Shown in pieces: positions 1-59,037 of a DNA stretch of 59,037 bases. The notes under the pieces were generated by a model. It did not search any database, had not been told where the DNA came from, and was given only the letters and a program-made list of their open reading frames with translations. The stretch lies in the NCBI GenBank assembly GCA_004292515.1, contig RDXB01000069.1, positions 1 through 59,037 on the forward strand, written 5' to 3'. The DNA comes from Oscillatoriales cyanobacterium. GTDB taxonomy: Bacteria; Cyanobacteriota; Cyanobacteriia; CACIAM-69d. The stretch's first letter is position 1. Each line of letters starts with the position of its first letter. Position numbers and translations under genes: made by a program.

Positions 1-152
1 AAGCCCCTTGTTACGACGACTGGGGCACGGAACATCACTGTTTCATCTGCCATCAATGGCATCTGATGACACGCCCTAAGCCCCTTGTTACGACCATTGG
101 GGCAAGGAAAGTCAATCGTTTCAGCCTCATCCTGAGCAATGACGACACCGCC
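1..152 (-). repeat. MITE-like element, nested pair, cut by window edge
   Basis: Read on the minus strand this is the left half of one element (79-152) interrupted in its central palindrome by a second element (1-78), which runs off the window. The inner copy ends in TGATGACACGCCCTA, the family terminal repeat. Bases 1-87 are the exact reverse complement of 32119-32205. There is no coding potential. It lies downstream of the mannose-1-phosphate guanylyltransferase gene. Confidence 0.8.
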
Positions 153-198
153 AGCCCGATCGGGGGCGATCGCTGGGTTGATCGCTCGGTCTAGCACG

Positions 199-1287
199 CT
201 AGAGGCGATCGTCCCACTCGGGTTTGGCTTGCACGGCCTTGACGGCGGCCTTGATGTCTTGGGTGCGATCCTTAGCCACAATCAAGGTCACATTGCTATC
301 GCGCACAATCACCACATCCTCCAAGCCAATGGTGACGATCAACTCTTCAGGATCGCTGGCGTAGACCACTGCGCCCTTGGTGTCCAGGGCCAGGTGCTGC
401 CCCAGGTCTACGTTGTCGCGATCGCCCTTCAGCAACCGATCGATCGCATTCCAATCGCCCAGGTCATCCCAGGTAAAGGTGGCCGGCACAATGCAAGCCC
501 GATCGGTTTTTTCCATCAGCGCATAGTCGATGCTCAGTTTGGGCAGTTGACTGTAGGCGGCCACCCCGTCGCGCATCAACGGTTCCATGATTTCTGGCGC
601 ATGGCGTTGCAACTCGGCGATCGCCGTTTTGGCCTGAAACACAAACATCCCACTGTTCCAGCTATAGCGACCGCTGGCTAGGAATTCTTCGGCGGTGGCG
701 CGATCAGGCTTTTCGGTGAAGCGGCTGACCCGATAGGCCGGCAATCCTGCGAACTCGCCCAGGGGGTCGCCCTGCTCGATGTAGCCATAGCCCGTGGCCG
801 GCTGGTCAGGCACCATGCCCAGGGTGACGATCGCCCCTTGGGTGGTGGCCAGTTCCGCCGCCGCTTGCAAGGTTTGCTCAAAGGCCGCGCGATCGCCAAT
901 CCAGTGATCCGCCGGAAAGAAGCCCAGCACCGTATCTTCGCCATACATTTTGGCCGCCTCCAGGGTGGCCCAAGCCAGGGCTGGAGCCGTGTCCCGTCCT
1001 TCCGGTTCGATCGCAAAGCTCTCGGCGGGCAGCTCCGGCAACTGGCCTTTGGCCTGGGTTTCGAGATGCTGACCCGTCACCACCCAGATGCGATCGGGCG
1101 AGCCGGCCAGGGGCAACAGGCGATCGATCGTCGCCTGAAGCAAACTCCGGCCGCTACCGTCTAAACAAAGGAACTGCTTGGGTTGGCGACGGCGGCTCAA
1201 GGGCCAAAAACGCTCGCCCTTGCCACCCGCCAGCACGATCGGCACGAGAAGCGGAGTTGCATAGCCAGAAGTTGCTGGAATTGTCAT
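199..1287 (-). CDS. manC: mannose-1-phosphate guanylyltransferase
   Basis: Makes GDP-mannose from mannose 1-phosphate and GTP in the cytoplasm, the precursor for mannose and fucose residues of exopolysaccharide, LPS and glycoprotein. The N-terminal nucleotidyltransferase signature GGKGERFWPLSRRRQPKQF is at about residues 21-39. EPEGRDTAPA (94-103), FPADH (124-128), FTEKP (190-194) and WNSGMF (210-215) follow in the order usual for the family. At 362 aa it is the short, monofunctional form without the C-terminal cupin phosphomannose isomerase domain found in bifunctional ManC/AlgA. The start is the only ATG that leaves a normal N-terminus. It is a single gene with long non-coding DNA upstream and a repeat element downstream. 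The function is secure from motifs; the pathway it feeds cannot be read from the neighbours. Confidence 0.9.
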   Translation of the reverse strand: MTIPATSGYATPLLVPIVLAGGKGERFWPLSRRRQPKQFLCLDGSGRSLLQATIDRLLPLAGSPDRIWVVTGQHLETQAKGQLPELPAESFAIEPEGRDTAPALAWATLEAAKMYGEDTVLGFFPADHWIGDRAAFEQTLQAAAELATTQGAIVTLGMVPDQPATGYGYIEQGDPLGEFAGLPAYRVSRFTEKPDRATAEEFLASGRYSWNSGMFVFQAKTAIAELQRHAPEIMEPLMRDGVAAYSQLPKLSIDYALMEKTDRACIVPATFTWDDLGDWNAIDRLLKGDRDNVDLGQHLALDTKGAVVYASDPEELIVTIGLEDVVIVRDSNVTLIVAKDRTQDIKAAVKAVQAKPEWDDRL

Positions 1288-2095
1288 GATGCTTGCCTTA
1301 GAACCGGTTCTGAATCGCGATCACCATCACGATCACCACAATGGGCCAAAGCCCACGGATTTATTTGCCATGATGGCCACCATTCTCACCATCCGCAATG
1401 GTTGGGAACGAACCGGATTAATCCTGGCCGATTCAACCGGGCGATCGTATCGTTTCTCGCAGAATTCCAAAGTCATTATCCACAACAAGCCATTGCTCAA
1501 ACCTTTGTATTCGTTGGCTTTGAAGAATTTACCTCCCCGAACGGGAGTGATAGACTCAGTAGCGAACGAGTAGCACTCGCGACGGTTAACTACCCAATTG
1601 CCGATCCGTCCAGATCAGGCAACCCAAAGGCGTGACCCATGCCCACAGCCCCTCACTAGGGCAATTGTCCCGATGCAACGGGACGTTGGCTGGTTCTTGA
1701 GGGAGGTCGTCCGGGTCAGCCACCTGATGGGGCTAATCAACAGTCAACCCCAATCGTCAACCCCAATCACCTGATCAATCGGGTTGGTAATGGCTAGAAT
1801 GGCGCTCGGTAGCAGGGGTGCATCGGCGCGATTGACGTTGGGATCATGCTTCAAACCACGCTGTTTAGCGTAGCTATTCTGTAGGACTGTTGCCCTATGA
1901 CCGCTTTCGATCATCGTTGGTTTGACGATCCAGTGCAGGTTGCTGGCCCCTGAGGCGATGATGGTTGACCGGGCTGCGGTTAGCCGCTTTCTACGGTTTG
2001 TAGTCCAGTGGTGAGTCGGTGGTTGGTGACCTAGCCGCCAGCGGCCCCCTAAGTCTAAATCCGAGTTAAATCTGAGTCAGAATCTCGGTTAGGTC

Positions 2096-2285
2096 TAGAG
2101 CTTGTCATCAATTAGCAATTAGCCCAAATTAGCCTAAAACCCTGATTCCACCGGACCGAGATCGTGGGGGCAAGAGGCTTGAGCATCTTGCTACGACCCT
2201 TGAGGCATGAAGAGTCGATGATTTCAGACTCATTAATCTCAGAATCATTAATTCCAGAATCATTCTGGGAAATGACGACACCTCC
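2096..2285 (-). repeat. MITE-like element, degenerate and expanded copy
   Basis: Starts TAGAGCTTGTCATCAATT and ends AATGACGACACCTCC, both recognisable versions of the family ends. The middle contains CCCTGATTCCACCGGACCGAG and GGGGGCAAGAGGCTTGAGC, matching the internal blocks of intact copies. It is longer than the usual 145 bp because of short internal duplications built on the sequence AGAATCATTA. Confidence 0.65.
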
Positions 2286-2287
2286 TC

Positions 2288-2340
2288 AGATCTTTAGCTC
2301 CAGCAGATCTAGATCTTAGATCTAGCAGCTTTAGATCTAG
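2288..2340. repeat. cluster of AGATCT palindromes
   Basis: Five AGATCT hexamers occur at 2288, 2305, 2311, 2318 and 2333, within 51 bp directly after the MITE-like copy. The two at 2305 and 2311 are back to back. The function is unknown: a hairpin-forming tract, a protein-binding array or replication slippage are all possible. Confidence 0.6.
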
Positions 2341-2746
2341 GCAGTGGTCTGGGTCTTGGATTACAGATGCCTTGATCGCAACACCTGGGCAACGCTTGCC
2401 ATTCCCATCGAGCCGGGGCCCAGGCCCGTCGCCCTTGGACCGCGATCGCCCGTTGATCGTTCTGCCCTAGAATTGCCCGAACCAGGGTGAATCGCAGTTT
2501 CGATCGCAATCCGTCGGCCCAGCCTGTGGCGATCGCCGTCCCTGTGGGGGTCTTTTGCTCCCTCGCGCGCGATTAGGCGACAATGAGGGGCAAGCGGCCG
2601 TACCAGCACGGATCATGGCAACCGTCAGGGCTGTCGAGGCTGTGTTTTGAGGCCGTTGACCCGCTTGATCGCCCTTTAGATCGTCCTCTCGTTGATTTAC
2701 AGTCCTTGAGTTTTTGCAATCAGCCCAGCATAAGAGCGCAGCCGCT

Positions 2747-4303
2747 ATGAGCGACCCGAATCTTGGCCGAGTGCTAGCCGAACGATATCGACTCGAAGAG
2801 TTGATCGGGCGCGGTGCTATGGGTCGTGTCTACCGCGCCAAGCACGTTTTGCTCGATGCTCCGGTGGCGGTAAAGTTTCTTTCGCAAACCCTCCTGAACA
2901 AGAAGATGCGCGATCGCTTCAAACGCGAGGCGCGCTCCTGTTTTCTGTTGGGTCAAAAGAGTAAGCACATTGTCCAAGTACTGGACTATGGCGTGAGCGA
3001 GGATGAAGTCCCGTTCTACGTGATGGAGTATTTGGAAGGGCGCGACTTGGGGGCGATCGTCAAGCGCGAAACCATTCCGCTGCCCCGCTTCTTGAACCTG
3101 GCCCATCAAATCTGCTTGGGACTACAAGCCGCCCACCAAGGCATCTTGCTCGAAGACAAGCTCTGTCCGATCATTCACCGCGACATCAAGCCCAGCAACC
3201 TGTTAGTGGTTCAAGACCCGGACATGGGCGAATCGGTCAAAATTTTGGACTTTGGGATTGCCAAGCTGATCCAAGACGACGCAGCCCAAACCAGCCACTT
3301 CATGGGCACTTTGGCCTATTCCTCGCCGGAACAAATGGAGGGGAAAGAGCTGGATGGGCGCGCGGATATCTACAGCTTGGGCGTGGTCATGTTTGAAATG
3401 CTGGCGGGGAAAATGCCCCTGCGCGCCGAAACCCACTCCTTTGGCAGTTGGTATAAAGTCCATCGCGATCAATCGCCCTTGACTTTCGCGGAAGTGCGGC
3501 CTGATTTAAAAGTGCCCAAGATTCTGGAATCCTTGGTCTTGCAATGCTTGTCCAAGAATCCGGGCGATCGCCCCTCGTCGGTGGGCGAAATTTTGCAGGC
3601 CCTAGAGCCGATGGAGCATCGCTATAGCCCCGGACGGACGATCGGACGGCGCATTGAAAGCACCTTGCAGCGGGCGACATTGCCAGGATCTAGCGGCAAT
3701 GGCGAAGGCACACCGGTTCGGGGGCGATCGAGTAGCAGCGACCCAGACGTGATTTGTCGCCTGCAATCCTGGCCCAAGGGCAAACCCGTTGCTGAAATTG
3801 TGTTTCCGCACCTGCTGCCCACCAGTGGCGATCCATTGGTCACGGTTTGGATCATGTTGCCGCGAGCCACCATTCAATCGATTCAAGCCAGCGACGAAGG
3901 CAGCAGTTGCTACAGTCGGTTTATGGGCATGATGTCACCCCACCCCATGGTGTTGTGGCTGACGGTGCTCTATATCTCAGTGGCGGGTACTGGCCGTCGG
4001 CCCAAGTGGCTGCCGTCCTATCTCGATCTCAAACAATCGCGCAACCTGGAAACAGCTCGCCACTTGGCTCAACAGGGCTGCTATCGGCTGCTTTTTTTCG
4101 CCCTGGAAGATCCGCAAAACTGCCAGTATGTGGCCAAAATCCACCTGACAGCGGCCAATTGTCAAATGCTGCGCCAGTGGGCTGACCAGAGTGTGCAGAT
4201 GCCGGCAACCCAACCTGGTCTAGGCAAAGACTACCTGCGCAAGGAGTTGGAGCGCGCAAAACCGCAGATTTTGCAGCAGATCGAACAACGGTTGCGACGC
4301 TAG
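2747..4303 (+). CDS. Ser/Thr protein kinase with cyanobacterial C-terminal region
   Basis: A eukaryotic-type (Hanks) protein kinase of about 518 aa. In the kinase domain (about 14-285) the glycine loop GRGAMGRVY is at 21-29, the ATP-anchoring Lys in AVKFL is K43, the catalytic loop HRDIKPSN starts at 144 (D146), the DFG Asp is D168, and SSPEQ marks the activation segment, so it should be active. A short low-complexity linker leads to a C-terminal region of about 200 aa that I do not recognise. No transmembrane segment is evident, so it is probably cytosolic. An in-frame TTG lies 33 bases upstream, but ATG at 2747 gives a cleaner N-terminus. It stands alone, with no phosphatase or FHA partner beside it. 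Its TAG stop codon coincides with the first bases of a repeat element. Its substrate is unknown. Confidence 0.88.
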   Translation: MSDPNLGRVLAERYRLEELIGRGAMGRVYRAKHVLLDAPVAVKFLSQTLLNKKMRDRFKREARSCFLLGQKSKHIVQVLDYGVSEDEVPFYVMEYLEGRDLGAIVKRETIPLPRFLNLAHQICLGLQAAHQGILLEDKLCPIIHRDIKPSNLLVVQDPDMGESVKILDFGIAKLIQDDAAQTSHFMGTLAYSSPEQMEGKELDGRADIYSLGVVMFEMLAGKMPLRAETHSFGSWYKVHRDQSPLTFAEVRPDLKVPKILESLVLQCLSKNPGDRPSSVGEILQALEPMEHRYSPGRTIGRRIESTLQRATLPGSSGNGEGTPVRGRSSSSDPDVICRLQSWPKGKPVAEIVFPHLLPTSGDPLVTVWIMLPRATIQSIQASDEGSSCYSRFMGMMSPHPMVLWLTVLYISVAGTGRRPKWLPSYLDLKQSRNLETARHLAQQGCYRLLFFALEDPQNCQYVAKIHLTAANCQMLRQWADQSVQMPATQPGLGKDYLRKELERAKPQILQQIEQRLRR

Positions 4304-4435
4304 GTCCTGTCAGTGTTTTGTCTGAAACCCTGATTCCACAGTGACGAGATTGTGGGGGGAAAGGGGATTCAGTCCTTTGGGGCGACGATTGGGGCATGAA
4401 CAGTCAACCGCTTCAGCCTCCCATCAAGCCATGAG
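4301..4435 (-). repeat. MITE-like element fused to kinase stop codon
   Basis: Begins TAGGTCCTGTCAG, a variant of the family end TAGGGGCTGTCA. It continues with CTGAAACCCTGATTCCAC, GGGGGAAAGGGGATTCAG and GGGGCATGAACAGTCAACCG, the internal blocks of intact copies in minus orientation. The TAG that terminates the kinase gene is the first triplet of the element. The far end is worn. Confidence 0.7.
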
Positions 4436-4667
4436 GGCAAGCTCTGGGGTCTCAAACGTCACTTGGGGGGGGGGCGATCGCTCGCGATCGATCACAGCCA
4501 TCGCCACTGGCCAGCGCGATCCTGACTCCCGCGATCGAGGTTGATGGCGCGTTTGTTCATCTTCCGCACCTTGCCTCTCTTCTGCCTCTCGCGTCGATCG
4601 TTCACCGCTACTCCACGGCTAGCGGCTGCGTTTTTTTCACCCCAGCGGATTGGCTGGCTGATTCCCT

Positions 4668-5822
4668 ATGATGCTGTCCAAAGGCTTTGAAATCGAAATT
4701 TATACCGGCAAACCCAGCGGTGACGTTGTGGGACTGTCTGATCGGATTACGGCCAACCTCGATGGCTTTGTGCGGGAACCCGACAACCGCAACGTGGAAT
4801 ACACCACCGCGCCCCTGTGCAGCTATGAGCGACTGCTCTGTGATCTGTTGACCCCGCGCCTGCGTCTGCGGCAATACCTGAAAACCCTCGGCCCCTACAC
4901 CCTCATTCCCGGAGGCACGTTAGCCCTGGGGGGAAGCGATCGCTTTCAGCGATCAGATCCGGGCAATCCCTACCATGCCTACATTGAACGCACCTATGGC
5001 ACGCGCGTCGTGACCGCCAGCGTCCATATCAATATTGGTCTGGCGGATCCTGAGTTGCTGATGCGTGCCTGTCGCTTGGTGCGGGTCGAAGCCCCCCTCT
5101 ACCTGGCCTTGAGCGCTTCCTCCCCTTTCCTGGATGGTCAGCCCACCGGTTTTCATTCCACCCGCTGGCATCTGTTTCCCCAAACCCCCAGCCATGTCCC
5201 CCTGTTTGAAAGCCACAGCCACTTTGTTCGCTGGACGGAGGAGCAGTTGGCCCTGGGCACGATGCAAAATGTCCGCCACCTTTGGAGTTCGGTGCGGCCT
5301 AATGGCGACTGTCGTCCCTATAACCTCAACCGTCTAGAGTTGCGGATTTGTGACCCAGTGATGGATCCGCTGGCGTTGTTAGCAATTACGGCATTGATCG
5401 AGGCCAGGCTGTGGCAGTTGATCAATGACCCCAGCCTCGACCCCTTGACGGCGAGCCGACTACCGGCGGGCACCAGGGCCGATGATCTATTGGAGCTGAC
5501 CCTAGCTAATGAAATGGCTGTGGCGCGCAATAGCTTGGATGCGTCATTGCGCCATTGGCAAGATGGGCGGGCCATTCGTGCGAAGGATTGGATTGCCCAG
5601 CTCTATGAAGAGTTGCGCCCGATCGCCAAGCAACAGGGGTTTAGCTGTTTCCTGTCTCCCTTGCAGCAGATTTTGCGCGAAGGCAATGCCGCCCAGCAAT
5701 GGCTTCAGCAGTTGGCCGATGGGCAAACCTGCCAAGAAGTGGTGGTGCAAGCCATCCACGATGCCCAGGTTTGGGAGCGTGAACTAGCCGACCAGGCTTG
5801 TCAGTCGGCGTTGGCGGCCTAG
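4668..5822 (+). CDS. gshA: glutamate-cysteine ligase, cyanobacterial type
   Basis: First step of glutathione synthesis: ATP-dependent joining of L-glutamate and L-cysteine to gamma-glutamylcysteine in the cytosol. The N-terminus MMLSKGFEIEIYTG and the following GDVVGLSDRI are characteristic of the cyanobacterial GshA family (about 380 aa), which differs from the E. coli and plant enzymes. Further conserved blocks are IPGGTLALGG, the HINIGL segment at about residue 124, and the RPNGDCRPYNLNRLELRICD segment near residue 210. The length of 384 aa is normal. Two consecutive ATGs open the frame and the first is taken. The gene is monocistronic and gshB is not in this window. Glutathione reductase and glyoxalase I, which use its product, are encoded within 12 kb but not in the same operon. 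Confidence 0.88.
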   Translation: MMLSKGFEIEIYTGKPSGDVVGLSDRITANLDGFVREPDNRNVEYTTAPLCSYERLLCDLLTPRLRLRQYLKTLGPYTLIPGGTLALGGSDRFQRSDPGNPYHAYIERTYGTRVVTASVHINIGLADPELLMRACRLVRVEAPLYLALSASSPFLDGQPTGFHSTRWHLFPQTPSHVPLFESHSHFVRWTEEQLALGTMQNVRHLWSSVRPNGDCRPYNLNRLELRICDPVMDPLALLAITALIEARLWQLINDPSLDPLTASRLPAGTRADDLLELTLANEMAVARNSLDASLRHWQDGRAIRAKDWIAQLYEELRPIAKQQGFSCFLSPLQQILREGNAAQQWLQQLADGQTCQEVVVQAIHDAQVWERELADQACQSALAA

Positions 5823-6143
5823 ACCGATCGCCCCTCAATCCACCCCTTAGTCTGCCCCTCAATTCGCCCCTCAATCTCCGGCTATGGGCCAGGGCGATCG
5901 CCCCGGCCGTGAGGGAGCCTGATCCAAGCAGGGCAAATGCATCAGTGATTGCAATCAGTCATGGTTGATTGATTATTGTTGCAAATCATTAATGGTTTGC
6001 TGTCAACGATTAAAAAAATCTATATTTAGTGGCTTTTCTTGACCAATGCCAGTCCATGGTTGGCCGGCGATCGCTCGGACTGCCACGAGTGATTACGACC
6101 GCCTCAATTCCTTGACCGTCAACTCTTTCGCTGTTTTTGACCC
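5823..6143. other. intergenic region between gshA and trmL
   Basis: No gene is seen. The first part repeats the word GCCCCTCAAT three times. The 5940-6035 stretch is distinctly AT-rich, with a run of A and TATATTTAG, and probably carries the trmL promoter, although no exact hexamers can be assigned with confidence. Confidence 0.5.
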
Positions 6144-6608
6144 ATGCAACCCCGGATTGTCCTTGTCCATCCGCAAATTCCACCGAATACGGGCAACATT
6201 GCCCGCACCTGTGCTGCCACGACCACTGAGTTACATCTGGTGGGGCCGCTGGGTTTTGAAATTACCGATCGATACCTAAAGCGAGCCGGCTTGGATTACT
6301 GGCCCTTCGTCAAATTGCACCAGCACGCCGACCTGAGCGCATTCGAGCAGGTTCACCGCCAATTGGGCGGGCGCTTGATTGGGTTCTCAAGCGGTGGTCA
6401 GACGGCTTACCACCAGATTGCCTATGCCCCCACAGACTGGCTGTTGTTTGGTAGCGAAACCCAAGGACTGCCGCCTGAAACCTTGGCAACTTGTGACGTG
6501 ACGGCTCGGATTCCTATGGACTGTGCGGGGGTGCGCAGCTTAAACCTGTCGTCGAGTGCGGCCATTGGCCTGTTTGAAGCGCGTCGCCAGCTCGGTTTGC
6601 TGGGCTAG
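6144..6608 (+). CDS. trmL: tRNA (cytidine(34)-2'-O)-methyltransferase
   Basis: A SPOUT-superfamily methyltransferase (TrmL/YibK) that 2'-O-methylates the wobble nucleotide of certain leucine tRNAs using S-adenosylmethionine. It is a single trefoil-knot domain of 154 aa, the usual size. The N-terminus RIVLVHPQIPPNTGNIARTC carries motif 1 (N-x-G-N-x-x-R). LLFGSETQGLP (about 105-115) is motif 2, and IPMDCAGVRSLNLSSSAAIG (about 126-145) is the SAM-binding knot motif 3. It lacks the N-terminal RNA-binding extension present in TrmH-type proteins such as the one at 47.8 kb. It is monocistronic. Two leucine tRNA genes, plausible substrates, occur later in the window, but the enzyme would act in trans. 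Confidence 0.9.
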   Translation: MQPRIVLVHPQIPPNTGNIARTCAATTTELHLVGPLGFEITDRYLKRAGLDYWPFVKLHQHADLSAFEQVHRQLGGRLIGFSSGGQTAYHQIAYAPTDWLLFGSETQGLPPETLATCDVTARIPMDCAGVRSLNLSSSAAIGLFEARRQLGLLG

Positions 6609-7493
6609 GGTCAACTCAGCCTGTTGGTGGCGAGGGGCCGGCGGGGCTTGTAGTTGCTGTCTCGATCGCCCATTTGGCAGGCACAGGGACATTCAGGCGC
6701 TAATGATTCGGCAATGATTCGGATGCGAGAGGGCGATCGAGACGGCAACCCAACAGGGTGGAGCAGGATTGAGCAACGGGAGAGCCACTCGACTGCCTCG
6801 TATCGCTGAATCCCTTACGGCACAAACGTCACACACTAGTCAGAGTGGTTACGGGATCTCAATCGGTGAAAGATAAGAAAATCCTATGAGACTCCGAATG
6901 GCGATTTGCATCGAAATTTACATTTTTTTGCGTTCATCCGCAGCAAATCCAACATAATTTCCAGACTGAAATCACTGATTGACAATATCCAATGGGTGGG
7001 TGATCGTCTCGATCAATTGCCCGATCGATTGGCTCTTCCTTGTCACTAGGACAGCGAACTTTTCAACAAGAAGTATAGCCAAACCCCTTTTTTCGCAAGC
7101 CTTTCAGAAAACGGGTATTCGAGAATGCTGTCCTGATTTGTGAACCTCAATCATCATCAAATCCTGCAATGTCTATCAAAGATCTAAATCCGCAACACCG
7201 GCAAAAATTCTGACCTGAGTGGTGAAACTTGCCTAAACCACAAAAGCAGGGTAGTCTTGCCTAAGCCTCAGCTTGTATCAGAATTTATTCCGATTCGAGC
7301 TTATCGCTAGCCGTTGTCTAGCACCCAATCGGCCGTTCAGCCATCCAAGGCGCTTGGGATATCGGAGCAACTCGCGGAAGAATCTTTCGACTCGTTTCGC
7401 GGTCTGCCTGAGATCTCCAACCAGAGCCAAGCCTTGTTCAATGAGTGCTCAACCACTCGAACCTTGCCCGGCTACTGTGTTGCCACCGCCCCA
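6609..7493. other. long leader and intergenic region upstream of LysM/M23 gene
   Basis: No gene is recognised. The region is markedly AT-rich between 6840 and 7270. Near its end CTGAG (7215) and CTCAG (7267) flank a stretch containing GCCTAA twice, so a structured leader RNA is possible. I could not match it to the ydaO/c-di-AMP riboswitch consensus or any other known class. An open reading frame reaches back from the gene to a TTG at 7314, so part of the region could be translated. Confidence 0.4.
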
Positions 7494-9452
7494 ATGACCA
7501 ACAATCCAAACCGTGCGATGACCGAACAGTACCAACAAGCCCCAACGGAGCCTAGTCGGAAAACCCGTGCTTCGATCGCGACGCTAGGGTTGGCCATCTC
7601 AATGGGCGCAACGGGATTGCTATTGCCCCGTCAGGGCGACCACGCGATTGCAGCCGAACCCGTACCCGCGCCTTCAGTTGAATCGTCGTCTGCTGCGGCA
7701 ACGGCTCCGGGTTATACCTACACGGTTCAGCCCAACGACACCCTGGCGCAAGTGGCGCGATTTCATGAGGTTGCTCTCGAAGCCCTCGCCGCTGCCAACC
7801 ACCTGACGGTTGATGCCAACCTGGCTCCCGGTCAGCAACTGGTGATTCCGGCCCGCAGCAATCCCCAATCGGCCGTTGGCATCGTCGGCACAGTCCCCAC
7901 AGTCCCTAACGATGCATTGACTGCTACGGCTGTGGTTGAGCGATCGGCCCCGGCCCCTGAAGATTCGGTGGAGCGCCCAGCTACAATCGCGCTCAACACC
8001 GCCCAAGTTCCGGCATTACCTGACGTTGCTCGTGAAGCTGGATCCCAGCCCAGTACCCCTGACGTTGAGCGATCGACTCAGCCCCCTGCTCCCGCCGCCC
8101 CACCTGTGGCCGCTGGTGAAGCAACCCCCGATATTTTTGTCACCACGGTCAGTAGCGCCCAAGCTCCTGTGCTTGATCGGCTGCAAGCTTCCCAAGAGCG
8201 CCTGAGCCAAGCCCTTGGTTCCCTGTCGGGTAATGGGAATCAGCAGATGCGATCGACCAATGAAGCAATTGGTCTATTGGCCCTTGAGTCGGCCCCGGCT
8301 GCGTCCTCCGAAACGATTGCTCCAGCCTCAGTTGCCCTGAGAGCAGCCCCGGCTCCCGCTGGGGTTGAGCAATCTGCAGCATCGGAACCCGCTGATTCGG
8401 AACCGACCCCTAACGATCTTGTGATCTCCCTGCCCATGGGTGGCGATCGCCATCTGACGGCCATTGCAGTGTCTGCCCAGCCACTCGATCGTCCTGCTGT
8501 TCCCATGAGCGCCACCAAAGCAATTCCGGCAGCGGAAGCTGGGGGTGGCGCGGCGAACCCGCTCCCCTCAATCGCAGCACCGCAACCCCTAGCCGGTGTG
8601 GCAGCCAGTGAAGCACCGACCGCGAGCAGTCGTTTCCAGCCGGCAACAGCCAACAGCGACCTAGCTAGCCCCCGCTACAGCCCCTACATTGACGGGCTGC
8701 GAGCTGAAATCCAGGCCCTGCAATCACGCTACCAGGGCAGAGGAGCCTCTGACTCTGCGCGTAGCGGCGCGGTCAGCCTGCTGGCCCCCGCTGCCTCCAC
8801 GGCCGTTGCCGCTAGTCAGTTGCCCGTTGCTGCAAGCCAAGCTACTCCGAACCCCAAGCCGAGCGAGCTGACACCCTTGCCTGGGTCGTTGAACGCTGAT
8901 GATCCACGCCGGACTCAACTGGTGGCAGCAGTTTCGGAACCCCTGTCGGGTCGTGATCCCCGGGTGCAAACCCTGCTGAACTCCAGCGTGGCACCGCAAC
9001 TGCCGCCCTTGGCAGACCCCTCGAATTACTTGCCCGGTGGCCGGCCGACCCAATCTCGTGGCTATATCTGGCCCACGCAGGGTGTTTTGACCTCTGGTTA
9101 TGGTTGGCGCTGGGGTCGCATGCACCGTGGCATCGACATCGCTGCGCCAATCGGGACTCCGGTGGTGGCGGCGGCCGATGGTGTGGTGGTCAGTGCCGGT
9201 TGGAATAGCGGTGGCTACGGCAACCTGGTGGATATTCGCCACACCGATGGTAGCCTAACGCGCTATGCCCACAACAATCGACTGCTGGTTCGCGCTGGTC
9301 AAGAAGTGCGCCAGGGTCAGTTGATTTCGGAAATGGGGACGACTGGCCGCAGCACCGGCCCGCACTTGCACTTTGAAGTCCGCCCGACTGGACAGGGTGC
9401 TGTGAACCCGATGGCCTTCATGCCGCGTGGCGGCCTGCGTGCTGCTCGTTAA
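7494..9452 (+). CDS. LysM and M23-peptidase murein hydrolase (NlpD/EnvC-like)
   Basis: An exported cell-wall protein. From ATG 7494 it is about 652 aa: an N-terminal hydrophobic segment (SIATLGLAISMGATGLLLP) ending near AIAAEP, as in an export signal, then one LysM domain (YTVQPNDTLAQVARFH to LAPGQQLVIPA). A long Ala/Pro/Ser-rich spacer of about 400 aa follows, then a C-terminal M23 LytM domain (WPTQGVLTSGYGWRWGRMHRGIDIAAPIG). The Zn-binding HRGID and HLHFE motifs are both present, so the peptidase should be active and cleave cross-links of peptidoglycan, or activate an amidase, during division or filament formation. Start choice is uncertain: an in-frame TTG at 7314 would add 60 aa, and ATG 7518 is also possible. 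It is monocistronic, with a strong terminator at 9521. Confidence 0.85.
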   Translation: MTNNPNRAMTEQYQQAPTEPSRKTRASIATLGLAISMGATGLLLPRQGDHAIAAEPVPAPSVESSSAAATAPGYTYTVQPNDTLAQVARFHEVALEALAAANHLTVDANLAPGQQLVIPARSNPQSAVGIVGTVPTVPNDALTATAVVERSAPAPEDSVERPATIALNTAQVPALPDVAREAGSQPSTPDVERSTQPPAPAAPPVAAGEATPDIFVTTVSSAQAPVLDRLQASQERLSQALGSLSGNGNQQMRSTNEAIGLLALESAPAASSETIAPASVALRAAPAPAGVEQSAASEPADSEPTPNDLVISLPMGGDRHLTAIAVSAQPLDRPAVPMSATKAIPAAEAGGGAANPLPSIAAPQPLAGVAASEAPTASSRFQPATANSDLASPRYSPYIDGLRAEIQALQSRYQGRGASDSARSGAVSLLAPAASTAVAASQLPVAASQATPNPKPSELTPLPGSLNADDPRRTQLVAAVSEPLSGRDPRVQTLLNSSVAPQLPPLADPSNYLPGGRPTQSRGYIWPTQGVLTSGYGWRWGRMHRGIDIAAPIGTPVVAAADGVVVSAGWNSGGYGNLVDIRHTDGSLTRYAHNNRLLVRAGQEVRQGQLISEMGTTGRSTGPHLHFEVRPTGQGAVNPMAFMPRGGLRAAR

Positions 9453-9520
9453 AGCCCATCTGAGTCATCACCGCAGAGTGCAGGCATTTTGACCTATGGG
9501 CGATCGCCCATAACAATCCA

Positions 9521-9553
9521 ACAGCTAGCTGGTAATCAGCTAGCTGTTTTGGT
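9521..9553 (+). terminator. intrinsic terminator after M23 peptidase gene
   Basis: A perfect 11-bp stem ACAGCTAGCTG / CAGCTAGCTGT with a GTAAT loop is followed directly by TTTTGGTTT. It is preceded by another small palindrome, ATGGGCGATCGCCCAT, containing a HIP1 core (9496-9511). Confidence 0.8.
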
Positions 9554-9715
9554 TTGAGCATTTGAAGACAGGAACAGGTGATCGTCCGGTGGGTAGTCCA
9601 CAGGGGCAAGCCAGGGTCAGACCTGCTATACCTAGCGATGTGGCAATGATTCCAGTACCCACCCAGTACCTGGGTCGATCGCTGCCGCCCCGTCGTTTCT
9701 CAGAACCGAAAACCC

Positions 9716-10144
9716 ATGCGACTACTCCATACCATGTTGCGCGTTGGCAACTTGCAACGATCGCTCGATTTCTATTGCAACGTGCTGGGCATGACCCTCT
9801 TGCGCCAAAAGGACTATCCCGATGGCAAGTTCACGCTAGCTTTTGTGGGCTACGGTGCAGAGTCCGACACCGCAGTGATTGAGCTGACCTACAACTGGGG
9901 CGTGGAGTCCTATGAGTTGGGAACTGCCTACGGTCACGTGGCGCTGGGCGTGGATGATATCTACAAAACCTGCCAAGACATTGCCGATCGCGGTGGCCGG
10001 GTGACACGCCCCCCCGGCCCGATGAAGCATGGCTCAACCGTGATTGCTTTTGTAGAAGATCCCGACGGCTACAAGGTGGAGTTGATTCAACTGAAGCTCT
10101 CGGACACTGCTGCCGCTCAACCCCTAGCGGCCGCCACGCCCTAG
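9716..10144 (+). CDS. gloA: lactoylglutathione lyase (glyoxalase I)
   Basis: Converts the hemithioacetal of methylglyoxal and glutathione to S-lactoylglutathione, the first step of the glyoxalase detoxification pathway. The protein (142 aa) is closely similar throughout to bacterial Ni-dependent Glo[11 protein letters not shown] at the start, [34 protein letters not shown] and [14 protein letters not shown]. The four expected metal ligands are present: His5, the Glu of VIELTYNWG, the His of AYGHVAL and the Glu of KVELIQ. There is a short Ala-rich C-terminal tail. It runs convergently with the HIT gene, the two stops being about 30 bp apart. It depends on glutathione from gshA, about 4 kb upstream. 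Confidence 0.95.
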
Positions 10145-10172
10145 GTGCTCTAACGCGATCGGGCGATCGGCT

Positions 10173-11397
<1,225 letters not shown>

Positions 11398-12171
11398 ATG
11401 CTGGCAGAAAATTCCTTGCAGATAAGCACTGAATCGGGTCGATCGCGCGGCAAAATCCTAATTGTCGATGATGAGTCGGCACTACGCACCATCCTGACAA
11501 CACGCTTGTCGCTGGTGGGCTATGACGTGGTGTCGGCGGCTGATGGCGAAGAAGCCCTAGCGCAGTTCGATCGCGAAGATCCTGACCTGGTGGTTTTGGA
11601 TGTGATGATGCCCAAAATCGACGGTTACGGGGTTTGTCAGGCCCTGCGCCAAATTTCTGATGTGCCGATCATCATGTTGACGGCCTTGGGAGATGTGGGC
11701 GATCGGATTACGGGCTTGCAAATGGGGGCGGATGATTATTTAGCCAAGCCCTTTTCGCCCAAAGAACTCGAAGCCCGCATTGCTTGCGTGCTGCGGCGGA
11801 TGAAGGAAAAATCCATTCCTTCGCCGATCGGGAACGGCACGATTCAAATTGGCTCCTTGCGAGTAGACACACGCAAGCGCCAGGTCTATCGCCAAGATCG
11901 CCGTATTCGCCTAACCCATACGGAATTTAGCTTGCTGGAATTGCTGTTTAGCCGCAATGGGGAAGCAGTGCCGCGCGGTGAAATTCTGCAAACCCTGTGG
12001 GGCTATGCGCCTCGGATCCAAGCGGATATGCGTGTAGTGGATGTGCATGTGGCCCGGCTGCGATCGAAACTCGAAGACGATCCGCGAAATCCCGAAATTA
12101 TCCTGACGGTGCGCGGCACAGGCTACGCGGCTCCCCGGATGACGGAAACCGCTGAGGCGATCGGCGCTTAA
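11398..12171 (+). CDS. rpaB: OmpR-family response regulator, RpaB/Ycf27-like
   Basis: A two-component response regulator with a receiver domain (about 18-135) and a C-terminal winged-helix DNA-binding domain (about 150-248). ILIVDDE, the phosphoacceptor in LVVLDVMMPK, the Thr of IIMLTAL and the Lys of YLAKPFSPKELEARI are all present. The nearly continuous agreement with cyanobacterial RpaB (LDVMMPKIDGYGVCQALR, VPIIMLTALGDVGDRITGL, RGTGYAAP) supports assignment to RpaB/Ycf27. That is an essential regulator partnered with the kinase NblS/Hik33, which binds HLR1 sites in high-light and photosystem I genes. A recent paralogue of RpaB cannot be excluded. It is transcribed toward the isiB operon and separated from it by a strong two-way hairpin. 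No kinase gene is adjacent. Confidence 0.8.
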   Translation: MLAENSLQISTESGRSRGKILIVDDESALRTILTTRLSLVGYDVVSAADGEEALAQFDREDPDLVVLDVMMPKIDGYGVCQALRQISDVPIIMLTALGDVGDRITGLQMGADDYLAKPFSPKELEARIACVLRRMKEKSIPSPIGNGTIQIGSLRVDTRKRQVYRQDRRIRLTHTEFSLLELLFSRNGEAVPRGEILQTLWGYAPRIQADMRVVDVHVARLRSKLEDDPRNPEIILTVRGTGYAAPRMTETAEAIGA

Positions 12172-12189
12172 CCGGTCTCATCGGTTCTG

Positions 12190-12242
12190 CCGCTCCGTGG
12201 GAGCGGTCTGTTATTGTAGGGGCGATCATTTTGATCGCCCCT
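12190..12242. terminator. double hairpin between rpaB and isiB, bidirectional
   Basis: The first stem is CCGCTCC-GTG-GGAGCGG (12190-12206), followed by TCTGTTATT. The second is an 11-bp perfect stem AGGGGCGATCA-TTT-TGATCGCCCCT (12218-12242), followed by ATTGATTT. It sits between the convergent rpaB and isiB stops and can serve both strands. Confidence 0.7.
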
Positions 12243-12261
12243 ATTGATTTGGGTGACTCAA

Positions 12262-12774
12262 CTACAGCCCAAATTCGCGCTTCAGTTGAGCCACCCAAGC
12301 GGCGATCCGCTCATCGGTTAGTTCCGGCTGGTTATCTTCATCCAGCGCCAAGCCCACGAAGCGATCGCCCCGTTGGGCCTTGGATTCGCTGAAGTCATAG
12401 CCTTCGATCGGCCACATGCCCACAGTTTGGCCGCCCAGGCTAGCGATTTTTTCTTCGAGCAGCCCGATCGCGTCTTGGAAGTTGTCTGCGTAGCCCACCT
12501 GGTCGCCGGGGCCAAAATAGGCCACCTTTTTGCCTGCAAAGCTGATGTCGTCTAGCTCTCCGTAGAGACCATCCCAATCGCTTTGGAGTTCGCCAATGTT
12601 CCAGGTAGGGCAGCCCACAATCAGGTAGTTGTAGGGCGCAAAGTCCTCGACGCTGGCATCGGCCACATCGTGCAAATCCACCACGGCATCGCCGCCTAGG
12701 GCCGCTTGAATTTTTTCTGCCAAGGATTCCGTATTGCCCGTTTGCGTGCCGTAGAACAGTCCGATCGTTGCCAT
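12262..12774 (-). CDS. isiB: flavodoxin (iron-stress-induced)
   Basis: An FMN electron carrier that replaces ferredoxin in photosystem I electron transfer when iron is scarce. It is 170 aa, a long-chain flavodoxin. GLFYGTQTGNTESLA (about 5-19) is the phosphate-binding loop. CPTWNIGELQSDW (about 55-67) and FGPGDQVGYADNF (about 87-99) supply the flanking aromatic and binding loops, and the long-chain insertion follows. It is on the same strand as, and downstream of, the IsiA-PsaL fusion and isiA-like genes, the classic isiAB arrangement. However, 506 bp separate it from the fusion gene, so it may also have its own promoter. It is expected to be under Fur control. Confidence 0.95.
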   Translation of the reverse strand: MATIGLFYGTQTGNTESLAEKIQAALGGDAVVDLHDVADASVEDFAPYNYLIVGCPTWNIGELQSDWDGLYGELDDISFAGKKVAYFGPGDQVGYADNFQDAIGLLEEKIASLGGQTVGMWPIEGYDFSESKAQRGDRFVGLALDEDNQPELTDERIAAWVAQLKREFGL

Positions 12775-12835
12775 AGGTTCAATTCGTTGAAGGGTTGATA
12801 GGGTTTGAGGTGATTGGATGGATGCCAGCCCAGGA

Positions 12836-12890
12836 TCTTGGGGGGCAAGGGGTTGAAACCCCTTGTCTGATCCCTGTTCGATCGCTGCCT
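12836..12890. repeat. MITE-like element, central fragment
   Basis: GGGGGGCAAGGGGTTGAAACCCCTTG followed by TCTGATCCCTG matches the central palindrome and flank of the dispersed family. Terminal repeats are not recognisable, so this is a remnant or an independent hairpin of similar composition. Confidence 0.4.
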
Positions 12891-13088
12891 GAGTCGTGAT
12901 CAGGTTGCTGGATCAGTCCTGTAGAAATTGAGGTTGTTGAGGTCGGCCGGCCGAGTACCGATCTCGCTTCAGGGGCGATCGCTATGCACTGTTGGTTACT
13001 GGCGATTGACCCTCAAAAGCTCATCTAATGAAATTAACTCTCAATAAATAAGCAATAGCAGCATAGCAAGATTTGTCTAATTGAGAAA

Positions 13089-13104
13089 GAGTTTTAATAA
13101 ACTC
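13089..13104 (-). promoter_or_regulatory. palindrome between fusion gene and isiB
   Basis: GAGTTT-TAAT-AAACTC, a perfect 6-bp inverted repeat in AT-rich DNA. On the minus strand it lies downstream of the IsiA-PsaL gene and upstream of isiB, so it may be a weak terminator/attenuator or an operator for isiB. It does not closely match the Fur consensus. Confidence 0.35.
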
Positions 13105-13280
13105 AAAATGCCCACCAAACCAGAAAAAAGGGGATCGATCGCCACCCCCAGCGACGGAGCGGCCCCGAATCCCCCCAGGCCTCGCGATCGGCCCTCCACG
13201 ACCGATTTCGATTCCTGTAAATGACTGACTTATGGATCAAAAACTCAAAAAACGGCTTGAACGATGCTGGGGTTGATCGC

Positions 13281-14786
13281 CTAGAGCGCCAATAGGCCCG
13301 CCCCCTGGGTCAACAACAGGAAGGCAAAGATCGCGCCGCCGATGCCGCCCACCAAGAACATGGCGCTGAACTGGCTCCAGCCATCGGCCGATCGCAGGTT
13401 GTCGGGCAACACGGCTGCATTGGCTCCCACGGCCTTGGCCATGCCCCGGAATTCATCCAAGGAGCGATCGCCTCGGTTCGGGAAGGTCACGGCCCCGTAG
13501 AGCGACAGGCACAGGGACAAAATCAACAGCAGCCCCATGGTGGCAATCAGCCCCACCAGTTCCGCCGACTGGCTCGATCGCATCGGCCCCAGCTTGATGA
13601 ACGGCCCCACCAGGAAGTAGCCGTGGGCCATGCCAACTTCTAGACCCCGTGCCAGGGGCGATAGATTCGGGCGATAGATCGGCAGGTATTGCACCAGAGC
13701 CAGGGTCACATCGGAGGCGCTGACGGGCGTATCCAACGTGCCCGCTTCCGGCGAGCCGCCACCGGGCCGGATGAAGCTGTCACTGCCGAACTTGAAGCCC
13801 ACGGCCTCCGCCCGCACCCGCAGGGCGTGCCACAAGTGCCCCGCCAACAGCAAGATCGCAAACACAAAGTGGAAGGTGGCCAGCCAGCCCCGAGCGGTGA
13901 CGGTTCCGTCCTGGGTGACGATGCCCAAGGGCCCGTAGAACACCTCGGGATAGGCGAAGTCATTCACCGACACAAAGTAGGCCGCGAAGAAGCCCATATA
14001 AGCCAAGGCTCCCAGGCTGTAGGACAAGTAGGCTTCCCCCGTCCAATAGAACACCCGCTCCACCCAGAGCCAAGGACGGCTGAGGATGTGCCAGAGGCCG
14101 CCAGCGATGCAGAGGCCGCCAACCCACACATGGCCACCCACCAGATCTTCGAGGTTATCGATCGCAGCCATCCCTTGGCTGCCGTGGGCCCCAACCAGAT
14201 AGCCCCAAATTGTGCCGAATGCCAGGGTGGGTTGCTCAACCAAGCGCACGGAGCCGATCGCCGGGTCATAAAGACCGCCCCAAGCCATGGCCTTGGCCAC
14301 CAGCAGGAAGGCCCCAGATCCCAACAGCAGCAGGTGAATGCCAATGATCGTGGTCATTTTGTCCTTGTCGCGCCAGTCGTAGCCAAAGAAGCCACTGAAG
14401 TTGGCGCGATCGGTGGGCAACACCTCGGGGCCCAGCACGGCGTGATAGATGCCGCCGGCCCCCAACACCGCCGCACTGACCAGGTGCAACATGCCCACCA
14501 CCAAATAGGGATAGGTGTCGGCGATCGCCCCATCGGGCCCCAGGCCAAACCCGAGGCTGGCCAAGTGGGGCAACAGGATCAGCCCCTGAGTCCCCATCGG
14601 TTGCCCCGCATCGTAGCGAGACAACTCAAACAGGGTCATGGCCCCCGCCCAGAGCACAATCAGTCCCGCATGGGCCACATGGGCCCCCAGCAGCTTGCCC
14701 GACAGGTTCACAAACCGCCCATTACCGGCCCACCAGCCCAATTGCGGCATGGCGGGGGGCGCAGTCCGAGAGATCACAGCGCTCAT
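13281..14786 (-). CDS. chlorophyll-binding antenna protein (IsiA/Pcb family) fused to PsaL
   Basis: Residues 1 to about 340 form a six-helix CP43-like chlorophyll a antenna domain ([33 protein letters not shown], conserved His in each helix, lacking the large CP43 lumenal loop). From about residue 353 to 501 follows a complete PsaL domain ([52 protein letters not shown]), the photosystem I subunit that builds the trimer core. A proline/glycine-rich stretch ([11 protein letters not shown]) links them. Compared with ordinary PsaL there is an insertion of roughly 18 residues before SADGW. The gene starts inside the stop codon of the upstream isiA-like gene (ATGA overlap), so the two are probably translationally coupled. 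It is predicted to be thylakoid, anchoring antenna to photosystem I in iron stress. Such fusions are known from other cyanobacteria; the function here is inferred. Confidence 0.9.
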
Positions 14787-15856
14787 GCAGCAGCCTCCTG
14801 GGTGGATGGTTGGGTGGACGAATCAGCGGTGTTAGCGGTGGTCGGGGTGGTTTGCCCAAAGCCAAACCGCACGCCGGCCGCTTGCAGGGCGTGGAAAATG
14901 TGCCCTTGCAGGAAAAAGAACCCGAGCCAGAAATGGGCATTGGCCAACCAAACGCGGGAGGTCAAGGCTCCATCGGGGCTGAAGAAATAGGGCACGCGAT
15001 CGAACCCGATTTGCAACGTGGGGCCAAAGAACGCCTCGGGGAAGGCGACGGCATTCACGGACACAAACAGGGTGGCCACAAAGGCCATCAGGGCCAGCGC
15101 CCCCAGGCTGTAGGACAAATAGGCCTCGCCCGACCAAATAAACAGGCGCTTCACGGCCGCGGACGGTTCCGAAACGATGTGCCAGAAACCGCCCCCGATC
15201 AGGATTGCGCCCAACCAAGCGTGGGCCCCGACGATCGTGGGTAGGTCATGGACGCTGGCCAGCCAGTAGCGACCGCCGGCCCCGAAGAAATAGCCGAAGA
15301 TTTGCCCCAAATCCCAGTTCAGGTCGCTGACCAACTGGACACGGCCCACGGCCGGATCGTAAAGACCGCCAAAGGTGGTGGCCTTCAGCACCAGCAGCCA
15401 AGCGCCCAACCCGAGCAACACCAGGTGAATGCCCAGAATTTGGGTCATTTTGTTGGCATCATCCCAGCGGTAATTGAAAAAGCCGGTGCGATCGAGCCGT
15501 TCGGGCCCCTTAAGGGCATGGAACAAACCGCCCACACCCAAAAAGGCTGAACTGATCAAATGAATCGCCCCGATCGCAAACCAATCATCGGTTTGGGCGA
15601 TCGCTCCGTTGTTGCCCAGGCCCCAACCCAACCGGGCCAGGTTCGGCAACAGAATCAAGCCTTGTTCGTATAGCGGCCGACTCAGATCACAGCGGGAGAC
15701 CTCAAACAGGGTCATCGCTCCCGCCCACAGCACGATCAGTCCCGCATGGGCCACATGGGCCCCCAACAATCGTCCCGACAGTTCCGTCAGGCGGGCATTC
15801 CCCGCCCACCAAGGAATCGCGATCGCCGTCTGTGGCGGCATGGTGGTGACAGTCAT
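14783..15856 (-). CDS. isiA: iron-stress chlorophyll-binding protein, IsiA/Pcb (CP43-like) family
   Basis: A six-transmembrane chlorophyll a antenna protein of 357 aa, close to the 340-350 aa typical of Isi[67 protein letters not shown] and [16 protein letters not shown] are the usual helices with conserved His ligands. The large E-loop of genuine CP43 is absent. A hydrophilic Thr/Ser/Gln-rich tail of about 25 residues is unusual. It is first gene of a probable operon with the IsiA-PsaL fusion (4-bp overlap) and isiB. A Fur-like site lies about 135 bp upstream. The exact subfamily (true IsiA versus another Pcb/CBP type) needs a tree; its similarity to the antenna half of the neighbouring fusion suggests tandem duplication. 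Confidence 0.85.
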
Positions 15857-15990
15857 AGGAAGTTCCCAACAACAGCTTGCAGCGTTTGCAGTTTTTGCAG
15901 GTATGCGCCATTCAGGTCAGGGCTAGCGTTTGACTCGCCCTTTATTGAAAGTTTATAGCAATAGAGCCTGAGGCAAGTTTTGGAAAATGT

Positions 15991-16007
15991 CAAGAATAAT
16001 TTTCAAC
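15991..16007 (-). promoter_or_regulatory. candidate Fur site upstream of isiA
   Basis: On the minus strand GTTGAAAATTATTCTTG, an AT-rich imperfect inverted repeat resembling Fur-family boxes (GATAATGATAATCATTATC). It lies between isiA and the divergent gor gene. A TTGACA hexamer overlaps its end. The assignment is based on similarity and context only. Confidence 0.4.
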
Positions 16008-16106
16008 AACTGGCATCAACAAACCGCCATAGCGCCAAAATTCCCCTGCTACGATCGAGAGGCGGTGGCGGTTTGATCGCCCCGGTTCGGTCAAGAGGTG
16101 GAATCG

Positions 16107-17480
16107 ATGACGTTTGACTACGACCTGTTCGTGATCGGTGCTGGCTCCGGCGGCTTGGCGGCCTCGAAACGCGCGGCCAGCTATGGGGCCAAAGTGGCGA
16201 TCGCCGAGAGCGATCTGGTGGGCGGCACCTGCGTGATTCGCGGCTGCGTCCCTAAAAAGTTGATGGTCTATGCCTCGCAGTTTGCCCACTGGTATGACGA
16301 CGCGACGGGCTATGGCTGGGAAGGGGTCGCACCCGGCCATGATTGGTCGAAGCTGATCGATCGGGTGCAGGCGGAAGTGATGCGCCTGAATGGGTTGCAC
16401 ATCAGCTTCTTAGAAAAAGCCGGGGTCGAGCTGATTTCTGGGTTGGGGCGGTTTGTGGATGCCCACACGGTGGAAATCGTCAGCCCCGAAGGCAATCGGC
16501 AAGTGACGGCTCGCTACATCTTGATTGCGGTGGGTGCGGAAGCCGTGCGCCCCGATATTCCGGGCATTGAGCATTCGATTACATCGCGGGAAATGTTTTT
16601 GCTGCCGGAGCGGCCCGAGCGGTTTGTGGTGCTGGGCGGCGGCTACATTGGCGTGGAGTTTGCTGGCATTTTGAAGGGCTTGGGATCGCAGGTAACGCAG
16701 GTGCTGCGGGGCGATCGCATTTTGCGGGGCTTCGACAGCGACATTCGCGACCAGGTGCAACAGGCCATGGGCGATCGCGGGATCACGATCCACACCCACG
16801 CGGATATGGGTTCAATGGCGATTGAAAAAACCGATCGAGGGTTGCTGATCCGGTTCAAAACCACCGACGGCGCGGCCCATGAGCTACTGGCCGATGCGAT
16901 TTTGAGTGCCACGGGCCGCAAACCGAAGCCGCAAATTGAGCCGCTGAATTTGGACAAGGCGGGCGTTGAGGTGATGAACGGGGCGATCGCCGTCGGTATC
17001 GACCATTGCACCAACCAACCGCACATCTACGCGGTGGGCGATTGCACCGATCGCGTCAACCTGACCCCGGTGGCGATCGCTGAGGGCCGGGCCTTTGCCG
17101 ACACGGTGTTTGGCCACCAGCCCCGCACGATCAGCCATCGCAACATTCCCTCGGCGGTGTTTTCCCAGCCGGAAGCGGCCACGGTGGGCATGACCGAAGA
17201 GGAGGCCCGCGCGGCCTATGGCGATCGGGTGAAGGTCTACCGAGCTCGGTTCCGCCCGATGATCTATAGCCTCACCGATTGCACCGAAAAAGTGCTGGTG
17301 AAACTGGTAGTTGAAGGCGAAAACGAGCGCGTTTTAGGTGTGCATATGGTGGGCAAAGACTCGGCAGAAATTATTCAAGGGATGGCAATTCCTGTAGTGA
17401 TGGGAGCAACCAAAGCCGACTTTGATCGCACCATTGCAATTCACCCTTCGACTGCCGAAGAGTTTGTCACCCTGCGATAA
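16107..17480 (+). CDS. gor: glutathione reductase (NADPH)
   Basis: A flavoprotein disulfide reductase that regenerates GSH from GSSG with NADPH. From ATG 16107 it is 457 aa, with the FAD-binding GAGSGG at 11-16. The redox-active disulfide sits in GGTCVIRGCVPKK (C42 and C47), the glutathione reductase signature. The NADPH-binding GGGYIGVEFAG (about 176-186) is followed by arginines in LRGDRILRGFD that favour NADPH. The second FAD motif is AVGDCTDRVNLTPVA, and the C-terminal HPSTAEEF carries the catalytic His/Glu pair. A GTG nine bases upstream is in frame, but AGAGGTGG just before ATG 16107 is a good ribosome site. It is divergent from the iron-stress operon, sharing a 250-bp control region with isiA. 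Confidence 0.93.
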   Translation: MTFDYDLFVIGAGSGGLAASKRAASYGAKVAIAESDLVGGTCVIRGCVPKKLMVYASQFAHWYDDATGYGWEGVAPGHDWSKLIDRVQAEVMRLNGLHISFLEKAGVELISGLGRFVDAHTVEIVSPEGNRQVTARYILIAVGAEAVRPDIPGIEHSITSREMFLLPERPERFVVLGGGYIGVEFAGILKGLGSQVTQVLRGDRILRGFDSDIRDQVQQAMGDRGITIHTHADMGSMAIEKTDRGLLIRFKTTDGAAHELLADAILSATGRKPKPQIEPLNLDKAGVEVMNGAIAVGIDHCTNQPHIYAVGDCTDRVNLTPVAIAEGRAFADTVFGHQPRTISHRNIPSAVFSQPEAATVGMTEEEARAAYGDRVKVYRARFRPMIYSLTDCTEKVLVKLVVEGENERVLGVHMVGKDSAEIIQGMAIPVVMGATKADFDRTIAIHPSTAEEFVTLR

Positions 17481-17586
17481 TTTGTCATAATGGGGGCTGG
17501 TTTGATCCAGGTCTAGTTGAGCCGATCGCACTCCTGGCTGCGATCGTTTGGCGACCATTTTTCACACACCCAACAGGTTAGTAACC

Positions 17587-18243
17587 ATGACGCTGACTCA
17601 AGACCGTGCCCAAGCAGTGGATGCACGCGATTTGTTCCGAGCTGCCTATGAAAATCGCTACACTTGGGATGCGAATTTTCCGGGCTACAGTGCCGATGTG
17701 GAATTGCGCCAAGGGGATGAAGTCTATCAAGGATCGGTGGCGATCGCGGCTGATTTCACCGTGACGGTCACTGGCATTGAGCATCCAGAAGTGCTGAAAA
17801 CCCTGGAACATCAATTGCGTGATATTGTCACCCACCGTCAGCGCAGCAGCTTTGACAAAGCCCACGGCCAGAATGAATTTAGCCTGGGCGAAACCGATGA
17901 AACGGGGGCGGTCGAAATTCTGGTTTCGGGTAAATCCATGGGGTCGAGCTACAAGGTTCGTAACCAGGAAATCTGTCATGTGGAGCGGCCAGTGGGCCCG
18001 ATGAAATTCATCATCGACACCCAAGAAACCATGGATACGGGTGAGGGCTATTTGCCGATCGTCACCGATGCCAATTTCTATAAATTGCCGGGGAACGAAC
18101 TGTTTAAACAGGTGCGTTATGAGGATCGCCATGAGCGCGTGGGCGACTATGTGCTGATGGCAGCCCAAACAATTCGGGTCAAAGAAGGCGATCGCGAAAT
18201 CGCCACGAGCATGACCTTTTCTAACCTGAAATTGCAAGGTTAA
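17587..18243 (+). CDS. DUF3386 family protein
   Basis: A conserved cyanobacterial/plastid-lineage protein of unknown function, 218 aa. The N-terminus ARDLFRAAYENRYTWDANFPGYSADVEL and later GSVAIAADFTVTVTGI and GDYVLMAAQTIRV are typical of the DUF3386 family. No signal peptide, membrane segment or catalytic motif is apparent; it appears soluble. ATG 17587 is chosen over an upstream in-frame codon because family proteins begin shortly before the ARDLF block. It follows gor by about 100 bp on the same strand and precedes a pair of GTAGGGGC-type palindromes that may end its transcript. Confidence 0.8.
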   Translation: MTLTQDRAQAVDARDLFRAAYENRYTWDANFPGYSADVELRQGDEVYQGSVAIAADFTVTVTGIEHPEVLKTLEHQLRDIVTHRQRSSFDKAHGQNEFSLGETDETGAVEILVSGKSMGSSYKVRNQEICHVERPVGPMKFIIDTQETMDTGEGYLPIVTDANFYKLPGNELFKQVRYEDRHERVGDYVLMAAQTIRVKEGDREIATSMTFSNLKLQG

Positions 18244-18253
18244 AAGGGCAATT

Positions 18254-18345
18254 CCGGTAGGGGGCGGGTTTGAAACCAGCCCCTACGGTCAAATTCATTT
18301 TTATGATCAAGGGGATGAGGGTAGGTTTGAAATTCGCCCCTACGA
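18254..18345. repeat. GTAGGGGC-type palindromic repeats, two units
   Basis: Two successive imperfect palindromes, GTAGGGGGCGGGTTTGAAAC to CAGCCCCTAC (18258-18287) and GGGTAGGTTTGAAATTCGCCCCTACG (18319-18344). The same motif recurs at 44529-44563 and in altered form at 42235-42262. Such intergenic palindromes are widespread in cyanobacteria and can form strong RNA hairpins, here possibly ending the DUF3386 transcript. Confidence 0.6.
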
Positions 18346-18408
18346 TTTCGGTGAGATTTCGGTAAGATAGGGTGTTTTTCACGGGGCGCTGCCGAGGAGT
18401 GATCGATC

Positions 18409-18888
18409 GTGTCTGTTGCTGAATCTGCACCTGCCAATTGGCTGATCAAATCCGAACCCACGACCTACTCGATCGCCCATTTAGCGCGTGATGGTCAGAC
18501 CCTTTGGGATGGCGTACGCAACTACCAAGCTCGCAATTTTTTGCAGGCGATGCGGCCGGGCGATCGCGCCTTCTTTTATCACTCCAACACCCAACCGCCG
18601 GGGATTGCGGGGTTGGCCCAAGTGGTGACCAGCAACGTGGTTGATCCGACCCAGTTCGACCCCCAAAGCAAATATTTTGACCCCAAGGCCAGCCCCGATC
18701 GCCCCCGTTGGTACACGGTGGAAGTGGCCCATGCAGCCACGTTTGATCAGCTAATCACGCTGGAGCAGTTGCGATCGGCCTTTAGCGAAGACGAATTGCT
18801 GATTTTGCGGCGGGGCAATCGCTTGTCGGTCACGCCGATCGCCCCGGAGGTGGTCGATCGGCTACTCGCCTTGGCCCAGGACTCGTGA
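18409..18888 (+). CDS. EVE domain protein
   Basis: A small soluble protein of 159 aa consisting of one EVE domain (PUA-like fold, related to YTH and thymocyte nuclear protein 1). These domains are thought to read modified bases in RNA or DNA. NWLIKSEPTTYSIAHL, the WDGVRNYQARNFLQAMRPGD segment, FFYHSN and GIAGLAQVV, then PRWYTVEV, follow the family order. The start is GTG at 18409, the only start codon placing the conserved NWLIKSEP near the N-terminus; an AGGAG-like site (GCCGAGGAGTG) precedes it. The substrate is unknown. It is upstream of the small protein-ppk operon but separated from it by about 150 bp. Confidence 0.85.
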   Translation: MSVAESAPANWLIKSEPTTYSIAHLARDGQTLWDGVRNYQARNFLQAMRPGDRAFFYHSNTQPPGIAGLAQVVTSNVVDPTQFDPQSKYFDPKASPDRPRWYTVEVAHAATFDQLITLEQLRSAFSEDELLILRRGNRLSVTPIAPEVVDRLLALAQDS

Positions 18889-19043
18889 CCAAGCATCGCT
18901 GAATCCAGATGAATCCAGATGAATCCAGAGCTAATCCCGGCTATCCAGTCCCCCCAGTTAACCTGTTAATCGAATCTTAAATTCGCGTTAAGCTGACATT
19001 AGCGCCATCTTTGTTACGGTCAGAGGCGTGCATTTTTATTCCT

Positions 19044-19280
19044 ATGATTAGCCAATCGATCGCCCGCTACATCGAATCCACCAACGGTATCCATAAGCCC
19101 TGGCTGTTGGTGCAACTGCGCCTAGCCAAGCTCGAAGAACAGCGCGAACAGTTGTCGCCGGCGGAATATTCCCAAGCCCTGGCCGATATCCACCACGACC
19201 TGATGAACCTGGGTGAATGGTGGCGGGGTCGTGAAGATGAAATGTTTCGTCCCAATGGGTCGGGTGGGGATGTGGCATGA
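19044..19280 (+). CDS. conserved small cyanobacterial protein, coupled to ppk
   Basis: 78 aa from ATG 19044 (an in-frame TTG at 19011 is less likely). It is soluble, charged and mostly helical: a central block rich in Leu, Glu, Gln and Ala (LVQLRLAKLEEQREQLSPAE) could form a short coiled coil, followed by a WW pair (LGEWWRGREDEMF). I do not recognise a named family. Its stop codon overlaps the start of ppk (ATGA), which argues that it is a real gene translated with polyphosphate kinase. Confidence 0.7.
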   Translation: MISQSIARYIESTNGIHKPWLLVQLRLAKLEEQREQLSPAEYSQALADIHHDLMNLGEWWRGREDEMFRPNGSGGDVA

Positions 19281-21508
19281 CCCGAGCGCCGCGATCGACC
19301 GCCAATAGCCATCCCTCCGACGTGCCAGAGCCACAGGCGATCGACTGGAACGATCCGACTTACTATTTCAACCGTGAGTTGAGCTGGGTGGAGTTCAACC
19401 GGCGGGTCTTGCACGAATCCCTAGACGATCGCAACCCGCTGTTGGAGCGGCTGAAGTTTTCGGCGATTTTTGGCTCCAACCTCGATGAGTTTTTTATGGT
19501 GCGGGTGGCGGCCCTGCGCAAACAGGTGGAAGCCGGGGTAGCCAAGCGCCCGCCCGACGGGCGATCGCCCCAGCAACAGCTTGTGGAAATTGCTGAACGC
19601 CTGCGCCCGATCGTCACCGAGCAGCATCAGCATTATGTGAAAACCCTTCGGCCCCTGATGGCCCAGCAGGGAATTTATTTGTTGGATTACGTTGACCTCA
19701 ACCAAGAGCAGCGATCGTATCTACATGAGCTGTTTGAGGCAGAGATTTTTCCGGTGCTGACCCCGTTGGCGGTCGATCCGGGTCACCCATTCCCCCATAT
19801 TTCCAACCTGAGTCTGAACCTGGCCGTGGTGGTTCAAGACCCAGAAACCCAGGAAGATCATTTTGGGCGGGTGAAAGTGCCCGAGAGTTTGCCCCGGTTT
19901 CTGCGCTTGCCGGCCGATGGTTTTGACCCCGCCACCCTCAGCGCCGATTGGGCCCGCCAAAACCCGGCCAAGCCTGTCTGGGCCTGCGTGGCGATCGAAC
20001 AGGCGATCGCCCACAACCTGGAAAGCCTATTTCCGGGGATGCACATTTTGGAATATCACCCCTTTCGGGTGACGCGCAACGCCGACATCGCCGTGGCCGA
20101 AGATGAGGCCGATGATTTGCTATTGGCGATCGAGCAGGAATTGCGTAAGCGGCGGCTGGGCGGCTCCGTGGTGCGCCTGGAAATTCTCGACTCGATGCCC
20201 GCGATCATCCGCGATCGGCTGCTCGAAGAACTAGAAATCACCGAAGAAAGCGTCTACCCCGTCACCGGCCTGCTGGGGATGCGGGATTTTATGAGCTTTT
20301 TGGGGTTGCCGCTGCCGGAGCTAAAAGATCCCCCCTGGAACCCAGTGATTCCCAAGCGGATTCAGCGGCTACCAGAACCCTCCGACAGCGCCCAGTATTT
20401 GGAAGGGGAAGAAGCGGGCGACTTTTTTGCGGAGATTTGCCGCCAGGACTTGTTGCTCCACCACCCCTACCATTCTTTTTCGGCCACGGTGCAGCGGTTC
20501 ATCACGGAGGCGGCCCGCGACCCAGCTGTGCTGACGATTAAGATGACGCTCTATCGCACCTCTGGCGATTCCCCGATCATTAATGCCCTGATTGATGCGG
20601 CGGAAAACGGCAAGCAAGTGGTGGTGTTGGTGGAGCTGAAGGCCCGGTTTGATGAGGAAAACAACATCAACTGGGCCCGCAAGCTGGAAAGTGCCGGGGT
20701 GCACGTGGTCTATGGGCTGGTGGGCTTAAAAACCCACACCAAGATTGTGCTGGTGGTGCGTAAGGAAGCCGAGGGACTGCGGCGCTATGTGCATATCGGC
20801 ACAGGTAATTACAACCCCAAAACCGCCAAACTCTATACGGATGTGGGCTTGCTCAGTTGTCGGCCCGAGCTGGGGGCTGATTTAACTGACCTGTTCAACT
20901 ACTTAACGGGTTATTCACGCCAGCGATCGTACCGCAAGCTGTTGGTGGCTCCGGTGAACATGCGCGATCGAATGGTGGCCTTGATTCAACGGGAGCGCGA
21001 CCAGGCCCGCGAAGGGCGATCGGGCCGGATCGTGGCCAAAATGAACGCCCTCGTCGATCCGGTCATTATTCGAGCGCTCTATGAAGCCTCCCAGGCCGGG
21101 GTGCAGATTGATTTGATTGTGCGCGGCATTTGTTGCCTGCGGCCCGGTTTGCCGGGGGTGAGCGATCGAATCCGAGTTTTGAGCATTGTTGGGCGGTTTC
21201 TGGAACATTCGCGGATTTTCTATTTCAACAATGGCGGCGCGGATGAGGTCTACATTGGCAGCGCAGATTGGATGCCCCGCAACTTGACTCGACGGGTGGA
21301 AGCAATCACGCCGATCGATGATCCCGACCTGTTGCAAGAACTCCAGGCGATCGTGGGGGTGATGTTGGCCGACACGCGCAATGCCTGGGAACTGCAACCG
21401 GACGGCAGCTATGGGCAACGGCAACCCACGGGCAAAGCGTCTCCCCAGGCTTCCCAAGTGCTGTTGATGCAGTTGGCGGAACAAGAGGCGGCTAGCACAG
21501 GCGGTTGA
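19277..21508 (+). CDS. ppk: polyphosphate kinase 1
   Basis: Reversibly polymerises the gamma-phosphate of ATP into inorganic polyphosphate, the phosphate store of cyanobacteria. It is 743 aa with all four PPK1 domains: the N domain (YYFNRELSWVEFNRRVLHE), the head domain (FGSNLDEFFMVRVAALRKQVEAG) and the two phospholipase-D-like catalytic domains. Active-site blocks include DLLLHHPYHSF, LTIKMTLYRTSGDSPI, VVLVELKARFDEENNI, the autophosphorylated His in VGLKTHTKI and HIGTGNYNPKTAKLYTD. The start overlaps the stop of the upstream 78-aa gene. The downstream glycosyltransferase starts 4 bp after its stop, so the three form one operon. No ppx or Pho box was found nearby. Confidence 0.96.
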   Translation: MTRAPRSTANSHPSDVPEPQAIDWNDPTYYFNRELSWVEFNRRVLHESLDDRNPLLERLKFSAIFGSNLDEFFMVRVAALRKQVEAGVAKRPPDGRSPQQQLVEIAERLRPIVTEQHQHYVKTLRPLMAQQGIYLLDYVDLNQEQRSYLHELFEAEIFPVLTPLAVDPGHPFPHISNLSLNLAVVVQDPETQEDHFGRVKVPESLPRFLRLPADGFDPATLSADWARQNPAKPVWACVAIEQAIAHNLESLFPGMHILEYHPFRVTRNADIAVAEDEADDLLLAIEQELRKRRLGGSVVRLEILDSMPAIIRDRLLEELEITEESVYPVTGLLGMRDFMSFLGLPLPELKDPPWNPVIPKRIQRLPEPSDSAQYLEGEEAGDFFAEICRQDLLLHHPYHSFSATVQRFITEAARDPAVLTIKMTLYRTSGDSPIINALIDAAENGKQVVVLVELKARFDEENNINWARKLESAGVHVVYGLVGLKTHTKIVLVVRKEAEGLRRYVHIGTGNYNPKTAKLYTDVGLLSCRPELGADLTDLFNYLTGYSRQRSYRKLLVAPVNMRDRMVALIQRERDQAREGRSGRIVAKMNALVDPVIIRALYEASQAGVQIDLIVRGICCLRPGLPGVSDRIRVLSIVGRFLEHSRIFYFNNGGADEVYIGSADWMPRNLTRRVEAITPIDDPDLLQELQAIVGVMLADTRNAWELQPDGSYGQRQPTGKASPQASQVLLMQLAEQEAASTGG

Positions 21509-21512
21509 CAGC

Positions 21513-23039
21513 ATGACCGAGCAGGGGCGATCGACCGGTGCGACGGGTGCTATGGCGGCCCAGCAATTGCGATCGCTGCGATCGGCCATTTGCGATCGCC
21601 CCCAGCAGGCCGAGCTATACGTGCAGCTAGCCCAGGCGTTGGGTCAGTTGGAGCGTTGGCCCTCGGCGATCGCCGCGCTGATGCGGGCGGGCGAGCTGGC
21701 TCCCACGGCTTGGCGGTTGTGGCTGGCGGCGGCCCAAGGAGCGGAAGGGTTGGGCGATTGGGTTGGAGCGATCCGGGCCTATATGCGCCTGTTGCAGGCC
21801 AATGCCAATAGTGCCAATGGTTGCTTTGGGATGGCGCGATCGCTCCGCAGCCTCCAGCGGGATGCCGACGCGGCCGCCTGTGAGCATTGGCAACTGTCGC
21901 CGGAGTTGGTGCGGGAATTTGCCCGGCTCGATCGCCCCTTTGATTGGCGATCGGCCCACGAGCTACCCGGCGTAACGGCTCACTGGCTACCGGCGATCGC
22001 ACCCTATCCACCCTTGAATCCGGCCCGGATGGTGGGGCCAGTGCATCCCCATTTACACCCGGAGACTGCGCCCCAGTTGCCGCCCTTGCCCCAACCGGGT
22101 GTGGTGGCGATCGACCAAGGGCGGGTGCAAATCAGCCAGCTCGGGATCAGTTGCACCACCGCCGATCACGCTGTGGTGGCGGAGGTTTCCGGCGGCATTG
22201 CAGCCCTGCAAGCGGCCACCCAACCCCCACCGGTTCACCACTTATCGGGGACAGCCGCATTGTTGTCCGTCCGCTTTCGGCCCAACTATTGGCATTGGTT
22301 GGTGGATTGCTTGCCCCGGCTAGACTGGTTGCGACAAGCGGGGTTTGATTGGGCGGCGATCGACTGGTTTGTGGTCGATCGGCTCGATTACCCCTTCCAA
22401 CGGGCCACCCTGGAGCAGTTGGGCATCAATCCGGGTCGGGTGGTTTGCAGCGACGAGTTCCCGCACCTGCAAGCCGATCGGCTGTTGACCCTGCCCCCGG
22501 TCGGCCGCTGCACGCCCGTTTCCGACAACAGCTTCACCCCCCAGACCCGCGACTTTTTGCGGCGGGAATTTTTGCCCCTGGCCGAGGCGATCGACCCGGC
22601 AGATTGCCCGGCCCGGCTCTACATCACCCGCCGACAAAACGTGAAGCATCGCCGATTGGTCAACGAGGCAGAACTTTGGCCCCTACTGCAACAGCGGGGA
22701 TTTCAGGCGGTGGATCTGGATGGGCTGAGTTTGGGTCACCAAGCCGCTCTGTTTGCACGGGCCGAGGCGATCGTAGCTCCCCACGGGGCCGGGCTAACCA
22801 ACTTGGCCTACGCGACACCGGGGGCGATCGTGGTGGAGCTGTTGCCGCCACGCTATGTGGCCAACTTCTTTTGGCTGGCGGCCAATTGTGGTGGGTTAGA
22901 TTACTGGGCCGTGTTAGGGCGCGAAACCCTGCCCCCCTTGCCGCCCGATGATTGGATCGCCCATACCCAAGCCTACCGAGATGATTTAGAACTCGATCGC
23001 GAGCGGCTGCGGGAAACCCTCGATCAAGCAGGTTTGTAG
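21513..23039 (+). CDS. GT61-type glycosyltransferase with TPR-like N-terminus
   Basis: 508 aa. Residues about 15-125 are helical and resemble tetratricopeptide units (AELYVQLAQALGQLERWPSAIAAL, WRLWLAAAQGAEGLGDWVGAIRAY). The second half matches the GT61/DUF563 family: NYWHWLVDCLPRL (about 269-281), LYITRRQNVKHRRLVNE, and APHGAGLTNLAYATPGAIVVELLPP near residue 425. The last is the hallmark nucleotide-sugar-binding end of the family. It is expected to transfer a pentose or hexosamine to a surface glycan. No signal peptide; cytosolic or membrane-associated. It starts 4 bp after ppk, so it is cotranscribed, though a functional link to polyphosphate is not established. The acceptor and donor are unknown. 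Confidence 0.8.
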   Translation: MTEQGRSTGATGAMAAQQLRSLRSAICDRPQQAELYVQLAQALGQLERWPSAIAALMRAGELAPTAWRLWLAAAQGAEGLGDWVGAIRAYMRLLQANANSANGCFGMARSLRSLQRDADAAACEHWQLSPELVREFARLDRPFDWRSAHELPGVTAHWLPAIAPYPPLNPARMVGPVHPHLHPETAPQLPPLPQPGVVAIDQGRVQISQLGISCTTADHAVVAEVSGGIAALQAATQPPPVHHLSGTAALLSVRFRPNYWHWLVDCLPRLDWLRQAGFDWAAIDWFVVDRLDYPFQRATLEQLGINPGRVVCSDEFPHLQADRLLTLPPVGRCTPVSDNSFTPQTRDFLRREFLPLAEAIDPADCPARLYITRRQNVKHRRLVNEAELWPLLQQRGFQAVDLDGLSLGHQAALFARAEAIVAPHGAGLTNLAYATPGAIVVELLPPRYVANFFWLAANCGGLDYWAVLGRETLPPLPPDDWIAHTQAYRDDLELDRERLRETLDQAGL

Positions 23040-23064
23040 TGATCGTCCTTGTACCAATGTCCTC

Positions 23065-23157
23065 ATGCCCATTTCGTGAATTGATGCTACTCAAGATTCT
23101 TGTCTGACAAGGGTTTCAGCGCAGGATTTGTAGCATTGGTAATCGAAACTGATATGA
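23065..23157 (+). repeat. repeat family 2, copy B
   Basis: Aligns without gaps with 10847-10939 along about 91 bp, the great majority of positions being identical. It is in inverted orientation to the partial copy at 23615-23660, so the two bracket roughly 600 bp. Confidence 0.75.
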
Positions 23158-23416
23158 CGGGTCGAGTTGCGGACAATTCAGATTTCAGTAGATACTATTG
23201 ATGATCATAATGATCAGCTCGATCGCCTAGTCAGGATAGAGTGCAGCTCAAAGGTACTGGACATTGTGAAATGACAGTCAACACCACAGGTTTTGGGGAT
23301 GGTTGCTATTAGGTGATAGGTTCTTTGAAGAATTGCTAGCTTAGTCAGTGCTTCAGGAATTAATCATAATCTTGCCATGTCACTACTTCGTGGTTTTTGG
23401 GCGTTTCTTAGGGTGC

Positions 23417-23573
23417 TAAGGGGTGTCGTCACATCACCGAAAACTTCGACTCTATCATTAGCAGATCGTGAGTGAATTGTGGAATGGCAAGGAGTCTAAA
23501 TCCCTTATAACAACAGTTGGGCACTGGAAATCAACCGTTTCAGCTTGCCCCTAGGAAATAACGACAGCCCCTA
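23417..23573 (-). repeat. MITE-like element
   Basis: Left end TAAGGGGTGTCGTCACATCA and right end AATAACGACAGCCCCTA fit the family terminal repeats including terminal TA. Internal GGCAAGGAGTCTAAATCCCTT and TGGAAATCAACCGTTTCAGC match the family in minus orientation. It is located inside the family-2 inverted pair. Confidence 0.7.
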
Positions 23574-23614
23574 ATACCTACTTCTTTGGCGTATCAACTT
23601 TGTTTTTTCAGACC

Positions 23615-23660
23615 TCTTCTCAGGCAAGAATCTTGAATAGCATCAATTCAAGACATTGGG
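23615..23660 (-). repeat. repeat family 2, inverted partial copy
   Basis: The reverse complement reads TGAATTGATGCTATTCAAGA followed by TTCTTGCCTGAGAAG, matching the start of copies A and B. It ends next to a TAA that closes the upstream reading frame of the damaged glycosyltransferase-like gene. Confidence 0.65.
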
Positions 23661-23745
23661 GTAACCACAAAATTGGGGCATCTCACAAGAGCAGCATTCA
23701 CCTGCTGGCTCTCTAGTCTATGGCCCGGATTTTGAATATTGTCGT

Positions 23746-24606
23746 TTGCTCTGCCAGAGCATGGAGAAATTTGTTGACCCTCCAGTGTTGCATTATCTAG
23801 TAGTTGACCGGCGAGATTTACAACTGTTTCAGCAGTTAGCAAACCGTTATACGGAAGTGATTACGGTTGAAGATATTTTGCCCTGGTGGATTCGCCGACT
23901 GCCCGGAGTGCCCAAGGCTTGGTTCAGCTTGAAGACCCCCCCTATCCGCAATTGGCTACTTCAGCAAATTGTCAAGATTCAAACGGCTCGCCAAATTAAT
24001 GGCGAGGTTGCCGTTTTCATTGATTCTGATGTGGCGTTTATTCGCCCATTCAATTTCCAGAGCCTAATGCGTGATGGTTTAGTGCGCTTGTATGACGAGC
24101 CTGGTGGCAATCCTGAAGGAATGGATACCCCCCACGCTAAGTGGCATGAAACTGCTAGTCAGTTATTGGGCATCTCACCAACGCCGATGCCTGCGCCAGA
24201 TTATGTGGGCAATTTGATCACCTGGCGCAAAGATAACGTGGTGAAGATGTGCGATCGAATGGCTGAGATTTCCGGCCGTGATTGGATTCAAACCCTGGGA
24301 CGAGTTTGGCATTTTTCCGAATACACGCTGTATGGCACATTTGTCGATCGCCTGTTGGGTGAAAATACTGGGCACTACCGCGAAGCCAACAAACTTTGCT
24401 TTGACTATTTCACGCATGTAACGCTTTCCGACCTAGAAACCCGCCAACTCCTGACCCAGGTTCAGCCTGACCAGATTGCAGTGATGATGGCTTCTAAGGC
24501 TCGGATGAGTGTCGAACAATATCAACCGCTTCTGGAAATTTTGGGAACCACCCTTGACCCAGAAGAACTGAAGAGCAAGTTATTGGCAGACTATCCCTCG
24601 GTGTAG
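23746..24606 (+). CDS. DUF6492-type glycosyltransferase-like protein, probably 5'-damaged
   Basis: About 286 aa from the first usable start (TTG 23746). HYLVVDRRDLQLFQQL, ITVEDILPWWIRRLPG, the FIDSDVAFIRPF segment (DxD-like) and later YTLYGTFVDRLLG are typical of the DUF6492 family of GT-A-like proteins of cyanobacteria and proteobacteria. The homologous frame extends further upstream (YGPDFEYCRLLCQS is encoded from about 23719), matching the missing family N-terminus. However, there is no ATG, GTG or TTG between the stop at 23662 and TTG 23746. Base composition is visibly less GC-rich than neighbours, hinting at acquisition. The gene therefore either uses an atypical start, makes a shortened protein, or is a pseudogene broken when the adjacent repeat arrived. 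Confidence 0.65.
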   Translation: MLCQSMEKFVDPPVLHYLVVDRRDLQLFQQLANRYTEVITVEDILPWWIRRLPGVPKAWFSLKTPPIRNWLLQQIVKIQTARQINGEVAVFIDSDVAFIRPFNFQSLMRDGLVRLYDEPGGNPEGMDTPHAKWHETASQLLGISPTPMPAPDYVGNLITWRKDNVVKMCDRMAEISGRDWIQTLGRVWHFSEYTLYGTFVDRLLGENTGHYREANKLCFDYFTHVTLSDLETRQLLTQVQPDQIAVMMASKARMSVEQYQPLLEILGTTLDPEELKSKLLADYPSV

Positions 24607-24674
24607 CCCAACCGAGGCTGCAGCCTTGGACAAGTTTCCATTGGGATTGGCAATTATTGGGATTGGCAATTATT

Positions 24675-24744
24675 AGACTGCTTGCGCGAGACTGCTTGCA
24701 CGAGACTGCTTGCACGAGACTGCTTGCACGAGACTGCTTGCGCG
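24675..24744. repeat. tandem repeat, 5 x 14 bp
   Basis: Five head-to-tail copies of AGACTGCTTGCRCG without spacers. The outer two have GCGCG and the inner three GCACG, so expansion of an inner unit is likely. It is immediately preceded by two copies of TTGGGATTGGCAATTA (24641-24672). Confidence 0.9.
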
Positions 24745-24947
24745 GATCAGTCGGCAGACCTTTATCTGTTATCTGTTGATTAACCCTATTATCCCTTGAT
24801 CCCCTCAACCCCTTTGCCCAAGATCGGCGAAGGGGTGCGGGAACTGGGCAGGGTTTGAGGGGGGTTGAAAACCCCTTTACGAGTGCAGCGATCGAGCCAT
24901 GACCGATCGACCTGGAGCTTCTGGAAAAACATCAAAAAAATATCGCT

Positions 24948-24981
24948 AAAAAATCCCGATCCTCCGCTGGGAAGGATCGGG
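24948..24981 (-). terminator. intrinsic terminator of ndhD
   Basis: On the minus strand, about 75 bp after the ndhD stop, a 9-bp stem CCCGATCCT / AGGATCGGG is followed by TTTTTT. Confidence 0.8.
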
Positions 24982-25056
24982 ACTGAAGGAACACCCGCAT
25001 CGAGATGGACGAGTGATGGTGCAATCGCTCGGGGGCGATTGCCACAAATCAGGGGC

Positions 25057-26661
25057 TTAGTTGGTGCGGACTGACACTGCTAGATCTGTGTCTGCCAGCT
25101 TGGGCGCATTCAACACGGCTGAGTAAAAGCGAGAATCCTGAGCCTTAGCCACCACTGCAAAGCTGCTGCGGACTCGGCTCGCCACTTCCGTGGATTTCAG
25201 GTCGTAGGTTTGGGTAGCCAGTTTGGGATAGATACCCACGCCCACGATCGGGGCCAGCAAGACCAGGGCGATCGCCAGTTCTCGCAGCTTCAGATCCGAC
25301 CAGTTCACCTCAGCCAAAGCGGCATTTTCCTGGCCGTAGAAAATTTCCCGCAGCATCGACAGCAGATAAACGGCCGAGAGAATCACCCCCACTGCTGCCA
25401 AGACAACAACGGTGGCTCGGAACGGAGCGCTGTAGACCTCGCTGGTGGCGACACCTAGGAACACGGTCAGCTCACCCACAAAGCCGCTCATCCCCGGCAA
25501 TGCCAAGGAAGCCATCGCCGTGGCCACAAACAGGGCGAAGGTACGGGGCATTTTTTGACCAATGCCGCCCATGTCGTCGATCGAGAGGGTGTGGGTGCGC
25601 TCGTAGGTCACGCCGGTCAGGAAGAACATCGCCGCCGCAATCAAACCGTGGGAGACCATTTGCAGTACTGCGCCGCTGAGACCCACATCGGTGAAGGAGG
25701 CAATCCCCAATAGGACAAAGCCCATGTGCGACATCGACGAATAGGCAATCCGTCGCTTCAGGTTGCGTTGGGCAAAGGCGTTTAATGCGCCGTAGATGAT
25801 GTTGACGACTCCGAGGATGGCCAAGACGGGGGCGAAGTAGATGTGCGCATTGGGCAGCATCTCCATGTTCATCCGAATCAACCCATAGCCGGCCATCTTC
25901 AACAGCACGCCGGCCAGCAGCATGGAGACGGGGGTGGGAGCTTCGCCGTGGGCATCGGGCAACCAAGTGTGACCGGGGAAGGCGGGCAACTTGACGAGGA
26001 AGGCGATCGAGAAGGCCGCATAGAGCAGCAGTTCCGCCGACAGGGAATAGTTCTTTAGCCCCAGAGCATCCATGTCAAAGGTGACTGGGCCGCCCGAGAA
26101 GGCCATGGTCAAGGCTGCTACCAGAATGAACAGGGAAGCCAGGGCCGTGTAGAGGATAAATTTGGTGGCGGCGTAGCGGCGCTTGGCTCCACCCCAAATT
26201 GAAATCAAGAGGTAAATCGGCACCAGCTCCAGTTCCCACATCAGGAAGAACAGAAGTAGGTCTTTGGCCACAAACACCCCAATCTGGGCGCTATACATGG
26301 CCAGCAGCAGGGTGTAAAACAGGCGGGGTCTCTTGGTGACGTTCCAAGATGCCCCGATCGCCAGGGTGGTGACCAATCCCGTCAGCGCCACCAGCGGCAT
26401 GGAGATGCCGTCGATCGCCAAAGACCAGTTCAAGCCGATTTGTGGTAACCAGGCGTAGGTTTCTGCCAACTGGAATTCGGTGTTGCTGAAATCAAACTGC
26501 CCAAAGCAGGTGTAGGAAACCAGCGCCAACTCCACAATGCCCACCGCCAGTGCATACCAACGGATGGTTTTTCCGTCGCGATCGGGCAGGAAGGGAATCG
26601 GCAACGCTGCCACCAAGGGCAGAAGCGTAATCAAACTTAACCAGGGGAATGTTGCGTCCAT
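25057..26661 (-). CDS. ndhD: NAD(P)H-quinone oxidoreductase subunit 4 (NdhD)
   Basis: A membrane proton-pumping subunit of the thylakoid NDH-1 complex used in respiration and cyclic electron flow. It is 534 aa with about 14 predicted membrane helices. [20 protein letters not shown] at the N-terminus, [12 protein letters not shown], the key Glu in [39 protein letters not shown] and [18 protein letters not shown] are all standard. It resembles the NdhD1/D2 class of the NDH-1L complex rather than the CO2-uptake classes D3/D4, because of overall similarity to NdhD1. It is monocistronic here; ndhF is not adjacent. It ends at a good intrinsic terminator. Confidence 0.92.
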
Positions 26662-26985
26662 TGACTCTACCCGGCTGCAAAGGTCGGGTATGAACTCGAT
26701 GTGGGGAGTGTTAGGGATAATTACTTACCTGGATTTAGTTTAATAAACTTTACATAGAGTGACCAATCATTTTTCCTGATAATTACAATTTGTTTCAAAA
26801 AGTTAAGTTCATGTCCCTGTTCGATCGCTAATGGGGATCAGGCTGAAACAGTTAATTTTCCGTACCCCAGTTGTCGAGACCAGGGGATCAAGACCCTTGC
26901 TGCCCCTGGTCTCGTCACGGTGGAATCAGAGTTGTAGGCAAGATGGGTTGCAAGCTAGATGGCGATGTACCCTAGACCCTAGACC
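26662..26985. other. intergenic region upstream of ndhD
   Basis: 324 bp. The half near ndhD (26725-26800) is AT-rich, with TAATAAACTTTACATAGAGTG-like sequence, and is the probable ndhD promoter. The other half is a degenerate MITE-like element. No gene is seen. Confidence 0.5.
26815..26960 (+). repeat. MITE-like element, degenerate
   Basis: GGCTGAAACAGTTAATTTTC, CGTACCCCAGTTGTCGAGAC, CCCTTGCTGCCCCTGGTCTC and GTCACGGTGGAATCAGAG match the internal order of the family. The terminal repeats are worn and the ends approximate. Confidence 0.6.
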
Positions 26986-28014
26986 CTAAAGCGTGATCGG
27001 GCGGGCGCTGTTGGGCAATTCCCCGGCAAATTCTGGGAGCGGGGCGGCGGTGATCGATCGAAACTCGCCAGTGAGGGGATGGTGAAACCCGAGGGTTTGG
27101 GCGTGTAACCAATAGCCACAGTCCCCTGGGAGAGCCGATCGCCCCGATCGCTCTGGGTTGGTTGATTCTGGATTGGTTGATTCTGGGTTGATTAGTTCTG
27201 AGTCGATCACCGCCCGCGGCACACCGCCCAGCCCGTAGAGCGGATCGCCCAGCAACGGAAAACCAGCCGCCGCCAGATGGATCCGAATTTGGTGGGGGCG
27301 ACCGGTCAGGATCGTCACTTCGATCAGCATTCGATCGCCCGATCGCCGCAACACGCGACAGTCACTGCGGGCAAAAGCTCCGTCGTCCGTTGCTGCGTAT
27401 AAATAGCCAAGGGTGGGATGCGCCAGTTTGCCGATCGGTTGTTCGATTGTGAAGCGATCAGGCGCATGGCCACCGCTAGCCAGGGCCAGATAAACCTTGT
27501 GCAGTTGTCGATCGCGCATTTGTTGGGTCAGGGCCGAGCGGGCCCGAGTCGATCGGGCCAGCAACACCAGCCCCGAAGTGCCGCGCCCCAAACGGTGGAT
27601 CGGCACGGGCGTTTCCTGGGGATAGCGGTGTTGCAATTGTCCCAACAGGGTGTGGCGCAAAAAGCCGCCCGCTGGCATGACGGGCAACCCCGACGGCTTT
27701 TCGACCACCAGCACTGCTGCATCTTCATAGTGCACGGCAAAATTCAGGGGCACGGCCGGCTCCACCCAAGGCGGCCGGTGATAAGCCAGTTGTTGCCCCC
27801 GTCGCAGCACCCAAGCCGGATCTACCGGCGCACCATCACACAAAATTTGGCCCGCAACCAGGCGATCGCGCCATTCTTCCTCGCTGGAGTGGGGGTAGCG
27901 CTGGCTGTAGTAGGCCAGGGCGGTTTGTCCCTCGCTGGTGCGATCAATCCGATCGCGATAAATCCAGCCAGAGTTCAACCCTGGCAACTCAGCGCTGCTT
28001 CCAAAATTCGACAA
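26986..28014 (-). CDS. RluA-family pseudouridine synthase lacking the catalytic Asp
   Basis: 342 aa. A weak N-terminal S4-like region (WRDRLVAGQILCDGAPVDPAWVLRRGQQLAYHRPPW) is followed by the pseudouridine synthase fold (VLVVEKPSGLPVMPAGG, then VPIHRLGRGTSGLVLLARS, then LTGRPHQIRIHLAAAGFPLLGDPLYG). In active RluA enzymes the motif is HRLDxxTSG and the Asp is the nucleophile; here it is HRLGRGTSG. The same substitution occurs in a plant/cyanobacterial subfamily, so it is probably ancestral rather than a sequencing error. The protein may bind RNA without modifying it or use another residue. Near the C-terminus a 15-bp in-frame repeat (27154-27198) encodes repeats of NPEST. It is divergent from ycf66. 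Confidence 0.8.
   Translation of the reverse strand: MSNFGSSAELPGLNSGWIYRDRIDRTSEGQTALAYYSQRYPHSSEEEWRDRLVAGQILCDGAPVDPAWVLRRGQQLAYHRPPWVEPAVPLNFAVHYEDAAVLVVEKPSGLPVMPAGGFLRHTLLGQLQHRYPQETPVPIHRLGRGTSGLVLLARSTRARSALTQQMRDRQLHKVYLALASGGHAPDRFTIEQPIGKLAHPTLGYLYAATDDGAFARSDCRVLRRSGDRMLIEVTILTGRPHQIRIHLAAAGFPLLGDPLYGLGGVPRAVIDSELINPESTNPESTNPERSGRSALPGDCGYWLHAQTLGFHHPLTGEFRSITAAPLPEFAGELPNSARPITL
27154..27198 (-). repeat. in-frame 3 x 15 bp repeat inside pseudouridine synthase gene
   Basis: TGGGTTGGTTGATTC, TGGATTGGTTGATTC and TGGGTTGATTAGTTC in tandem. On the coding strand they give successive NPEST-like pentapeptides inserted between conserved blocks, so length changes would not shift the frame. 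Confidence 0.85.
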
Positions 28015-28143
28015 CGGTGGCGGCTCCTGATTGCTGGCGGCTGCGATCCCTAGCGAAATTTTCGGGGAATGGGGCGATCGGGCACAATGGATTCAGCCCG
28101 TTGGCGATCGCCCGCCGACGCATCCCCAAGAGGACTCTTTCCC

Positions 28144-29145
28144 ATGTTGGCCTACGGTTTGGCAATTTTGGTCGCCATTGGCAGTTTGCTGCTCTACGCG
28201 ATCGCCCTGCGCTTCCCCCAGATTTGCCGCCGCAGTGATCTGCTGTGGAGCGGTGTGGGTTTGTTCTATGGGCTGGTGTTGTGGGTCTGTGGCGATCAGT
28301 TTGTCGGGGCGTTGCTGTTGGCTCAGGGGGCGGTGGTGGCCCTGTTGGGGTGGCTGCTGTGGCAACTGCTGGCGCTGCGGGTGCAAATGGCTCGATCGCT
28401 AGATCCAGTTGGGGCCGAGAGTTTGCCCGACTTTAGGGGCTGGCTGGCCTGGGCGGCAGTGTTTCGCCCGGTCGATCCAAGCTTGTCTGGCTGGCAGGCC
28501 GTGCGCCAATCGATCGTGGGGTTTAGTCTGCTGCTGTGGATGCAGATGCAATCGGGTCGGTGGCGCTTGCCAGTTGCTTGGTCAGGGGCGATCGGTCGCG
28601 CGGCGGCCCCGTCTAGACCAGCAACTCCAGCAACTCCAACAACTCCGACCACTTCAACGGCTCCAGCACCCCCGGCCCCACCTGTGCCCGTTGCGCCCGC
28701 TACAGGGGCAACTGCTACCGTACCCCCCGTGGCCGATCCCAATGCGCCCAAGCCGGTTTATGTACGCAAAAAATATCGCCAACCAGCGATCGAGGGAATT
28801 GATACAGCACCGGTCCCGAGTCCGGCCCCGATCGCGGGTGGCGAGTCCAAGCCGGTTTACGTGCGCAAAAAATATCGCCAGTCGGCCCCAGAGCCAGAGC
28901 CAGCCGCATCACCTACGCCCGATCGCGCCCCCAATCCAGTCCCCGCGATCGAACCCGATCAAACCATGCCGGCCGATCGCCCGGCCCCGACAGTGCCCGA
29001 TCGCCCGGCCCCGCGGCCGCGGCCCCGCCCCGCTGCACCGATCCAACTCGATGGGGCCAAGCTGCCCGATGAAGTGGTGGTGGACTATGAAGAATTACCG
29101 CGCCGTTCCCCGTCGCCCCGCCGTCGTCCTGACCGCCCGAGGTAA
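28144..29145 (+). CDS. Ycf66 family membrane protein
   Basis: 333 aa. The N-terminus (MLAYGLAILVAIGSLLLYAIALRF, then LLWSGVGLFYGLVLWVCG and ALLLAQGAVVALLGWLLWQLL) contains three membrane helices in the arrangement of the Ycf66 N-terminal domain, a family of cyanobacteria and some plastid genomes whose role is unknown. A long Pro/Ala/Thr-rich cytosolic region follows, with the repeated motif KPVYVRKKYRQ at two places, typical of cyanobacterial members. AGAGGA eight bases upstream supports ATG 28144. The next gene (DUF924) starts 3 bp after its stop, so the two are cotranscribed. Confidence 0.8.
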   Translation: MLAYGLAILVAIGSLLLYAIALRFPQICRRSDLLWSGVGLFYGLVLWVCGDQFVGALLLAQGAVVALLGWLLWQLLALRVQMARSLDPVGAESLPDFRGWLAWAAVFRPVDPSLSGWQAVRQSIVGFSLLLWMQMQSGRWRLPVAWSGAIGRAAAPSRPATPATPTTPTTSTAPAPPAPPVPVAPATGATATVPPVADPNAPKPVYVRKKYRQPAIEGIDTAPVPSPAPIAGGESKPVYVRKKYRQSAPEPEPAASPTPDRAPNPVPAIEPDQTMPADRPAPTVPDRPAPRPRPRPAAPIQLDGAKLPDEVVVDYEELPRRSPSPRRRPDRPR

Positions 29146-29148
29146 TCC

Positions 29149-29730
29149 GTGACCGAATTGATTGTTGATGCGATCCTGCAATTTTGGTTTGGTTCCGTGG
29201 ATGACCCCACCTTTGGGCAGCAGCGCGACTATTGGTTTCGGAAAGATCCCGAGTTCGATCGCACCCTAGCAGACAACTTCGGGCTAGTTTACGAGCGCGC
29301 CGCGCGGGGCGAATTCGCCCCCTGGGAACAGGCCCCCCAAAGTTGCCTGGCCCTAACGATCGTTTTGGATCAATTTCCCCGCAACCTGTTTCGCAACAGT
29401 TCCCAGGCCTTTGCCACCGATGCCCAAGCCCTAGCGGTGGCCCGATCCGCCATTGATCGCGGGTTCGATCGCGAGCTGTTGCCGGTGCAGCGCTGGTTTT
29501 TCTACTTGCCCTTTGAGCACAGCGAAAGCCTGACTGATCAAGAGACCTGCCTGCGCCTCTGGGAAGATCTACGCGACGACCCCGCCAGCGCTGGGGCGAT
29601 TGAGTTTGCCCGCCGCCATTGGGAAGTTGTGGCGCGCTTCGGTCGGTTTCCCCACCGCAATGAAGTGTTGGGGCGATCGAGCAGCCCCGAGGAGCTGGCG
29701 TTTTTAGCACAACCGGGATCGCGTTTTTAG
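29149..29730 (+). CDS. DUF924 family protein
   Basis: 193 aa soluble helical protein of the DUF924 family, whose fold resembles tetratricopeptide repeats. ILQFWFG at the start, YWFRKDPEFD, LTIVLDQFPRNLFRNSSQAFATD (about 68-90) and RWFFYLPFEHSE are all hallmarks. Members are common in bacteria and eukaryotes but have no established reaction. It starts with GTG 29149, 3 bp after ycf66, so translation is probably coupled to that gene. It runs convergently with cdsA. Confidence 0.88.
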   Translation: MTELIVDAILQFWFGSVDDPTFGQQRDYWFRKDPEFDRTLADNFGLVYERAARGEFAPWEQAPQSCLALTIVLDQFPRNLFRNSSQAFATDAQALAVARSAIDRGFDRELLPVQRWFFYLPFEHSESLTDQETCLRLWEDLRDDPASAGAIEFARRHWEVVARFGRFPHRNEVLGRSSSPEELAFLAQPGSRF

Positions 29731-29764
29731 GGGCGATCGCGGCAGGTCATCCACCAGCGCACCG

Positions 29765-30739
29765 TTAGCCCACCCAGCGATCGACCAGCGGCAATAGCAT
29801 CGTGATGAAGTAGTAGACCAAGGGAGCCGTGAAGATGTAGCTATCGGCGCGATCGAGAATGCCCCCATGGCCGGGGATCAGGTTGCCCGAGTCCTTCACA
29901 CCCGCATCCCGTTTCATTAGCGATTCGATCAGGTCGCCCAGCAAACTGGCCACGCCCACCAGCAATCCCAAGGCCGGCCCGGTCACAAACCACAGGGGCC
30001 ATTGCAGATAGGCCGCGCCCAAGGTGGCCACCACTGCGCTGCCGATCGTCCCGGCCAGGGAGCCTTCAACGGTTTTCTTGGGGCTGATGTCCGAGAGCAG
30101 GGTTTTGCCCACCCATTTGCCCATGATGTAAGCGCCGATGTCTGCCGCCCAAATGCAGCAAAAGGCCAGCACCGTGACGATCAGTGCTTCGGGCCAGGTC
30201 GATAGGTTCCAAGAGGTGGGCCAGAACCCGTTCAGGGGCAATTGGGCGATCGCACCATCATCCAGCACCAGCCCCGCGCCCACCCGCAGCCGCACCCAAT
30301 AGCTGGGCAAATATCCACAGTAGAACAGGCCCATCACCGAAGCGGCGAGATCGGCGATCGAGGCCATCTTGGGCCTAAACAATAGATAGAAACAAACCAA
30401 CGTCCCAGCCACCGGCACGATCGCATCGGCCACCGACGGCATCATCGCCGAGGACACCACGATCGCCCAACAAGCGATCAATACCGTTTTGCTGGCCGGT
30501 GTTATGCCCTTGGCCCGCACCAGCGCAAAATATTCGCCTAGACCCAAATACACCAGCAGGCTGAACCCAAGGCTGAAATACCATCCCCCCAGGATCAGCA
30601 ATCCCAACGCCAACGAAATACCAACAATCGCGCTGATAATTCTTTGCCAAGGCCAACCGGCCAGGCGATTGCCCCAGCTCGGATTTGGAATCACCCGGGG
30701 AGACTTCGCCGCAGCAGAACTCGATTCACTCAAAGACAT
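29765..30739 (-). CDS. cdsA: phosphatidate cytidylyltransferase
   Basis: Makes CDP-diacylglycerol from phosphatidate and CTP at the cytoplasmic membrane, feeding phosphatidylglycerol synthesis, the only thylakoid phospholipid. It is 324 aa from ATG 30739 with about eight membrane helices. The family signature SLMKRDAGVKDSGNLIPGHGGILDRADS near the C-terminus has the Lys, Asp and His-Gly-Gly metal and substrate residues. An additional upstream extension in the same frame has no similarity and is left out. It is convergent with DUF924 and close behind nadK on the same strand, but 280 bp of repeats separate it from nadK. Confidence 0.92.
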   Translation of the reverse strand: MSLSESSSAAAKSPRVIPNPSWGNRLAGWPWQRIISAIVGISLALGLLILGGWYFSLGFSLLVYLGLGEYFALVRAKGITPASKTVLIACWAIVVSSAMMPSVADAIVPVAGTLVCFYLLFRPKMASIADLAASVMGLFYCGYLPSYWVRLRVGAGLVLDDGAIAQLPLNGFWPTSWNLSTWPEALIVTVLAFCCIWAADIGAYIMGKWVGKTLLSDISPKKTVEGSLAGTIGSAVVATLGAAYLQWPLWFVTGPALGLLVGVASLLGDLIESLMKRDAGVKDSGNLIPGHGGILDRADSYIFTAPLVYYFITMLLPLVDRWVG

Positions 30740-30870
30740 GGGACGTGACCAGCACAGGGATTGGGGCAATCAGTCGGGGGGTACTTCACCTCGCGAGCCG
30801 GGATTAAGGCGAGGCTGGGGAGAGGTTAAGTAGGCCTTAATTAAGAATAGAGTAGCCAGTCTTGCTCTAG

Positions 30871-30980
30871 AACGCCCAGATCCCTTGAATCCTTGTACTG
30901 ATGAATCCTTGTACTGAGTTGCGGTAACGCCCAGATCCCTTGAATCCTTGTACTGATGAATCCTTGTGCTGAGTTGCGGT
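30871..30980. repeat. tandem repeat, 2 x 55 bp
   Basis: Two 55-bp copies (30871-30925 and 30926-30980) beginning AACGCCCAGATCCC and ending GAGTTGCGGT, differing at a single base. Each copy itself holds the word GAATCCTTGTRCTGA twice. A partial continuation follows (TAGTACTGAGTTGC). It lies in the spacer just downstream of the nadK stop. Confidence 0.9.
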
Positions 30981-31019
30981 GTTGCTTAGTACTGAGTTGC
31001 TTGTTGCGGGGTGAATTGC

Positions 31020-31967
31020 CTAATTGCGGCCTGCCGTTCCCGAGTCGATTCTGGCTCCCGCCCACAGCAGTTTTTCGCGCAGAGTGCCGTAGTAGGAATA
31101 GTTTTCGCGCAGGATGATGAACTGGGCCACGCAGTCGGCCATCCGCACATCGATCCGCTGGCCGGGCCAAAGGGACGTGCCCAACACACCATCTGTCCAA
31201 ACTTTGGTGGCTAGTTCGTAGTCGCCTAGGGGCCAAATGCTGACTAAGCAGCGGGGGGGCAAAACGATCGGGCGGCTGGACAAACTCAGGGGACAAATGG
31301 GGGTGACGGCGATCGCATCAAGCCCCGCGTGCAAAATCGGCCCATTCGCCGACACCGTGTAGCAAGTAGAGCCGGTGGGGGTGGAAACAATTAGCCCATC
31401 GCCGTGGTAGCGATCGACGATTTCGTTGTCGATTTCCACTTCTAACAGGGCGGTCATCAGGCGATCGCTCGAAATCGGCTTAACGCAGATTTCATTCAAA
31501 GCCAAAAACGGCTCCCCCACTAGCTCTGTTCCCTTGTAGTGACCATCATCGAGGGCAGAGAGTCGCTTACCCTCAAAAACTTGCCCTTGCAGCATCATCC
31601 GCCGCTGCACTGCAAACCGATCGCCCAGCAAGCGATCCCAGACGACGGCCGAATTTTCAAACAGCTCAAATGGCTCCGTCAGAAACCCCAAGTGACCGCC
31701 TACGTTCACGGCCAAGATTGGGATCTGCTCAACGGCTAGGTGGCGCGCCGCTGCCAACACCGTGCCATCACCACCCAGCACGATCGCCAGGTCGATCGAT
31801 TGCGTCACCGAAGCCAAAAACACCGGGTAGGGATTATCTTTGGGCCCGCTGGGGCCCACCAGCGATCGCACCCCCAAGGCATCCAACTCACGGGCACAGC
31901 GATCGGCCCAAGCTTGGCTGCGAGCATCTCCGGCCTTGTAGGCAATGATGGCGCACTTTAAGTTCAT
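31020..31967 (-). CDS. nadK: NAD kinase
   Basis: Phosphorylates NAD to NADP, needed for photosynthetic NADPH. 315 aa. The NADK signature IVLGGDGTVLAAAR (GGDG) is near residue 67; VNVGGHLGFLTE and TPTGSTCYTVSANGPILH (the GSTxY-type NAD-binding block) follow. FLALNEICVKP carries the conserved NE pair. Length and motifs match one of the two NAD kinases usually found in cyanobacteria. The last few residues, next to a tandem repeat, look variable. It is the only gene of its transcript by spacing, with a nested repeat element lying between it and the alpha-amylase gene. Confidence 0.93.
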   Translation of the reverse strand: MNLKCAIIAYKAGDARSQAWADRCARELDALGVRSLVGPSGPKDNPYPVFLASVTQSIDLAIVLGGDGTVLAAARHLAVEQIPILAVNVGGHLGFLTEPFELFENSAVVWDRLLGDRFAVQRRMMLQGQVFEGKRLSALDDGHYKGTELVGEPFLALNEICVKPISSDRLMTALLEVEIDNEIVDRYHGDGLIVSTPTGSTCYTVSANGPILHAGLDAIAVTPICPLSLSSRPIVLPPRCLVSIWPLGDYELATKVWTDGVLGTSLWPGQRIDVRMADCVAQFIILRENYSYYGTLREKLLWAGARIDSGTAGRN

Positions 31968-32049
31968 GGTTTGGCAGTTCTAGAGGCTTGTGCGGGCCGG
32001 GATTGCCCACCCTACCAGCTTGCCACTATTGCTCAAAACCAGCTGATCG

Positions 32050-32274
32050 CAGGGGAATGTCGTCACTGCCTGGGGTCAGGCTGAACCAGTTGACGTTCCT
32101 CGATCCAGCCACAGTAGACAAGGGGCTTAGGGCGTGTCATCAGATGCCATTGATGGCAGATGAAACAGTGATGTTCCGTGCCCCAGTCGTCGTAACAAGG
32201 GGCTTAAGCCCCTTGCCCCCCACAATCCCGTCACGGTGGAATCAGGATTTCAAGCGATTTGACAACAGATCCTA
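32050..32274 (+). repeat. MITE-like composite: outer left half plus complete inner copy
   Basis: The outer left half (32050-32128) ends in CAAGGGGCTTA. There an intact inner element starts, TAGGGCGTGTCATCAGAT (32129), and runs through CAAGGGGCTTAAGCCCCTTG to its right end TTGACAACAGATCCTA (32274). The last CTA is also the complement of the alpha-amylase TAG stop. Bases 32119-32205 are identical to the reverse complement of 1-87. Confidence 0.85.
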
Positions 32275-33750
32275 AGCCTGCTGAATCCAAACCGACACGG
32301 AGCCACTGGAGCAACGAAATTCTCCCCAGCCCCATTCGTTGGTGTAGACCGGCTGCTTAATATGCTCGGTCAAGTCATAGAAGGTGGCATTGGGTCGGCC
32401 CGTTTCCATCCACAGGCTGGTGGGGCCGCTGTTGCTCATGATTACGGCCATGGCCAGCGGGTGGGTTGCATCGCCCAAGCGCGTCCAGCCGATCGCATTG
32501 GTTCCGTAGAAGTAGTCGTACTGCGGCCCCCAAGCGAACCGTTGACGGGCGTAGAGGAACTTGTCGATCAGCCAACTGTGATTGGCCAGCCAGATTTCGT
32601 AGTTGTTGCCATCCCGCCCACGATCGGTGTAGTGCCCGCCGTAGTAGTCGGCATAGAACACGCAGGGATAGCCCTCCCGCCGCAACAAAATCAGCGCGTA
32701 GGCCAAAGGCTTAAACCACGCTTCCACGGGTGACTCGAGGGCTTGCAGCGGTTGGCTGTCGTGGTTGTCCACAAAGGTGACGGCCAAGGACGGCTGTTGC
32801 TGCATCAGGGTATGGTCGAGGATCGTTCGCAAGTCATAGGCACTACCCATCCGACTGGCTTGGTGGAAGTTGTAGTGCAAAGGCACGTCGAACAAGGCCA
32901 TGCGTCCGTTGGTCGAGGCTAAGTAGTGGTGCAGCGCTTGTACGTCGTTTTCCCAATATTCCCCCACGGCAAAGAGGGGCTTGTGGGGACTGTGGGCCCG
33001 GACGCGATCGAGCCAGGTATTGAACAGACCCGATCGAATATGCTTCACCGCGTCCAGCCGGAACCCATCGATCGCCAACAACTCCTGAATCCATTCACCC
33101 CAGCGGCCCAACTCTTCGAGCACCTCCGGGTTGTTGCTGTCGAGGTCGCAGGCCATCAAGAAGTCGTAGTTGCCATAGCGATAGCTGACTTCCGTTTCAA
33201 AGACCTTGTTGGCCAATCGGTAGATGTTGCGATCGTTGCCATCGTCGGCATTATGGTTCACCGAGTCGAAGCAGCGGGCATCCCACTTCATGGCGGAGTA
33301 GCGATCGCCCCGGCCAGGAAAATTAAACTTCGACCAAATCCGAATTTCCCGAGCCGCTGCCGAGTCCCAATTGCGGTTGTCTTGGGCAACGGGCGTGGCT
33401 AAAACCGTTTCCGGTTCGTCTGCGCCGTTTTTGTGGTTAAACACCGTGTCTAGGTAAACTTGCAGCCCAGCGCCGTGGGCCGCTTTCACGGCGGCAACCA
33501 GTTCATCTTTTGTGCCGTACTTGGTGCGGATCGTGCCCTTTTGGTCAAATTCCCCTAAATCAAACAGGTCATAGGTGCTGTAGCCCACATCAAATCCGCT
33601 CGTGCCTTTGTAGGCCGGGGGGAGCCACAGGGCTGTGATGCCTTTTTGGGCAAGTTCGCAGGCGCGATCGCGGACTTGCTGCCAGAGCGTGCCATCTGCG
33701 GGGCAGTACCACTCGAAGTACTGCATCATTACGCCGTTAAGTTCTGCCAT
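32272..33750 (-). CDS. cytoplasmic alpha-amylase (GH13)
   Basis: An intracellular alpha-1,4-glucan hydrolase acting on glycogen or maltodextrins. 492 aa with no signal peptide, like the Bacillus/E. coli AmyA cytoplasmic class (GH13_5). MQYFEWYCPADGTLW at the start, LWLPPAYKGTSG, the VYLDTVFNHKNGADE segment with the conserved VxNH, GFRLDAVKHI with the nucleophile Asp, FAVGEYWEND with the general acid Glu and FVDNHDSQ complete the four conserved regions. The catalytic triad is therefore intact. It is monocistronic. Its TAG stop is shared with the end of an adjacent MITE-like element, so the C-terminus (VWIQQA) may have been set by that insertion. Confidence 0.92.
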   Translation of the reverse strand: MAELNGVMMQYFEWYCPADGTLWQQVRDRACELAQKGITALWLPPAYKGTSGFDVGYSTYDLFDLGEFDQKGTIRTKYGTKDELVAAVKAAHGAGLQVYLDTVFNHKNGADEPETVLATPVAQDNRNWDSAAAREIRIWSKFNFPGRGDRYSAMKWDARCFDSVNHNADDGNDRNIYRLANKVFETEVSYRYGNYDFLMACDLDSNNPEVLEELGRWGEWIQELLAIDGFRLDAVKHIRSGLFNTWLDRVRAHSPHKPLFAVGEYWENDVQALHHYLASTNGRMALFDVPLHYNFHQASRMGSAYDLRTILDHTLMQQQPSLAVTFVDNHDSQPLQALESPVEAWFKPLAYALILLRREGYPCVFYADYYGGHYTDRGRDGNNYEIWLANHSWLIDKFLYARQRFAWGPQYDYFYGTNAIGWTRLGDATHPLAMAVIMSNSGPTSLWMETGRPNATFYDLTEHIKQPVYTNEWGWGEFRCSSGSVSVWIQQA

Positions 33751-33905
33751 GACCGTGCCTGTGTTTCCTGGGCGGGCTTCCTATCCACGACTGTAGGCCG
33801 ATCGCCCGGAGGGAAGCCCGAGACTTTGCACAGACGTTGCACAAATTAAACTAGGGCAAATATTTTACCGATGGTCTTGATGCGATCGCGCCTCGATCGC
33901 GCCCC

Positions 33906-34195
33906 TAGGGCTGTTGTCATGTCCTAGCGTGAGACCGCAACGGTTGATTTTCCGTAGTCGTAACAAGGGGCTTAGGGGGTGTCATCATTTCCTGTAATGA
34001 GTCTGAAATTGTCGATTTTCCACGCCTCAATCGTCGTAACAAGGGGCTTAAGCCCCTTGCTGCCCTACGATCCGCTAACGGCAGCATCAGGGTTTCAGGC
34101 TAATTGATGACAGACCTTGAGCCCCTTGCTGCCCAACGATCCACTCACGGGGGAATTAGGCTAGGGTTGCAGGCGATTGGGCGATCGCGCCCCTA
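33906..34195 (+). repeat. MITE-like elements, one inserted inside another
   Basis: The outer element starts TAGGGCTGTTGTCATG (33906) and is split at its central CAAGGGGCTTA. A complete inner element occupies 33973-34117 (TAGGGGGTGTCATCA to TTGATGACAGACC). The outer right half then resumes with TTGAGCCCCTTGCTGCCC and runs to GCCCCTA at 34195, which is the trpD stop codon read in reverse. It shows clearly that the central TA is an insertion target. Confidence 0.85.
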
Positions 34196-35257
34196 ATCCG
34201 CCAAGAACTCCCGCAGCGCCGCCAGTTTGTCCCAGGCCGCGCCGCTAGCCAAAATTTCCTTAGCCTTGGCCACGCCCGCCGCACAGGCCGCCGCCGAGCC
34301 GATCGCCCCCTCCACAGCCCCCGCCGCTTGCAAGGCCAACGAAGCATTCAAGACCACCGCATCCCGCTGGGCCGTTGTGCCCCGTCCTTGCAAGATCGCT
34401 TGCAGAATTTCGGCATTCTCCGCCGGGGTTCCGCCCACCAGAGCCGCCGTTGGAGCCGACTCGCAACCCGCCGCCACCGGGTCAAGCACTGATCGCACCA
34501 CAGCCCCATCAGCTAACACCGCCAAATCCGTCAGATCCGCCAAGCCGCCCTCGTCTAGGCCTTCGCGCCCATGCAGGACGATCGCCCGTTGGGTGCCCAA
34601 CAGGCCCAACGCCCCCGCCATCACATCGATTAACGCTGGCTGAAACGTACCAATCACTTGCCCTGTCGGTCGCAACGGGTTCACCAACGGCCCCAACAGG
34701 TTAAACACCGTCCGTACCTTCATCGCCTGCCGAATCGGGGCCACGGCCTTCATGGCCGGATGCCAACCCGGCGCAAACAAAAACGTAATTCCCACCGCAT
34801 TCACCGCCGATCGAATCCGCGCCGGATCAGCCCCCAGGTTAATGCCCAGCGCTTCCAACACATCTGCCGATCCCGACTTGCTGGAGGCCGCCCGGTTGCC
34901 ATGCTTGGCCACGGCCACACCGGCCGCCGCCGCCACAAAGGCCACCGCCGTCGAGATATTGAAAGTGGAGGCCCCATCGCCGCCTGTGCCGCAAGTGTCG
35001 ATCAGGGGGCTGGGCAGTTCGTCACCCGCGATCGCCACCGATTGCCCCAATAACACCCGGGCCATGCCGGCCAGCTCTGCCGCCGTGACCCCCTTAGCCT
35101 GGATCGCTGCCAAAATCCCCCCCGACAGGGCCGGGGGCAGAGCCTCCGTCAGCCAGCCTTGCATCAGTTGGGCCGCTTGGTCTTGGGACAGGGATTGGCG
35201 ATCGAGCAACTGCTGCAATAGGGCGGGGCCGTTCAACTCGATGGGGGCGGAAGTCAT
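34193..35257 (-). CDS. trpD: anthranilate phosphoribosyltransferase
   Basis: Second step of tryptophan synthesis: transfers phosphoribose from PRPP to anthranilate. 354 aa, normal length. Key blocks are [20 protein letters not shown] (PRPP-binding GTGGD and the NxST motif), [23 protein letters not shown], and [17 protein letters not shown], with HGREGLDE toward the C-terminus. Other trp genes are not in the window, as usual for cyanobacteria where trp genes are scattered. Its TAG stop merges with the end of a repeat element (TAGGGGCGCGATC on the coding strand). Confidence 0.94.
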
Positions 35258-35390
35258 ATCTCGAAGCTCCAGGGCGATCGCTTGTGAAAGTCCAGTGCTA
35301 GAATACTATCCGCGCTGAAAACCCAGCCCTTTTGCAGAGCGTCTTTTGCAGGAGACTGACTCAGCAATTCGGTCTGCAACGACCACCAGC

Positions 35391-35462
35391 GCGGGTGTAG
35401 TTCAGTGGTAGAACGTCAGCTTCCCAAGCTGAATGTCGTGGGTTCGAGTCCCATCACCCGCT
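35391..35462 (+). tRNA. tRNA-Gly (CCC)
   Basis: Complete cloverleaf: acceptor GCGGGTG / CACCCGC, D arm GTTCAGTGGTAGAAC, anticodon stem TCAGC / GCTGA around the loop TTCCCAA (anticodon CCC), T arm GTGGG-TTCGAGT-CCCAT. CCA is not encoded. Confidence 0.95.
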
Positions 35463-35555
35463 TCGTTTTCGAGGTTCCGAAATGTAGACCTGTTGAGTAT
35501 TTTACCCAACAGGCTCGTTGCTTGGAGAGGGCAAAGCGATCGGTCATTGGGAGAC

Positions 35556-35702
35556 TAGGACGTGTCATCAAATGAGCTGGATTGGGGCTGGAACAAGCCA
35601 TTTTCCTAGCCCAACCGCCCTAGACAATTGGCTCAAGCCCCTTGCCCCTCACGATCAAGTAACGCCAGAATCAGGGGTTAGGGGATTTGATGACAGCCCC
35701 TA
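35556..35702 (+). repeat. MITE-like element, complete single copy
   Basis: The best isolated copy: 147 bp including TA at each end. The left end is TAGGACGTGTCATCAAAT and the reverse complement of the right end is TAGGGGCTGTCATCAAATCC, so the terminal inverted repeats match over about 18 bp. The central palindrome has decayed to GGCTCAAGCCCCTTG. Confidence 0.85.
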
Positions 35703-35703
35703 A

Positions 35704-35748
35704 CAATGGGCATTGAAGCAATGGGCATTGAAGCAATGGGCATTGAAG
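35704..35748. repeat. tandem repeat, 3 x 15 bp
   Basis: Three exact head-to-tail copies of CAATGGGCATTGAAG directly after the MITE-like element, in the spacer downstream of the zinc-binding lipoprotein gene. Confidence 0.95.
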
Positions 35749-35878
35749 TGGCTTCGAGTAGTCAAACACCCCCACAAGCCCGAATGGTTCCCGAATAGTC
35801 ACTGTGATTTAGTCCAAATTTAGTCCCGAACCTGGCTGCCTAAATCCGGCCACTTAAATCCGTAGATAGTGGTTATTG

Positions 35879-37054
35879 CTAAGGCGCGGTTTTGGGATCG
35901 CACTTGCCGCCAAGGGCGTTGACGATCGTGCAAGTGTTGCTGGTCAGCATGGTTTGGTAAGTTGCTCCTGCACTGTCCGGCGCGCCGGGCCCATCCACAA
36001 ACAGGGGCTGAGGCGCGACCTGCACGCCAGCTTCTCGGGCGACGGTCTCGATCGTTTTGGGATTGGTGGAGACTTCGGCAAAAATGGCCGGCACGCCCGC
36101 CGCCTTCACCAGTTGCACCAGTTCTGCCAAGTCACCCGGTGACGGTCGGGCCTCGGTACTGAGACCACTCAAGGCTCCTTTGACCTGGAACCCGTAGGCT
36201 TGGGCGTAGTAGCGCAGGGAGTCGTGGGTGGTGACGAGTTTGCGGCGATCGGCGGGGACGGTGGCAACTTGGCTCGTAATCCAGCGATCGAGCTGTTGGA
36301 ACTGCGCAACCATCGTGGCGGCTTGGCGGCGGTAGCGATCGGCTTGGTCAGGAACCAGGCTGGCCAGGCGATCGGTAATGACCTCGGTTAACCGCACCCC
36401 GTTTTTGGGGTCGTGCCAAATATGGGGATCTGGGGTTTGCTCGCTATCAGCGGCTTGGGGTTGGCCACCAGTGGTCTGGGCAGGCTTGGCGGGTTGGGTC
36501 GCATCCGGCTGGGTCTTGTCTTTTTGATCTTGCGCACCTGGTTTGCCCTTGGAGCCGTGGTCATGGTCGTGATCGTGGTCGTGATCATGCTCATGGTCGT
36601 GCTCGTGATCGTGGCCGGCAGTCAGGATGGGTTGGGGAACTGCTTGCTCGAACAGGGCTACTTTTGGCCCGGCACTGGGTGCGCTAGTGATGGTTTTGAG
36701 CAAGCCTCCCTCAAAGCCATAACCCCCGTAGAGCACGAGTTTGGCTGACTCGATCGCGGTGCGATCGGCTGGTGTGGGTTCGTAGGTGTGCAGATCGCGG
36801 CCCGGCTGGACTAAACAGGTTAGGTCGATGGTGTCGCCCGCAATTTGTCCTGCTAGGTCACAAATAACACCGCCACTGACGACGATGGCGGGGCGATCGC
36901 CGCTGGGGCTGGCCGTGCTGGGTGAGGACACCACCGAGGGTGTGCCACAACCGCCGAGCAAGGCTGCTAATGCTGCCAGGGCAGTCAGGGCAGCGGATTG
37001 GGCTGACTCCCCAATCGATCGAGGGCGGTCACAATGCGGGCGATCCACAATCAT
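35879..37054 (-). CDS. znuA: metal ABC transporter substrate-binding lipoprotein, ZnuA-like
   Basis: A periplasmic zinc (or manganese) binding protein of the cluster A-I/ZnuA family. From ATG 37054 it is about 391 aa: a signal peptide with lipobox LGGC, then the binding fold with GGVICDLAGQIAGDTIDLTCLV, PGRDLHTYEPTPAD (metal His), DPHIWHDPKNG, VTTHDSLRYYAQAYGFQVKG and FAEVSTNPKTIETVAREAG. A His/Asp-rich loop (HDHEHDHEHDHDHDHD) between the two halves is typical of zinc-specific members. A longer start at 37102 lies inside a perfect Fur/Zur-type palindrome and is therefore unlikely. The permease and ATPase genes are not adjacent. Zinc is inferred from the His loop; manganese is the alternative. 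Confidence 0.85.
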   Translation of the reverse strand: MIVDRPHCDRPRSIGESAQSAALTALAALAALLGGCGTPSVVSSPSTASPSGDRPAIVVSGGVICDLAGQIAGDTIDLTCLVQPGRDLHTYEPTPADRTAIESAKLVLYGGYGFEGGLLKTITSAPSAGPKVALFEQAVPQPILTAGHDHEHDHEHDHDHDHDHDHGSKGKPGAQDQKDKTQPDATQPAKPAQTTGGQPQAADSEQTPDPHIWHDPKNGVRLTEVITDRLASLVPDQADRYRRQAATMVAQFQQLDRWITSQVATVPADRRKLVTTHDSLRYYAQAYGFQVKGALSGLSTEARPSPGDLAELVQLVKAAGVPAIFAEVSTNPKTIETVAREAGVQVAPQPLFVDGPGAPDSAGATYQTMLTSNTCTIVNALGGKCDPKTAP

Positions 37055-37084
37055 TAAGGGTCTCAAAGCTGGCTTCAGCAAGAC

Positions 37085-37103
37085 TATGAGAATCATTCTC
37101 ATA
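37085..37103. promoter_or_regulatory. Fur/Zur-family operator upstream of znuA
   Basis: A perfect 19-bp palindrome TATGAGAATCATTCTCATA. The core TGAGAATCATTCTCA fits the Fur-superfamily consensus, and the position (about 30 bp before ATG 37054) suits zinc-dependent repression by Zur. Fur cannot be excluded. Confidence 0.75.
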
Positions 37104-37713
37104 AAATCTGGCTAGTTTGGCAAGCTAGCGGTCAGGACGCTGCCATCGCTATTGATGGGTCGGCTTTTTGTTTGTTACAGAGTGTTTCAAAAAAGATGTT
37201 AATGTGTAATTACGCTTAACAAGCGTGGTTTAGATTTCCCTTGTGTATGGCCTTGGTTAAATTTTCCACCCTTCCCTTCATCGATTCTTCATTCAAAACC
37301 GGCAAATTTTATACGTTTCCTTAACTAGGGCCGCACTACACTTTCTAAGCTGAAGTTGAGGCAAGCGAAGTGTACTTTGCAATGGGTTTTCGATCGCAAC
37401 TCGCTTTTTGCCTTCTGAAATCGTGTCACCTTGTCACTGCTCGGTTTAGACCACACCCGCGATCGCTTCGTCGATTTCACCCATCTTTTTGCAACAGTCA
37501 GGTTGTTTTTCTCCGATCGCCCTACTGTAACCAACGATGTTGATGGGGGAATACTGATCGATGATGTCGCTCCCGTTTGCATCTGACTTGCATCTGACTT
37601 GCATCGGGTTTGCATCAGATTTGCCTTGGGCTTGCATTAGATTTGCACCCGAAAATCTGCACCCGATTTGCATTCAATTTTCCACTGACTTCACCTGATA
37701 TCACCTCGCCCTG
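37104..37713. other. intergenic region with 11-bp phased repeats
   Basis: No convincing gene; minus-strand open frames at 37325-37673 consist largely of repeats. It contains the array at 37577-37678 and an AT-rich stretch (37180-37330). It is probably regulatory sequence for the small gene at 37714 and, on the left, upstream sequence of znuA. Confidence 0.5.
37577..37678. repeat. 11-bp phased degenerate direct repeats
   Basis: Successive units start TTGCAT at 37577, 37588, 37599, 37610, (TTGCCT) 37621, 37632 and 37643: seven in exact 11-bp register with consensus TTGCATCNGAT. Two further, slightly displaced units reach 37678. The 11-bp spacing places the motif on one face of the helix. Confidence 0.85.
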
Positions 37714-37983
37714 ATGTCTCCTATCCTTCGCCTCATCCGACCGATCCAAGACCGCATCGATCGCATTGAAATCCGCGATCGCGACATGGCATTGCTCATC
37801 TATCGCCTGATTCCGGGCCGCTGCCCCTTTGAGCGGGAAGTGCGGCTATTTGGGCGGTTGCTGCTGCGAATTCCGCCCCTGTGCAAGCTCAATCCCTTTT
37901 ATGACCAGTTGGTGGCGCTGCGGTTTCGAGCCATGTGCTATCTGGTCGATCAATGTGGCATGGATTTGATGGCTTTGGGCTAA
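37714..37983 (+). CDS. small Mo-nitro_C (PF06967-like) protein
   Basis: 89 aa. The sequence RLIPGRCPFEREVRLFGRLL and RIPPLCKLNPFYDQLVALRF resembles the short cyanobacterial proteins annotated with a Mo-dependent nitrogenase C-terminal domain. Despite the label they occur widely outside nitrogen-fixation clusters, and no nif gene is present here. Three cysteines (GRCPF, PLCKL, AMCYL) are conserved-looking and could bind metal. It is soluble and basic. It is convergent with panC-cmk and preceded by an array of 11-bp direct repeats. Confidence 0.7.
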   Translation: MSPILRLIRPIQDRIDRIEIRDRDMALLIYRLIPGRCPFEREVRLFGRLLLRIPPLCKLNPFYDQLVALRFRAMCYLVDQCGMDLMALG

Positions 37984-37990
37984 TCAACAA

Positions 37991-39538
37991 TTAAGGGGTG
38001 TGGCTGGGAACCCGATCGATAATGGCTTGCACCACTTGGCCAATCGTCAGTCCGTCGGTGACGAGTTCCCAAGCATCGGCCGCTTTCACCAAGGGCGATA
38101 CGGCGCGGGTGCTGTCGAGGCGATCGCGTTCCGTAATCGAGGCTTCGAGGTCTTCTAGGCTGGGTAAATCTGCCTGACCGCGATCGCGCCAGTCTTGGAG
38201 GCGACGACGGGCCCGCTCCCGAGGGGTGGCGGTCAAAAAGATTTTGACTTCCGCATCAGGAAACACCTGAGTGCCGATGTCGCGCCCCTCGGCCACCAGG
38301 CCCCCTTGGCGACCGATCGCCTGCTGTTGGGCCACGAGGGCTTGGCGCACTTCCCGGTGAGCAGCCACGGTGGAAACCTGGGCGGTAACCTCCGGCGTGC
38401 GAATGGCTTGGGTTACGTCGTGATCATCGACCCAAACGCGCTGATCCCCACCGGGGGCGATCGGGTCGCCAAAACGGATCGTGCAACTGGCCGCCAGCTC
38501 GGCCATGGCCGGGCAATCGGCAGGGTCGAGGCCGCGATCGAGCGCCAACCAAGCGATCGATCGATACATTGCCCCTGTGTCGAGATAGAGCAAGCCCAGT
38601 TGTTGAGCTACTTGGCGGGTCACGGTCGATTTGCCTGCACCGGCTGGCCCGTCGATCGCCACGATCGGTTTGCGGGCTTGCAACAGCCAGTTATCGATCA
38701 TGCGGGTTGTGCCTACAACCACGGCCACAGCCAGCAAGCCCGCTTCTGTCACGACGGCTAGGGGTTGGAGGCTGTCGGGTTCCACGAGTTCTGCATAGTC
38801 CAGGGCCACACCGGGAGCCGCCTGCAACTCGGCCCGCAGGGGATCGAGTAACTCCGCCGCCGATCGGGCCCCGTCTTGAAACCGCTGGGCGGCTTGTTGG
38901 AGCGATCGACTCAGGGCCAGGGCCTGCTCCCGTTCCGTGGGTGTGAGGTAGCGATTGCGGGAACTGAGGGCCAGTCCATCGGCTTCTCGCACGGTCGGAC
39001 ACACCACCAATTCCACGGGCAGGTCGAGATCGCGAACCAACCGCCGCAGAATCGTCACCTGTTGCGCGTCCTTTTGACCAAAGAAGGCGCGATCGGGCTG
39101 GACTAAGTTAAACAGCTTGGTGACGATCGTTGCGACCCCTTGGAAATGTCCTGGCCGCGATCGCCCACACAGCCGATCGGTCAGCTCTGCCGGGGGGATC
39201 ACCTGGGTCAAGGCGGGGCGATCGGGCCCAACCCCCAACTCGGCCGCCTCGGGAACAAACACCAAGTCCACCCCCGCCGCCTCGCAGATCGCCAAGTCCG
39301 CTGCCAAGTCGCGCGGGTAGCGAGCCAAGTCCTCTTGGGGGCCAAATTGCAGCGGATTCACAAAAATCGTCACTACCACAAAGCCGCACTGCGATCGGGC
39401 CCGCTCCAGCAAGCTGCGATGGCCCACGTGCAGCGCCCCCATGGTAGGCACAAGCCCCACAGCCGCGTCTTCAGCGGTCGATCGAAAGAGTCCCAAGGCG
39501 CACCGCAGCGCCGCTACAGTCTTGACGAGTCGCATCAC
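37991..39538 (-). CDS. panC/cmk: bifunctional pantoate-beta-alanine ligase / cytidylate kinase
   Basis: A natural cyanobacterial fusion, 515 aa. Residues 1 to about 285 are pantothenate synthetase: VPTMGALHVGHRSLLERA (HIGH-like ATP motif), FVNPLQFGPQEDLARYPRDL, VATIVTKLFNLVQPDRAFFG and LALSSRNRYLT. Residues about 288-510 are CMP kinase: the P-loop IDGPAGAGKSTV, LYLDTGAMYR, EGRDIGTQVFPDAEVKIFLTATPRERARRR and SPLVKAADAWELVTDG. It makes pantothenate for coenzyme A and phosphorylates CMP/dCMP. Fusion of these two unrelated activities is common in cyanobacteria. It is convergent with the 89-aa gene, the two stops being 8 bp apart. Confidence 0.95.
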   Translation of the reverse strand: MMRLVKTVAALRCALGLFRSTAEDAAVGLVPTMGALHVGHRSLLERARSQCGFVVVTIFVNPLQFGPQEDLARYPRDLAADLAICEAAGVDLVFVPEAAELGVGPDRPALTQVIPPAELTDRLCGRSRPGHFQGVATIVTKLFNLVQPDRAFFGQKDAQQVTILRRLVRDLDLPVELVVCPTVREADGLALSSRNRYLTPTEREQALALSRSLQQAAQRFQDGARSAAELLDPLRAELQAAPGVALDYAELVEPDSLQPLAVVTEAGLLAVAVVVGTTRMIDNWLLQARKPIVAIDGPAGAGKSTVTRQVAQQLGLLYLDTGAMYRSIAWLALDRGLDPADCPAMAELAASCTIRFGDPIAPGGDQRVWVDDHDVTQAIRTPEVTAQVSTVAAHREVRQALVAQQQAIGRQGGLVAEGRDIGTQVFPDAEVKIFLTATPRERARRRLQDWRDRGQADLPSLEDLEASITERDRLDSTRAVSPLVKAADAWELVTDGLTIGQVVQAIIDRVPSHTP

Positions 39539-39627
39539 TGCCGCCCTTTATTCAACGACAGTCTAGTTAACCACTAGTTGCACCACACCCAAACTGTACG
39601 CAACTGATTTAACCCAGTTGCTTCGCC

Positions 39628-40347
39628 TCAAAACTGATCCACCACATCGGGAGGATTAAACCGGTAGCCGACACCGCGCACAGTTTGAATAATTTGATCT
39701 TGGGCCCCTGCGTTTTCCAGCTTCTTGCGGATTTGCCCAATATGTACATCCACCACTCGCTGATCACCGACGTAATCGTAGTCCCAAACTCGTTGCAGCA
39801 ACTCTTGTCGATTCCACACCCGATTGGGATGGGTGGCCAAGAAACATAACAGGTTAAATTCCAAGGCCGTCAGGGTGATGAGCTGATCGTCGAGCGTTAC
39901 CTCATGGCGATCGGGATCAATCATTAATGCGCCAAACTTGAGAGAGGGTTGGGGCAGATCCCGGGGCGATCGTCCGCGATGGCGCTTCAGGATGGCACTC
40001 ACTCGCACGCCTAATTCAATCAAGCTAAAGGGCTTAGTCAAGTAGTCGTCAGCCCCTTGCATAAAGCCTTTGACTTTGTCGGACTCGTCCGATCGACTCG
40101 TCAACATCAACACGTAAACGCCCGTGCGAGACTGCATTTCTCGACAGAGTTCATACCCCGTAGCGTCGGGCAAATTAACATCTAAGATGACTAAGTCGGG
40201 CTGGAACTTATCAAAGAGCGCCAAGGCTGTTTTGCCATCGGCAGCCGACTCCATTTGATATTGCTGCTTACCTAGGAAGCGATGGATTAACTTTCGGATT
40301 GCTGGGTCATCGTCTACGACCAACAGCTTGGCGGGCGTTTCAGTCAT
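39628..40347 (-). CDS. OmpR/PhoB-type response regulator
   Basis: 239 aa. Receiver domain (about 6-120): VVDDDPAIRKL, phosphoacceptor Asp in LVILDVNLPDATGYELC, Thr in LMLTSR, Lys in YLTKPFS. C-terminal winged helix (about 138-232): LKFGALMIDPDRHEV, LTALEFNLLCFLATHPNRVWNRQELLQRVW, DQRVVDVHIGQIRKKL and IQTVRGVGYRF. All phosphorylation residues are intact. It is clearly distinct from the RpaB-like regulator at 11.4 kb; I cannot assign it to RpaA, ManR, NblR or another named cyanobacterial regulator. No cognate kinase is adjacent. A long non-coding region lies upstream. Confidence 0.88.
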   Translation of the reverse strand: MTETPAKLLVVDDDPAIRKLIHRFLGKQQYQMESAADGKTALALFDKFQPDLVILDVNLPDATGYELCREMQSRTGVYVLMLTSRSDESDKVKGFMQGADDYLTKPFSLIELGVRVSAILKRHRGRSPRDLPQPSLKFGALMIDPDRHEVTLDDQLITLTALEFNLLCFLATHPNRVWNRQELLQRVWDYDYVGDQRVVDVHIGQIRKKLENAGAQDQIIQTVRGVGYRFNPPDVVDQF

Positions 40348-40784
40348 CGCTCTGAGGCCAGAATAATCGGCAACTTCTCATTCGTTCGTTTAAGCAGTGC
40401 GATATGTCAATACCGCCGACTCTAAAAACAGACACCGTATTCAATTGCAGTTCAATGACCCTTTCTCGGGCAGTTGCTCGATAACCGGACTTCTTTTGAG
40501 TTAGGCTGATCGGCAGGGACGATCGCCCAAACTATGGGTTGATATTAACCTCTCAGCGTATTTTATCAAACCCAATCAAGTCGTTCGTTTGTTCTTGGTG
40601 GGATGGCGAAGATCGATAGACTGCCTAGCAATTCGCACTGACTGGCCTCCGATCGATTTCTTCACCAGGACAGCGATCGCATCTTCAATCTTGCATTTGC
40701 TCCCGACATGGCCGGTTGACATGGCCTGCTGACATGACCTGATGTGGCTGATTTCCAGGGCGGCGGCTCACGGCGGGATTGGTG

Positions 40785-40832
40785 GGATCGATCGCCGGGC
40801 CGAGCAGTGGATCGATCGCCGGGCCGAGCAGT
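40785..40832. repeat. tandem repeat, 2 x 24 bp
   Basis: Two exact copies of a 24-bp unit starting GGATCGATCGCCGGGCCGAG. The unit contains overlapping GATCGATCG palindromes related to the HIP1 core. Confidence 0.9.
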
Positions 40833-41006
40833 GGAAAAATCCCTACAAGATGGGGATCGAGTGAGTGGCTGCCCGTGACCTGGGCGAGGGAGGGCGGGGT
40901 GCGAGGGGCAAAACCATGACAGCCACGATCAAAAGCTGGTCATAAATCAAAAGCCTGTCGCAAGGTGGCTACGATCATGAGCCTGTCGCAGCTCTGGCGA
41001 GTACCC

Positions 41007-41312
41007 TAAGGGGTGTCATTCCTTCCCAGTCATGAGCCTGAGAGGATATCTGAAAAGCATCTTTTGGCCCGGGCCAAGCACCAATCGTCTTGGGGCCAAG
41101 ATGCTCAAGCCCCTTGTCTGCGCCGATCGATGGGGTGTGCAGAGTATCAACTCTGGCTTTTCAGACATCCCCTGAGATCATCTGAGATCATCGATTTCCC
41201 ATGCCTCAATTGTCGTAATCGGGTGCTTCAGCCCTTTGCCTCCCACGACTAGCCTAAAACCCTCTCGTCACGGTGGAATTAGGGTTTCAGGCGAATTGAT
41301 GACAGGCCCCAA
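41007..41312 (+). repeat. MITE-like composite element, variant subfamily
   Basis: Left end TAAGGGGTGTCATTCCTTCC and right end GAATTGATGACAGGCCCC bracket about 300 bp. The middle duplicates family blocks: CTCAAGCCCCTTGTCTGCGCC, ATGCCTCAATTGTCGTAATC and GTCACGGTGGAATTAGGG. The inner part (41105-41180) shares a variant version with 50370-50450, suggesting a distinct subfamily. Confidence 0.65.
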
Positions 41313-41587
41313 TCCTCTTAGTCGGCGAGAACGAGAATTAAAAGATTTTCGCTGATTGCCAGTCCCCAGCCTTGGTTCGCTAAAATCTAGACTAGATTTA
41401 AAGGGGACTGAGGAAGGTTCTATCTGTTTTGCAACGGGTTTGCACCTGCTTGACAGTTGCTTGACAGTTTTACGGTCGAGGATCTCGATCTCGCGATCGT
41501 CCGGTAAACAACCAGCTTCTTCTTCCGCCTGGAGCCTTGCGAAAGCCTCAGCCCTCTCACCGCCGAAAGACTAGCCCCACTCACTGC

Positions 41588-42208
41588 ATGAGCAACCCGA
41601 ATCCCTACGAACAGCTTGGCGTGACCGAGGATGCGTCTTTTGATGAGATTCAATCGGCGCGCAATCGGCTTCTCCAAGAGCATCAAACCGACCGCCAGCG
41701 CGTGGAGGCGGTTGAGATGGCTTACGACGCGGTGTTGATGGATCGGCTGCGGTTGCGACAGGAAGGGCGGATTAAGGTTCCCGATCGAATTCGATTTGCG
41801 GAGCAAGACGATCGCCCCGCCCCTGCTGCGCCCCAGCCGACTCAGCCGCCCCAGTTGCCCAATTGGTTGGCTGGCTCGATCGATCAGCCCAGTCGCACGG
41901 ACTGGCTACAATCGGCCTGCACGTTTACGGTCTTGATAGTCTTGGGCGCGCTCAGTCCGGGTGGCGATGGTTCATCGCTCCAGCTCGTGTTGGCGATCGG
42001 GGCGGGCGCTAGCTTGTTCTTCCTGAATCGCAAGGAGCGCCGCTTTGGGCGGGCCGTGTTGCTGACGGTGTTGGGTTTGATTGTGGGGCTAGTAATCGGC
42101 TCGGCGATCGCCAGCTTGGTTCCCCCAATTCCGCAATTGCGCACGGAGCAACTGACGGCGCTGGTGACGTTGGTGGTGTTGTGGCTGACCAGTTGTTTAC
42201 TGCGCTGA
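41588..42208 (+). CDS. CPP1-like (DUF3353) J-like membrane protein
   Basis: 206 aa. The N-terminus NPYEQLGVTEDASFDEIQSARNRLLQEH resembles a DnaJ J-domain but without HPD, followed by LRLRQEGRIKVPDRIRFAE. After a Pro-rich linker there are three to four hydrophobic helices (FTVLIVLGALS, LVLAIGAGASLFFL, AVLLTVLGLIVGLVIGSAIASL, LTALVTLVVLWLTSCLL). This is the layout of CPP1/DUF3353, whose plant member stabilises protochlorophyllide oxidoreductase as a thylakoid/envelope holdase. ATG 41588 (MSNPNPYEQLG) is chosen over an upstream frame extension. It is monocistronic. The role in this organism is by family inference. Confidence 0.8.
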   Translation: MSNPNPYEQLGVTEDASFDEIQSARNRLLQEHQTDRQRVEAVEMAYDAVLMDRLRLRQEGRIKVPDRIRFAEQDDRPAPAAPQPTQPPQLPNWLAGSIDQPSRTDWLQSACTFTVLIVLGALSPGGDGSSLQLVLAIGAGASLFFLNRKERRFGRAVLLTVLGLIVGLVIGSAIASLVPPIPQLRTEQLTALVTLVVLWLTSCLLR

Positions 42209-42234
42209 TGGTGCGGTTCTGAATCCCTCAACCC

Positions 42235-42262
42235 CGTAGGGGCGTGTGGCCGTACGCCCCTA
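42235..42262. repeat. GTAGGGGC-type palindrome
   Basis: GTAGGGGCGTGTGGCCGTAC followed by GCCCCTAC, an imperfect inverted repeat between two convergent genes. It may act as a hairpin terminator for both the CPP1-like and the FemAB-like gene. Confidence 0.6.
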
Positions 42263-42317
42263 CCCGATTTTGTTCTAGAAATTGTGACTCGCCTACATCC
42301 GGCGGGTGGATAGATTG

Positions 42318-43526
42318 CTAATCGTTGCTCAGTTCGGGTGGCTTTTGGGTAAATGGTAAATCCTGATTGATCGCGTCAATTTGGGCTTGCTCATATTGAT
42401 TGATTTCGTCAATATAGACCCGCAAAATGCGATCAAATTTGGGGTGACAGAAGCGATGGAGGCTGTAGTTGGGAGTGGCGGGAAATCCGCGCCGACATTT
42501 GTGCTGGCCGCCTGCTCCTGGATCAAAGATTTGAACACCCCGATCAATTGCCCAGGCGATCGGTTCGTAGTAGCAAGCATTGAAGTGGAGATTGTCAATT
42601 TCGCGTTGGCATCCCCAATAGCGACCGTAGAGCCGATCTCCCTTGTGAACACAAAAGGAGAGGGCTAGAGGGTGGCGATCGTCATCGTCAAGGTGGGCCG
42701 TAAACAGCACAACGCGATCGGCAAATTCATGGGCCAAGTTCACAAAAAATTGGCGGGTTAAATATTTACTGCCGCCCCAAAACTTGTCGCAGGTGCTGCT
42801 ATAAAAATCGTAGATCTTGGAGAAATAAGCCTGTGGAATTTGGTCACCTGTCCAGGTTTTAAAAACCAGTCCACTGTTGCCGATCGATTTGCGTTCGCGT
42901 TTGATGTTGCGGCGCTGATTGGCATTAAAGCCCGCTAGATACTCATCAAAGGTTTGATAATTTTGACTAGACCAGATGTAGCTGTGATGTTTCCAAACAA
43001 TTGGATTGTCAATGGATTCAACGAGCGATCGCCACTGGGGATCAACAAATAAAAAATGGCTGCCGGATAATTGATGGCGATCGCAAAATCGATCAATTTC
43101 CTGGAGCAACATCTGTGTCACCAGCACAGCATCTTCAGCCGGATCAAGCAGGAATTGATAGCCCTCAGCCGGTGTGAAAGGAGTCATGCCCACCAGTTTG
43201 GGGTAGTACTCAATCCCCATGCGGTGAGATAAATCTGCCCATTGATGGTCAAAAACAAATTCGCCGTAGCTATGCCCTTTGATATAAAGCGGTGCAGCGG
43301 CTACCAATTGTCCTGATCGACGCGCCACTAGATGAGAAGGCAACCATCCTTCTTGAGGAATTGCACTGCCTGATCGCTCTAGATTATTGAGCCAATCCCA
43401 TTCCAAAAATGGTGTTTTTAAAGGATCTGCTAGCCGGTTCCACTCGTCGCGATCAACATCTGCTATTCGACCCAACCAAGATAACTCATAAGTCATTGGG
43501 TTCTTGACAGCAGGTGGCTGAGACAT
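42318..43526 (-). CDS. FemAB/GNAT-like protein (DUF482, peptidogalycan family)
   Basis: 402 aa. Matches the PF04339-type family of acyltransferase-like proteins related to FemAB and GNAT: FLEWDWLNNLERSGSAIPQEGW (about 40-61), PLYIKGHSYGEFVFDHQWADLS, YYPKLVGMTPFTPAEGYQFL, FNANQRRNIKRERKSIG, KFWGGSKYLTRQFF, and LHFNACYYEPIAWAIDRGVQIFDPGAGGQHKCRRGF. It is soluble, with no signal sequence. The activity is not established; aminoacyl or acyl transfer to a cell-wall or small-molecule acceptor is the usual guess. It is monocistronic. The start MSQPPAVKNPMTYEL may be ten residues too early (second Met). Confidence 0.8.
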   Translation of the reverse strand: MSQPPAVKNPMTYELSWLGRIADVDRDEWNRLADPLKTPFLEWDWLNNLERSGSAIPQEGWLPSHLVARRSGQLVAAAPLYIKGHSYGEFVFDHQWADLSHRMGIEYYPKLVGMTPFTPAEGYQFLLDPAEDAVLVTQMLLQEIDRFCDRHQLSGSHFLFVDPQWRSLVESIDNPIVWKHHSYIWSSQNYQTFDEYLAGFNANQRRNIKRERKSIGNSGLVFKTWTGDQIPQAYFSKIYDFYSSTCDKFWGGSKYLTRQFFVNLAHEFADRVVLFTAHLDDDDRHPLALSFCVHKGDRLYGRYWGCQREIDNLHFNACYYEPIAWAIDRGVQIFDPGAGGQHKCRRGFPATPNYSLHRFCHPKFDRILRVYIDEINQYEQAQIDAINQDLPFTQKPPELSND

Positions 43527-43751
43527 GATGAAATAATCGAGTGAAAATCATCTTTGGATACCATAACGCGATCGCCTCAGGCTTTCAAGCGATCGCGCTT
43601 TGGGAACTGATGCTTTACTCATACTCTTGGGGTATGAATTTCGCGTTCTTGCGCTTATGGTTAACAGCCCTGGGCAACGGATCATCACTACCCATTCATG
43701 ACTCGTTGTCAAGGGTTTCACTCAGTAGTGAAGCACACCATATCGATGTGA

Positions 43752-44348
43752 TTATGCATCAGCTTTGGGTTTCGCAGATTGCTTATGCACCATGTTCATA
43801 AATCGCCGCCAAAGGGCACGCACAACCTTGCGCTGATCCAAGGCATGGACAATCACAAACACCAGGAAACTGTAGGAAAACCAGAAGTGCAAATTGCGCC
43901 CTAAATCAACGAGACTGGCATTTTCTGGAAAAACATCAGGAATGGTAATCCCAAAGAATTTGACATTGCCAGCCTTGAAGGAATTAGAGAGAAACACGCC
44001 CGTGCTGGGCACTACAATCATGAAGAAATAGAGGCTGGTGTGCAGCAGCACCAATCGCCACCAACGGGCTGATAATTGAGGTAAACGACGCTGGTATTTT
44101 CGCCACCAAACTCGCAACAATAACAAAACACGCCCTAACAATAAACTGATCGTTAAAATGCCGATCGACTTATGAAAGTCATACAGGGCTGGGCGAATCG
44201 CAACTTCGCGCGGGAGCTGCGCCATGAAAGTGCCCCCTACAAACAAGATCAAATAGGCAACGGCCATCCACCAATGCAGTGACATCAGGTTTTGGAAGGC
44301 GCTATTGGGGCGGCGCTTGGTCGCAACCGTGGCAGCAGGCTGACTCAT
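43752..44348 (-). CDS. cytochrome b561-type membrane protein
   Basis: 198 aa with four membrane helices and the expected haem-ligand histidines: LHWWMAVAYLILFVGG, ALYDFHKSIGILTISLLLGR, VLLHTSLYFFMIVVPSTG, and NLHFWFSYSFLVFVIVHALDQ. This is the dihaem cytochrome b561 (prokaryotic CybB type) arrangement, which moves electrons between quinol and other membrane carriers. ATG 44348 (MSQPAAT) is chosen over ATG 44366, which would add only a short stretch. It is next to the FemAB-like gene on the same strand but 225 bp apart. No partner redox gene is adjacent, so the electron donor and acceptor are unknown. Confidence 0.85.
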   Translation of the reverse strand: MSQPAATVATKRRPNSAFQNLMSLHWWMAVAYLILFVGGTFMAQLPREVAIRPALYDFHKSIGILTISLLLGRVLLLLRVWWRKYQRRLPQLSARWWRLVLLHTSLYFFMIVVPSTGVFLSNSFKAGNVKFFGITIPDVFPENASLVDLGRNLHFWFSYSFLVFVIVHALDQRKVVRALWRRFMNMVHKQSAKPKADA

Positions 44349-44528
44349 GATGGGGATAGTGATCAAGATTCTTGACTGTAATCATAACGATTATGAATTA
44401 ATTTGGATCATGTCTTGCCACTGCCCAAGCGTCGATCGTCTGAACAGCAGTATTTTCCCTCCTCAGTCCTCCCACCTCGGCTGCACAGTGTAGGGGCCAT
44501 ACGGGAAATACCCATGACTCGGAACCCC

Positions 44529-44563
44529 TCAAAACATTGGTGGGGGCAGGTTTCAAACCTGCC
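44529..44563. repeat. GTAGGGGC-type palindrome
   Basis: A near-perfect inverted repeat GTGGGGGCAGGTTTCAAACC followed by TGCCCCCAC, the same family as the units at 18254-18345. It is located just downstream of tRNA-Leu on its coding strand, where it could act as a terminator. Confidence 0.7.
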
Positions 44564-44598
44564 CCCACGACACTAGCTGCTGTATGAGCCTCTTCAAA

Positions 44599-44679
44599 TG
44601 GGCAAGGAGAGATTCGAACTCTCATGGATTTCTCCGCCGCATTTTGAGTGCGGTGCGTCTACCGTTCCGCCACTTGCCC
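44599..44679 (-). tRNA. tRNA-Leu (CAA)
   Basis: On the minus strand: acceptor GGGCAAG / CTTGCCC, D arm GGCGGAACGGTAGACGC, anticodon stem CCGCA / TGCGG around CTCAAAA (anticodon CAA), a long variable arm as expected for class II tRNA, and the T loop TTCGAAT. CCA is not encoded. Confidence 0.94.
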
Positions 44680-44690
44680 GTAGCGCTCAG

Positions 44691-45551
44691 TTATTGTAAC
44701 CGAGATTTTGAAAAATGGCGTAACAAATTTTGGTAGTCCCGATCACCCGCCCAGCGATCGATCTCTCGGGCCCGCAACACCGGCACTGGGTGGGTGAGAC
44801 CCGCCGTCCGCGCTTGTTTGAGAGCGGCTCCCAGGGGCGATTGGTCGATCGCGTCGTAGGCCCGCGCCTGAGCTAAAAAAGCATCCACATTCAGCAACGG
44901 TGCGAGGGTTGGCGACCCACCCGCCAGCTTCATCAACACCGAAGCCACCACTCGCGGATCTTGCACTGCCAATAGGGCCGCGCGATCGCAAGTGAACTCG
45001 GCACAACGCACCCACTCCAGCAGCCGCTCCTGCAAGCCCTGGGCAACCCAGCGCCCCAACAGCGTCCCTTGACCTGCTGCCAACACCACTAGGTTAGCCA
45101 GGGTCAGGTAGAGGCTATGCTCGCACTTGAGATGTCCCAGCTCATGGGCAATCACGGCCTGAATTTCCCTGGGGGTCAACAAGTCCACCAGGGAAGAGTG
45201 CAACACCACGAAGGGGCGCTTACCCCGCATCGCAAAGGTGTAGGCATTGGGGGCCGGGTGCTGCCGAATATAGAGCTGGGGAATCTCCACATCTAAAACG
45301 TGGCAAGCCTCGCGCAGCAATTCATACAGGTGCGGTAATTGCTGGGGCCCCACCTGGATACTGGCGGCAATGTTGTCGAGGTAGAGCACTTCTTCGGCGA
45401 TTGGCCCCACCAGGTTACGCACCAGCAGATCAAGGCCGGGCCAACGATCGAGGGCTTGGGTAGCGGCCAAGTCCAACGGATGACGAAATTGATTCGCCCG
45501 CAGACCGAGCAGCGGCACTTGGGTCGTTACACGATCGGAACCATCCGCCAT
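44691..45551 (-). CDS. M48-family zinc metallopeptidase
   Basis: 286 aa. The catalytic zinc motif HELGH is in IQAVIAHELGHLKCEHSLYL (about 131-150), with the third ligand Glu expected in the EFTCDRAALLA segment near residue 188. PNAYTFAMRGKRPFVVLHSSLV precedes it, as in HtpX/Ste24-like M48B proteins. Only one clearly hydrophobic segment (LTLANLVVLAAGQGTLLG) is seen, so it is probably membrane-attached with the catalytic side in the cytosol. Likely role is membrane protein quality control. It runs in the same direction as murA, about 100 bp downstream of it; it could be cotranscribed. Confidence 0.88.
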   Translation of the reverse strand: MADGSDRVTTQVPLLGLRANQFRHPLDLAATQALDRWPGLDLLVRNLVGPIAEEVLYLDNIAASIQVGPQQLPHLYELLREACHVLDVEIPQLYIRQHPAPNAYTFAMRGKRPFVVLHSSLVDLLTPREIQAVIAHELGHLKCEHSLYLTLANLVVLAAGQGTLLGRWVAQGLQERLLEWVRCAEFTCDRAALLAVQDPRVVASVLMKLAGGSPTLAPLLNVDAFLAQARAYDAIDQSPLGAALKQARTAGLTHPVPVLRAREIDRWAGDRDYQNLLRHFSKSRLQ

Positions 45552-45649
45552 AACCGTTCGATCCTTACCCCGTTGGGTGATGGGCAGTTAACTGGCCGGT
45601 CGATCAACCCACGGCCATGGCCCGGGCGATCGACTCGCTCCTAGTGAGT

Positions 45650-46972
45650 TTAGCTTGCGCCCAAGGGTAAAGCTGTCTCCGCGCTGGAGTTGATGCGCTG
45701 AACATTCGCACCAATGCCCCGCAATTTGGCTTCGATATTTTCATAGCCGCGATCGAGGTGATGCAGACCCCGAATACTGGTTTTGCCACGGGCCGCCAAG
45801 CCCGCCACCACCAAAGCCGCTCCCGCCCGCAGGTCAGAAGCCGTGACCGGAGCACCCGACAAGAACGGCACGCCCTTGACGATCGCCACGCGATCCTTAA
45901 CGCGAATATTGGCTCCCATTCGATTCAGTTCAGCCACATGGCGCAGGCGGTTTTCAAAGACCGTTTCAGTCACTGCGCTGCTGCCTTCGCAGAGAGTTAG
46001 CAAGGCCATAAACTGCGCTTGCATATCCGTCGGGAAGCCGGGGAAAGGCAAGGTTTCAATATCGGTTGCCATCAGGGCTGCACCGGGGCGCACACGAATG
46101 TAGTTACCCGCATCAACATCGGTACGCAGGCCGATCGCCTCCAGCTTGGCCAGAGTGGCCACCACGGAGTCTGGTAACACCGGCCCCACCAGCAAATCTG
46201 ATTGGGTTGCGGCCGCCGCCACCAAAAATGTGCCCGCCTCGATGCGATCGGGCATCACTGAATAGTCGGTGGAATGCAGTTGTGGCACACCCTCAATGGT
46301 GACCGTATCGGTACCAGCACCACGAATCTTGGCTCCCATGGCATTGCAGAAATTGGCCAAGTCCACAATTTCCGGCTCGCGGGCCGCATTCTCGATCGTG
46401 GTTTCGCCTTCCGCCAGGGCCGCCGCCATCATCAAGGTTTCGGTGGCCCCCACGCTCGGATAATCCAAATAGATGCGCGCGCCTTGCAGTCGAGACTTGC
46501 CCCGAATGCTGGCAAACACAATGCCGCCATCGATCCGCACATCAGCACCCATAGCTTGCAGGCCGCGCACATGCAGCTCAACGGGCCGCGCCCCAATCGC
46601 ACAGCCACCGGGCAGGGGGAAACGCGCCTCACCCATGCGGGCCAGCAACGCCCCGATCGCAAAGAAGCTAGCCCGCAACTGACTGACCAATTCGTAGGGG
46701 GCTTCGGCGCGATTGAGATGGCGTGCGTCAATTTCCCACACATCCCCTAAACAGCGGGTTTTCAGACCCAAGGACTCCAGTACTTGCCCCATGCGCACCA
46801 CATCCACCAGTGATGGCACATTCCGCAAACGGCACTCACCGGAGCAGAGCACCGTGGCGGCCAACAGAACCAATGCTGAATTTTTGGCTCCACTGACGGA
46901 TACGCGACCGCTCAACGGCTGACCACCCACGATTTCTAGAATCGGTTCCTCCGCTTCGCGGGAAGCAGACAT
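45650..46972 (-). CDS. murA: UDP-N-acetylglucosamine 1-carboxyvinyltransferase
   Basis: First committed step of peptidoglycan synthesis: adds enolpyruvate from PEP to UDP-GlcNAc. 440 aa, standard length. The substrate Lys/Asn are in [15 protein letters not shown] (about 25-39). The catalytic Cys is in [17 protein letters not shown] (near residue 123), so the enzyme would be fosfomycin-sensitive. [20 protein letters not shown] and [11 protein letters not shown]-type [18 protein letters not shown] follow. All six inside-out alpha/beta subunits are represented. It is monocistronic or leading the M48 gene. Confidence 0.95.
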
Positions 46973-47246
46973 TGAATTTGTGCTAGACGGGGAAACTATG
47001 GCTGGAGTCCTCCAAGACGCGCGCTAGTCTGAAACCTTGCAGAAATGCAAATTTCGTTTAGATTCTACACAACTCAATTTCCCTCGCAAGGTCGCCTCTG
47101 GTACTAAACCCAAAGCCTGTCACGGTTCGCGCCATCCTTGAATTGATGTGGCTCACGAGCGATCGCCCGTCGCTGCCGATCGCTGGGCTTTTGTCAAGGT
47201 GCAAACGAACTTGAGCGCAATCTTTAAACCTAGCTACCACATCGAC

Positions 47247-47302
47247 CAATCAACCGCGACCGATCAACCGCGACCAATCAACCGCGACCAATCAACCGCG
47301 AC
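47247..47302. repeat. tandem repeat, 4 x 14 bp
   Basis: Four uninterrupted copies of CRATCAACCGCGAC (A, G, A, A at the variable position), followed by a partial fifth unit CGAT. Located in the murA upstream region. Confidence 0.95.
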
Positions 47303-47435
47303 CGATGCCGCTCGATCGCCATCAATCTGTATCGATCTATGTGGGATCTGAACCGGCTATTTAGCCACCGAGCCACTATCCCTTTCCCGTGATCCGTTTG
47401 TTGCCATCCGCTCCCGATGGAAGTGTGGCGGATCT

Positions 47436-47554
47436 GAGGGCAGGCTGATGGGGAACGGTTGATTTCCATGCGCCCACAGGATCGTGATGATCGTCACAGC
47501 CACGATCATCCCGGCGGAATCAGGGGTTTGGGCTAAATGCCGATCGCCCCTAGG
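47436..47554 (+). repeat. MITE-like element, degenerate
   Basis: GGCTGATGGGGAACGGTTGA, TTTCCATGCGCCCACAGGAT, and CCGGCGGAATCAGGGGTTTG keep the internal order of the family, and the right end reads GCCCCTA. The central palindrome is replaced by CGTGATGATCGTCACAGCCACG-like sequence. Confidence 0.5.
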
Positions 47555-47698
47555 CCCTGGGCAACGATGGCAGTGACAGAGGGTGGGATCAACTCACTCG
47601 GTAATGCGAAAAACATCGCGAGATTTGCCAACGTTCTGAAAAACTTTGCCAAAGGGGTTGCGCTCCTGAATAAGAGTGCTAATATTAGTTTCGCGCAA

Positions 47699-47782
47699 GC
47701 GGAACTGGCGGAATTGGTAGACGCGCAAGATTCAGGTTCTTGTGTTCGCAAGGACTTCCGGGTTCAAGTCCCGGGTTCCGCA
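47699..47782 (+). tRNA. tRNA-Leu (CAG)
   Basis: Acceptor GCGGAAC / GTTCCGC with discriminator A, D arm GGCGGAATTGGTAGACGC, anticodon stem CAAGA / TCTTG around TTCAGGT (anticodon CAG), long variable arm GTGTTCGCAAGGACT, and T arm CCGGG-TTCAAGT-CCCGG. CCA is not encoded. The TrmH-type methyltransferase gene begins 14 bp downstream. Confidence 0.96.
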
Positions 47783-47796
47783 TTATCAAAGCCAGC

Positions 47797-48579
47797 ATGA
47801 TCACAAGCGTCAAAAACCCGATGGTGAAGCAGTTGAAAAAGCTGCATCAAGCAAAGGGAAGACACGAAGAAAATCAATTTCTAATCGAGGGAACACACCT
47901 ACTGCAAGAAGCCCTTGCGGTTGGTCATCCCCTCGATTTTGTCTATTGCACGGCTCACTGGCAGGCTAGGTATCCTCAAGACTATGACCGCGTGGCAGCC
48001 ACAGCCTCGATCGAACTGGTTTCAGACGCAGTGTTGGGGGCGATCGCCACGACGGTGCATCCCGACGGTGTGGTGGCCGTTGCACCTCGCCACCCGATCG
48101 TGCCTGCGGGATCGCTGCGGGTGGCCTTGGGCCTAGAGCGATTACAAGATCCAGGAAATTTGGGGACGATCGTGCGGGCAGCAGCGGCGGCCGGAGCCGA
48201 TCGGCTCTGGATTGATCGCCACAGTGTTGATATCGATCATCCCAAGGTGCTGCGATCGACAGCGGGGCAGTGGTTTCGGATGCCGATGCAGGTGGCGGAT
48301 GATCTGCGATCGACCGTGCGTGACCTAAAAGCCCAGGGAGTCAAGATTGTAGCAACTCTGCCTTCAGCTCCTTTGAGCTACTGGGAGGCGGATTTGCGAT
48401 CGCCCGTGTTGGTCTTGTTAGGCAACGAGGGAGCAGGATTATCACCCGAACTGACCGCTGAAGCGGACACCACCGTCAGCATTCCCCTGGCTCCGGGGGT
48501 GGAATCATTGAATGTGGCGGTGACAGCGGCCCTGCTGCTCTACGAAATTCGTCGTCAGCAGAACCTAATAGACCCCTAG
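47797..48579 (+). CDS. TrmH/SpoU-family RNA 2'-O-methyltransferase
   Basis: A SAM-dependent RNA ribose methyltransferase of 260 aa from ATG 47797. The N-terminal substrate-binding domain (ITSVKNPMVKQLKKLHQAKGRHEENQFLIEG) is of the rRNA-type TsnR/YsgA kind. The SPOUT domain carries motif 1 (LERLQDPGNLGTIVRAAAAAG), motif 2 (VLLGNEGAGLS) and motif 3 (IPLAPGVESLNVAVTAALLLYE). The upstream in-frame codons fall inside the tRNA gene and are excluded. It is placed 14 bp after tRNA-Leu, so it may be read from the tRNA transcript. The target (23S rRNA or tRNA) is not decidable from sequence. Confidence 0.9.
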   Translation: MITSVKNPMVKQLKKLHQAKGRHEENQFLIEGTHLLQEALAVGHPLDFVYCTAHWQARYPQDYDRVAATASIELVSDAVLGAIATTVHPDGVVAVAPRHPIVPAGSLRVALGLERLQDPGNLGTIVRAAAAAGADRLWIDRHSVDIDHPKVLRSTAGQWFRMPMQVADDLRSTVRDLKAQGVKIVATLPSAPLSYWEADLRSPVLVLLGNEGAGLSPELTAEADTTVSIPLAPGVESLNVAVTAALLLYEIRRQQNLIDP

Positions 48580-48748
48580 CTCAAATCGGCTAGCGACCCT
48601 GATTCTCTCGTTATGACGGGTTATGACGGTCAACACACACGACGGTCAACACACATGACGGTCAATACAACGGTTCAGCCGTAGAAAACCGGCGATTTCA
48701 GACCCATTGCAGAATCGGGTGATGACATCCCCTCAATGACATCCCCTC
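48577..48748 (-). repeat. MITE-like element, degenerate
   Basis: Starts TAGCTCAAATCGGCTAGCGA then CCCTGATTCTCTCGTTATGAC, resembling the family in minus orientation. It ends GGGTGATGACATCCCCTCA, followed by a repeat of ATGACATCCCCTCA. The middle has a small tandem array of ACGGTCAACACAC. The methyltransferase stop TAG coincides with its first triplet. Confidence 0.5.
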
Positions 48749-48766
48749 AGTGACTAGCGTTGGTGG

Positions 48767-49927
48767 CTAGAGGTCAATGCTAAACACACCAATGGTGGTC
48801 TCAGCCACATTACCCTCGCTGTCGGAGTCATCTTGGGTTTCCCCCACTAAGGATTCTCGCTGGCGGGCGTATTCGTTGGCTTTGGCATAATTTCCTAGGG
48901 CGTAGTAGGCCACCCGCAGGCTGGACAGGGATTGCAACTCCACCTCCAAATCAGGGATCAAGCGGGCCACGGTCAGGCGCTCTTGGTAATACTCGATCGC
49001 CGTGGTGTAGTTCCCTTGGGCATCGTAGGCCACCCCGAGCGCTCCCAGGGTTTGCTCTTCGCCCCGCAGATCCTTGAGGGCACGGGTGACGGTTAGACGC
49101 TGCTTGCAATAGTCGATCGCCTGTTGCACATTGCCCAAATGCCGGCAAGCACTGGCCAAGCTACGCAACACCTGGTTGGCGGTGGAGTAGTCATCGTTGG
49201 CGTAGGACAACCGCAGCAGTTGGTCGTAGTAATCAACCGCATTGGTATAGTTGCCACAGGCGTAATAGCTGTTGCCAAGATTTTTCAGCACTTGGCGCTC
49301 GGCCTCGCGATCGCCCACTTGGCGCACCACATCGAGGCTCTGGCGCTGGTAAATCACTGCGTTGGGATAGTCTCCCGCCGCCTTGTGGGTGAGACCCAGG
49401 TTATTCAAAATCGCAATTTGGCTATCTAGCTCACCCATATCTTGGGCGATCGCCAGGGCCTCTTGCTGATAGACGATCGCCCGGTCATATTGCTTCAGGT
49501 GGCGGCAGGCATTGCCCCAGTGGGCGAGGGCATGGGTTTGGCCTTGCCAGTTGCCCTGGGCACGGGTGGACTCCAGCCAGCGTCGGGCACAGTCGATCGC
49601 TCGATCGTACTGGCCGCGGGCATAGTAACTCAAGAACAGTCCATTGTAGGCACGCTCTTCGCGGTGATAGTCCTTGACGGCGGCAGCCAAAGTCAGCAGC
49701 GCCTCAAAGAGTTGTTCAGCTTGGTCTAACTGCTTGGCTCGATAGGACTCGAAGCCTTCATGGAGCAGTTTGGCCATCTGCGACTCCGCCGCATGGCGAT
49801 CGGCATCGGTTGCAATTGTTTCATCGCTATCCGTATCTTCCACGGAGATCCCCGGTGGTTGTGGTGCAGACGATTCCGGGGCGTGATGACCGGCCAGCTT
49901 GTTGCGATCTTGGATTTTAGCGTCCAT
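48767..49927 (-). CDS. tetratricopeptide repeat protein
   Basis: About 386 aa from ATG 49927 (an in-frame start 66 bases upstream is possible). After an acidic, Asp/Glu/Thr-rich N-terminus (SVEDTDSDETIATDADRHAAES), at least six TPR units spaced about 40 aa fill the rest. Examples are LALAHWGNACRHLKQYDRAIVYQQEALAIA-type, ILNNLGLTHKAAGDYPNAVI, LKNLGNSYYACGNYTNAVDYY and LGALGVAYDAQGNYTTAIEYY. The 40-residue spacing is that of LGN/Rapsyn-type TPRs used for protein-protein interaction. No catalytic domain, signal or membrane segment. Partner unknown. Long spacers flank it on both sides. Confidence 0.85.
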   Translation of the reverse strand: MDAKIQDRNKLAGHHAPESSAPQPPGISVEDTDSDETIATDADRHAAESQMAKLLHEGFESYRAKQLDQAEQLFEALLTLAAAVKDYHREERAYNGLFLSYYARGQYDRAIDCARRWLESTRAQGNWQGQTHALAHWGNACRHLKQYDRAIVYQQEALAIAQDMGELDSQIAILNNLGLTHKAAGDYPNAVIYQRQSLDVVRQVGDREAERQVLKNLGNSYYACGNYTNAVDYYDQLLRLSYANDDYSTANQVLRSLASACRHLGNVQQAIDYCKQRLTVTRALKDLRGEEQTLGALGVAYDAQGNYTTAIEYYQERLTVARLIPDLEVELQSLSSLRVAYYALGNYAKANEYARQRESLVGETQDDSDSEGNVAETTIGVFSIDL

Positions 49928-50576
49928 ATTCCCCGATCTCAGAACCGCCCGACTGGATTGACCGCTTGGCTGGTGTCCCCGAAAGCCGGTCAACTGACAA
50001 AGCGATTACAACTTCAATTACTCGATATCTGTTTTATAGTGTACTGCCCTCAGTCTGGGGCTAGGGGCTTTACCCAAGATCATCAGCCGATGACCAGTGA
50101 AATTTCACCGCGTCCGCCGCCTGTCCGCCGCCTGAAAAATGAAGTCAAGTTGCTGCCTTAGGGATGATCAACTGATTGATCGAGATGCACCATTTTCGGA
50201 CGACCGGCCGCAATTTATAATGAACTGCTGATTTTCTATCCGTGAGCACCACGTCTGACAAGGACATCGGATGACAAAATCATTAGGTAGCCGTTTTTAC
50301 GATCATTCTCCTGAGAGGGGATCGCAGAAATGTCGCTCAGTACGGGCCAAGGATCAATTATCGTGGGGGCAAGGGGCTTAAGTCCCTTGTCTACGTCGAT
50401 CTCTGGGGCATACAGAGTCACAATTTGGGCTCTTCAGATTTGGCTCTTCAGGCCTCCTCTAAGGTTGGTTCCTTGGGGTTTTATTCTTTTGGGATTGGTT
50501 CCGAAAACCTGTTCTGAGTTGTGCGATCGCCACGATTGAACGCTTGTTTGGCTTAATTTCACGTTACTGACCCCCT
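49928..50576. other. intergenic region upstream of prfB
   Basis: 649 bp between the divergent TPR gene and prfB. It contains a MITE-like fragment (50310-50470). No gene is recognised. The prfB promoter is expected in 50480-50570, where TTGTTTGGCTTAATTTCACG is AT-rich. Confidence 0.5.
50310..50470 (-). repeat. MITE-like element, variant subfamily, ends worn
   Basis: Contains CGTGGGGGCAAGGGGCTTAA and GTCCCTTGTCTACGTCGATC, then TCTGGGGCATACAGAGTCAC and TTGGGCTCTTCAGA. The latter part matches 41110-41175 better than it matches the main family, so the two share a subfamily. Terminal repeats cannot be set exactly. Confidence 0.55.
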
Positions 50577-51702
50577 ATGCTTGATTCGTCCGACCTCAAA
50601 CGTCAAATTGATTTGTTGTCCGATCGCCTGAGCGATGCTCAGGACTGTCTTTGACCGTGCTGCTTTAAGCGCCAAGATTACCGATCTCGAGCATTTAGCT
50701 GCCCAGCCGGACTTTTGGGACGAGCAGACGCGCGCTCAACAGGTGTTGCAATCGTTAAATGATGCCAAAAGCGACCTAGACCAAATCGATCGCTGGCAAA
50801 ACACGATCAATGATAGCCGGGCCGCTTGGGAGCTTTTGGATCTCGAACCCGATGAAGGATTGCTGAATGAGGCGATCGGCGATCTCCAGAGTCTCGCGCA
50901 AGAGCTAGACACCTGGGAACTCCAGCGCCTGCTATCGGGCCCCTATGACGGTCATGGAGCCGTGTTGACGATCAATGCCGGGGCTGGCGGCACGGATGCG
51001 CAGGATTGGGTCGAGCAATTGATGCGGATGTATACGCGCTGGGCCGAGAAGCAACAATACAAAGTGGCCATCAGCGAGCTTTCTGAGGGCGATGAAGCGG
51101 GCATTAAATCCGTCACCTTGGAAATTCAAGGACGCTATGCCTATGGCTATTTGCGATCGGAAAAGGGCACGCACCGCCTAGTACGAATCTCGCCATTTAA
51201 TGCCAATGGGAAGCGCCAAACCAGCTTTGCGGGTGTGGAAGTGATGCCGATCTTGGACAACTCTATTCAGTTGGAGATTCCAGATAAAGACCTGGAAATC
51301 ACTACCTCGCGGGCCGGTGGCAAAGGCGGCCAGAACGTGAACAAGGTGGAAACGGCTGTGCGGATTACCCACTTACCCACGGGCTTGGCGGTGCGCTGTA
51401 CGGAGGAGCGATCGCAACTACAAAACAAAGAAAAAGCAATGGTGTTGCTGAAGGCAAAACTATTGGTGATTGCCCAAGAACAGCGGGCCAAGGAAATCGC
51501 GGATATTCGCGGCGATATGGTAGAAGCGGCCTGGGGCAACCAAATTCGTAATTATGTGTTTCACCCCTATCAGTTGGTGAAAGATCTGCGGACGGAATTA
51601 GAAACTACCGATGTGCAAGGGGTGATGAATGGTGATTTAAACCCCTTTGTCGAAAGCTATCTCCGCCAAGAAAGCCAAGCCGCCGATGCGGTTGGTTTGT
51701 AG
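50577..51702 (+). CDS. prfB: peptide chain release factor 2 (programmed +1 frameshift)
   Basis: Releases finished proteins at UGA and UAA codons. The gene begins ATG 50577 and encodes 25 codons ([20 protein letters not shown]), ending CTT TGA at 50649-50654. The rest continues in the +1 frame from GAC at 50653, giving about 374 aa. The +1 frame contains [24 protein letters not shown], the anticodon-like tripeptide SPF in [15 protein letters not shown], and the catalytic GGQ in [16 protein letters not shown]. This is the classical RF2 autoregulation: scarcity of RF2 at the in-frame UGA favours frameshifting. A start at 50635 would give only the shifted part and is not the true start. Confidence 0.93.
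50642..50655 (+). promoter_or_regulatory. RF2 programmed frameshift site
   Basis: GGACTGTCTTTGAC: slippery CTT followed by the UGA stop and C, the conserved RF2 shift signal. An upstream AGGA can act as the internal Shine-Dalgarno-like stimulator, though it is weaker and more distant than the E. coli AGGGGG. Confidence 0.88.
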
Positions 51703-51726
51703 AAACTCATGCCAAAAACCTAAAAG

Positions 51727-51757
51727 ACAAGGGGCTTAAGCCCCTTGTCCCGATGAC
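51727..51757. repeat. family central palindrome between prfB and ilvE
   Basis: AAAAGACAAGGGGCTTAAGC continues to CCCCTTGTC, a perfect inverted repeat of the MITE-like family centre, lying between convergent genes. It may serve as a bidirectional terminator. Terminal repeats are not visible, so it may be a remnant. Confidence 0.6.
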
Positions 51758-51817
51758 TCGCTGACTTGTCTTGATTGACTTGCTGAGTCGAGTTTTGCGC
51801 TGTGTTTGGCTCGCCAT

Positions 51818-52732
51818 TTACAAGGCGATTTTGTGTACCCAATCGGCGTAGGCTGGTTCGCGATTTTCGACGATCGCCGTGAGGGTTTCCCGCAGCAGGT
51901 TGGTGATGGGGCGATCGCTCCCCAGGGCGTAGTTTTCGATCTTGCTGACCGGGGCAATTTTGGCCGCTGTGCCGCTGAGGAACACCTCATCAGAAATAAA
52001 CAATTCAGTTTTATCGACCGGGCGAATTTCGATCGGGATGCCGCGATCGCGGGCGATCGTTAAAATGCTGTCGCGGGTGATCCCTTCGAGGATATCTTGC
52101 TCAAACCCAGGCGTGATCAAGGTGCCATTGCGCACCAAAAACACGTTCATTCCCGAGGCTTCGCTAACCTTGCCCTGGGAGTTCATCATGATTGCTTCAT
52201 CAAAGCCCGATTCCACCGCTTCGGTTTTGGCCAGCGATGAGGTGATGTAAGCGCCCGCGATTTTGCCACGCAAGGGCAAGCTGCGATCTTCTTGGCGCAC
52301 CCAGGAGCTAATCCGGCAGGCGACCCCTTCTTGGGAGAGGTAATCGCCCATTTCTAAACCGTAGATAAAGAAGCTCTTTTCCACGCTGTGCAACCGGGGT
52401 GCAATCCCTAAATCCGAAGTGTAAACAAAGGGTCGGATATAGAAGGATTTGGTCGGTTTGTTGAGGCGGACAAATTCTTCGATCGACCCTAGGATTTTGT
52501 CGGCGGGTAGGTCGTAATGCAGAAATTTGGCGCTTTGGCTGAGGCGTTTGCTGTGGCGATCGAGCCGGAACAGCAAAATCGTGCTCGGATCGGCCGGGTC
52601 AGGAATCCCGCGCAACCCGCCAAAGGCCCCCGTGCCGTAGTGCAGCGCGTGGGTTGCGATCGACAGGTTGGCATTCTCGAAGGGAATAAATTCGCCTTGG
52701 TAGTAGGCGATCGGCATGAAGTTTTGGTGCAT
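51818..52732 (-). CDS. ilvE: branched-chain amino acid aminotransferase
   Basis: A PLP-dependent class IV transaminase, last step of valine, leucine and isoleucine synthesis. 304 aa. IAYYQGEFIPFENANLSIATHALHYGTGAFGGLRG at the start (LHYG block), then SFYIRPFVYTSDLGI, the PLP Lys in GAYITSSLAKTEAVESGFDEAI, NSQGKVSEASGMNVFLV and FLSGTAAKIAPV are family hallmarks. Met1 of MHQNFMPIAYY is kept because cyanobacterial homologues begin MHNFLPIAY-like. It is convergent with prfB and about 95 bp downstream of ychF on the same strand. Confidence 0.93.
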   Translation of the reverse strand: MHQNFMPIAYYQGEFIPFENANLSIATHALHYGTGAFGGLRGIPDPADPSTILLFRLDRHSKRLSQSAKFLHYDLPADKILGSIEEFVRLNKPTKSFYIRPFVYTSDLGIAPRLHSVEKSFFIYGLEMGDYLSQEGVACRISSWVRQEDRSLPLRGKIAGAYITSSLAKTEAVESGFDEAIMMNSQGKVSEASGMNVFLVRNGTLITPGFEQDILEGITRDSILTIARDRGIPIEIRPVDKTELFISDEVFLSGTAAKIAPVSKIENYALGSDRPITNLLRETLTAIVENREPAYADWVHKIAL

Positions 52733-52827
52733 GACGGGTTGCTGCGGAATGGCGACTCGATGGGATCAAACGGGCAAAAAAACCGTGCGACCGGCGGGCA
52801 AGATGCCCACGCTACGGTGATTCGGGG

Positions 52828-53919
52828 CTAGACGTTAAATCTAAACAGCATAACATCGCCCTCTTGCACCACATATTCTTTGCCTTCACTACGCACGAGG
52901 CCCTTTTCCTTGGCAGCGGACAGGGAGCCAGTCGCCACCAAGTCCCCATAGGCAACAGTTTCAGCCCGAATAAAGCCCCGCTCAAAATCCGAGTGAATCA
53001 CCCCGGCCGCTTGGGGAGCCGTCATCCCCGCATGGATTGTCCAGGCGCGGGTTTCCTTTTCGCCAGAGGTGAAATAAGTACGCAGACCCAACAGATCATA
53101 GGTGGCGCGAATCAAGGATTTCAGGCCGCCTTCCGTTACACCCAAGGATTCCAAAAAGTCCGCCCGTTCCTCATCGGACAGTTCCACCAGTTCCGCTTCC
53201 ACCTGAGCGGAAATAATCACCGTTTGGGCGTTTTCGGTTTTGGCCAGCTCCCGCACCTGCTCCACCCATTGGTTGCCGGTGGCCAGGTCGTCTTCTGAGA
53301 CGTTGGTGGCGTAGATCATCCGTTTGCGGGTCAGCAGGCCCAAGGTGGCGATCAGCGGTTCTTCTTCTTCGCTCAGGCTGACTTGGCGGGCGGGGCGGCC
53401 ATCTTCGAGCACGGCTAGCAGTTGTTCGAGCACGGCCAGTTCGGCTTGGGCTTCTTTGTTGGCGCGGGCTTGCTTGCGGACGCGATCGGCTCGGCGCTCC
53501 ACCTGGGACAAGTCCGCCAGGATTAATTCCAGATTGATTACTTCAATGTCGCGGATCGGGTCGATCGAGCCGGAGACATGGATGATGTCGTCGTTCTCGA
53601 AACAGCGCACCACATGGACGATCGCGTCCACTTCCCGAATGTTGGCCAAAAACTGGTTCCCCAGCCCTTCGCCCTTGCTGGCCCCTTTCACCAGGCCGGC
53701 AATGTCCACAAATTCCACCCGTGTGGGAACGATTTGCTTGGATTTGGCCAAATCACTCAGCACCTGCAACCGCTCGTCGGGCACGGAGACCACGCCGACG
53801 TTGGGTTCAATGGTGCAGAAGGGGAAGTTGGCGGCCTCTGCTTTGGCGTTGGCAACCAGGGCATTAAACAGGGTGGACTTACCCACGTTGGGCAGTCCGA
53901 CGATTCCGGCTCGGAGCAT
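52828..53919 (-). CDS. ychF: YchF/OLA1 family ATPase
   Basis: A universally conserved OBG-family P-loop protein that prefers ATP, associates with ribosomes and affects oxidative-stress responses. 363 aa, usual size. G1 [14 protein letters not shown] (about 8-21), G2/G3 [25 protein letters not shown], the altered G4 ATNVSEDDL (NxxE in place of NKxD, giving ATP preference), and the C-terminal TGS domain ([15 protein letters not shown] to [15 protein letters not shown]) are all present. The gene order next to ilvE is not known to be functional. Confidence 0.95.
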
Positions 53920-54000
53920 GGGTCGATCGGGCGGGGTGGCTGGGACTGAATTGCAATCTACTAGCTTATCGGAAATGGGGGCGACCGGCGGGCTGGGAGC

Positions 54001-55407
54001 CTAGCGGGGAATTAGGGCTACTTGGGCTAGCCAGCGATCGATCCGTGCATCCAACTCCGGCGACTGACCGGGGCGCGATCGATACCAGCCGATCGCGGCC
54101 GGGCGGCCTTGGCGGGCGGCCAGCAGGGTGGATTTCCAAAACATGACGGAGGCTTGGTTGGGTGCAAACTTGAGTACCAAGTCAATTTGGCGATCGAGGC
54201 GTTCACCATTCGCCGATCGCAGCCAGCGCACCAGGGCCGCTTGTTCGGCGGCCGAGCCTTGCTCAAACCGATCGATCGCCTTTTGCCAGCGACTGTCACC
54301 CAAGTCCGCTGCAATCTGCGTTAGTCGATCGGGCTGGGGCGAGTCGGCCCGGGCGCGGGCCAGCTCCGCATGGTAGCGAATCGTGTCGTATTGGGCCTGC
54401 ACCCGATCGTCCCAAGTCAGCGATCGGTTCACCAGTCGATCGCGCAGGGGTTGCAACTTATTCAGGGCCGGCGACCAGAGGCCCACCCGGGCCAGGGCGA
54501 TCGCGTCTTGATATTGGCTCCAGTCCGCCAACTCGCTCGATCGAAACACCGGCTCACTGAGAGACACCTGGGCCAGTTGAATCGGATCGGGCGCAAATCC
54601 CGACGGAACCACCCGGTAAATCGCCAAGTCTGGCGCATCGGTGGGGGAGCGATCGATCACCAATTCCGGCTCCCGATTCCCAGTAATCGATTCCCAGCGC
54701 GGCGGTTGGGGCTTGGGGCTGCTCCATTGGGTCTGGATGCTCAAGTTGCCCAAGCGACCCACCCGACTAACATTCAAATGGACGATCGTCCCGTAGTGGG
54801 CCGTGCCCGCTGCGCTGCGATAGACACTGCCCACGGTCAGCCAACCGCCACCGGCCGGGCCGCCCTTGAGGCCCTGTACCGTCGCCAGGGGCAGGGGCCG
54901 AGTGGAGCCGCTATCGTTGGCAGCGAGGGTGGCCAAAACGAGGGACTCGGGCGGCCCCTGCAAGTCCAGGGTGGTGATCAGCCGGTATACGGCCGGGCGA
55001 TCGGCCGTTTGGGCCGTGGGTTGGGCCTGGTAGGCTCGTAGTTGCACAATTGGCCAGCAGGCGGCCCCAGCCTTGCAGTTCGGTTGCTGTTGGCGCACGG
55101 TGGCCACAAGCCACTGCTGACCCAGGGGCAAAATTTCCCCCATGCGCTGGGTGGCCCGGTTCAGTTCTGATCGCAGTTGGGCAACGGTTTTTAGATCGCG
55201 CGTGGTTGCGCCGCTGGGTTCTGGCAACCAATGCTCCAGCCAAGCGGCGGCCTCGGGATCGACAATCGATCGCACCCCCACCGCAAAGCCCGTGGTCACC
55301 AAGGCGATCGCCCCACCCAAGGTCAACACCGCACCCACCGACAGCGACACCGAGGCAACCCGTTGCCAGGGCGACGAGGCCATAATCGATCGGCGAACTT
55401 TCGGCAT
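54001..55407 (-). CDS. conserved cyanobacterial protein with N-terminal anchor
   Basis: 468 aa, not recognised as a named family. It has a cytosolic N-terminus ([16 protein letters not shown]), one hydrophobic segment ([29 protein letters not shown], about 17-45), then a large probably periplasmic or lumenal part. The first half looks beta-rich (VATVRQQQ to LSIQTQWSS). The last 170 aa is helical ([26 protein letters not shown] to the end) and could form irregular TPR-like repeats. [11 protein letters not shown] sits just after the anchor. It is divergent from cobA-hemD with about 120 bp between starts, and convergent with nothing close. No catalytic motif is seen. Confidence 0.65.
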
Positions 55408-55526
55408 AGGTAAAACGGTGACTCTCCCGGTTGCATCAATCTAACCGATCAATCGCCCCTGGCCGCCATTGCCCCGGATCTCAGCCCTTTAAACTCGATT
55501 GGAAAACAAACTGGATAGGTTTGCCC

Positions 55527-57119
55527 ATGACTGACTCTGTGCCAATGTTGCCGCCGGTGTTGTTGGTGGGGGCGGGGCCCGGTGATGGGGCTTATTTGAC
55601 GGTACGGGCGGCCCAGGCCTTGGCCCAGGCCCAAGTGCTGATTTATGACGCATTGGTGGATCGATCGCTGCTGGCTTTGGTGTCCCCCGATTGCCAATTG
55701 ATCGACGTGGGTAAGCGCGGTGGGCAGGCTTCTCCAACTCAGGGGGTGATCGACCAATTGTTGGTGGAACAGTGGCGATCGGGGCGGCGCGTCGTACGGC
55801 TAAAGGCTGGTGATCCTTTCGTGTTTGGGCGTTGCACCAGTGAAATCGAGGCCCTGCGATCGGTTGGCGCAAGCTTTGAAGTGGTTCCGGGCCTGTCCAG
55901 TGCCTTGGCGGGGCCATTGCTGGCGGGCATCCCCCTGACCGATCCGGTGCTGAGTCGTTGTTTTGCGGTGGCCAGTGCCCATCAGCCCGATGCCTTGGAT
56001 TGGGAAGGGTTAGCCCGGTTAGATACCTTGGTGTTTTTGATGGCCGGGCGATCGCTCGGGGAAGTGACCCAACAACTCATCCGCCATGGTCGATCGCCCA
56101 GCACCCCCGTGGCCGTGATCCGCGCCGCCGCCACCCCAGAGCAACGGGTTTGGGTGGGCACTGTGGAATCGATCGCCCTGCAAACGGAGCGCGAACGTCT
56201 GTCACCCGCGATCGTTGTGGTGGGGGAAGTGGTGGGCCTGCGGGATTTTCTCACCCCTTGGGGGCAAAGGTTCAGCCGTCCAGTAGCATGGACGATCGAC
56301 CCTGACCCTCTGGAGACCGCTCCCGTGACTGCCCCTTTGCCCGATCAAGCCTTGGCTGGTCAAACGATTCTAGTGACGCGATCGCTCGCCCAGTCGGGAT
56401 CATTTAGCCAGCGACTCCAGGCGGCCGGAGCGCAGGTCATGGAAGTGCCGGCCCTGGAAATTGGTCCGCCGAGTTCCTGGGCTGCCCTGGATCAGGCGAT
56501 CGCCCAGCTCAGTCAATTTCACTGGCTGATTTTGACTTCGGCCAATGGCGTAGAAGCCTTCTTTGGCCGGTTGCAAGCCGCCGGCCGCGATGCCCGGGTC
56601 TTGGCCGGTTGTCAGATTGCCGTGGTGGGCAAAAAAACCGCCCAAACCCTCAGCCAGTTTGGATTGCAGCCCGACTTTGTGCCGCCGGATTTTGTGGCCG
56701 ATGCGTTGGTGGCTCATTTCCCGGAAGATCCGAGCGATCGCCGGATTCTGTTTCCGCGCGTGGAAACCGGCGGCCGCGATCTGCTGGTCAAGGAATTCAC
56801 CGATCGCGGCGCAGAAGTGGTGGAAGTGGCTGCCTATGAATCCCGTTGTCCCAAATCCCTCACCCCCGAGGCGATCGCCCTGTTGCGATCGGGTCAGGTG
56901 AGCGTGGTGACGTTTGCCAGTTCCAAAACCGTTAAAAACTTTGCCACCCTGCTGGCACGATCGGGTCTGGCGATCGACTGCCTGGCCAAAACCCAACTCG
57001 CCTCGATCGGCCCCCAAACGTCAGACGCTTGCCGTGAGCAGTTCGATCGCGTTGACATCGAAGCGACCGAATATACCCTGGAGGGCTTGGCCGAGGCGAT
57101 CGAAACCCACCGCCCTTAG
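55527..57119 (+). CDS. cobA-hemD: CobA-HemD fusion: uroporphyrinogen-III methyltransferase / synthase
   Basis: Two tetrapyrrole enzymes in one protein of about 530 aa. Residues about 6-250 are SUMT (CobA): LLVGAGPGDGAYLTVRAAQAL, VIDQLLVEQWRSGRRVVRLKAGDPFVFGR (CobA motif) and VVPGLSSALAGPLLAGIPLT, making precorrin-2 for sirohaem and cobalamin. Residues about 275-530 are uroporphyrinogen-III synthase (HemD): ILVTRSLAQSGSFSQRLQAAGA, WLILTSANGVEAFF, ILFPRVETGGRDLL, VVTFASSKTVKNFATLL. Thus the enzyme making uro'gen III is fused to the one drawing it into sirohaem/cobalamin. ATG 55527 (MTDSVPMLPP) is chosen over an earlier ATG at 55431. In many cyanobacteria the two are separate genes; fusions are known elsewhere. 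Confidence 0.9.
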   Translation: MTDSVPMLPPVLLVGAGPGDGAYLTVRAAQALAQAQVLIYDALVDRSLLALVSPDCQLIDVGKRGGQASPTQGVIDQLLVEQWRSGRRVVRLKAGDPFVFGRCTSEIEALRSVGASFEVVPGLSSALAGPLLAGIPLTDPVLSRCFAVASAHQPDALDWEGLARLDTLVFLMAGRSLGEVTQQLIRHGRSPSTPVAVIRAAATPEQRVWVGTVESIALQTERERLSPAIVVVGEVVGLRDFLTPWGQRFSRPVAWTIDPDPLETAPVTAPLPDQALAGQTILVTRSLAQSGSFSQRLQAAGAQVMEVPALEIGPPSSWAALDQAIAQLSQFHWLILTSANGVEAFFGRLQAAGRDARVLAGCQIAVVGKKTAQTLSQFGLQPDFVPPDFVADALVAHFPEDPSDRRILFPRVETGGRDLLVKEFTDRGAEVVEVAAYESRCPKSLTPEAIALLRSGQVSVVTFASSKTVKNFATLLARSGLAIDCLAKTQLASIGPQTSDACREQFDRVDIEATEYTLEGLAEAIETHRP

Positions 57120-57223
57120 GGACTGAATTTTCTAGGTCATCAACCAGTTAGCTCCCTGACCGCAGCAATCCGATCGGGGGGCTAATCTTGGTTGGTTCAG
57201 GGTAGGTTGGTTAACCGTTGGCC

Positions 57224-58360
57224 TTAGGGCAGCTCTTGGGCGCGGGCCTTCGCGATCGCCACGTTTTGGGCATACTGGGGCGCACGATTTTGGGCGATCG
57301 CCGCATTGGGGCTATCGGCCGGCACCTTTTGCATCAGGGCCGAAGCCGCCTGCCATTCACCCGCCACCTTCAGCCAATCAGCCTTGGTTTTGGCCGTTTG
57401 GGCCAGGTTGGCAGCATTGGTGGCCTTGCGCACCGCTTCCGCAAAGTCTGGATTCACCTGAGCGGCCGCGGGCGCAGCCGGCACTGGGGCGGCCGGAGCT
57501 GGAGCGGCCGGAGCTGGAGCCGGTGGGGGTGCAGCGGGGCTAGCGGCCGGCTCAGGCGCAGCAGCCACGGGACTGGCTGTGGGCACAGCCGGTGGGCTGG
57601 CAGGAGCCGGTGCAGCCGCTTCTGGACTTGCCGGGGCGGGCGCGGCCGGAGCTGGGCTGGTTGCTGGCTCGGTCGGTGCAATCAGTTCCGTTGCGTCCGT
57701 CGCACTGACCACCACTGGCGGCAAGTATTGCTGAACTTCCGGGGGCAATTGCGTCACCACCGGGTTCAAATCCCCTTTCTGGTAGAAGTACCAAAGGCCA
57801 GCGCCCAAAGCTCCCACCAAGCCCACCAAAACCAAGGGGCTGGTGGTGCTCTTTTTCTTGATCTGAGCTGAGGCCGTCTCTTCCGGTGCGATCGACTCGT
57901 CTTCGAGCGGATCACTGTCGTAGTCGGTCATGTTCGACATGTCATACCCCGTTCCATAGCCCATGTCGCTGTCGGGTAGGTCATCTGTGGCGATCGGGGG
58001 CATTTCGGGTTCCTCGATTTGCGACATGCTGACCGCATCGTCAAAGCCGACGTAGGGCATGTCGTCATCAAGGGAAATCGAATCGTTCCAATCAGTTAGC
58101 AGGCTGCCGGGCTGTCGCCATTCAACGGCGATCGATCGCAAGCCGCTCACCCCCAACTGGAGCATCCCTTTGCGAATGAAAGCCAGCAAAGCCTCTCGGT
58201 TGACGGGCTGCGAGCCTTCTAAGACCACACGCAGCACGTCGCCGCCGCTTTCGGCTTGAACGTTGATGCCTTTGGGTTCGAGCGATCGCCGCATCAAGGC
58301 AGCAATCGCTTCCGGGTCGCCATGCTTGGCGCGTTCCAGTTGCGGGTTCGTCGGTGCCAT
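57224..58360 (-). CDS. conserved cyanobacterial protein with Pro/Ala-rich linker
   Basis: 378 aa. The cytosolic N-terminal domain of about 90 aa (ERAKHGDPEAIAALMRRSLEPKGINVQAE) recurs in several cyanobacterial membrane proteins of unknown role. An acidic stretch follows (DDDMPYVGFDDAVSMSQIEEPE). One membrane helix is at about 175-193 (SPLVLVGLVGALGAGLWYFY). Then comes a Pro/Ala/Glu linker of about 100 aa built from PAP and PAA units, and a C-terminal helical segment (ADWLKVAGEWQAASALMQKVPADSPNAAIAQNRAPQYAQN). The C-terminal part resembles those found after such anchors in other cyanobacterial proteins. Function is not known. The linker-encoding DNA is low in complexity and may vary in length between strains. 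Confidence 0.7.
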   Translation of the reverse strand: MAPTNPQLERAKHGDPEAIAALMRRSLEPKGINVQAESGGDVLRVVLEGSQPVNREALLAFIRKGMLQLGVSGLRSIAVEWRQPGSLLTDWNDSISLDDDMPYVGFDDAVSMSQIEEPEMPPIATDDLPDSDMGYGTGYDMSNMTDYDSDPLEDESIAPEETASAQIKKKSTTSPLVLVGLVGALGAGLWYFYQKGDLNPVVTQLPPEVQQYLPPVVVSATDATELIAPTEPATSPAPAAPAPASPEAAAPAPASPPAVPTASPVAAAPEPAASPAAPPPAPAPAAPAPAAPVPAAPAAAQVNPDFAEAVRKATNAANLAQTAKTKADWLKVAGEWQAASALMQKVPADSPNAAIAQNRAPQYAQNVAIAKARAQELP

Positions 58361-58529
58361 CGAAAAAATCTAACGAGGTTAACTCTGCGTTCGCGGGACT
58401 ATTGCACCCAGGGCGGGGGCGGTCTCGCAGACTATCCTACTCAAAATTTTTCGAGATGAAGACTGTTTTGATGGTTTGATGGAGGTGTTGCAAGCATTTG
58501 GGTCTTTTCGAGAGTCTTTGAGCGCGGTT

Positions 58530-58916
58530 ATGAGCACGGCCTGTCACATCCTGGTTGAAGGCAATCCTGCCATCGTCTATTCGAGCCGCAACGGTCAGCC
58601 CGAGAAGGTCTTGCCGGTGTTGGAGCCTTTTCTAGACAAGTTTTGGCAGGAGCGAGAGATTTCCGGAGAGTCGATCGACACGCCGGGGTGTTTGGTGGCT
58701 CAAATCGTAGTGCGCTTCGGCTTTGAGAGCGCTGAAGATGACTTTTCCAACCTGCGCGTGGGCCCCCTATTCGATGCGGGAGTGGACTATTTGTATCGGG
58801 TTGCGGCCGATCGCACCGTGTCGGTGTGGGTGCCAGCAGAAATCTATCGAACGAATCCCGCATTGGGCCTAGAGGCCTGTCAGCAACTAGAAGCTAGCGC
58901 GATCGCAGCGGAGTAG
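58530..58916 (+). CDS. conserved cyanobacterial protein of unknown function
   Basis: 128 aa from ATG 58530; an in-frame ATG at 58479 would add 17 residues. The sequence (MSTACHILVEGNPAIVYSSR, then KVLPVLEPFLDKFWQERE, LVAQIVVRFGFESAEDDFSNLRVG, VDYLYRV, RTVSVWVP) looks like a compact alpha/beta domain. It resembles short cyanobacterial hypothetical proteins I have seen but cannot name. It contains no signal or membrane segment. It is divergent from the Pro/Ala-rich protein gene, with about 170 bp between starts. Confidence 0.6.
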   Translation: MSTACHILVEGNPAIVYSSRNGQPEKVLPVLEPFLDKFWQEREISGESIDTPGCLVAQIVVRFGFESAEDDFSNLRVGPLFDAGVDYLYRVAADRTVSVWVPAEIYRTNPALGLEACQQLEASAIAAE

Positions 58917-59004
58917 TTGCCCCAAGATCATTCCCGAAGGGTTAATCAACAGTGATTGATTTCCTGTCATTTCCTCACATTCTCTGAAAAACGCGAATCC
59001 ATCC

Positions 59005-59037
59005 TAGGGGCTGTCATACACTGAACAGATGCTGCTC
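59005..59037. repeat. MITE-like element end, cut by window edge
   Basis: CTAGGGGCTGTCATACACTG matches the family terminal repeat TAGGGGCTGTCATCA. The rest of this copy, if complete, lies outside the window. Confidence 0.5.

Follow-up and report, generated by a model that had tools for sequence, protein, structure and literature searches.

MITEs described in cyanobacteria include Nezha. A repeat that supplies stop codons to genes has been described in Streptococcus pneumoniae, where the stop codon of 36 genes is encoded by BOX repeats and strong evidence that these genes are truncated is lacking (PMC3049150). The RUP repeat of pneumococcus is a 107-bp MITE of IS630-Spn1 that targets TA and for which mobilisation in trans has been proposed (PMC2229807). 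For IS5, YTAR has been reported as the duplicated target motif (PMC10359306). Our literature searches returned nothing on MITEs in Limnothrix or on MITEs of the IS5 family located at stop codons.

Here, we describe a MITE of a Limnothrix-like genome that resembles IS5-family (NF033580-type) MITEs in its TA-centred YTAR target and in sharing its ends with an ~862-bp element of a related genome (G004). It duplicates TA only, whereas IS5 of E. coli duplicates the four bases YTAR. BOX is a different element with a similar stop-supplying effect, which the available part of that paper does not explain by a target site, and RUP has an IS630 partner rather than an IS5 one, with no stop-codon effect in the accessible portion of its description. 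Beyond the BOX precedent, the present case adds a target-motif mechanism and a quantitative null.

The stretch of DNA analysed (the window, 59,037 nucleotides) is contig 11 of the 3.98-Mb genome G000. A preliminary description of the window had proposed that the ends of an element supply the TAG stop codons of neighbouring genes, and that insertion may have trimmed or replaced native C-termini while providing a hairpin downstream.

A 144-bp MITE with a TA target

The repeat is a short, non-coding, palindromic MITE, mostly 144 bp between two TAs, with terminal inverted repeats (ends GGGNCTGTCRTCA inverted). Its consensus (146 columns, from 49 full copies in three congeneric genomes) runs from TAGGGCCTGTCGTCA to TGACGACAGGCCCTA and folds into one long near-perfect hairpin (−76.9 kcal/mol, z −7.5). 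We estimate ~370 ends above background in G000. With at most 1 mismatch, TAGGNNNTGTCRTCA occurred there 400 times vs. 29 for the reversed control, marking a high-copy dispersed element; the corresponding counts were 229 vs. 29 in G001, 80 vs. 26 in G002, 313 vs. 34 in G003, and 75 vs. 33 in G004. Copies were sampled from listed places in the genomes, not exhaustively.

A pyrimidine preceded the TA at 93% of 249 MITE ends, and a purine followed the far TA in 76 of 80 copies. TA flanks both sides of paired copies but is single at the empty site, as in a target-site duplication. Moreover, nesting was common, with many copies lying inside another copy's centre (CAAGGGGCT-TA-AGCCCCTTG), where one TA is now two. 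Together, the nested copies and the flank preferences identify TA, set within Y-TA-R, as the duplicated target and G as the first base of the mobile sequence. Copies in the window away from the gene ends treated below were as follows:

1 to 148, + strand: two partial MITE copies at the contig edge (1-78 and 77-148, nhmmer)
2096 to 2285, + strand: intergenic MITE copy (nhmmer E 1.3e-22)
23418 to 23573, + strand: intergenic MITE copy (nhmmer E 2.3e-22)
26834 to 26943, − strand: intergenic MITE copy with one end missing (nhmmer E 1.7e-20)
35556 to 35702, − strand: intact intergenic MITE copy (nhmmer E 5.6e-31); both ends TAGG..., not placed at a gene's stop
41173 to 41309, − strand: intergenic MITE copy (nhmmer E 3e-21)

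Bases 1-88 of the window are the exact reverse complement of 32118-32205. Other repeats were also present. A second, related family with a GGGGCTTAAGCCCC core occurs at 41030-41165, 50303-50438, 51723-51750, and 12841-12868, and the MITE inserts into such centres. A third repeat, with a CAAGATTCTTGTCTGACAAGGGTT core, has three copies that are 80-86% alike (10847-10933, 23065-23151, and 23616-23665), and two 14-bp tandem repeat arrays lie at 24675-24744 and 47243-47312. Two matches to IsrR antisense RNA (Rfam RF01419; 14198-14375 and 15289-15466) lie opposite the adjacent ORFs 13281-14786 and 14783-15856.

A partner transposase in a sister genus

In G004, which represents a sister genus, locus L284 holds an ~862-bp insertion sequence, itself nested in a MITE-like palindrome, whose ends (TA-GGGGCTGTCGTCA and TGACGACACCCCC-TA) are shared with the MITE. 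Its two overlapping reading frames jointly match the IS5 model NF033580 (E 5.5e-84, over the cut-off) and also match Pfam PF13340 and PF01609, placing the partner in IS5. We infer that an IS5-type transposase moved these MITE copies. An IS5-type gene matching the L284 partner was not found in G000 or G001, although a MITE does not strictly need such a partner in its own genome. The many copies in these two genomes may therefore be remnants of past activity, or another enzyme may move them. IS5-type genes at G002 and G003 loci were rejected as partners, as they lie without MITE ends. A further candidate, the TAGGGGCTGTCATACACTGAACAG at the contig end (59005), is instead the beginning of a TnpB gene of IS200/IS605 type. 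This 5′ end (59005-59037) recurs exactly or nearly exactly in 22 places of G000, many at contig ends, and the TnpB element is a repeated insertion sequence at which the assembly breaks.

Stop codons at element ends in the window

The preliminary description had placed the stops of a kinase gene and an alpha-amylase gene in the first triplet of an abutting element, and profile matches bore this out in both cases:

2714 to 4303, + strand: Ser/Thr protein kinase gene (PF00069), ending RLRR* in the element TAG
4301 to 4444, + strand: decayed MITE copy (nhmmer E 1.1e-20); its first TAG is the kinase stop (4301-4303), and its far end is eroded
32272 to 33750, − strand: alpha-amylase gene (PF00128), stop TAG at 32274-32272
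32128 to 32274, − strand: intact 147-bp MITE copy, TA included (nhmmer E 6.8e-36); the amylase gene stops in its TAG (32274-32272)
32053 to 32127, − strand: right half of an older MITE copy (nhmmer E 1.3e-9), directly beyond the amylase-side copy

The kinase is 88% identical to that of G001, the nearest named relative. Its element-free orthologues in G001 and G002 end RLRRP* or RLRRS* in TGA, and the window kinase is one residue shorter. At the amylase-side copy, AGCCCCTTG follows the far TA, so the pre-insertion codon reads TAA, while element-free orthologues stop at the same codon (WIQQA*) with TGA. The orthologues end in TGA, and only the right half of the older copy lies beyond; a deletion between GGCTT microhomologies within 32053-32274 could have joined the amylase gene and the element.

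Two other gene ends had been put forward as similar cases, one apparent and one possible:

34193 to 35257, − strand: trpD gene (PF00591/PF02885), stop TAG at 34195-34193
33908 to 34195, − strand: older MITE copy at the trpD stop (nhmmer 34185-34116 and 33974-33908), split by a nested copy
33973 to 34116, − strand: intact nested MITE copy (nhmmer E 5.4e-38) in the older copy's central palindrome
48569 to 48735, + strand: decayed MITE copy at the 3′ end of a TrmH-type gene (nhmmer 48667-48733, E 5e-5)

The trpD TAG does adjoin a MITE copy, and its position is identical in the element-free G001 (TAG) and G002 (TAA). However, the proximal end of the copy is scrambled (GCGATCGC), with the first ~15 bases mismatching the end consensus, and TAGGGGCGCGATCG is also found beyond its far end. 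Ownership of this TAG by the element is therefore likely, though short of certain. A decayed copy is likewise present at the TrmH-type gene, but the gene does not make a clean fourth case: local alignment begins at about 48581, and ungapped extension moves the beginning to 48569-48570, which would probably leave the stop (48577-48579) inside the copy and not in its first triplet.

The proposed downstream hairpin stood in part. Intact stop-sited copies place a strong hairpin directly after the stop, whereas the kinase-side copy has lost it (fold z 0.06, no better than shuffles). No terminator-like signal exceeded shuffles in the amylase-trpD region (31900-35800), and nothing pointed to a function.

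Coincidence of stops and element ends across genomes

To count gene ends against element ends, we scanned 256 distinct ends in three genomes for coding ORFs pointing at the element with stops at −200 to +120; gene calls were ORFs with a hexamer score, not annotation. Stops fell exactly at offset 0, in the element TAG, in 15 genes of G000, 8 of G001, and 3 of G002. By contrast, the other 83 stops over −200 to −1 amounted to ~0.4 per position, and none fell at −3 to −1 or +1 to +3 at any of the 256 ends. The first TAG was thus the stop codon of a coding ORF in 26 of the 176 element clusters examined in these three congeneric genomes. Only two ORFs entered the element out of frame, leaving 26 of 28 in one frame (p = 7e-11). 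With the TA duplication, this agrees with the earlier suggestion that insertion occurs at TA and that the element-end TAG acts as a stop in one frame only. A 384-residue CofH-like ORF in G004 likewise stops in the element TAG, while a case at L004 was dropped because its score of 0.18 did not indicate a credible gene. Judging from their C-terminal sequences, we take the stop-sited genes to include enolase, RNA polymerase beta′, and aspartyl-tRNA synthetase types in G000 and pyruvate dehydrogenase E1 and LeuD types in G001. The coincidence of stops and element ends is real, genome-wide, and far beyond chance.

Separately, TAG was the commonest stop overall (154 of 266 in the G000 loci, 72 of 131 in G001, and 43 of 75 in G002). 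This predominance is not caused by the MITEs, because it is also seen in a genome with few elements.

We then asked how many stops the target motif alone would yield. Across 682 kb of loci, we tallied the YTAR sites that lie in non-coding sequence or in stop codons, and stop codons made up 11.7% of them; the loci had been chosen for holding elements, which limits this estimate. The observed share of clusters at stops was 14.8% (26/176; p 0.12). Against plain TA sites, the expected share is 6.3% (p 5e-5), but this apparent excess vanishes under YTAR preference. Given 14.8% vs. 11.7%, the YTAR motif plus intolerance of coding insertions suffices for the share of copies at stops.

Fate of the C-termini

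In contrast to the preliminary description, trimming or replacement of C-termini did not emerge as a rule. Among stop-sited copies whose far end was readable with no more than 2 mismatches (matches with 3-4 mismatches were discarded, and the trpD row was left out, the match there being the nested copy's end; the row of the CofH-like gene was off by two bases, and its stop was read separately), A or G followed the far TA in 15 of 15, and the pre-insertion codon was therefore TAA or TAG. An empty site agrees: L256 of G002, without the element, reads GGCAAGAGGCT TAA GACCTTTGTTTGCATTGATCG (AGGCT TAA), and the occupied L163 of G001 reads GGCAAGAGGCT TA-GGGGGTGTCGTCA...GACAGGCCC-TA AGCCCTTTGTCTGCATTGATCG (AGGCT TA[GGG..CCC]TA). 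Between the two, GCT TAA corresponds to GCT TA[G...C]TA A, with the protein unchanged. A second pair, of pyruvate dehydrogenase type (L168 vs. L268), agrees; both times, one and the same codon reads TAA in G002 and TAG in G001.

The stop codon position was the same in 8 of 15 G000 stop-sited genes with an element-free orthologue, compared to 25 of 47 genes without an element; about half of the comparable stop-sited genes thus differ from their orthologue in the C-terminus, as do the controls. Because these rates are equal, the orthologue comparison indicates that trimming or replacement is not a general effect. For amylase and trpD, the orthologues share the stop position, an outcome that the preliminary description had itself named as counting against its proposal, while the kinase is one residue shorter. 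The orthologues of amylase and L091, both with the stop position conserved, end in TGA; as TGA lies outside the YTAR target, one has to suppose either an earlier change from TGA to TAA or a microhomology deletion. Single genes may still have been trimmed, as diverged tails cannot be dated: the kinase by one residue and others by up to nine (L008, L075, L099, and L188). Compared with the orthologues, L099 lacks two residues, L075 lacks four, and L008 lacks nine.

Explanation and alternatives

We give a probability of about 0.88 to the reading that a MITE of IS5 kind with a YTAR target, TA duplication, and an initial G re-forms TAG when it hits a stop, normally leaving the protein unchanged. On this reading, the 144-bp element inserts at Y-TA-R and duplicates the TA, and harmless sites are non-coding YTARs together with TAA or TAG stops that follow a pyrimidine. 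Since TA followed by R is TAA or TAG, an in-frame hit can fall only on an existing stop. There, the host gives TA and the element G, yielding TAG at the same codon, and this is repeated at each stop hit because the mobile sequence begins with G. With the protein unchanged, the insertion is tolerated, whereas other-frame or intragenic insertions are rare and presumably purged by purifying selection.

The shortened kinase, L099, L075, and L008 could instead suggest insertions close to the 3′ ends of genes that cut short or exchange the C-termini, with the element TAG serving as a new stop, and the tail GGQEA at L163 of G001 is indeed coded by an older palindromic repeat of the GGGGCTTAAGCCCC-core kind. 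However, truncation would produce all three frames rather than 26 of 28 in frame 0, YTAR bars in-frame hits on sense codons except at a few non-YTAR sites, and control genes vary equally in their C-termini. Largely refuted by the orthologue comparison and the G001/G002 empty site, this account is very improbable. It also seems unlikely that selection favours stop-sited copies through a hairpin of use to the host, such as a terminator or an mRNA 3′-end protector. The near-perfect hairpin of the consensus and the presence of same-stop copies in all three species for at least two genes (the L069 and L214 cases) are consistent with such a benefit, but stops show no excess over the YTAR expectation, no terminator-like signal in 31900-35800 exceeds shuffles, and the kinase copy has lost its fold. 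Finally, TAGG could be common and the matching cases picked, and TAG is the commonest stop in the G000 loci. Yet 26 stops at offset 0 against ~0.4 at each other offset in three genomes, plus the CofH-like gene of G004, make an accident barely conceivable.

Implications

A further idea, which we consider unlikely, is that the end base G and YTAR are a matched adaptive pair, with the element tuned to land safely in stops, which account for about one eighth of harmless sites when the genome is compact. If so, TA-duplicating mobile elements in general would start with G or A above chance. The preferred reading offers a simple, quantified reason for repeat-supplied stops: YTAR contains TAR, and an element that starts with G restores the stop. 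The same logic can be checked for any TA-duplicating element, and it is a warning to annotators that such overlaps of gene and element should not be taken for truncations.
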